Virus record (IMG/VR): IMGVR_UViG_3300029922_000248
Coordinates: 1-29,164 of that record
Direction: 5' to 3' (one strand)
Length of the DNA: 29,164 nucleotides
From: a virus
This document shows, in pieces, positions 1-29,164 of the stretch. The notes under the pieces were generated by a model, which had not been told where the DNA came from, searched no databases, and worked only from the letters and a program-made list of their open reading frames with translations. Position 1 is the first letter of the stretch; the number at the start of each line of letters is the position of its first letter. The translations under genes were made by a program, and so were the position numbers.

Positions 1-1551
1 CCTACGGCCTTTACTTATCTCTTTGGCGACTTGGCACAAGGGAGGGGGACTGTCAACGTAGCCTGGGCACCTCCGGGGACTGCCCCGGGCATCTATACCA
101 CCACTCAGTCGACAGCACTCTCTAATCAGGCAGTCATTTCGGCCTTGAGCGGCAATACGTCCCCGGGACCGACATCCGGGGCGACAGAGGAGGCCGGTCA
201 GCTTGCAGCCAACTTCGTAAGCTCGAAGGTTGGGAATACTCCCTACGGTCGAAGTTACAATCCCCCTCTCGACGGACTGGGGCCAAACGAGCCGTCTTAT
301 GACTGTTCTTCTTTGGTGGGGGCCGCTTGGGACGCAGCCCTCAACATCACCAACTTCCCAAGTTCGACCTCCACTCAGTGGAACTCGTCTATGCTGTCTT
401 CTCCTCTTGCGTTCGCCACGCCAGCCGACGTAGCCGTCTTACAACCTGGCGATCTACTGTACGTAGCTGACATTAGTAGCGATAAGGGGCCAAACCCACA
501 ACACGTAGGGATGTATGTGGGAGCAGGCAATGTGGTAGACGCCCCTCGATCCGGGCTCTTCGTTCAGATAACAGACCTGACTACGTGGATGGGTGCATGG
601 TCGGGCAATGGAAGTGGAACCTTTTATGGAGCTAAGCGGCCCCTCGGTTCAGCTAATAATACGAGCACAAATAATGACCCCTTTGCTAACGGAACGGGAA
701 ACAATAGCAGTATAGCCGCCGCCCTTTCTGGACTTCGAAGCAGTCTAGTTGGACAGGGAGAGTGGTTCCCCGGTTCGGGTCAAGGTGATCCCAACGCAGG
801 GGAATTCGTTGGGCTTAAAACCCTAATGCACGATTCCCAAATCATGCCGGTCTTCAGCGACATCGTAAGCACCTCTATGAGGAACTATTGTTCGGGACCC
901 AACGGAGATTTCATTGCGTGGTTTCCTGACTACTTTGGTACCTATGGTTACGCTGCCCAGTGGATTCTATCAGATATAGAGATGCACGACTTCAACATAG
1001 CGTGGTCTGACGCCAATCTTGTGACGCACCAGTTCACCGCAGGGAGCACGATGGGGTCGGTTATCAATAACTCTATCGATCCCGACTATCCCCCTCAGGT
1101 AACCGAATACAACATGATACAAAGCTATGGGGTGGCTTCGATAGACCTCCCGGCCCTATTTCAGGCGCTTTTCAACATTCAGCCGACTGAAACGGGAGGG
1201 CTCTTCACTAATGCCTCTGAAATCTATCAGCAGTTTGGGCCCCGGCCCGCCTTTAGCCAGTTGATCGTCGCTGCCGGGGGGATAGCAGAGTTCTGGTACG
1301 CTGTTAGGTTATGGATGCAGTCTTGGGCCTCTCAGTTCTCGGCATCGGTGCCAATGACTTTTATGCCAGAACTGTGGCCTGGGATGCTCTTGGTCATGCA
1401 GGACCAGGGAGTACAAGCGTATATTCACTCCGTTACCCACCAGTGGAGCTTGCAAGACGGAGGAGGGTTCTCTACGCACGCCACTGTCGTAGCCCCCTCG
1501 GCCATCGACGGTAGCGGACTGTTCGGACTGCCGAGAGGAGGCACTCCGTAG
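1..1551 (+). CDS. NlpC/P60 peptidase fused to baseplate hub-like protein (5' partial)
   Basis: The frame is open to the left edge, so the gene starts upstream; the TTG at 31 is only the first possible start codon inside the window. Counting from that codon, residues 60-185 form an NlpC/P60 cysteine peptidase domain: DCSSLV holds the nucleophile (Cys92), PQHVGMYVG the histidine (His158), and VVDAP offers Asp170 as third polar residue. Such domains cut peptidoglycan stem peptides during DNA entry. The C-terminal half (about 260-490) resembles baseplate hub or late-control D proteins (XkdQ/gp27 type) in the FIAWFPDYFG and YIHSVTHQWSLQDGG segments; this is recognition by eye and less sure than the peptidase. 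The gene stops one base into the next start codon, as expected of a co-translated baseplate operon. Confidence 0.75.
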   Translation, partial: PTAFTYLFGDLAQGRGTVNVAWAPPGTAPGIYTTTQSTALSNQAVISALSGNTSPGPTSGATEEAGQLAANFVSSKVGNTPYGRSYNPPLDGLGPNEPSYDCSSLVGAAWDAALNITNFPSSTSTQWNSSMLSSPLAFATPADVAVLQPGDLLYVADISSDKGPNPQHVGMYVGAGNVVDAPRSGLFVQITDLTTWMGAWSGNGSGTFYGAKRPLGSANNTSTNNDPFANGTGNNSSIAAALSGLRSSLVGQGEWFPGSGQGDPNAGEFVGLKTLMHDSQIMPVFSDIVSTSMRNYCSGPNGDFIAWFPDYFGTYGYAAQWILSDIEMHDFNIAWSDANLVTHQFTAGSTMGSVINNSIDPDYPPQVTEYNMIQSYGVASIDLPALFQALFNIQPTETGGLFTNASEIYQQFGPRPAFSQLIVAAGGIAEFWYAVRLWMQSWASQFSASVPMTFMPELWPGMLLVMQDQGVQAYIHSVTHQWSLQDGGGFSTHATVVAPSAIDGSGLFGLPRGGTP

Positions 1552-2363
1552 TGACGCAACAAGACTCTACGTTCGGCTCCTTGGGTTTTGCCTTTAAGAC
1601 AATGACCATTGAGGAAGTGGTCGATAAGTTCGCTTATGGAACGGACCAGTTCGGGGTATCTGTCAAGATTCCTATTGGACTTCAACGAGCCAAAGGGGGA
1701 GTACCAGAAGCAGGAGAGACTTGGGTCTTATCCAAGGACATGGGCTTATGGTGCTTCGCCGCCGTCCTCAACAACCCCGGTCCGGGCGGGAGCGTCCCGA
1801 CCCTCAGCCTGTCGTACAACGGGAACGGCCCGGTCCCTTGCCAGGTCTTCGACGGGTTGTCGTGGGACCCATCAACCGGGGGCTTCCTCTACATCGTCCT
1901 CCCGGGCGCACTCTCCGGGTTCGATGTCGACGTCCCGGTGGCTGCGGCGGTCAATGGCAGCGGTGTGATCCAGGGATTCGCCATCACGCTCTTCAACGAG
2001 GTGTCAGCGATTGTGTTGGCGTTCGGCCCGACCGGCAGCCCCGCCAACGTCGACATCATCGGGCTGCGCCAGCCGCAGACGGAGGGCAGCCCGGGCGACA
2101 CGGTGAGCGGAGGCGTCCCGTCGACCCAGGGCATGATCGTCCCGGACTACGACGGGAGCGTGTGGGTCTGCACGACCAGCTACGACCCGGTCGGTCCTGT
2201 CGATGCAGTGTGGGTGCAGATTACGCCGGGATGGGGAGATACCGGAGGGGGTGTCCCATCAAGCCCGGGACTCTACCTGGGCCAACTCGCCACCGACGCT
2301 TCGACAGGGATTCTCTATATGTGGAACGGCACCGCCTGGCTCGCCTCGGCAGCATTCACATAA
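1551..2363 (+). CDS. Putative minor tail protein with GC-rich acquired C-terminal part
   Basis: GTG start overlapping the last base of the upstream stop, with GAGAGGAG at 1533-1540 as ribosome binding site. The product is 270 residues. The first ~60 residues use the same AT-tolerant codons as the flanking genes. From about base 1740 to the stop the sequence turns GC-rich: two 60-base samples (1761-1820 and 2041-2100) count to about 70 and 73 percent, against roughly half near the start. The C-terminal end (SPGLYLGQLATDASTG, then ILYMWNGTAWLAS) is the kind of short beta motif found in phage tail-fibre and minor tail proteins. I infer an exposed tail accessory protein whose distal part came by recombination from a GC-rich source. 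No enzymatic motif was seen. Confidence 0.65.
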   Translation: MTQQDSTFGSLGFAFKTMTIEEVVDKFAYGTDQFGVSVKIPIGLQRAKGGVPEAGETWVLSKDMGLWCFAAVLNNPGPGGSVPTLSLSYNGNGPVPCQVFDGLSWDPSTGGFLYIVLPGALSGFDVDVPVAAAVNGSGVIQGFAITLFNEVSAIVLAFGPTGSPANVDIIGLRQPQTEGSPGDTVSGGVPSTQGMIVPDYDGSVWVCTTSYDPVGPVDAVWVQITPGWGDTGGGVPSSPGLYLGQLATDASTGILYMWNGTAWLASAAFT

Positions 2364-2409
2364 CCCTCCCCTCGACTATGCCTCTGATTTCCCACTAAGG
2401 AGTGTAATC

Positions 2410-2841
2410 ATGATTACGCCCCAGCTTCAAAATGGCGACTTCGTTCTGTTTAATGGCTCGTTCGCCACCGTGACAGGACCCCAAAAAATACAACAAGACG
2501 TGATGGTTGCCGTCCAGACTCCGTATGGATCAAACAGATTTCACCCAAGATATGGCTCTCTGTTCTCTAGTTATGTCGGCTCTCCCACAAGCGCCTCGAC
2601 CTCATCCATGATCCAGACCGAACTTGTAAGGATCGTCCAGAACTACCAGAGGGTACAGCTTGGTCAACTCAAGCAGGCTACCCTCAACGGCAACACGTCG
2701 CCATTCGCCCAGAATGATCTAGTCTCCTCCATCGGCTCTATTGGAGTGACTCAGACCCACGACAGCTTTCAGGTAAACGCCTCGGTCAATACGGCAGCCG
2801 GTAATGCCGTAAACGTCTCAACCTCAGTGACAGGTTCATAA
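2410..2841 (+). CDS. gp25-like baseplate wedge protein
   Basis: ATG at 2410 with AAGGAG at 2397-2402 as a good ribosome binding site; the frame stays open upstream to 2203 but that extension overlaps the previous gene and has no binding site. The 143-residue product has the size and order of T4 gp25/XkdS-type wedge proteins: an N-terminal beta region, a central TPYGSNRFHPRYGS segment (the equivalent of the conserved region in which the first round of tail monomers is set against a sheath-like fold), helices with ELVRIVQNYQR, and a final beta strand pair. In contractile-tail systems gp25 joins wedge to sheath. It lies directly before the J-like gene, the standard order. The family call is from motif layout and context. 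Confidence 0.7.
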   Translation: MITPQLQNGDFVLFNGSFATVTGPQKIQQDVMVAVQTPYGSNRFHPRYGSLFSSYVGSPTSASTSSMIQTELVRIVQNYQRVQLGQLKQATLNGNTSPFAQNDLVSSIGSIGVTQTHDSFQVNASVNTAAGNAVNVSTSVTGS

Positions 2842-2843
2842 CT

Positions 2844-4985
2844 ATGACAACTCAACAAGACATCGTAAGCCAGATGATTCAGGCGTATGCTATAGCGGAG
2901 CCCAGTATCGACACGAGTATCGGCTCTCCCATTCGATCTATCTTTGACGTGGTTGCTGAGTCGATTGCCGAATCATATGCCGACCAGTACCTCTTGAGCT
3001 ACCAGTACGACATCGACTCCAAGAGTGGAGCGGACCTCGATGCGTTCGTGGCCCTCTTCGGATTCACCAGATTCGCCGCCAAGCGAGCCACCGGATCGGT
3101 GACCTTCTCTCGAATCTCTCCGGCCCCCCAAGATATTTATATCAGCGGAGCGACTCAGCTAACCACTCCCAACACCCCTCCGGTTGTGTTCAATACCCTG
3201 ATGCCGGTGGTGCTCGTGGCAGGCAACACATCTTGTTCCGTGCCCGTACAGGCTCAAGTAGGGGGGTCGAGTGGGAACGTTGCAGCAAACACCATCACTA
3301 GGATCACGACCCAGCAGATGGGAGTCTCGTCAGTCACTAACCCGGTCGGGTGTTCGGGGGGATCAGACCCAGAGAGTGACGCAGACCTTCGTACCAGATT
3401 CAAGGCGACCGTCTTCCGGGCTTTGACCGGGACGGTTCCGATGTTCACGGCCGTTGGGCTAGACGACCCAGACGTGTCTAAGGTCAACGTGATTGGAGCA
3501 GCCAAGACATACAACGAAATGGTACAGGTCGTTGGGGGTGTAGCTACGTCTAGCGTACAGGACTTCAAGTACTTCTACGTTGGGTCTGACTCCCTGGGAG
3601 CCGACCTGTACTTCGGAGACATCTTCACGAATGGGATCGATTACACCATTCAGGTAGACCCGCTCACTCCCCCTCTCAGCCTGGCGGTTGGCACAAGCAC
3701 CTCTAGTGGTTACTACGGAGCCGCCCTCACGATCAACTATGCGGTGTCAGCGCTGAACGTTTCGGGAGAGAGCTTGGCTTGTACTCCGGTTGCCGTTACT
3801 ACCGGATCGGGCTCGACCAACTCAAACAGCCTTACGTGGACTGCCGAATCGGGAGCAGATAGCTACAACGTCTACGTCGACACTGGTGGCGGTCTAGAGT
3901 TCCTCGCCAACACTGACTCTGCCTCGTTTGTCGATACCGGAGCCGTCGCCGGAAGCGGCAATCCACCCACCTCAAGCGAAGCAACCAAGGTGCCTTACGT
4001 TCAGGCGAATACGATGCCAGATGGTCTGTACGAACTTCAGTACGACTACCTACCCACCTCCTCTCGCAACGATCCCGCCAACGGAATCACTAATCGAGTA
4101 GACATCTACGTCAACAATACGAGGTCAGTTATCGCCACGCAGAACACCCAGTTCTCTGACGAGTACATCTTTAACAACAACTCGGGTGACACCTACAACC
4201 TCAACAACTTCGTTCGCAACGATGGCACAAACCCTGTCGCTGGAAACTTCTTCATCCCCTTCGCCTATACCCCCGTACTAGACTGTGCAGTCAACGACGA
4301 TGGGTCACACACCATCACCATGACGGCCGATGATGTAACGGTGGTCTTCACCGAGGGGGAGGCGTTCTGGACCGTCAACAACATAACCGCCTTCGGCCTA
4401 TCCCCTCAAGGACTGGGAGGTCTTGAGTGGAACCCCTCTTATGAGGTACCCGGAGGCACCCTCATGCCATTGAGCTACAGCTTCAATCAGATACCTACCT
4501 CTGTCGAGGGGGGTATTCAGAACTGGCGACTAGTCACCACCGACGTAGAAGTTCACCAGGCCAAGTTGCTCAACCTCAACATGTATCTTGGAGTGATCCT
4601 GTCGAGCGCCACCTACTCGCAGGCCACGGTTCTGTCTGCCGCCCAGACGGCCATTAGCAACTACCTATCGTCACTCAACTATGACGGGGTAGTCCAGGTT
4701 TCTGAAATCCTTGCGTTGGTACAGAACTTGCCCGGAGTCGTGGCTGTACGATTCTTGACAGATGCCGACTCTGCCGCCATCCTGTACCCCGGTGGTGACC
4801 CGGCCGGTTCCAACTTTGCCATCCAGTCGGTCAACGACGAAGACGCATTGATTCATACCTACGCCACCGACGTAGGAGGACAAATCAGAAGAGCCATTGA
4901 CGTACCCCTCTCAGACGACACCCTGGCCTCTCTGGCAAATCTATACATCAGCGCAATGGCCCAGAACACCTTTGGTGCCGTATAG
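2844..4985 (+). CDS. Baseplate J/gp47-like protein with fibronectin-like insert
   Basis: ATG two bases after the gp25-like stop. The 713-residue product starts with the classic J-family layout: a helical N-terminus (IDTSIGSPIRSIFDVVAESIAE), then LDAFVALFGFTRFAAKRATGSVTF, then a beta domain with LRTRFKATVFRALTGT. J-like/gp6-type proteins form the ring of baseplate wedges that drives sheath contraction. At about residues 278-372 there is an inserted fibronectin type III-like unit (SYNVYVDTGGGLEFLANTD), a feature seen in several phage baseplate proteins and possibly used to bind surface sugars. The C-terminal third (VSEILALVQNLPGVVAVRFL) returns to the J family. It is co-directional and nearly overlapping with both neighbours. 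Confidence 0.85.
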   Translation: MTTQQDIVSQMIQAYAIAEPSIDTSIGSPIRSIFDVVAESIAESYADQYLLSYQYDIDSKSGADLDAFVALFGFTRFAAKRATGSVTFSRISPAPQDIYISGATQLTTPNTPPVVFNTLMPVVLVAGNTSCSVPVQAQVGGSSGNVAANTITRITTQQMGVSSVTNPVGCSGGSDPESDADLRTRFKATVFRALTGTVPMFTAVGLDDPDVSKVNVIGAAKTYNEMVQVVGGVATSSVQDFKYFYVGSDSLGADLYFGDIFTNGIDYTIQVDPLTPPLSLAVGTSTSSGYYGAALTINYAVSALNVSGESLACTPVAVTTGSGSTNSNSLTWTAESGADSYNVYVDTGGGLEFLANTDSASFVDTGAVAGSGNPPTSSEATKVPYVQANTMPDGLYELQYDYLPTSSRNDPANGITNRVDIYVNNTRSVIATQNTQFSDEYIFNNNSGDTYNLNNFVRNDGTNPVAGNFFIPFAYTPVLDCAVNDDGSHTITMTADDVTVVFTEGEAFWTVNNITAFGLSPQGLGGLEWNPSYEVPGGTLMPLSYSFNQIPTSVEGGIQNWRLVTTDVEVHQAKLLNLNMYLGVILSSATYSQATVLSAAQTAISNYLSSLNYDGVVQVSEILALVQNLPGVVAVRFLTDADSAAILYPGGDPAGSNFAIQSVNDEDALIHTYATDVGGQIRRAIDVPLSDDTLASLANLYISAMAQNTFGAV

Positions 4986-4988
4986 CTC

Positions 4989-7900
4989 ATGGGCCTCTCT
5001 TATCTTCCGTCCCAGGGTCAGTATGCTCTAACGCCGATCCTTCCAACGCCAACTCCTCCCGATCCACCGGTCATCCTTCGTCTTCAGGGGGGCGCTAACA
5101 GTCCGTCGAGCGATGTTGTCTCTACGGTCACCAACCCCGTCAACATCTCTCCACGGATGGCGGATAGGCTGAGCAGCTTCCCCGAAGAGGTCTATTCGCT
5201 TCTCCCGACCGACCACTTGGTCAAGCTCTTGAAGGTTCTACTTGGAGATGCCGGAGCCGGTCAGCTTAACAAGCTGACAACCATGGCTCGACTCGGTACC
5301 GTGATTCAGGGAGCCAACTTCTACGACCTGGACAACTTCTACGGGGCCTTGTTCGGAGTGCCTCGAAATCCAGATGAGCTTTACGACATCAACCCGTACA
5401 CCGACTCTGCCGAAGCAGACGTGTGGTCCAACATTCGGGCTCTCGACAACAGCTACCGATCACGTATCGACCAACTCGGGAGAGCGATCAGTTTTGGTGC
5501 GTCTGCAATCGGCATGCAACTTATAGCCGAAGCTGTTTTGCAATGTCCTTGTGCCATCTTCGAGTCGTGGAAGCTTGCCGACGAAGGAGTAGTGACGTGG
5601 AGCGACTTGGAATCCTACACGTGGGGAGAACTTGAGGACTACACCTGGGGTGAAATAGAATCATTGTCTGTCCCATCCAGTTCGGTAGATCGCAAGACGT
5701 TTACTATCGTCCCCACCAGAGCACTATCCAACTCTGAGGCTTTTGGTCTTCGACAAATCATCAACACCATAAAGCCAGCAGATACCGTAGTGTTCATCGA
5801 CAAGACGGGAAGCAACTCTCAGACAGAGGTCACAATCAGCGGAGTAGCTGCCGACAGTTCGTACTGGGGCCTTATCGAGAGCATCATTCCTCAGGAGCAG
5901 TTCGCCTCTTTCTATGACCTATCCACGACCGTTCAGCCCGGGGGGTGGAGAGAGGTTCTCCGTGCTGCCCTGACCGAGTATCAGGGTGAGCAGATTTCTT
6001 ACGGGGGAGACATCGTTGGTGTGTCGGCTTACGACACCGACTCGCAAGGCAACATCATCGATACCAACGTCATCGATTCATACACTTTTCAAGACGGAAC
6101 GACAGTCTATTATCCCCCCAGCCAAGCAATTGGATCACGATTCTTTTCTCTAGCGGGACGCTATGTATCGGACGGCATCCTTCAAGGTGCCCCCTACTCT
6201 AACGACACCCAGAACGTTCCGTCTACGACCAACAGAGCCCCCATGTCAATCTACGTTGACGGAATGGAAATCAACAACCTCGTAGCTGCTCTAGAAGACC
6301 CCTCGATCATCAACACCCTTGGAGTGAACGCTCCCGATGAACGATACTGGTCAACACCCCCCAGATTGAGTAGCGACAACCGAACCGAGACTCTCGACGT
6401 TACTCTGGTCGCCTCTCGTCTCGTCAACAATCTTACCTTCTCCATAGCGCACTTCCCGCAGATCGTACAAGTTCAGACCTTCAACACCGAAAGTGCTTCG
6501 TGGGAGACAGTCTATTCACGAACGATCTACGACTCAATCCCGGCCTACATCAGTTCCATTCCCCCAATAGCTCACAGTCACCCGCAGCACTCCGTAGCCG
6601 GAGCGTGGGATACCATCAACGTCTCAATCCCACCCACCGAAGTGTCCCAAGTGAGATTGGTTCTTCAGCGCATTCCCAACGGGACTCCTCCCGTTGGTCC
6701 GGTCAGCGTTCTCGACCCCAACGCAGGATCGAATTCCAACACGGCACCAGTTCCGTACTCGCTTGGAGTGAAGGACTTCGCTCTTGGATACCAAGTGGCT
6801 CAAGAGTCAGACTTGCCCACCCAGCCAATTGTTACTCAGGACGCCCTGGGCTCTCAGGCCCAGTTCAGCGTTCGACTAGAGCTTCCCCAGAATGCCGTCG
6901 ACGGCTCTTCGGTTCCGTGGAGGAGCGCACCGCAGCCCACCTCCAACTCGGTAGTCAACTTCTACCTTGACACCAGAGACGGCTCCGGCAACCCTCAGCT
7001 AGTAGATGCACTCTTCATCGACCCCCTTTACATCGGACCACACTGTACCGTCTACTACTCGAACTCGGGGACTCACAATCTCGGGTTCCCATCTGACGCC
7101 ACCAACCTTGTATCTCCCGTGCTAACTACGGCTGGAACGGTCACTCCTTACGGCGGCGGCTTGGTCTTTGATAGCGCACGTCCATCCTACGTAGACATTG
7201 AGAACACGGCAATTCAGTTCGATCCATCTCAACCCTGGTGGATCGGTGCCGTTCTTGCTCCCAACTTCAAATCATACGAGGGAGATGGACAGACCCTATG
7301 GGACCTCGGCAACGGACTTAATCTGTCGTTTGGCAACAACTCCATCACCCTAAACGGAGGGTCTGGGACCCTAACACTAGAGGACATCTCGTTCTCTTCT
7401 GGATCAACCATTGGCATCACTGTGGCCTATTTCCCGATTGCCACACCGTCCTTCAATGCGGGACTTTACCTGTTCTTCGACAACAACAATCCGCTTGATA
7501 TCGAGAGGGCTAACCTGTCGTCTGGTCGAATCGTTCAGCCCGACCCACACCCGATCTTCTCCTCTCGATACATCACCGGAGGGTACTCCGCAACATTCGT
7601 CCCAGAGAGCATGGGCGTTCCTCAGCCGACATTGCGATTCGGTGGCACCCTGTCTGACCCTGGCGTTGCCAACTTCAAGCTGGTCGGTCTTGCCTTAAAG
7701 CAGATTCCCCTTACCGAGAGTGACCTAGACAACTTCACTTCCACCTACTCGACCTATACCGAAGTGACGGGTGACAATACCAACAACGCCTTGATCCGAT
7801 ACAACAACTCCAACGTCAGCCCAACGAACGCACTGGGGTGGATTGGTGGGCCGGGAGACTTTTGGAACCTCTTGAGTTGGACTCCTATTATGCGAGACTT

Positions 7901-9869
7901 CTCTCTACAGAAGGGGTTCATGCATCTTCCCCCTACGTCGGCCAAGTACTTCAAGTTGGAGTTCACCAACCTAATCGCCCAACCGATCACGTCACTCGTG
8001 CCGATCACCAAGACGTTCCAAACCCACCAGGGAACCTCTGGGTATCGAGTACAGAACATCAATACCCCCATCGCCAACAACGAAGGGGTATCTCCCCCAG
8101 GCACCCATGTTGCAATCGCCTTAGCCAACAGTGTTGCCTTTGGAGACGCACCCATTCTGCAAACACTCCCGACCGCCCCGTCCTCTCCGGCCGTCAATCA
8201 ACCAACCTCGGTACAAGTAGCTCCCGACTACGCAGCACAGGCCCAGTTAGCTAGCAATGCGTGGTATTGGCAGTATCAGCAGTGGGCTGCCGGACCTACC
8301 GGACCTCGGTTCGTTAACAACGGCACTCACAACTACGTTACCTCCACAATCTCGCAGTCTAATCAGACTTCATTTTTCGTCGGCCTTAGCTCGATTGCAG
8401 CCTACCGACTCAACTTTGGCGGAACCGACGACACCCAGATGTACGAAGAGGTGTTCATTGACGACACCTTCATCCAAACGACAGGCATCCCGCAGAACCC
8501 GGGAGACGTAAACACCGATGGTCTAACCGAGTTCCCAGTCATCGACGTGTCGTCCACCTACAACTCTACTAGCCCAGTGATTGGAGTTCAGTTCGCCACC
8601 ATTCAGAGTGACGCCGTTCAGATTGCATACGATGACGACTTTGGTGACTCGGCCACCGAAACTCCCTACAACTGGAACGACACCTCCCTACCGACCAGAG
8701 TTGGTAACGCCACCCTCAACTACATCACTCCCGCCAACACCGTACTGGTTTCAAGAGACACGATCAGTCATCCCCCTCCGGCAAGGTTGTCGGAGGGTCT
8801 AGTTGAGGATATCCCGTTCCCGATTTTCGAGGGAGTCATTCCGTCTGGTCCAGAAGAGATTGGACTAACCTCCGACATCGGAACCTACGGAAGCCAGCCC
8901 GGTAGCGAGGCTGCCGGATGGCTGGGTGGTCTGGGAGAAGGTCCCAACGTTGGTGGATTGGCGAATGCCTACTCTGTTCCTACGGCTTCGGGGATGGTGT
9001 ATGGAGCAGTCAGACTCACCACCAACGACACGCTGGCATCGCCTCTGTCTTTGGAAATTGTAGACGCAGATTCAGACATTGTACTCACCTCTAAGGTTGT
9101 CAACTGTAGCCCGGGTCAGATCGTAGAAGCATACGTGTCTTACGAATTGGGCAGTGTGGTGTCTTCTGGCGGTCCTATTTACACCAGGATTGTTCAGTAC
9201 GGCAACGCTCAGAACTCGTGGACGGTAGACCGACTGAGCACGTTCAACGACAGTTGGATTTGGGAGTTCACCAACGACGGTACCAACTGGATCAACGCAA
9301 GCAACATTCGAGACAACGCTTTTGGCTTGGTAACCTTCCCTTATCCCGGTACGACGCTCAAGTGGAGGCTTACTGGTGTACGACCAAACGCCCACGTCAA
9401 CTACCTAAGAGTCCGACCGGTATACGACAACGTAAAGTCAGACGCCCCACTAGGGATAGTTAGGGGTCCGAACTACTCGATGTACGACCACATTCCTCCC
9501 ATCGATCAGGACCCGTTCTTTGATGGGTGGCACTCTCCGATTCCTTACTGGTGGTATGCAGCCTCGAACGAGTACCCGATCCTCAACATCCCCGGCATCC
9601 CCAACCAGAATGAGTACAGCAGATTCTACGAACGAGTTGCCGACGACTCGGCCTCGGTATCCGATTCGGTTACGAGAAGCGTATACGACTTCCGTTATCC
9701 GTCTGACTCTGCACCTTCCGTTGAGAGTTTGACTCGTGAACTCTCAAGCTCAAGGTCTACTTCAGATTCAACGTCAGAGTCCGACTCGGCAGTTGCCGTG
9801 ATCGTTCACCTCCCGGACACGCCAGACATCGTAGCCCCAGACGTACACGACCTGCCCAACCCCGGGTAA
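4989..9869 (+). CDS. Very large tail/baseplate protein (1626 residues)
   Basis: ATG three bases after the J-like stop, the position normally held by tail protein I/gp48-type genes. The N-terminal 200 residues (PEEVYSLLPTDHLVKLLKVL, then NFYGALFGVPR) fit such a connector. Residues 203-226 are three tandem 8-residue units of the form TW(S/G)(D/E)(L/I)E, ending in Tyr or Leu. The middle is beta-rich and includes a concanavalin/LamG-like stretch near 745-835 (WWIGAVLAPNF; LWDLGNGLNLSFGNNS), which suggests binding to a surface glycan. The last ~75 residues, about 1551 to 1605, are a Ser/Asp-rich low-complexity tail. No transmembrane segment or catalytic motif is visible. I infer a baseplate protein extended into a receptor-binding arm. 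Confidence 0.7.
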   Translation: MGLSYLPSQGQYALTPILPTPTPPDPPVILRLQGGANSPSSDVVSTVTNPVNISPRMADRLSSFPEEVYSLLPTDHLVKLLKVLLGDAGAGQLNKLTTMARLGTVIQGANFYDLDNFYGALFGVPRNPDELYDINPYTDSAEADVWSNIRALDNSYRSRIDQLGRAISFGASAIGMQLIAEAVLQCPCAIFESWKLADEGVVTWSDLESYTWGELEDYTWGEIESLSVPSSSVDRKTFTIVPTRALSNSEAFGLRQIINTIKPADTVVFIDKTGSNSQTEVTISGVAADSSYWGLIESIIPQEQFASFYDLSTTVQPGGWREVLRAALTEYQGEQISYGGDIVGVSAYDTDSQGNIIDTNVIDSYTFQDGTTVYYPPSQAIGSRFFSLAGRYVSDGILQGAPYSNDTQNVPSTTNRAPMSIYVDGMEINNLVAALEDPSIINTLGVNAPDERYWSTPPRLSSDNRTETLDVTLVASRLVNNLTFSIAHFPQIVQVQTFNTESASWETVYSRTIYDSIPAYISSIPPIAHSHPQHSVAGAWDTINVSIPPTEVSQVRLVLQRIPNGTPPVGPVSVLDPNAGSNSNTAPVPYSLGVKDFALGYQVAQESDLPTQPIVTQDALGSQAQFSVRLELPQNAVDGSSVPWRSAPQPTSNSVVNFYLDTRDGSGNPQLVDALFIDPLYIGPHCTVYYSNSGTHNLGFPSDATNLVSPVLTTAGTVTPYGGGLVFDSARPSYVDIENTAIQFDPSQPWWIGAVLAPNFKSYEGDGQTLWDLGNGLNLSFGNNSITLNGGSGTLTLEDISFSSGSTIGITVAYFPIATPSFNAGLYLFFDNNNPLDIERANLSSGRIVQPDPHPIFSSRYITGGYSATFVPESMGVPQPTLRFGGTLSDPGVANFKLVGLALKQIPLTESDLDNFTSTYSTYTEVTGDNTNNALIRYNNSNVSPTNALGWIGGPGDFWNLLSWTPIMRDFSLQKGFMHLPPTSAKYFKLEFTNLIAQPITSLVPITKTFQTHQGTSGYRVQNINTPIANNEGVSPPGTHVAIALANSVAFGDAPILQTLPTAPSSPAVNQPTSVQVAPDYAAQAQLASNAWYWQYQQWAAGPTGPRFVNNGTHNYVTSTISQSNQTSFFVGLSSIAAYRLNFGGTDDTQMYEEVFIDDTFIQTTGIPQNPGDVNTDGLTEFPVIDVSSTYNSTSPVIGVQFATIQSDAVQIAYDDDFGDSATETPYNWNDTSLPTRVGNATLNYITPANTVLVSRDTISHPPPARLSEGLVEDIPFPIFEGVIPSGPEEIGLTSDIGTYGSQPGSEAAGWLGGLGEGPNVGGLANAYSVPTASGMVYGAVRLTTNDTLASPLSLEIVDADSDIVLTSKVVNCSPGQIVEAYVSYELGSVVSSGGPIYTRIVQYGNAQNSWTVDRLSTFNDSWIWEFTNDGTNWINASNIRDNAFGLVTFPYPGTTLKWRLTGVRPNAHVNYLRVRPVYDNVKSDAPLGIVRGPNYSMYDHIPPIDQDPFFDGWHSPIPYWWYAASNEYPILNIPGIPNQNEYSRFYERVADDSASVSDSVTRSVYDFRYPSDSAPSVESLTRELSSSRSTSDSTSESDSAVAVIVHLPDTPDIVAPDVHDLPNPG

Positions 9870-9913
9870 ATCCCCCTAATAAGTGTAAGGCTATAGCTGA
9901 AGGTGAGAGTTGA

Positions 9914-10735
9914 ATGACTTGGACTGAGATTCCAGAAGTTAAGGTTGCGGGCCACGGTCTTGGTCGACACATCGACAGAACCGACGACTTCGAGGCACGC
10001 AAGGTCGGTATCCAAACCGCTGCCATTACGGACAAGACGTGGGTCCGTCACTGCCCCCCTTTCAATCAGGGTGACATTGGTAGCTGTACCGGAAACGCTT
10101 CTGCTGGCGCCCTGATGACCGACCCATTCTGGGTACCGGGTCGAGCTTACACCGAACGGTCTGCTGTCTACTTCTACTCTCAGGCAACCCACTACAACGG
10201 AACGCCGAACGACTACTATCCGCCCAACGACACTGGGTCATCGGGACCCGCCGTAGCAAAGGCCCTTGAGGCTGACAAGCTCATCTCGAACTTTAACCAT
10301 GCAGTAGACCTTGAGACTTCGCTTGGGGCCATGATGGTTGTCCCGGGAATCTTCGGAGTCAACTGGATGACTTCGTTCGATACCCCACTTCCTACCGGCG
10401 AATGTCCGCTGCTTCCGAATGCCACGGTACGAGGGGGACACGAGATTCAGGCTTTCCAAGTGGATGTCACAAACGAGCGGGTGTGGTTCTACCAGTCGTG
10501 GGGAGCCACCTGGGGTGGACTCGGCAACGGCACATTCTGGCTGTCCTACAACACCCTCGACTCGCTATTCCAAGAGGGTGCTGACGGAACGTTCTTCGTA
10601 CCTCCGGTCATTTCCCCTCCCGTTAAGCCCACTCCGGTGGTCAGTCCGACTCCGGTAGTTGACCCGACACCAACGCCAGGGCCTTACGGAGACAACTTCT
10701 TGTGCCGTCTGACGAAGTTCTTCGGTCTGAAGTAA
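9914..10735 (+). CDS. Papain-like C1-family cysteine peptidase
   Basis: ATG at 9914 with a GAAGGTGAG binding site just upstream. The 273-residue product follows the bacterial C1 peptidase layout: NQGDIGSCTGNASAGAL (oxyanion Gln52, nucleophile Cys58), GGHEIQAFQVD (His176) and WFYQSWGATWGGLGNGTFWL, the counterpart of the usual NSWG..WG motif. At the place of the catalytic Asn there is Gln194. After residue 230 comes a Pro/Thr/Val linker (PTPVVSPTPVV) and a short basic end. There is no signal peptide or pro-region. Coming straight after the tail genes it might process structural proteins, ride in the virion, or act on the host; the sequence does not decide between these. It is the last gene before the strong promoter at 10861. 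Confidence 0.75.
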   Translation: MTWTEIPEVKVAGHGLGRHIDRTDDFEARKVGIQTAAITDKTWVRHCPPFNQGDIGSCTGNASAGALMTDPFWVPGRAYTERSAVYFYSQATHYNGTPNDYYPPNDTGSSGPAVAKALEADKLISNFNHAVDLETSLGAMMVVPGIFGVNWMTSFDTPLPTGECPLLPNATVRGGHEIQAFQVDVTNERVWFYQSWGATWGGLGNGTFWLSYNTLDSLFQEGADGTFFVPPVISPPVKPTPVVSPTPVVDPTPTPGPYGDNFLCRLTKFFGLK

Positions 10736-10845
10736 CGAGCTAGGTGTTCTTCTACGGACTTGTGCGCCTCAGCGAGGAGCAGGAGGACGTAGAGGATCGG
10801 CGCCCCCATCTCCCCGAGTGCGAAGACGAGTGTTGCACACCACAA
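10684..10845 (-). CDS. Possible small membrane peptide, antisense
   Basis: A minus-strand frame with a TTG start at 10845 would give 53 residues: one hydrophobic span (LVFALGEMGAPILYVLLLL) followed by an amphipathic, basic tail (ARYFRPKNFVRRHKK). The layout is that of a small single-pass membrane protein. Against it: no binding site, no ATG or GTG start, no visible promoter, and its last ~50 bases lie antisense to the end of the C1 peptidase gene. Confidence 0.22.
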   Translation of the reverse strand: MWCATLVFALGEMGAPILYVLLLLAEAHKSVEEHLARYFRPKNFVRRHKKLSP

Positions 10846-10872
10846 GATGTTGTGGTAAAGTTGCCCGGGTAG
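10744..10872 (+). CDS. Possible 42-residue acidic Cys-containing peptide
   Basis: A GTG-started frame lies between the peptidase and the helicase promoter. The product is acidic (LSEEQEDVEDRR) with three cysteines in ECEDECC. There is no convincing ribosome binding site, and its end overlaps the -35 box of the helicase promoter. The opposite strand carries an equally open hydrophobic frame over the same bases, which is expected when Glu/Asp codons are read backwards, so at most one of the two is likely real. Recorded because the 164-base gap is otherwise unexplained. Confidence 0.2.
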   Translation: MFFYGLVRLSEEQEDVEDRRPHLPECEDECCTPQDVVVKLPG

Positions 10873-10890
10873 TACTACCTATGGTATAAT
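10861..10890 (+). promoter_or_regulatory. Strong promoter of the SNF2-like helicase
   Basis: TTGCCC (10861-10866), 18-base spacer, TATAAT (10885-10890) preceded by TGG, which makes it an extended -10. Transcription should start near 10897 and the ATG is at 10900, with no ribosome binding site between, so the mRNA is leaderless or has at most a few leader bases. Confidence 0.75.
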
Positions 10891-10899
10891 TGCTCCTTC

Positions 10900-12486
10900 A
10901 TGGGTCTATTCCGAGATGAGTTCAAGGCATACGAATTCCAGGCAGAGCATGTTGCTATCGCCTACACTAGGCCGTCAACTCTGTTGACGTGGGATACAGG
11001 AGCGGGGAAAAGCGTAGCTGCCCTAGCTTTGGCCTGCTTGATGCTCGAAGACGACAGGGTAGATAACGTCATCCTTGTGTGCGAGAAGAACAAGCTCGTA
11101 GACACCGAGTGGCCGAAGGATATCGAGAAGTTTACGTCGATCCCTTGGGGGCTCTACTATGGGACTCCGGCCAAGCGTGCCAAGCTTAGAGAGAACCTTC
11201 CAACCTTGGTTCTGACTACCTACGACACAATCAAACGAGACGCCGCTGTATTCCCTCCTAAGGCGTCCAAACGAAGTAAGCCTCTCCCTACCCCCGGTCC
11301 GCTTCTAGAGGCCCTAGAGGGGCGCAGGGTGCTTCTCGTGTACGACGAGACTACGAGACTAGCCAACCGAACGTCCGACACCCACAAGGCCCACAAGCTG
11401 TTCGTAGACACCCTGGCTTCGGGGGCAGGTCTAACCACCCTGGCGATGACGGCTACCCCGATGGAGAAGGACCCGGTTTCTCTTTACAACCTTGGTCGAA
11501 TCCTGACCCCTCACACGATGCCTACGGTGAGCGAGTTTGAACACGACTACGTATCGAGTTGGGACATCTTTCGCAACCCCTCCCGGTTCAAAAACTTGAA
11601 GGCCGACGAGATGACCCCGAGGCCCGATGGAACCGTACCGATTCCGTTGGCAGATCGGTTCAAAGGGATCGTCCTGAGGAAGCGAAAGAGCGATCCTGAC
11701 GTGGTGAAAATGTTCCCGAAGAGGCGTGAGCTACCACCCCTGTTCGTAGACCTTGGGAAGACTCACAGAGACTTCTACGACACCGTTCAGAAAATCTCCC
11801 AGAGCCTATCTGACTTCGAGCAGAGACAATACGTCAACGTCCTCCGACAGATAGCCGGTCATCCCATGGCTCTCACCCTAGCCGAGGGAGATGTGGCTAA
11901 GGAAATCGTAAGTCACGTCAGTCCCGATGGACTCAAGTCTATGGGGTCTGCCAAGACGGACCGCATGCTGTCGTGGTGTCACGAGGTAGTGAAAGACCAG
12001 GGGGCTCAAGCAATCATCTTCACCTATTTTGCCCACACCGTCATGCCGTTCCTACAAGAGGCTCTCGAAGTAGACGGGTACACCGTCAGCGTCAACCACG
12101 GAGGACTCTCTCTTCCCGCCAAGAGTATGGCTCAGAAGAGATTCAAGGATGGGGAGACTCAAATCTTCCTCACCTCGGATGCCGGGTCCAAAGGACTCAA
12201 TCTCCCAGAGGCTACGTACCTACTGCACTACGAACGACCCCCGCTCCATTCTCTGTTCGTCCAGAGGTCTGATCGAATCCACCGGATTGACTCTCTGGCC
12301 GACACCGTGTACATCTACTCTCTGGTTGCCAGAGGGACTATCGAGGAAGGTCTGTACGAACTCAACCTCAGACGGAACGACTGGTCAGACAAACTACTGG
12401 GGGATGACGAGACAGATGACACGGCGTTCCTCAAGGCTTCGGATCGAAAGCTACTTCTCAAACAAGGCAGAGCACTACACACATAG
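10900..12486 (+). CDS. SNF2-like superfamily 2 helicase/translocase
   Basis: The 528-residue product has both RecA-like lobes. Lobe 1: Walker A DTGAGKS (Lys37), the motif II variant DETT (149-152) in place of DEAH, and TATP (184-187). Lobe 2: FLTSDAGSKGLNLPEATYLL (motif V region) and QRSDRIHRID (motif VI, 455-464), typical of SNF2 proteins, which translocate on duplex DNA and displace bound proteins rather than unwind it. Phages use such enzymes in replication, recombination or gene control; which one applies here cannot be told. The ATG at 10900 is chosen because it sits where transcription from the promoter just upstream should begin. It precedes a small gene that has its own AGGAGG. Confidence 0.85.
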   Translation: MGLFRDEFKAYEFQAEHVAIAYTRPSTLLTWDTGAGKSVAALALACLMLEDDRVDNVILVCEKNKLVDTEWPKDIEKFTSIPWGLYYGTPAKRAKLRENLPTLVLTTYDTIKRDAAVFPPKASKRSKPLPTPGPLLEALEGRRVLLVYDETTRLANRTSDTHKAHKLFVDTLASGAGLTTLAMTATPMEKDPVSLYNLGRILTPHTMPTVSEFEHDYVSSWDIFRNPSRFKNLKADEMTPRPDGTVPIPLADRFKGIVLRKRKSDPDVVKMFPKRRELPPLFVDLGKTHRDFYDTVQKISQSLSDFEQRQYVNVLRQIAGHPMALTLAEGDVAKEIVSHVSPDGLKSMGSAKTDRMLSWCHEVVKDQGAQAIIFTYFAHTVMPFLQEALEVDGYTVSVNHGGLSLPAKSMAQKRFKDGETQIFLTSDAGSKGLNLPEATYLLHYERPPLHSLFVQRSDRIHRIDSLADTVYIYSLVARGTIEEGLYELNLRRNDWSDKLLGDDETDDTAFLKASDRKLLLKQGRALHT

Positions 12487-12495
12487 GAGGACTCA

Positions 12496-12831
12496 ATGAG
12501 TCAGAGCATCACCGACAAAATCAAAGAGCACGTCAACAACTCGATAGACGCCTTCTCGCAAGGAGAAACCATTGAGTGGGACGTGTTCCCCATCATGGGA
12601 CCGGAAGGTAATGTGGCCCACTGCATCAGTCTGGTGGGGTCCTCTCCGGTTCTAGGGGAAACCATTCAGACTAGCGGACTCATCATGGGGGCGAAGGATG
12701 CTCAGGGCGAGAACATCGCCCAGTACGTCCAGCAAGCCCTTGAGGCCATCCGTCAGCAGAGGACCAAGCTTCTCTCGACCGAGCTACCTACCGCCCACAC
12801 GTTGCAGGTCCCTGGCCTGAGTGGGAGTTAG
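12496..12831 (+). CDS. Conserved-looking protein of unknown function
   Basis: ATG with a perfect AGGAGG at 12485-12490, which overlaps the stop of the helicase gene; the pair is co-transcribed. The 111-residue product is soluble and mixed alpha/beta, with a helix-rich C-terminal half (AQYVQQALEAIRQQRTKLLS). No family recognised. Its strong binding site, unlike the leaderless helicase upstream, suggests higher translation than its partner. A possible terminator follows at 12853-12888. Confidence 0.7.
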   Translation: MSQSITDKIKEHVNNSIDAFSQGETIEWDVFPIMGPEGNVAHCISLVGSSPVLGETIQTSGLIMGAKDAQGENIAQYVQQALEAIRQQRTKLLSTELPTAHTLQVPGLSGS

Positions 12832-12852
12832 ATCGGTCCAGAACCGACCACA

Positions 12853-12888
12853 CTCACATCGGTGAGGCCCGTCGTGCTCGATTTTTTT
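12853..12888 (+). terminator. Possible intrinsic terminator
   Basis: A 5-bp hairpin CTCAC-ATCG-GTGAG (12853-12866) followed, 15 bases later, by seven T (12882-12888). The gap between stem and T-run is longer than in a classic terminator, although weaker GAG/CTC and ATC/GAT pairings can close nearer the T-run. It lies after the helicase unit and before the next promoter. Confidence 0.4.
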
Positions 12889-12956
12889 AGTGCAGTTGTG
12901 GTCGCCTGAGTGACCGTGCGCCGTGTACTCTGGGCATAGTGCCATGTGATTTTACC

Positions 12957-12984
12957 TTGACTTGGTTTCGGTTACGTGTATGCT
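12957..12984 (+). promoter_or_regulatory. Promoter of the small membrane protein gene at 12992
   Basis: TTGACT (12957-12962), 16-base spacer, TATGCT (12979-12984). Seven bases separate the -10 from the ATG at 12992, so the transcript should start at the start codon. No ribosome binding site is present. Confidence 0.6.
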
Positions 12985-12991
12985 ATCAGTC

Positions 12992-13237
12992 ATGACCAAC
13001 GACATCAAGCGGTTCGAAGAGAAAAAGCAGTGGCTTGGGAAATTCTTCCTGACCCTTGCGATGATCCTGTTCGTATTCTGGGTGGTTGGCATTACCCCAG
13101 ACTTTGGATGGGTGGCCTCGGCAGTATTCTTCGTACTGCTTCTGGTGAGCGGAACTCACTACTCACGTAAGGTGGCTAGGATTCGTTCTAAGGCTCCCAA
13201 GCTGGATAGAGGGGGCCACGTAACCCTGATCGATTAG
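12992..13237 (+). CDS. Small two-pass membrane protein
   Basis: ATG at 12992 is preferred over the in-frame TTG at 12962, which would lie in the promoter. The 81-residue product has a charged N-terminus (DIKRFEEKKQW), two hydrophobic segments at about 17-35 and 39-55 joined by a short turn (ITPDFG), and a basic cytoplasm-like tail (SRKVARIRSKAPK). Both termini are probably inside by the positive-inside rule. Function unknown; small membrane proteins of early phage regions often act in superinfection exclusion or on host envelope proteins, but nothing here shows that. It converges on the minus-strand gene with 27 bases between. Confidence 0.65.
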   Translation: MTNDIKRFEEKKQWLGKFFLTLAMILFVFWVVGITPDFGWVASAVFFVLLLVSGTHYSRKVARIRSKAPKLDRGGHVTLID

Positions 13238-13264
13238 CAGGGCTTAGATCGAAGCACAGAGGGT

Positions 13265-13603
13265 CTAGGGGGTAACCCCACCCCGGTAGTCCACTTTCAG
13301 TGCTGCCTCTCTGAATAGAGAGGTGCCGGTACACGGGCACCGATGGTTTGTACTATGATCGAAGCACGTAGGTGCCACACATACTCTGGTAGCTGGGTGA
13401 TGGATAGTTCGAGCATGGCCGCAGTCCTCGCAGATATCTGTAGGATGAGGGTCTGTCACTCGATCATTGTCCATCCACCACCGATCAGTACGAAGTGGGG
13501 CTAGGTCGTGTTGTTTGCGGTCTTCCTCGTTGGCTTCCATTGGAGTCAAGTATACATGACCAGGAAGCACTTGACAAGTGCCTTCTCGTCTGTCATACTT
13601 CAT
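13265..13603 (-). CDS. Cys-rich putative zinc-binding protein (only clear minus-strand gene)
   Basis: ATG at 13603 gives 112 residues; an in-frame GTG at 13615 would add four. The N-terminal half is hydrophilic. The second half has six cysteines and several histidines: ICEDCGHARTIHH (Cys58, Cys61), Cys75, Cys80, and HRCPC (Cys89, Cys91). The spacing, a CxxCGH unit followed by a CxC near the end with an aromatic residue after it, matches small actinobacterial and actinophage zinc-ribbon proteins I recall, which argues that this frame is real. No good ribosome binding site or promoter was found on the minus strand. Its 5' part is crossed by a plus-strand promoter at 13571. Function unknown; DNA or RNA binding is possible. 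Confidence 0.6.
   Translation of the reverse strand: MKYDRREGTCQVLPGHVYLTPMEANEEDRKQHDLAPLRTDRWWMDNDRVTDPHPTDICEDCGHARTIHHPATRVCVAPTCFDHSTNHRCPCTGTSLFREAALKVDYRGGVTP
13567..13581. repeat. Inverted repeat overlapping a -35 box (candidate operator)
   Basis: GCACTT-GAC-AAGTGC is a perfect 6-bp inverted repeat with a 3-base centre. It contains the TTGACA -35 box of the plus-strand promoter at 13571 and lies inside the first codons of the minus-strand Cys-rich gene, so a protein bound here could affect both. Confidence 0.4.
13571..13599 (+). promoter_or_regulatory. Plus-strand promoter facing a non-coding region
   Basis: Consensus -35 TTGACA (13571-13576), 17-base spacer, CATACT (13594-13599). 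Predicted start near 13606. No start codon lies at that distance and no long frame follows, so the product would be an untranslated RNA, or a very long leader for the gene at 13993. The promoter is inside, and antisense to, the minus-strand gene. Confidence 0.5.
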
Positions 13604-13605
13604 AG

Positions 13606-13860
13606 GTCGTTCCACTCAGTGTGTCCGAGCGATGACCGTGGTTAGGCCAGAGAGCAAACCCATGGTGAGGACCATTACGAACCGAGAGTCAAGCTAACTC
13701 TCCGTCATCGGCACCCATTCTCTGAGTGGGAAGCTCCGAAAAGGGCTTACATTGTGCTGCCTGACGTTAAATCTAGGACTGTGGAAAAGTTGGGGAAATC
13801 CCGACAAGTACTACTCTCTGTTAGAAAGCAGAAGCTAACGCTTCTAAAATACTAACAGGT
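13606..13860 (+). ncRNA. Candidate structured non-coding RNA
   Basis: This is part of the only stretch above 300 bases without a recognised gene (13604-13992). Base pairing visible on the plus strand: a 7-bp closing stem CGATGAC (13630-13636) with GTCATCG (13704-13710) enclosing ATGGT-GAGG-ACCAT (13662-13675) and GAGAGT/ACTCTC around a 7-base loop (13684-13702); then CCCATTC-TCT-GAGTGGG (13714-13730), AAGCTC/GGGCTT (13731-13748), GTTGGGG-AAA-TCCCGAC (13789-13805) and AGAAGC-TAAC-GCTTCT (13830-13845). The first part has a multi-branch, cloverleaf-like outline but does not satisfy tRNA rules. No T-run terminator was found, so the 3' end is unknown. The order promoter, paired region, second promoter supports an RNA, but no covariation evidence is available. 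Confidence 0.35.
13807..13826 (+). repeat. Promoter-like element, copy 1
   Basis: This 20-base stretch, beginning with the palindrome AGTACT, matches 13872-13891 at 16 of 20 positions. In this copy the segment that corresponds to the TATAAT box is degenerate, so it may be a binding site or a decayed promoter duplicate. Confidence 0.45.
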
Positions 13861-13863
13861 AAA

Positions 13864-13892
13864 TTGTCTTCAGTACTTCTTTGTGTTATAAT
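13864..13892 (+). promoter_or_regulatory. Strong extended -10 promoter with structured leader
   Basis: TTGTCT (13864-13869), 17-base spacer, TATAAT (13887-13892) preceded by TGT. Predicted start at 13899, the first base of CTACTGT, which pairs with ACAGTAG at 13921-13927. A second, longer stem, TAAAGTAGA (13910-13918) with TCTACTTTA (13928-13936), uses overlapping bases. The RNA would give the gene at 13993 a leader of about 94 bases. Confidence 0.7.
13872..13891 (+). repeat. Promoter-like element, copy 2 (inside an active-looking promoter)
   Basis: Second copy of the element at 13807. Its AGTACT palindrome lies in the spacer of the promoter at 13864-13892 and its end supplies the first five bases of the TATAAT box. 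Two similar sites 65 bases apart would suit a dimeric regulator or looping. Confidence 0.45.
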
Positions 13893-13898
13893 TGTACT

Positions 13899-13936
13899 CT
13901 ACTGTTTTGTAAAGTAGATTACAGTAGTCTACTTTA
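13899..13936 (+). promoter_or_regulatory. Two alternative hairpins in the leader
   Basis: Stem A pairs 13899-13905 with 13921-13927 (7 bp). Stem B pairs 13910-13918 with 13928-13936 (9 bp). They interlock; with no bases between the 3' arms a pseudoknot seems sterically poor, so they are probably mutually exclusive, as in a switch, or they mark palindromic protein sites in DNA. Confidence 0.4.
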
Positions 13937-13956
13937 GACTGTCCAGACCAGGGGAC

Positions 13957-13985
13957 TTGACAAGCCGAGGGGTTTCGACTAGCAT
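13957..13985 (+). promoter_or_regulatory. Second promoter of the gene at 13993 (leaderless)
   Basis: Consensus TTGACA (13957-13962), 17-base spacer, TAGCAT (13980-13985), then seven bases to the ATG at 13993. The -35 lies in ACTTGACAAG, the same 10 bases as at the promoter 13571. A long-frame start at the TTG of the -35 box is therefore not the real start. Confidence 0.6.
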
Positions 13986-13992
13986 GGTCAGC

Positions 13993-14451
13993 ATGACCAC
14001 CACCACTAGACGTACCAAGAAGAGCAAGCCCTACCGAAGCAAGGACTTCACCCTCGTGGAGTCACTCCCCTCTCTGGGGGTGAGCTTCCATGACCAGTGC
14101 CACGTCATCTCAGCGGCCGGGGTGAAGGAAGGTCCACCGGCTACGTTCCTGTCGGCCCGAGTCGACTCCGCTGGCAATCCGGTTGAGGTGAACGTGCTTT
14201 ACGGCTACTCCAAAGAGTCGGCCAAGCACCTTCGTACCTTCCGGCCCGACCGCATCCGGTTCCAAGCCGTCAAGAATGGTCGAGTCGAAGCCGTGAAGAG
14301 TCGAGACGTTCACAAGAAGCCTCGCACCTTTTCGTCTGCTCGCTACCACTATCCCCGGGCCGACTTCGGGTGCATCGACACCGTTCACTGCCTGCACACC
14401 ACGACCATCGTCGGGAAGTCTTGCAAGTGCTGCGGCGGCGTGGTAAAGTGA
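13993..14451 (+). CDS. Basic Cys/His-containing protein of unknown function
   Basis: ATG at 13993 gives 152 residues and lies where transcription from the promoter 13957-13985 should begin; the alternative ATG at 13984 lies in the -10 box. The N-terminus is very basic (RRTKKSKPYRSK), the middle is beta-rich with FLSARVDSAGNPVEVNVLYG, and the end carries a cysteine cluster (GKSCKCCGGVVK) together with His and Cys residues in CIDTVHCLHTTT, which may bind zinc. Basic plus zinc-like suggests nucleic acid binding, but no family is recognised. It can be transcribed both with a 94-base structured leader and without any leader. Its last codons hold the promoter of the methyltransferase. Confidence 0.65.
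   Translation: MTTTTRRTKKSKPYRSKDFTLVESLPSLGVSFHDQCHVISAAGVKEGPPATFLSARVDSAGNPVEVNVLYGYSKESAKHLRTFRPDRIRFQAVKNGRVEAVKSRDVHKKPRTFSSARYHYPRADFGCIDTVHCLHTTTIVGKSCKCCGGVVK
14421..14449 (+). promoter_or_regulatory. Promoter of the methyltransferase, inside the preceding gene
   Basis: TTGCAA (14421-14426), 17-base spacer, TAAAGT (14444-14449) preceded by TGG (extended -10), then seven bases to the ATG at 14457. The hexamers are weaker than at the other sites, but the spacing is the same as at 13957 and 16983. Confidence 0.45.
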
Positions 14452-14456
14452 CCGCC

Positions 14457-15914
14457 ATGCCAATCACCCTACCCACTACTGCTGACCCCGCTCTGATTCT
14501 TCACGGAGACTGCATCGAAGTAATGTCTCGGATCGAGTCGGAGTCCATCGACTCTATCGTGTGTGATCCCCCCTACAACCTCGCCTTCATGGGCAAAAAG
14601 TGGGACGATAAGGGGGAAGGAAAGTCCTTCCAGAATTGGTGTGAATCGTGGGCGACCGAGGCACTCCGTGTCCTCAAGCCGGGTGGCCACCTACTGGCGT
14701 TCGGTGGGACGAGGACGTACCACAGGTTGGCGTGCGGGATTGAGGATGCTGGGTTCGAGGTTAGGGACAGCATCCACTGGATATACGGCAGTGGGTTCCC
14801 GAAGTCTCAGAACGTGTCGAAGATGATCGACAAGATGGCTGGTGCTAAGCGGGAGGTGGTGGGCACGAAGGTAGGGCTACCTGGCTATAGCCTGACTGAT
14901 AATCCAGGAGAGGGCGTTGCTATGAGTGGCAACGTAGACGGTTCGCTCCGCAACCCGGTGGCTGAGTGTGAGATAACTGCCCCCGCCACCCCCGCAGCCG
15001 TACAGTGGGACGGTTGGGGTACCGCTATCAAGCCCGCTCACGAGCCCATCGTTGTAGCCCGGAAACCATTCAAGGGGACTGTCGTGGCGAATGTGTTGGA
15101 GCACGGGGTGGGAGCACTCAACATCGACGGCACCCGGATCGGCAATAGTACAAGAACCAACTCTAGTGGTCCGTCCGTTGAACAAAATGGATTTGTAAAG
15201 GGTTTCGTCGGGGGTACAGAAACAGAACAGCACAACTTTGGTCGCTGGCCTGCCAACCTAATTCTGAGTCACGACGAGGATTGTGTGGAGGTCGGGATGC
15301 GGAAGGCGAAGACTAGCGAGGCGGTGGAGGAGAACGGTGTCACGTCGAATGGAGTGACCGTGGTGGAAAGCTACGCCCCGGGTACAAAGAACGTCCCCCA
15401 CGCCGATGCCGATGGAACAGAAACGACCCCCGCCTACGAGTGCGTCCCAGGCTGCCCGGTAGCGGAACTGGACCGACAGAGCGGCATCCGTCATGGATTC
15501 AAGGCTCAGAACTTCAACAGACCTGGTGCGAGCTATAGTAAATCCATCTTCATAGGTGTAGGGTCGGGTTCGGACCACATACCCCAGGCGTATAATGATA
15601 TTGGTGGCGCTAGCATGTTCTTCTACAAGGCCAAAGCGTCAAAAAAGGACCGTAATTACGGAATGCCGGATGGGGAAAAGAACATTCATCCTACTGTCAA
15701 ACCTATAGCTCTTATTCAATACCTGTGTCGTCTAGTTACCCCTCCGGGCGGTATAGTTCTAACCCCATTCAATGGAAGTGGCACCACGGGTATAGCTTCC
15801 ATTAGAGAGGGTTTTCGGTTTGTTGGCATTGACAACAACGAAGATTACATCGAAATCGCCACCAACAGGATCGTACAATCAATCATCGACTCAAGGAAAG
15901 TAGGTGTTGCGTAA
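14457..15914 (+). CDS. Site-specific DNA methyltransferase (amino-MTase)
   Basis: ATG at 14457 (485 residues) fits the leaderless promoter just upstream; an in-frame GTG at 14448 overlapping the previous stop is the alternative. Motif IV is DPPY (37-40) near the N-terminus and the AdoMet-binding motif I is at the C-terminus (TPFNGSGTTG, about 436-445, then FVGID). This circular order, with the target-recognition region between, is that of beta-class N6-adenine or N4-cytosine enzymes; DPPY favours adenine. HPTVKPIALIQYL is another family hallmark. The long middle (CVPGCPVAELDRQSG, GGASMFFYKAKAS) matches the phage-specific form of this family. No restriction partner is nearby, so protection of phage DNA from host restriction or gene control is likely. 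The last 300 bases look more AT-rich than the middle. Confidence 0.9.
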   Translation: MPITLPTTADPALILHGDCIEVMSRIESESIDSIVCDPPYNLAFMGKKWDDKGEGKSFQNWCESWATEALRVLKPGGHLLAFGGTRTYHRLACGIEDAGFEVRDSIHWIYGSGFPKSQNVSKMIDKMAGAKREVVGTKVGLPGYSLTDNPGEGVAMSGNVDGSLRNPVAECEITAPATPAAVQWDGWGTAIKPAHEPIVVARKPFKGTVVANVLEHGVGALNIDGTRIGNSTRTNSSGPSVEQNGFVKGFVGGTETEQHNFGRWPANLILSHDEDCVEVGMRKAKTSEAVEENGVTSNGVTVVESYAPGTKNVPHADADGTETTPAYECVPGCPVAELDRQSGIRHGFKAQNFNRPGASYSKSIFIGVGSGSDHIPQAYNDIGGASMFFYKAKASKKDRNYGMPDGEKNIHPTVKPIALIQYLCRLVTPPGGIVLTPFNGSGTTGIASIREGFRFVGIDNNEDYIEIATNRIVQSIIDSRKVGVA

Positions 15915-15919
15915 CCAAC

Positions 15920-16064
15920 CTCTCACACGGACTGAGAGACTCGCACACACAGCCATACGTAAGTGAGGCCATTGTTACCCTTCCCGGTACGTGGCTGGGC
16001 CTTGAATGAACAGATGCGATAGTCCATAGCAAAACCAACATAGAAGAAGTCGCAATCCTGCGAC
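15920..16064 (+). promoter_or_regulatory. Structured leader of the Rpf-like gene
   Basis: The 172-base gap holds CTCTC/GAGAG (15920-15938), a bulged stem AGCCA..CGTA (15951-15961) with TACGTGGCT (15988-15996), and GTCGCA-ATCC-TGCGAC (16049-16064), the last ending 10 bases before the ribosome binding site. No convincing promoter was found; TTGAAT at 16002 has only a poor -10 partner. Confidence 0.3.
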
Positions 16065-16086
16065 CCACATCGAAAGAAGGTCAGCT

Positions 16087-16713
16087 ATGCTAAAGCGCAT
16101 CGCACTGACAGTTGTATTCATCGTCATATTCGTCGCAACAATAGGATCACCATGGGCAACGGCTTCGGGGACAGCACCATATCGGCCGCACACTCCGCAT
16201 TTGTTTCTGCAATCGAGTCCGGTTCTCTTCGCCTTCCCGCTAGTGAACCTAACTGGAAAAGTATCCCCGGCACCGTCATCAAAGGTGGGTCCTGTAGCTG
16301 TAGTCGTTCCCCCTACAACGCCAACTACCACAACTTCAACCACGGACCCACCCTCTGTTTCCGTAAGGGCTCCATCGACTCCTGCACCTGCGGTCATCCC
16401 GAGTGTGACGGTTTCCACCACCACCACGACGGTACCGACTGCACCGACGCCTGTACCCACCTCTGGTAGCGGACCCACCGCTGAACAGATAGCCGAGTGG
16501 GCCGTGGTGAGTGTGTGCGAGAACGGACCGGGAGCTTGGAATCCCCCACTCGGTTCGGCCTTTCCCGACTCCCTTGGAATCAAGGCGGTGAATTGGTACT
16601 CGAACGGAGGGGGAAGTGACCTGTCTCCTTCGGCACAGACGGCCGTGGCAATCCGTATCGAAGGTGCCGGATACGTACCCGACCAGAATGGGTGTAGCAA
16701 GACCGGTTGGTAA
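16087..16713 (+). CDS. Secreted Rpf-like (lysozyme-fold) peptidoglycan hydrolase
   Basis: ATG at 16087 with AGAAGG at 16075-16080. Residues 1-26 form a signal peptide (LKR, then ALTVVFIVIFVATIG, cleavage after ATA). Residues 60-130 are a Thr/Pro/Ser linker. Residues 131-208 resemble the resuscitation-promoting factor / transglycosylase-like domain: EWAVVSVCENG with candidate catalytic Glu145, DSLGIKAVNW, an AQTAVAIRI helix and PDQNGC; Cys144 and Cys203 could form the usual disulfide. Such domains cut the glycan strand of actinobacterial walls. A phage copy with a Sec signal could act as an exported lysin or alter the wall of the infected cell. It is the only leadered gene in this stretch besides the one at 12496. 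A 258-residue open frame on the other strand is a shadow. Confidence 0.7.
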   Translation: MLKRIALTVVFIVIFVATIGSPWATASGTAPYRPHTPHLFLQSSPVLFAFPLVNLTGKVSPAPSSKVGPVAVVVPPTTPTTTTSTTDPPSVSVRAPSTPAPAVIPSVTVSTTTTTVPTAPTPVPTSGSGPTAEQIAEWAVVSVCENGPGAWNPPLGSAFPDSLGIKAVNWYSNGGGSDLSPSAQTAVAIRIEGAGYVPDQNGCSKTGW

Positions 16714-16715
16714 TG

Positions 16716-16724
16716 TGATAAGAT
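16716..16724 (+). promoter_or_regulatory. Extended -10 promoter, weak -35
   Basis: TGA followed by TAAGAT (16719-16724), then seven bases to the ATG at 16732. The upstream TAGCAA (16695-16700) is a poor -35. The call rests on the extended -10 and on the same seven-base distance found at four other genes in this window. Confidence 0.35.
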
Positions 16725-16731
16725 GTCTACC

Positions 16732-16986
16732 ATGGTAGACATCCTTGTCAACGTGTTCGGTTGGGTCGGAGCCCTGTCGGTATTGCTCGCCTACTTCTTG
16801 GTGACGACCGGTAGGGTTCCGGCCCGTGGGTGGTTGTTCCAGTCTCTCAATCTGTTAGGGGCTGTCGGCCTCGGGATGGTGAGTGTCTATTACCACGTCT
16901 TGCCGAATGTGGCCCTCAACTTCGTGTGGCTGCTGATCGCTGTCTCTGGACTCTGGTCGCTACGTCCTGGTAGCGATTCTGCTTGA
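16732..16986 (+). CDS. CBU_0592-like small membrane protein
   Basis: The 84-residue product has three hydrophobic spans: GWVGALSVLLAYFLVTTG (9-26), LFQSLNLLGAVGLGMVSVYY (about 35-54) and VALNFVWLLIAVSGL (about 60-76). The pattern WVGA..LLAY followed by Q.LNL.GA.GL and P..ALN.VW matches the CBU_0592 family of bacterial membrane proteins as I remember it. Function of the family is unknown. ATG 16732 is preferred over ATG 16723, which would fall in the -10 box. The end of the gene contains the -35 box of the next promoter. Looks like a host-derived gene. Confidence 0.65.
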   Translation: MVDILVNVFGWVGALSVLLAYFLVTTGRVPARGWLFQSLNLLGAVGLGMVSVYYHVLPNVALNFVWLLIAVSGLWSLRPGSDSA

Positions 16987-17011
16987 CGATCACTGAAGAC
17001 TCGACTATACT
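16983..17011 (+). promoter_or_regulatory. Promoter of the DinG-replication operon
   Basis: TTGACG (16983-16988), 17-base spacer, TATACT (17006-17011), seven bases, ATG at 17019. This is the best leaderless promoter of the window and probably drives the ten-gene operon up to 25057. The TTG of the -35 box opens the long reading frame but is not the start codon. Confidence 0.75.
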
Positions 17012-17018
17012 GAGGTCT

Positions 17019-19070
17019 ATGACACCCGTAACCGACTTCGAGACAGCACAGGACAACCTTGCGGCCTCGCTTCCCAACTACGAGCGTAGGGAGAAGCAGA
17101 GTAGGCTCGCACACAAGATCGAGTCTCAGATTCGTGGTGAGGGAACTTCTCGCCATGCTCTCTTGCAGGCGTCGACTGGAACTGGCAAGTCGCTTGCCTA
17201 TCTCATTCCTGCAATCCTCTCTGGCAAGAAGGTCGTGGTGTCGACTGCCACCAAGGCGCTTCAAGATCAGATCGTCGGCAAGGACTTGCCCTTCCTTCAG
17301 GAGCACCTTGGAGTTGACTTCACCTACGCCATGCTCAAGGGACGGAGCAACTACGTATGCCGAGCCTCCGTAGAGGGACTCGAAGGCGATGACGCCCCCC
17401 TCAAGACGACGGTCGAGAAGGTGTTCGAGGCCAAGAAGGATGCAACCGACTTCCTGGCAGAGAGGGACGATTTCGATATCGAGGACCGTGTGTGGCCGAA
17501 GCTCACCGTATCCTCTTCCGAGTGCCCTGGGCGTAGCGAGTGTCCGTTCGGGGACGAGTGCTTCGTTGAGAAGGCTAGGGCCAATGCAATGAACGCTCAG
17601 GTTGTCGTCGTCAACCATTCGCTTCTCCTTACCGATGCGTGGTTGGACGAGGTGTCTAACGGCAACGGAACCCTCCTTCCTGATTATGAGGTTCTGATTG
17701 TTGACGAGGCCCATGAGCTTGCCGAGTACGCTTCCTCTGTATGGGGGGTGACTCTCAAGGAGAATCAACTCCTCAAGCTTGGCACTGACGTTGGAGTACA
17801 TATCGGTCGTTTCGACGCAGAACTGGCCCGGGAGCTTTCCATGGTCGTCCACGAGTACACCGATGGGGTGACCAACCTATGGAAGAGCCTGAGCGAGGGG
17901 CGCCTTCGTCAGAACGAGGTGATCGAACTTGCCGATCACATCATCACCGTCAGCGCCGAACTGCAAGAGATTCTCGACATCGTTAAGTCGGCCAAGCCTC
18001 GCAAGAACAACAACTCTGCCGAGCAGAACAAGAAGTTGGCTGCCGCCCATCTCAAGATTGTTCGTCGTATCGAGAATATGATCGACACCGTTCAGTCGCT
18101 TATCACCGACGACTTCTCGGAGGTGGTTCGTTGGGTGTCTATCGAGCCTACGCTCGTTCGGGGTCGCAAGGGAGTCGACATCAAGGTCATCAACTCGGTC
18201 CCCATCGAGGTAGGCAAGATTCTTGAGCGAGAGCTTTGGGCCACAGACCGTCTGTGCAGGAAGTGTGACGGAAAGGTTTCTGATAGCACGTGTGGCCGTT
18301 GCAACGACCGTCGCACCAAGACCAACATTACCTCCCTTCTTCTGTCGGCTACCCTGAGCATCGGAGGTCAGTTCGACTACGTTTCCAATCAACTCGGACT
18401 TTCCAGCTACGACTCGTTCGACGTAGGAACTCCGTTCGACTTCCCGAACAGGGCTCGACTCTACGTTCCGGCTCACCTTCCCGAGCCCAATAGTGACAGT
18501 CGGTCGTGGGAGGGAATGTCTATCTCCGAGATTGACAAGCTGGTCCGGGCTAGCGACGGACGTGCCCTCCTTCTCTTCACGTCGAACAAGCAGATGAGGT
18601 CGGCTTACGAGGTGCTGTCTTCCCGTCTTCCGTACACCTGTTTCATTCAGGGCTCTGAGTCGAACAAGGTGCTCGCCGGAAAGTTCATGGAAGACACTCA
18701 CTCTGTCCTGTTTGCTACCAAGTCGTTCTTCACCGGAGTCGACTTCCAAGGATCAGCGTGCTCTTTGGTGGTGATGGATAAGCTCCCATTCGCCGTACCG
18801 ACCGATCCAGTTTTCCAGGCCCGGTGCGAGGCCATAGAAGCTCGTGGTGGAAACACCTTCAATGACTACACCATCCCGATGATGACCTTGATCCTTCAGC
18901 AAGGTTTTGGACGACTGATCCGTCACACCGAAGACACCGGAGTGGTTGCCATCCTCGACCGTCGTCTCACCACCAAGGGGTACGGAAAGCGTATCGTCAG
19001 GGCTCTTCCCGACGCCCCACTCATCACCACCATGGATGAGGTGTCTGACTTCTTCGAGTCAGTGTCATGA
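17019..19070 (+). CDS. dinG: DinG/XPD-like Fe-S helicase
   Basis: 683 residues from ATG 17019. Walker A STGTGKS (Lys57); Cys114 in GRSNYVC and Cys169, Cys175, Cys181 are placed like the four ligands of the DinG/XPD 4Fe-4S cluster; DEAH at 229-232; SATL at 443-446; motif VI QQGFGRLIR (627-635). This family unwinds DNA 5' to 3' and resolves D-loops and R-loops. Unusual is an extra CxxC...CxxC unit, Cys413, Cys416, Cys425 and Cys428, just before SATL, which looks like an inserted zinc ribbon. A polar, Asn/Lys-rich stretch (PRKNNNSAEQNKK) lies at 327-339. The gene heads an operon and overlaps the next start by four bases (ATGA). Confidence 0.9.
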   Translation: MTPVTDFETAQDNLAASLPNYERREKQSRLAHKIESQIRGEGTSRHALLQASTGTGKSLAYLIPAILSGKKVVVSTATKALQDQIVGKDLPFLQEHLGVDFTYAMLKGRSNYVCRASVEGLEGDDAPLKTTVEKVFEAKKDATDFLAERDDFDIEDRVWPKLTVSSSECPGRSECPFGDECFVEKARANAMNAQVVVVNHSLLLTDAWLDEVSNGNGTLLPDYEVLIVDEAHELAEYASSVWGVTLKENQLLKLGTDVGVHIGRFDAELARELSMVVHEYTDGVTNLWKSLSEGRLRQNEVIELADHIITVSAELQEILDIVKSAKPRKNNNSAEQNKKLAAAHLKIVRRIENMIDTVQSLITDDFSEVVRWVSIEPTLVRGRKGVDIKVINSVPIEVGKILERELWATDRLCRKCDGKVSDSTCGRCNDRRTKTNITSLLLSATLSIGGQFDYVSNQLGLSSYDSFDVGTPFDFPNRARLYVPAHLPEPNSDSRSWEGMSISEIDKLVRASDGRALLLFTSNKQMRSAYEVLSSRLPYTCFIQGSESNKVLAGKFMEDTHSVLFATKSFFTGVDFQGSACSLVVMDKLPFAVPTDPVFQARCEAIEARGGNTFNDYTIPMMTLILQQGFGRLIRHTEDTGVVAILDRRLTTKGYGKRIVRALPDAPLITTMDEVSDFFESVS

Positions 19071-19372
19071 ATCCTACCGTTCAGATGGTCACTCTCGTGG
19101 CTGGTACGGTGATCCCCACGGTGGTAGGTCTTATAACGTCACGAGACTGCTCTGTAGTCGTCAGTACGGCACTAGGGGCGGCTATGTCGGTACTGGTGGG
19201 CATCATTAGTACGTGGAGCTTTACGGGGCAACTGAACCCCGTCTCGTCGGTCATCGCAATTATGTTCACGTTCGTCAGTACGCTAACGATGTCGAACGCC
19301 ATCTACGAGCCGACCGGAGCTACCAAGAAACTTCAGAGCTTGACATCCATCAACATCGGAGGTAGGGTGTAG
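19067..19372 (+). CDS. Holin-like membrane protein
   Basis: ATG overlaps the helicase stop (ATGA). The 101 residues have three hydrophobic spans, at about 7-24, 32-50 and 57-78, a short polar C-terminus and the motif YEPTGATKKLQSL, which resembles the Y-K-P-T-G-x-T end of many actinophage holin-like proteins. Holins set the time of lysis by forming membrane lesions. Placement in a replication operon rather than beside a lysin is unusual and leaves room for another membrane role. Confidence 0.5.
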   Translation: MNPTVQMVTLVAGTVIPTVVGLITSRDCSVVVSTALGAAMSVLVGIISTWSFTGQLNPVSSVIAIMFTFVSTLTMSNAIYEPTGATKKLQSLTSINIGGRV

Positions 19373-19374
19373 CT

Positions 19375-20046
19375 ATGACAACGACCCAGACAGTAGACAC
19401 GTTCATCAATCCCGATGCCATCAAGGCGAAGATCGCCACCGGCTCCATCACCCTAGCGGAGGTGACCCGGGCAATCGCCAAGCCAGAGTCGCCTGCCCTT
19501 CCGGTTGCTGTTGCTCCGCTCCCGTCCAAGATCACCGTCGGTCAGCAGAAGGCGCTGACCCACCTGGAAGAGGTCTACGGAGTTGTTCAGCCCGAAGAGG
19601 TTCGTGCGCTCACCGACGCAGAGGTGGTCGAACTGATGGAAGAGCGGTTGACTCTCGATGAGGTAGAGAAGGTGGCTACCGCTCGAAAGGAGTCCATCAA
19701 GACCGCCGTGCTCAACCACATCGACACCGTGGTGGGAGACGGACCCCGCAACAAGGAGGGTCACGTTCTCACGCCGACCAAGGTCGAGTCGGTCGACCAC
19801 CAGAAGGCATTCTCGTGGGAGGTTAGCAACCGTGGGGGCTCCATCGATGCCGCATCACTCAAGGCGCTCGAAGAGTCTGGTGACCTATCCCACGACGACT
19901 ACCTGGCCCTGACCGATCAGGTACGTGTGGTGAACGAGTCTAAGGTGATGCTCGCTCTGCAAAAGAATCCCAAGCTGCTCGACGTGCTGGCGAAGGCCGT
20001 CACTGGAACATCGCAGGTTGGTTCCCTCTACGTTCGAAAGGCGTAA
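19375..20046 (+). CDS. Helical protein of unknown function
   Basis: ATG two bases after the previous stop, with GGTAGGGTG upstream. 223 residues, mostly predicted helix: LTDAEVVELMEERLTLDEVEK and KVESVDHQKAFSWEVSNRGG are typical stretches. The second half (VRVVNESKVMLALQKNPKLL) might form a small helical bundle. No cysteines, membrane spans or catalytic motif. Its place between the DinG and loader genes suggests a DNA metabolism role, but this is only context. Confidence 0.7.
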   Translation: MTTTQTVDTFINPDAIKAKIATGSITLAEVTRAIAKPESPALPVAVAPLPSKITVGQQKALTHLEEVYGVVQPEEVRALTDAEVVELMEERLTLDEVEKVATARKESIKTAVLNHIDTVVGDGPRNKEGHVLTPTKVESVDHQKAFSWEVSNRGGSIDAASLKALEESGDLSHDDYLALTDQVRVVNESKVMLALQKNPKLLDVLAKAVTGTSQVGSLYVRKA

Positions 20047-20050
20047 ACAC

Positions 20051-20638
20051 ATGGCAAGGAAATGTCGAGAGCACGTAGGTAGGGGAGTAGTCTCGTTCGA
20101 GTGCTCTCTGGACGAGGGGCATGACGGGCCGTGTATGGCTGTCGAGAATCAGCCCAGCGTAACGGCCCGGAAGACATGGGAGCGTGCTTCTGGCTTGGAG
20201 GATCGATCCAAGCTTCCGTTCCCTAATGCAGAGCCGCTTGGCGTGTTCCAGGGACCGCCGAAGACCTCCCAAGAGGGACTGATGGAGTCGGCCCCAGTCT
20301 CGACGGTAGACACTCGTGGGGGAGCCCCGGGTGAAGTGATTGATCGACAGGCCCCTCGACCCACTACGTTCTGGGCTGGCGCCCCCGACAAGGAGGACGC
20401 CCCGCTTGTGCCCAACCAAGATTTCCCGCAGCGCCGATTTCAGGTTTCTGACGAGGACTCTCTCGGTGGTCGTATTTCCGTCGAGCTTGAGCGGCAGGGT
20501 GTCGAGTTGAGCAATTTAGTTACCAGCATCTACGTCGATCTAGAGAAGCTTCTTGGAGACGTTCCCGCCCCCCTTGCCGACAAGTTCGGTGAGCTTGAGT
20601 TCTTGTTGGGCGACCTGACCGGTGTGACGTGGGGGTAG
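20051..20638 (+). CDS. Unknown protein with N-terminal Cys/His motif
   Basis: ATG at 20051, four bases after the previous stop; an earlier in-frame start at 20018 overlaps the previous gene. 195 residues. The N-terminus has Cys5, Cys18, His24 and Cys28 in CREHVGRGVVSFECSLDEGH followed by DGPC, a small motif (C-x-L-x-x-GHxGPC) found in many actinophage proteins and probably zinc-binding. The middle is Pro/Gly/Asp-rich and likely unordered; the end has a helix (LSNLVTSIYVDLEKLLGDV). Function unknown. Confidence 0.65.
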   Translation: MARKCREHVGRGVVSFECSLDEGHDGPCMAVENQPSVTARKTWERASGLEDRSKLPFPNAEPLGVFQGPPKTSQEGLMESAPVSTVDTRGGAPGEVIDRQAPRPTTFWAGAPDKEDAPLVPNQDFPQRRFQVSDEDSLGGRISVELERQGVELSNLVTSIYVDLEKLLGDVPAPLADKFGELEFLLGDLTGVTWG

Positions 20639-21066
20639 AGAAGCCAACCTCACGGTCATATCTGCTCAAGGACCCATCCGACTACCAGTGGCAGGATGTT
20701 AGAGACTACGCCCTGTGGTCTATCTTCGAGTACTGTGGACCCTTCGAGCGTCAGACCGTAAAGGAGAACTCAGTCTTCAAGAGCTTCTTCGGTAGGTACG
20801 GTCCAGAGCGGTCGGTGGCTATCATTCGATTTGCTTTTGGGGTATCGAATGGTCTATGGTATGGAAACCCCATTGGAGTGAACAAGTTCTCTAAGGGTGC
20901 TGACCCGTACTTTGCGGAAGAGATTCTCAAGCTCATCGGACTGAAGGAAACGAATGGAGACACAAAGACTTCAACTACCACCACTCCCTCACGGGATCAG
21001 GACGTTGAAGACGGCAGAGTCGAGACGGCTCTCTCAGATGCGGGAGAATCTTCCAAGCATAGCTGA
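20629..21066 (+). CDS. Unknown protein upstream of the helicase loader
   Basis: GTG at 20629 overlaps the previous gene by 10 bases. 145 residues: a compact N-terminal domain of about 105 residues rich in aromatics (WQDVRDYALWSIFEYCGPF, SFFGRYGPERSVAIIRFAFG) and a polar Thr/Ser/Asp tail. Genes of this size beside DnaC-like loaders often encode replication initiators or loader partners; that is inference. The codon usage of the tail supports it being read through to 21066, which makes a late start for the next gene more likely. Confidence 0.6.
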   Translation: MGVEKPTSRSYLLKDPSDYQWQDVRDYALWSIFEYCGPFERQTVKENSVFKSFFGRYGPERSVAIIRFAFGVSNGLWYGNPIGVNKFSKGADPYFAEEILKLIGLKETNGDTKTSTTTTPSRDQDVEDGRVETALSDAGESSKHS

Positions 21067-21802
21067 GTGCGTAACCTGCAATGGTGCCAAGACGTTTCGC
21101 TATTACAACTTGGAGACTGGTAGCGATGAGATTGTCGAGTACGATTGTCCATGCAAGGATCAGTGGATTGCCAATCGATTCTTCAGTTACAACGGAGTTG
21201 CCCTAGCGCACCAGAGAATCTCTTGGCGTGATCTTCGTCCCTCTGAAACCGACGAGCGAATCTTGTTGGAGTATGTGGTGAACCTAGACCACGCCTTGAG
21301 GTCTGGGATGGGTCTATATCTGTTCGGGAAATACGGAACCGGCAAAACGTCGGTTGGGGTCCTCATTCTAAAGGAGGCCCTAGCTCAGGGGTACCCAGGG
21401 CACTTCACCTCGTTCATGGACCTGAAGGACACGTACACCCAATCCTATAGCGGAGGGGAAGAGGATCGTGAGTGGTACAGAAAAAAAATACGAGAGACAC
21501 AGTTGCTTGTGATTGACGATCCAGGTAAGCAGTCAGCCGACAGTCAGAAGGGGTTCGAGTATTCTCGAACAGTTCTTGATGATGTTCTGCGCCATCGTAT
21601 GGCCGATGACCTCCCTACCATCATAACTTCCAACCTTCCCCTTGGAGAGTTTGGTGAGGGGTACGGAGATAGGCTTAGGAGTCTGGTCACAGAGAAGATG
21701 CTGTTCCATGAGATGAGCGGAACAGACTTCCGTCCAGAGCACGCCTTGGGCGTACAGAGGCTAGAGAAACTAAGGCTCACCAAGCCGATTGTGGTCCGAT
21801 GA
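21038..21802 (+). CDS. DnaC-like AAA+ helicase loader
   Basis: 254 residues from ATG 21038, overlapping the previous gene by 29 bases. An upstream in-frame ATG at 20954 has a purine-rich AAGGA nearby but needs a 113-base overlap, so the start is uncertain. The N-terminus has a zinc-like CVTC (11, 14) and CPC (37, 39). AAA+ motifs: Walker A FGKYGTGKT (Lys103), Walker B LLVIDD (156-161), sensor 1 TIITSNLP (194-201). DnaC/DnaI-type loaders place the ring helicase on single-stranded DNA; the helicase gene follows at once with an ATGA overlap. Confidence 0.85.
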   Translation: MRENLPSIAECVTCNGAKTFRYYNLETGSDEIVEYDCPCKDQWIANRFFSYNGVALAHQRISWRDLRPSETDERILLEYVVNLDHALRSGMGLYLFGKYGTGKTSVGVLILKEALAQGYPGHFTSFMDLKDTYTQSYSGGEEDREWYRKKIRETQLLVIDDPGKQSADSQKGFEYSRTVLDDVLRHRMADDLPTIITSNLPLGEFGEGYGDRLRSLVTEKMLFHEMSGTDFRPEHALGVQRLEKLRLTKPIVVR

Positions 21803-23118
21803 GCGCCGGAGCAGAGAAGAGCCTCTTCGGACTGCTTCGTGAGGTTGAGTCTGTTGAGAAGCTAGCCCTAGAGGGTTTCTCGTCAGAGTTCATACCGACC
21901 ATCGAGCTACGACCGGTTTACGACTGGGCTCTCTATCAGTATCGTCAGTCGGGTAGAGAGATTGCCCCTACCGTAGAGATGTTCCGGCATACCGAAGTCG
22001 TCGGACAGCCCGGTAAGAGTATCGCCTCGCTTCTTGAGGAACACAGCATCTTCATGGATGACACTCCCGAGGAGTCGGTTGAGTGGGTCATCGATGAGTT
22101 GAGGGGTCGGCACCTTACCAGGATGGCCGGGCAGATGTTCAGGGAGGCTAGCGAAGAGTTGGTTGGGTCTTCTACGGCCGACCGCCCGGACGTGTTCAAA
22201 CAGCACGTGTCTAAACTTGTTGGGTTGGCGCTAGACATTCAGTCTGGTAGGGGAGTGTCGGAGCTTCGTGAGAACGCCGGAGACATCATCTCTGATTACG
22301 AGAGGCGCAAGGCACTCGGACAGGACTTCATAGGAATGAAGTTTGGGCTCGATCAGATTGACGCCCACATTGGAGGGGTACACGAGGGCGAGTTGGGGAT
22401 CATAGCTGCTCCCCCCAAGGGAAGCAAGTCGTTCATGATTGATCGCATTGCTTTGAAGGAGTTTGAGGCTGGCAGAAACGTTGTCCTGTTCACTCTTGAG
22501 AACTCGATTGAGATGACTCGCAATCGCATTGCCTGTCTCGCTACTGGGGTACACCCAAGGCGATTCGAGGAGGGTCAGTGTAATGAGGACGAGGAGCTTG
22601 CCATCCAAGCATGGGTAGACACTCTAGAGGATGGGGATAACACACTGTTCATCTTGCAACCGGACCAGGGCTCAAGACGCATTGACCAGATGGTCCTAGA
22701 GGCACAGATTCGTTTGGCCGACACTCTACTCATCGACCAACTCACCTTCGTAGAGCCAGAGAATCCCAAAGACGCCAGATACCTTCAGGTGCGTCAGATC
22801 ATGCATACCCTCAAGACCCTCATCTCTACGGGACACCAGAAGATGTCGTGCATCATGACTCACCAGTTGAATCGAGAGGGCATCAAGGCCGCACGCAAGA
22901 ACGGCTATCTCTATATGGAGGACTTTGCCGAGGGTTCTGAGGTGGAGCGAACGGTTGACTGGGCTATCGGAATGTGGCAGTCGGAGGATGACCGAGAGGT
23001 AGGACAGTTCCTCTTCCAAATCTTGGCGGCACGACGAAGAGACTTCAAGGCATGGAAGGTTGCCTGGGATATCTCGACCGGCACGATGGAAGTCCTCTTC
23101 GAGGAGCACGTCGGTTGA
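21799..23118 (+). CDS. dnaB: DnaB-like replicative helicase
   Basis: 439 residues. A helical N-terminal part of about 150 residues precedes the RecA-like core: phosphate loop APPKGSKS (204-211), catalytic Glu234 in FTLEN, Walker B LLIDQ (310-314, Asp313), MTHQLNREG (353-361) and a basic AARRRDFK near the end. The loop is odd: the Gly before Lys210 is replaced by Ser209 (GSKS rather than GxGKS), which is still compatible with NTP binding but worth a check. The C-terminal VLFEEH codons contain GAGGAG, which serves as ribosome binding site for the primase. Confidence 0.85.
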   Translation: MSAGAEKSLFGLLREVESVEKLALEGFSSEFIPTIELRPVYDWALYQYRQSGREIAPTVEMFRHTEVVGQPGKSIASLLEEHSIFMDDTPEESVEWVIDELRGRHLTRMAGQMFREASEELVGSSTADRPDVFKQHVSKLVGLALDIQSGRGVSELRENAGDIISDYERRKALGQDFIGMKFGLDQIDAHIGGVHEGELGIIAAPPKGSKSFMIDRIALKEFEAGRNVVLFTLENSIEMTRNRIACLATGVHPRRFEEGQCNEDEELAIQAWVDTLEDGDNTLFILQPDQGSRRIDQMVLEAQIRLADTLLIDQLTFVEPENPKDARYLQVRQIMHTLKTLISTGHQKMSCIMTHQLNREGIKAARKNGYLYMEDFAEGSEVERTVDWAIGMWQSEDDREVGQFLFQILAARRRDFKAWKVAWDISTGTMEVLFEEHVG

Positions 23119-24179
23119 CCCTACGAAAAGGTTCGGCAGCGGCGTCAGTCTCTCCCGGGGTAGGGCAGCTATCGTCTCTGTCTGAATCCCAGAAGTACTC
23201 CATGTCGATTGACCTTCTCAATGAGTTCGGAGCCCAGAACCTCAGAGAGAACGACGACGAGTTGATTCACTCGTGTCTGCTTCCGTTCGGGATGCATACC
23301 AACGGTGACGCTAAGCCGTCCGCAAGTCTGAACTGGCGCAAGCTGACCTATAACTGTTTCGGGTGTGGTAACGGCGGAAGTCTGTTGTGGTTCGTCTCTC
23401 TGTGTCGAGGGGAGGATATCGGACAGGTCCGTCAGTGGGCCGACTCCAAGACTGGACTGGAAGTAGACAGCGAGGAGAGTCTGGCGTCTCTTCTAACGTA
23501 CCTAGATTCCCTCTACAACCCCGCAATCGCAAGTCAGGCCCCTCCGATACCCCATTTCAACCCAGCGGTCCTAGAGCCGTGGAGACTGATTCATCCATAC
23601 CTGACCGAGATACGTCACATTCCGGTAGACAACCTCGTGAAGCACGACGTGGGCTACGACGACAAGCTGAACCGAATCGTCTTCCCTCTGTGGTGGGAGG
23701 GCGACCTCGTTGGGTGGCAGACTAGGCGGATCGTCAATGACGGTACCGCCAAGTATCTAAACACTCCCGACTTCCCCCGGGATCGGGTTGTTTACAACGG
23801 GAGCGTTCAGTGTAAGAGTCTGGTGCTGGTCGAGTCTCCAATGACGGTCATCGCCAAGAGCCACCTGGCTCCCGAGTACGGGTTCGTAGCCACCTTCGGA
23901 GCCAGAGTGACGGCGAAGCAACTACAGGTCATAACCGACCTGTCGGTTGGGAGAAACACCCCGCTCATCCTCTGGTACGACAATGACAATGCCGGATGGG
24001 AAGCCACTCGCAATGTGGCCGAAGATGTGCTAAGATATTGTGACGTATTGGTTGTCGACAGTCCTTGGAACGAGGATGCTGCCGGACTAGACGATCAGAC
24101 AACTCTAGAGTTGTTGCAGAGGGCAATCCCCTATTCAAGCTGGACGCCACCAGCAGAAATCAAGGAGTGGCAGAGATGA
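23115..24179 (+). CDS. DNA primase (CHC2 zinc finger plus Toprim)
   Basis: TTG start at 23115, overlapping the DnaB stop (TTGA), with GAGGAG at 23101-23106; ATG 23202 is the alternative but has no good site. 354 residues. A CHC2-type zinc finger (Cys54, His61, Cys81, Cys84 in YNCFGCGNGG) is followed by the catalytic core: LVLVESPMT (Glu240) and the Toprim DxD in WYDNDNAGW (Asp289, Asp291). It makes RNA primers for lagging-strand synthesis. There is no DnaB-binding C-terminal domain, so it is shorter than cellular DnaG; coupling to the helicase may occur another way. Confidence 0.88.
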   Translation: MTLRKGSAAASVSPGVGQLSSLSESQKYSMSIDLLNEFGAQNLRENDDELIHSCLLPFGMHTNGDAKPSASLNWRKLTYNCFGCGNGGSLLWFVSLCRGEDIGQVRQWADSKTGLEVDSEESLASLLTYLDSLYNPAIASQAPPIPHFNPAVLEPWRLIHPYLTEIRHIPVDNLVKHDVGYDDKLNRIVFPLWWEGDLVGWQTRRIVNDGTAKYLNTPDFPRDRVVYNGSVQCKSLVLVESPMTVIAKSHLAPEYGFVATFGARVTAKQLQVITDLSVGRNTPLILWYDNDNAGWEATRNVAEDVLRYCDVLVVDSPWNEDAAGLDDQTTLELLQRAIPYSSWTPPAEIKEWQR

Positions 24180-24301
24180 AGAAGTACGGAACCGGAGTAG
24201 TTCTCCCCGAAGAGGGGGACGACAAGAAGACCGCAGCCAAGAACTTCTCGGAGAAGGACCGAGAGGCCCTCATTGAAGAGTCGTCTGAAGAAGACGAGTA
24301 G
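24176..24301 (+). CDS. Small acidic protein, 41 residues
   Basis: ATG overlaps the primase stop (ATGA) with AAGGAG at 24162-24167. The product starts basic (MKKYGTGV) and ends strongly acidic (EALIEESSEEDE), with no hydrophobic core. Acidic tails like this bind SSB-partner proteins or mimic DNA, but nothing more specific can be said. Its position in the operon and its good binding site argue that it is real. Confidence 0.6.
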   Translation: MKKYGTGVVLPEEGDDKKTAAKNFSEKDREALIEESSEEDE

Positions 24302-25057
24302 TTGCTTCAGAGACTCTCTGGTCAGGAGTTAGTAGACGCTACGGATCGCACCACGATTGATCCCGAGCGGCCGTTCCTGGTTGGTGTTGGACCCGCAGAG
24401 TTTTCTACCTCAGTGGCGATTGAGCCGTGGCCGTCCATTATCTGGGACACGAATCTCTTCTACCGAGATATGGGGGTACACCCAAAGGTTGATCGCAAGA
24501 GGATCAAGCAAGCTTATCTAAACAATCGAGGGCACGAGGACAATAGGCTGACGATGATCGCCTCTGTTCTCCTTAGTCCACTTAGGCGTCTGACTTACGA
24601 TCTGGTCCCTCTAGGGTCGCTCTTCTTCGATGACGAGATAGAGGAGGCCGTGAGGCGGGCAGCAGCCGCAGAAGCTTCGGGAGTCCGTGCAGGTGGCGAC
24701 GAGGTAGACGAACAGGCTCTCAATGACAAGATAGACCAGATGAGGATAACTCCCCCTGGTGAGATGGACGAGTTGCCCGAACGAGAGGACCGTTACCAGT
24801 GGTCCTACTACCTCTATAAGAGCGGTCATGACGACACCGAAAAACTTTCTTTGTGGCGCTCCGAAATCATTCGTGTTTTGCATGAATCAGGGGTTGACAA
24901 ACCACCTAGACTTGGCATAGGATACATGAGTAGTAATGATCCTTCCGAGAAGATAAGGGTTTTACAAATAGGCTTCCGTGTGGTAATATTGATAGACGAA
25001 CAAGCTTCGATTGAAGTAGATCATCTCTCCGATATCGTGAGTTCGTTCAGTCAATAA
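24302..25057 (+). CDS. J-domain-like protein lacking the HPD motif
   Basis: TTG directly after the previous stop; GAAGAAGACGAG just upstream may act as binding site. 251 residues. Residues 51-101 read like a J-domain: NLFYRDMGV (helix I), DRKRIKQAYLNN (helix II), then NRLTMIASVLLSPLRRLTYD, matching the helix III/IV pattern of DnaJ proteins (..I..A..VLSDP.KR..YD). The HPD tripeptide that stimulates Hsp70 is replaced by GHED (77-80), so it may bind but not activate DnaK. The middle is charged and probably unordered. From about 24840 the gene becomes more AT-rich and carries two promoters for the next gene. Phage lambda uses DnaJ/DnaK in origin remodelling, which makes a role near the primase plausible. 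Confidence 0.65.
   Translation: MLQRLSGQELVDATDRTTIDPERPFLVGVGPAEFSTSVAIEPWPSIIWDTNLFYRDMGVHPKVDRKRIKQAYLNNRGHEDNRLTMIASVLLSPLRRLTYDLVPLGSLFFDDEIEEAVRRAAAAEASGVRAGGDEVDEQALNDKIDQMRITPPGEMDELPEREDRYQWSYYLYKSGHDDTEKLSLWRSEIIRVLHESGVDKPPRLGIGYMSSNDPSEKIRVLQIGFRVVILIDEQASIEVDHLSDIVSSFSQ
24894..24923 (+). promoter_or_regulatory. Upstream promoter of the binding-protein gene
   Basis: Consensus TTGACA (24894-24899), 18-base spacer, TAGGAT (24918-24923), inside the J-like gene. Predicted start near 24930, giving a leader of about 195 bases for the gene at 25126. Confidence 0.45.
24961..24989 (+). promoter_or_regulatory. Proximal promoter of the binding-protein gene
   Basis: TTTACA (24961-24966), 17-base spacer, TAATAT (24984-24989) preceded by TGG (extended -10). 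Predicted start near 24996. Together with the upstream site this forms a tandem promoter pair for an abundant protein. Confidence 0.5.
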
Positions 25058-25088
25058 CACACAACCACATCACAAAACAAACACAGCC

Positions 25089-25102
25089 GTGCGGAAACGC
25101 AC
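25089..25102 (+). promoter_or_regulatory. GNRA-loop hairpin in the leader
   Basis: GTGCG-GAAA-CGCAC is a perfect 5-bp stem closed by a GNRA tetraloop. It ends 11 bases before the AAGGAG (25114-25119) of the next gene and is preceded by an unpaired A/C-rich stretch. It probably stabilises or exposes the ribosome binding site. Confidence 0.5.
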
Positions 25103-25125
25103 CTCAATGAAACAAGGAGCAGCAA

Positions 25126-26112
25126 ATGGGTAACTTCCAACGAGGCAGCAAAGCAGCAGCAGTAAGCGGGGGCGATTTTTCTTCCCGTGCCCAGTTCTTC
25201 AAGCTTGAAGACGGAGAGCAGGTCGTGGTCCGTTTTCTTACCGACCCGGAACCTGTCGAGTCTCCGAACGGCGACTTCGTAGGTGGGTGGATCACGGTGA
25301 ACTATCACCAGAACATCCCCACCAAGGGTGCTCCGGCAGGGTATGACTCCACCAAGTCGTGGCCTGCCCGCATGGCTGCCGTGTGTCGTCACGATCCCGC
25401 TCTCAGTTACTCTGATTGCTACATCTGTGATGTCCTGCACAAGGACGACCCCAAGAGCATCAAGAAGCCAGCGAAGCGGACTTGGGCCGCTGCGGTCCTT
25501 CGTGAGGAGGTCAAGGAGGATGGCAAGGTCGTCGGTTACCGGGACCAGACTCGAACGGTCACCCGAAAGAACTCCGATGGCACCGTTGGAGAGACTTTCG
25601 AAGAGCCTGCCGTCGTCAACCTCAACTTCGGATGGAAGAACTTCTTCAGCGCCCTTGAGACGAACGCCAACATCAACGGGGGCACTCTGCTGGACCGTGA
25701 TTACCTCATTATCCGCAAGGGTGCTGACGTTGACACGGTGTACATCTTCATGGCCCTTGATCGAGTGCCCCACTCCGATGGGACTACCTTCGACGTGCGT
25801 AAGCCCGAGCACATGGTCAAGTACTTCCCGAGTGCGTTGACCATCGGCTCTGCTGCTGCGTCGGATGAGTACCTCATCCCGATCATCGAGGGGAAGGCTG
25901 CCGACGACTACTTCGCTACGTTCTTCGACCGTACCGTGGTTGCTTCTTCGAACAACTCTCCGGTATCTTCCGGTACCCCGTCCGCTGCTCCCGTCAACGA
26001 CGCCGCTAACGAAGAGTTGGAGGCCCTGAGGGCACGGGTGCGTGGCTATCCATCGCCCGCCGCCGAAGCAACTTCGGAGGACGAGAAGCCTCTGGTTAGG
26101 GCGTTCGACTGA
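25126..26112 (+). CDS. Putative single-strand DNA-binding protein (gp32-like)
   Basis: ATG with AAGGAG six bases upstream. 328 residues. The N-terminal part has RAQFFKLEDGEQVVVRFL, a beta pattern typical of phage gp32-like proteins, and a Cys/His cluster (Cys87, His89, Cys98, Cys101 in CRHDP and CYIC, His105) placed like the zinc ribbon of gp32. The core continues to about 270, then a Ser/Ala/Pro linker and a helix (EELEALRARVRG) lead to an end with several acids (SEDEKPLVRAFD). Such tails recruit partner replication proteins. Its own promoters, leader hairpin and strong binding site suggest high expression. The codons look more optimised than those upstream. Family call is from motif layout only. 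Confidence 0.6.
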   Translation: MGNFQRGSKAAAVSGGDFSSRAQFFKLEDGEQVVVRFLTDPEPVESPNGDFVGGWITVNYHQNIPTKGAPAGYDSTKSWPARMAAVCRHDPALSYSDCYICDVLHKDDPKSIKKPAKRTWAAAVLREEVKEDGKVVGYRDQTRTVTRKNSDGTVGETFEEPAVVNLNFGWKNFFSALETNANINGGTLLDRDYLIIRKGADVDTVYIFMALDRVPHSDGTTFDVRKPEHMVKYFPSALTIGSAAASDEYLIPIIEGKAADDYFATFFDRTVVASSNNSPVSSGTPSAAPVNDAANEELEALRARVRGYPSPAAEATSEDEKPLVRAFD

Positions 26113-26113
26113 T

Positions 26114-26171
26114 CTATCTGCTATGATGGGCCTACGGCTTAGAGGACGAGCCGTAGGCCCATTGCAGATAG
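26114..26171 (+). terminator. Large hairpin between binding protein and polymerase genes
   Basis: An outer 8-bp stem (CTATCTGC 26114-26121 with GCAGATAG 26164-26171), an asymmetric internal loop, and a perfect 13-bp inner stem (TGGGCCTACGGCT 26127-26139 with AGCCGTAGGCCCA 26149-26161) around a 9-base loop. It starts one base after the stop codon. There is no T-run, so it may be an mRNA-end stabiliser, a processing site or a partial terminator rather than an intrinsic terminator. Confidence 0.6.
26119..26127 (+). promoter_or_regulatory. Possible extended -10 promoter of the polymerase gene
   Basis: TGC followed by TATGAT (26122-26127) fits an extended -10 and sits in the foot of the large hairpin. 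No good -35 is present. A start near 26134 would give the polymerase gene a leader of about 47 bases that lacks the 5' arm of the outer stem. Confidence 0.3.
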
Positions 26172-26180
26172 GGGGCACCC

Positions 26181-29164
26181 ATGAGGCATACCGTTATTCA
26201 GTCGTTCCATCCTTCTCCCTACCACCACTCGGGTGAGTATCCATCTCCCTGTGTCGTTGAGGACGTTGACGGAGTAAGAATCTTCATCTCTCCACTGGGA
26301 GAGGACCCGGAAGCCATTAAGGACATTGCTCTGTCCTCTGGCTGCACGATGACGGTCATCGAAGACGTTCTCGGAGATGGCAACCGGCTAGTTAGCATCC
26401 ACCACGAAGAGGGACCGGAGTGGGCCGACGAGTTCTCCTTTCCCGGCTACCCCTCTTACCGAGAGGCCCTCTCGTTCTACGCTAGCCAGCCTACCGGAGG
26501 ATTCGTACACCTACATACCCACTCAGAGTTCTCGTCTCTGGACGGACTCTCTACCGTCAAGGAGATTGTCGAGAAGGCTGTAGCTGATCGACAGCCAGCC
26601 ATTGCCATCACCGACCACGGTACGTGCGCCTCGCACCCGCACCTTCAGACCGAATGCGACAAGGCTGGCATTCAGGCCATCTTCGGTCTTGAGGCCAACT
26701 TCGTAGACGACAGGTTCCGTAGGCCAATCACCGCACCCAAGGGCTCTTCTAAGGAAGAGCTAGATATGGTCAAGCAGGATCAGTCCGAGGTTCGAGACTA
26801 CTGGCACTTGATTCTGTGGGCGCAGAACGACGTTGGTCTACGCAATCTCTGGGCCATGTCTACGGAGGCTAACCGAGAGGGCTTCTACTACCGACCAAGA
26901 ATGGACTGGGACACCATTGAGAAATACTCTGAGGGCGTTATGTGCTCGACGGCCTGTCTCCGTGGTCCGGTATCGTCGGCCATTCTAGAGGGCAGGGACG
27001 ACTTGGCCCTGGCTCGCATGGCTCGACTCAAGGACATCTTTGGTGATCGTCTCTACGCAGAGATTCACACCAACGGACTAGAGCAGCAGAAGACCGTCAA
27101 CGAGACAGTCGTTTCGTTGGCCGACTCTCTATCTGTCCCGCTGATTGCGGTTACCGACTCTCACTACTCGTGCCCGGAACACAAGGATGCTCACCACGTC
27201 TGGATTGCCGCCCAGACTAACAAGTCGTTGGGAGACGATAGCGGACTGTTCGAGGACGATGCCGACTATCACATCATGACTCGGAGTGAGGTAGAGCAGT
27301 CTCTTAGCTACATGAATCCATCCGTTGTTCAGACGGCTATGTCGAACACTGTTCGTCTAGCCCAGCGATGTTCTGCTCGACTCTCTGGTGATCCCACCCC
27401 TCCGATCTACTCTGTTAGAGGAGGAGTTGAAGCTGACAAGGAAACTCTCATCGATCTGTGTCTCGCTCACTGGGAAGAGAAGGTCGTTGGCAAGTCCCGT
27501 CCTCAGAGTGAATACGTAGAGCGATTCGAGTATGAGATGAAAATGCTCATCTCGAAAGACCTGTGTGGCTATTTCGACATTGTGGCCGACTATTGTCAGT
27601 GGTCTAAGCGTAACGGCATCCTGGTGGGTCCTGGTCGGGGTAGCGGAGGTGCCTCCCTGGTCGCTTATCTGTGTGGAATCATTGAGATTGATCCCGTTGA
27701 CGCTGAGCTACCCTTTGGACGTTTCCTAACTCAGGGACGTACTGAGCTTCCCGACTTCGATATCGACTTCCCAAGCGAGCGTCTTCCAGACGTGATCGCT
27801 TACGTGGTCGACAAGTGGGGAGAGGAGAGTGTGGTCCGAGTAGGAACTCACATCAAGCTCAAGAGCAAGGGTGTCGTTCGGGACGTTGCACGAACCCTCA
27901 AGGGGATGGTCGAGATTGACTACACAGACCTTGAGGCCATTTCCAAGATCATCGACAACGCAGAACGAAACACCGCTGGTCTTGGTCTGTCGTGGGAGGA
28001 ACTGTGGAACCTTCATGGAGATGAACTAGGTCCATACCGCTCTCTGTATCCTCGCTTGTTCGAGTTGTGCGACATCATGGTAGGTCGACTCAAGAGCTAT
28101 GGTAAGCACGCTGCCGGTCTTGTGATCGCTGCCGGAGAGAACCTCACTGACCGCCTACCTCTTAGGCGTGGTGGCGACAACGATGACGAGCTTGTGGCCG
28201 AGTTTGACAAGGATGCTCTGGCCGCTTTGGGCCTAGTTAAGTTCGACTTCCTCGGACTGAGGAACCTCGACACCCTTCAGCGGTGTGTCGATTTGGTCAA
28301 GGTCCGTACGGGGGAGGTGATCGATCTATACCGTTGGAAGAGCGAGTACGCAGAGGACAACGTGTGGTCCTTTCTCTCTGAGGGCAACACCCTGGGGTGC
28401 TTCCAGATTGAGACTACGGTGGGCACTCGAATGACTCGTTACGTTCAGCCCAAGAATCTGCACGACCTTGCCGACGTTATTACCCTCGACCGACCGGGAC
28501 CAATGAGAAGTGGGCTAGACAAGCTGTATCTAGATCGTCGGTTCGGGAGGGCTCCGGTTACGTACGCCGATCCCCGACTGAAAGACGTGCTTCACCGCAC
28601 CTACGGAGTCATGCTCTACCAAGAGGACATCATGGGTATCTGCCAGAAGCTAGCAGGATACGACGAAGAGCAGGCCGACTATGTTCGGAGTATTCTGGGC
28701 AAGAAGAAGGTCGAGGCCGCTAAGGTTGAGGGCCGCAAGATCGTGTCTGCCGCCATCGAACGAGGGATGACCCAAGAGGCAATCGAGGCCATCTGGACTC
28801 AGATGGAGGAGTTCTCTCGCTACAGCTTTAACAAGGCCCACGCTTACGGATACGCTGTCCTGGCCTACTGGTGCGCCTGGTTGAGTTACCACTACCCCGT
28901 CGAGTTCTTCACTGCGGCTATGTCGACCGTAGATGCCGCTCGCATTCCCGAGTTCGTCATTGGCTCGAAGGCTCGAAAGTCTCCCGTGCTGCCCCCCGAC
29001 ATCAACGTGTCCGGTCTTGGGTTCACGGCCGACGAGTCAGTGATCCGATTCGGTCTGGACGCCATCAAGGGGGTGGGAGACAAGGCGGCAGCCAGCATCA
29101 TCGAACAGCAACCGTACTCGTCCTTCGAGGAGTTCATGGAGAGGAAGCCGGTCAACATCGGAGT
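26181..29164 (+). CDS. dnaE: DnaE-type DNA polymerase III alpha subunit (3' partial)
   Basis: ATG at 26181 with an AGGGGG-like site just upstream; the frame runs off the right edge after about 994 residues, so perhaps 150-250 residues are missing. The PHP domain starts at about residue 108 (FVHLHTHSEFSSLDGL, ITDHGT). The palm carries GPGRGSGGASLVAYL and the catalytic PDFDIDF (Asp527, Asp529), followed by KFDFLGLRNL with the third Asp. Further family motifs are ITLDRPGPMRSGLD, YGVMLYQEDIMGI and FNKAHAYGYAVLAYW. The window ends in the helix-hairpin-helix region (DAIKGVGDKAAASI). About 107 residues before PHP have no counterpart in E. coli DnaE. It copies the phage genome together with the helicase, primase and binding protein upstream. 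Confidence 0.95.
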   Translation, partial: MRHTVIQSFHPSPYHHSGEYPSPCVVEDVDGVRIFISPLGEDPEAIKDIALSSGCTMTVIEDVLGDGNRLVSIHHEEGPEWADEFSFPGYPSYREALSFYASQPTGGFVHLHTHSEFSSLDGLSTVKEIVEKAVADRQPAIAITDHGTCASHPHLQTECDKAGIQAIFGLEANFVDDRFRRPITAPKGSSKEELDMVKQDQSEVRDYWHLILWAQNDVGLRNLWAMSTEANREGFYYRPRMDWDTIEKYSEGVMCSTACLRGPVSSAILEGRDDLALARMARLKDIFGDRLYAEIHTNGLEQQKTVNETVVSLADSLSVPLIAVTDSHYSCPEHKDAHHVWIAAQTNKSLGDDSGLFEDDADYHIMTRSEVEQSLSYMNPSVVQTAMSNTVRLAQRCSARLSGDPTPPIYSVRGGVEADKETLIDLCLAHWEEKVVGKSRPQSEYVERFEYEMKMLISKDLCGYFDIVADYCQWSKRNGILVGPGRGSGGASLVAYLCGIIEIDPVDAELPFGRFLTQGRTELPDFDIDFPSERLPDVIAYVVDKWGEESVVRVGTHIKLKSKGVVRDVARTLKGMVEIDYTDLEAISKIIDNAERNTAGLGLSWEELWNLHGDELGPYRSLYPRLFELCDIMVGRLKSYGKHAAGLVIAAGENLTDRLPLRRGGDNDDELVAEFDKDALAALGLVKFDFLGLRNLDTLQRCVDLVKVRTGEVIDLYRWKSEYAEDNVWSFLSEGNTLGCFQIETTVGTRMTRYVQPKNLHDLADVITLDRPGPMRSGLDKLYLDRRFGRAPVTYADPRLKDVLHRTYGVMLYQEDIMGICQKLAGYDEEQADYVRSILGKKKVEAAKVEGRKIVSAAIERGMTQEAIEAIWTQMEEFSRYSFNKAHAYGYAVLAYWCAWLSYHYPVEFFTAAMSTVDAARIPEFVIGSKARKSPVLPPDINVSGLGFTADESVIRFGLDAIKGVGDKAAASIIEQQPYSSFEEFMERKPVNIG

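What the first reader, a model, noticed from the sequence alone, without database searches (positions are those of the whole stretch)
10861..17021. A set of six leaderless genes with a fixed promoter-to-ATG distance
Six genes (ATG at 10900, 12992, 13993, 14457, 16732, 17019) have no ribosome binding site but a -10 box just upstream. In five the gap from -10 to ATG is exactly seven bases (nine at 10900), so transcription should start at the ATG. Full pairs are TTGACG-N17-TATACT, TTGACA-N17-TAGCAT, TTGACT-N16-TATGCT, TTGCAA-N17-TAAAGT and TTGCCC-N18-TATAAT. The genes at 12496, 16087 and 25126 in contrast have strong binding sites. Leaderless mRNAs are known in actinobacteria; a phage module built almost only of them, perhaps to be translated by 70S ribosomes early or under stress, would be noteworthy. 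It also corrects start codons: TTG at 13957 and 16983 are -35 boxes.
Basis: partly seen in the sequence, partly recalled or inferred. Interest (0 to 1): 0.65.

Follow-up and report, generated by a model that had tools for sequence, protein, structure and literature searches.

The report
Leaderless genes in a phage replication module
In this uncultured phage at least seven genes, probably eight, seem to have their promoter so close to the start codon that the messenger RNA begins at the start codon with no ribosome-binding site; this is common in actinobacteria and already predicted for some of their phages, and here related phages show it recurring at the same genes.

Summary
The spacing is not chance: 8 of 26 gene starts have TANNNT at gap 6-9, against 0-3 in other four-gap windows (binomial tail 7e-7). 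The three sites with a weak or missing -35 (10900, 14457, 16732) all carry an extended -10 (TGn).

Related IMG/VR phages give independent support. Of 38 orthologues of three genes (SNF2-type helicase, DinG-type helicase, the 19375 gene), 16 have TANNNT 6-9 nt before a candidate start, against 1-4 in neighbouring windows. Several others carry a Shine-Dalgarno site instead, so genes switch mode between phages.

Best reading: host SigA-type promoters initiating at or within a few nt of the AUG. No 5' end was mapped. Predicted leaderless mRNAs are already published for mycobacteriophages, so this is a well-supported new member of a known kind. A stress or early 70S programme is unsupported. 14457 and 16732 are the weakest cases.

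The parts
10861..10902 (+). Promoter TTGCCC-N18-TATAAT with extended -10 (TGg), gap 9, ATG 10900 of SNF2-type helicase (10900-12486). Leader predicted 0-3 nt.
   Evidence: closest relative L176 has TGg-TATTAT at gap 11; -10 at gap 6-9 in L179, L180, L181, L191
12957..12994 (+). Promoter TTGACT-N16-TATGCT, gap 7, ATG 12992 of an 81-aa predicted small hydrophobic protein
   Evidence: no homologue found to test
13540..13577 (-). Promoter TTGTCA-N17-TATACT, gap 8, ATG 13540 (minus strand); shares its -35 with a divergent + promoter TTGACA-N17-CATACT (13571-13599)
13265..13540 (-).
13957..13995 (+). Promoter TTGACA-N17-TAGCAT, gap 7, ATG 13993 of a 152-aa protein of unknown function; TTG 13957 is the -35, ATG 13984 overlaps the -10
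14421..14459 (+). Weaker promoter TTGCAA-N17-TAAAGT with extended -10 (TGg), gap 7, ATG 14457 of an N6/N4 DNA methyltransferase (14457-15914); overlaps the 3' end of the preceding gene (stop at 14449-14451), so reinitiation is possible
16716..16734 (+). Extended -10 (TGa-TAAGAT) without -35, gap 7, ATG 16732 of an 84-aa predicted membrane protein; alternative in-frame ATG 16723
   Evidence: orthologue in G010 is not leaderless-like
16722..16743 (.). Perfect 22-bp palindrome GATGTCTACCATGGTAGACATC centred on the ATG at 16732; as RNA it would hide that ATG in a hairpin in a leadered or read-through transcript but not in a leaderless one
16983..17021 (+). Promoter TTGACG-N17-TATACT, gap 7, ATG 17019 of DinG-type helicase (17019-19070); TTG 16983 is the -35
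   Evidence: -10 at gap 6-7 in L038, L041, L045, L088, L097
19340..19377 (+).
   Evidence: same arrangement in G010 (TTGACA-N18-TACAGT-7), G019 (TTGACA-N17-TATGGT-7), G015, G016, G013, L174

Best explanation
Each of these genes has its own host-type (SigA/sigma70-like) promoter with the -10 box 6-9 nt before an ATG, so RNA polymerase starts on, or within about 3 nt of, the A of the ATG. The host ribosome then initiates directly on the 5'-terminal AUG without a Shine-Dalgarno site. The arrangement gives single genes, including one on the opposite strand, a compact independent promoter. Shown: the sequence spacing, its excess over chance, the missing SD sites and the recurrence at orthologous genes. 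Inferred: the transcription start point, use of the host polymerase, leaderless translation and an actinobacterial host.
For: (1) Boxes and gaps exact. (2) 8 of 26 gene starts with TANNNT at gap 6-9 versus 0-3 elsewhere, tail 7e-7. (3) A scan requiring -35 >=4/6, TANNNT, 6-9 nt and ATG/GTG finds 9 places, 8 opening ORFs of at least 80 aa; 7 of those 8 are plausible gene starts and one (26940) lies inside dnaE. (4) A weak or missing -35 goes with an extended TGn -10 in 3 of 3 cases, while the five sites with a -35 of 5-6 matches lack TGn. (5) 7 of 8 have a pyrimidine before the A, matching the C at -1 and T at +2 preferred at mapped M. tuberculosis start sites (PMC3898074). (6) 16 of 38 orthologues of three genes have TANNNT at gap 6-9 of a candidate start versus 1-4 in neighbouring windows; the 19375 gene shows it in six relatives. 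(7) The distance matches the in-silico signature of leaderless genes, TANNNT about 12 bp upstream (PMC3160421). (8) Nearest cultured relatives of several proteins infect mostly actinobacteria.
Against: No 5' end is mapped. Whole-contig excess of the spacing is clear in the window but weak or absent in most relatives, so it is not a rule of the group. Orthologues in several relatives have an SD instead. 14457 could be translated by reinitiation after the overlapping upstream gene; 16732 lacks a -35 and its G010 orthologue has no such box; 10900 has gap 9 (11 in L176), so a leader of 1-4 nt is likely there; 19375 has GGAGG 12 nt upstream.
Confidence: 0.8

Rival explanations
1. The boxes are real promoters but transcription starts 2-5 nt upstream of the ATG at most of the genes, giving very short leaders rather than strictly leaderless mRNAs.
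For: Gap varies 6-9 in the window and 5-11 in relatives; sigma70 start choice is loose by 1-3 nt (general knowledge).
Against: Gap clusters at 7 in the window, and the base before the A is a pyrimidine in 7 of 8, so the A is the first favoured purine.
Confidence: 0.12
2. The genes belong to long leadered or polycistronic transcripts and are translated by coupling or SD-independent initiation; the -10-like boxes are chance or secondary promoters.
For: 14457 follows the previous stop by 5 nt and 16732 follows the previous gene by 18 nt without a -35.
Against: Excess over chance, recurrence at orthologues, and more than 150 nt without an annotated same-strand gene before 10900, 12992, 13993 and minus-strand 13540.
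Confidence: 0.05
3. The spacing reflects repressor operators overlapping the -10 and start codon (as the 22-bp palindrome at 16732), with leaderlessness a by-product.
For: Perfect palindrome 16722-16743 over the -10 end and ATG.
Against: No comparable palindrome at the other start sites in the repeat search, apart from the divergent-promoter symmetry at 13548-13600.
Confidence: 0.03

Closest known systems
Predicted leaderless promoters of cluster O mycobacteriophages (Corndog and relatives; PL1, PR2, PL2), PMC4351075
   Different: Siphoviruses with three such promoters named; here a different tailed-phage group with a baseplate J protein, about eight in 29 kb, partly at replication-module genes, with comparative support at orthologues.
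TA-led (leaderless) genes of bacteria, over 20% of genes in Actinobacteria, PMC3160421
   Same: TANNNT about 12 bp upstream of the start codon, no SD; here the first T is at -12 to -15.
   Different: That survey covers bacterial and archaeal genomes; phages are not part of the passages read.
Leaderless transcripts of Mycobacterium tuberculosis and M. smegmatis, PMC3898074 and PMC4633059
   Same: TANNNT -10, pyrimidine before the start site, ATG or GTG at the 5' end necessary and sufficient.
Adephagia gene 90 (HicAB-like locus), PMC11373665
   Same: Predicted leaderless transcript in an actinobacteriophage.
   Different: Single gene of a toxin-antitoxin pair in a temperate siphovirus.

Membership tests
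Leaderless (TA-led) bacterial genes | TANNNT -10-like box about 10-12 bp upstream of the start codon, in excess of chance | tested here: met
   (8 of 26 genes, tail 7e-7); for orthologues
Leaderless (TA-led) bacterial genes | No Shine-Dalgarno site | tested here: met
   none at 10900, 12992, 13993, 14457, 16732, minus 13540; GAGG too close (3 nt) at 17019; 19375 has a distant GGAGG and is the exception
Leaderless (TA-led) bacterial genes | ATG or GTG as first codon | tested here: met
Leaderless (TA-led) bacterial genes | Primary mRNA 5' end on the start codon | not testable with these tools
   needs dRNA-seq or Cappable-seq
SigA/sigma70-type promoters | -35 TTGACA-like, 16-18 nt spacer, TANNNT -10, or extended TGn -10 | tested here: met
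   16732 only by its TGn -10
Phage of an actinobacterial host | Host lineage with abundant leaderless genes | tested here: inconclusive
   nearest cultured relatives of several proteins are mostly actinophages; no host link was established

The most novel reading that the evidence does not exclude
In this phage group leaderless initiation is a selected, gene-specific mode for stand-alone genes of the replication module, and at 16732 the palindrome makes the protein translatable only from the leaderless transcript, because read-through mRNA hides the AUG in a hairpin.
Probability: 0.15. Interest if true: 0.6.

Novelty: new member of a known kind. Interest (0 to 1): 0.4.

Why it matters
It offers a dense predicted set of leaderless genes in a phage, with orthologues that switch between leaderless and SD-led starts in related phages. 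That is a natural series for asking how easily initiation mode changes and whether it follows time of expression. Practically, gene callers that rely on SD sites will misplace these starts (TTG 16983, TTG 13957) and can miss small opposite-strand genes such as 13540-13265.

Tried and rejected
Single-protein searches of viral contigs with the SNF2 and DinG helicases found nothing; profile searches later found them. The methyltransferase homologues are too distant for a test and show no matching upstream arrangement on inspection. Dinucleotide shuffles with an ORF-length filter were not used as the main null because shuffled DNA lacks long ORFs. Whole-contig profiles of the distant, GC-rich relatives G001-G003 show no excess at gap 7, so a group-wide rule was rejected. 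Rfam and tRNA searches of the window found nothing. Secondary peaks at gaps 26-29 and 34-37 in the orthologue tests were judged to be mostly echoes of the same -10 seen from later in-frame start codons (candidate starts listed). No homologue of 13993 was found in the phage collection; phage Corndog could not be fetched as a positive control.

Full report
WHAT THE WINDOW IS. The window is a 29,164-base linear virus record. Gene order: NlpC/P60-type tail protein, baseplate J-like protein, minor tail protein, a peptidase, SNF2-type helicase (10900), a set of small genes and a DNA methyltransferase, DinG-type helicase (17019), a conserved DUF7242 protein (19375), DnaC-like loader, DnaB-like helicase, primase, SSB and DNA polymerase III alpha. 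Much of this order recurs in several IMG/VR contigs, and the replication half resembles Rhodococcus phage E3. The closest cultured relatives of the helicases and DnaB infect mostly Mycobacterium, Gordonia, Rhodococcus, Streptomyces, Arthrobacter and Eggerthella, with some from Bacillus, Listeria and Vibrio. An actinobacterial host is likely but not shown.

THE OBSERVATION. All six boxes and gaps are exact. Three tests were run, two of them free of the bias of choosing starts to fit the motif. First, over 26 chosen gene starts TANNNT occurs at gap 6-9 in 8, against 0-3 in twelve other four-gap windows; with the local rate the binomial tail is 7e-7. Second, using every in-frame ATG/GTG near the 5' end of each ORF, the count is 8 against 0-4. 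Third, a scan of both strands for -35 (>=4/6), TANNNT, 6-9 nt and ATG/GTG found nine places, eight of them opening ORFs of at least 80 aa. The sixth reader site, 16732, has no -35.

INTERNAL CONSISTENCY. The three sites whose -35 is poor or missing (10900, 14457, 16732) all have TG one base before the -10, the extended -10 element; the five with a -35 of 5-6 matches do not. The base before the ATG is C or T in seven of eight, as preferred at mapped M. tuberculosis start sites (PMC3898074). SD sites are absent at these starts except for a distant GGAGG at 19375, while 12496, 16087 and 25126 have them.

NEW MEMBERS. Gene 19375 has a perfect TTGACA, a 17-base spacer, TAGGGT and a 6-base gap. On the opposite strand a 91-aa Cys/His-rich ORF (13540 to 13265) starts 8 nt after TATACT. 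Its homologues lie on the same opposite strand in G010 and G017 and can start with GTG 5-6 nt after TATCAT. Its promoter shares a palindromic -35 with a promoter pointing the other way. A divergent pair with leaderless starts is already described for cluster O mycobacteriophages (PMC4351075).

COMPARATIVE TEST. The result is mixed but favourable. DinG: -10 at gap 6-7 in L038 (the closest, 57%), L041, L045, L088 and L097; SD-led in G001, G002, G003 and others. The 19375 gene: -10 at gap 6-9 in G010, G013, G015, G016, G019 and L174, three of these with TTGACA or TTGACT. SNF2 helicase: gap 6-9 in L176, L179, L180, L181 and L191; none in the others. Together 16 of 38 orthologues, against 1-4 in the windows from 0 to 25 outside 6-9 and 6 at gaps 26-29. 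With one start taken per orthologue the figure is 10, against 0-5 in other windows. Orthologues thus alternate between leaderless-like and SD-led starts, a kind of change the survey of bacterial genes also infers (PMC3160421). Whole-contig excess is strong in the window and moderate in G013.

MECHANISM. Most likely the host polymerase with its vegetative sigma factor starts at the A of the ATG (or within about 3 nt for 10900), and the host ribosome initiates on the 5' AUG. In mycobacteria a 5' ATG or GTG is necessary and sufficient and gives expression comparable to leadered genes (PMC4633059), so no stress ribosome is needed. All steps after the sequence arrangement are inferred.

WEAK POINTS. 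14457 may be translated by reinitiation; 16732 rests on an extended -10 alone and may start at 16723; 19375 may use its distant SD as well. The perfect palindrome over ATG 16732 may be an operator, or may hide the AUG in read-through RNA: segment 16714-16760 folds at -17.6 kcal/mol with the ATG in the hairpin, whereas RNA beginning at the ATG lacks the upstream arm.

VERDICT. Observation confirmed and extended; leaderless reading probable; special programme unsupported; new member of a known kind.

Noticed in passing
13265-13540 (-): Unlisted 91-aa Cys/His-rich gene on the opposite strand, conserved in G010 and G017, with its own leaderless-like promoter.
   Followed up: yes
12784-12945 (-): 53-aa ORF on the opposite strand, Cys/His-rich, divergent from 12992, with AAGG 9 nt upstream: possibly another small gene.
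   Followed up: partly
16722-16743: Perfect 22-bp palindrome GATGTCTACCATGGTAGACATC centred on a start codon.
   Followed up: partly
13548-13600: Near-symmetric divergent promoter pair sharing a -35 palindrome (CACTTGACAAGTG).
   Followed up: partly
13600-13957: About 350 bases without a + strand gene but with promoter-like sites (13571, 13864) and an inverted repeat TAAAGTAG...CTACTTTA (13910-13936): possible small RNA or regulatory leader.
   Followed up: no
26119-26181: Extended -10 TGc-TATGAT followed at once by a GGGCCTACGGC...GCCGTAGGCCC hairpin and an SD before the dnaE ATG: a structured leader, in contrast to the leaderless genes.
   Followed up: no
24894-24990: Cluster of promoter-like sites, including TTGACA-N18-TAGGAT, inside the 3' part of the 24302 gene, upstream of the SD-led SSB gene.
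   Followed up: no
16087-16713: Secreted-looking protein with a Thr/Pro-rich linker; its C-terminal part resembles Rpf/transglycosylase-like domains by eye only, with no Pfam match at 0.01.
   Followed up: no
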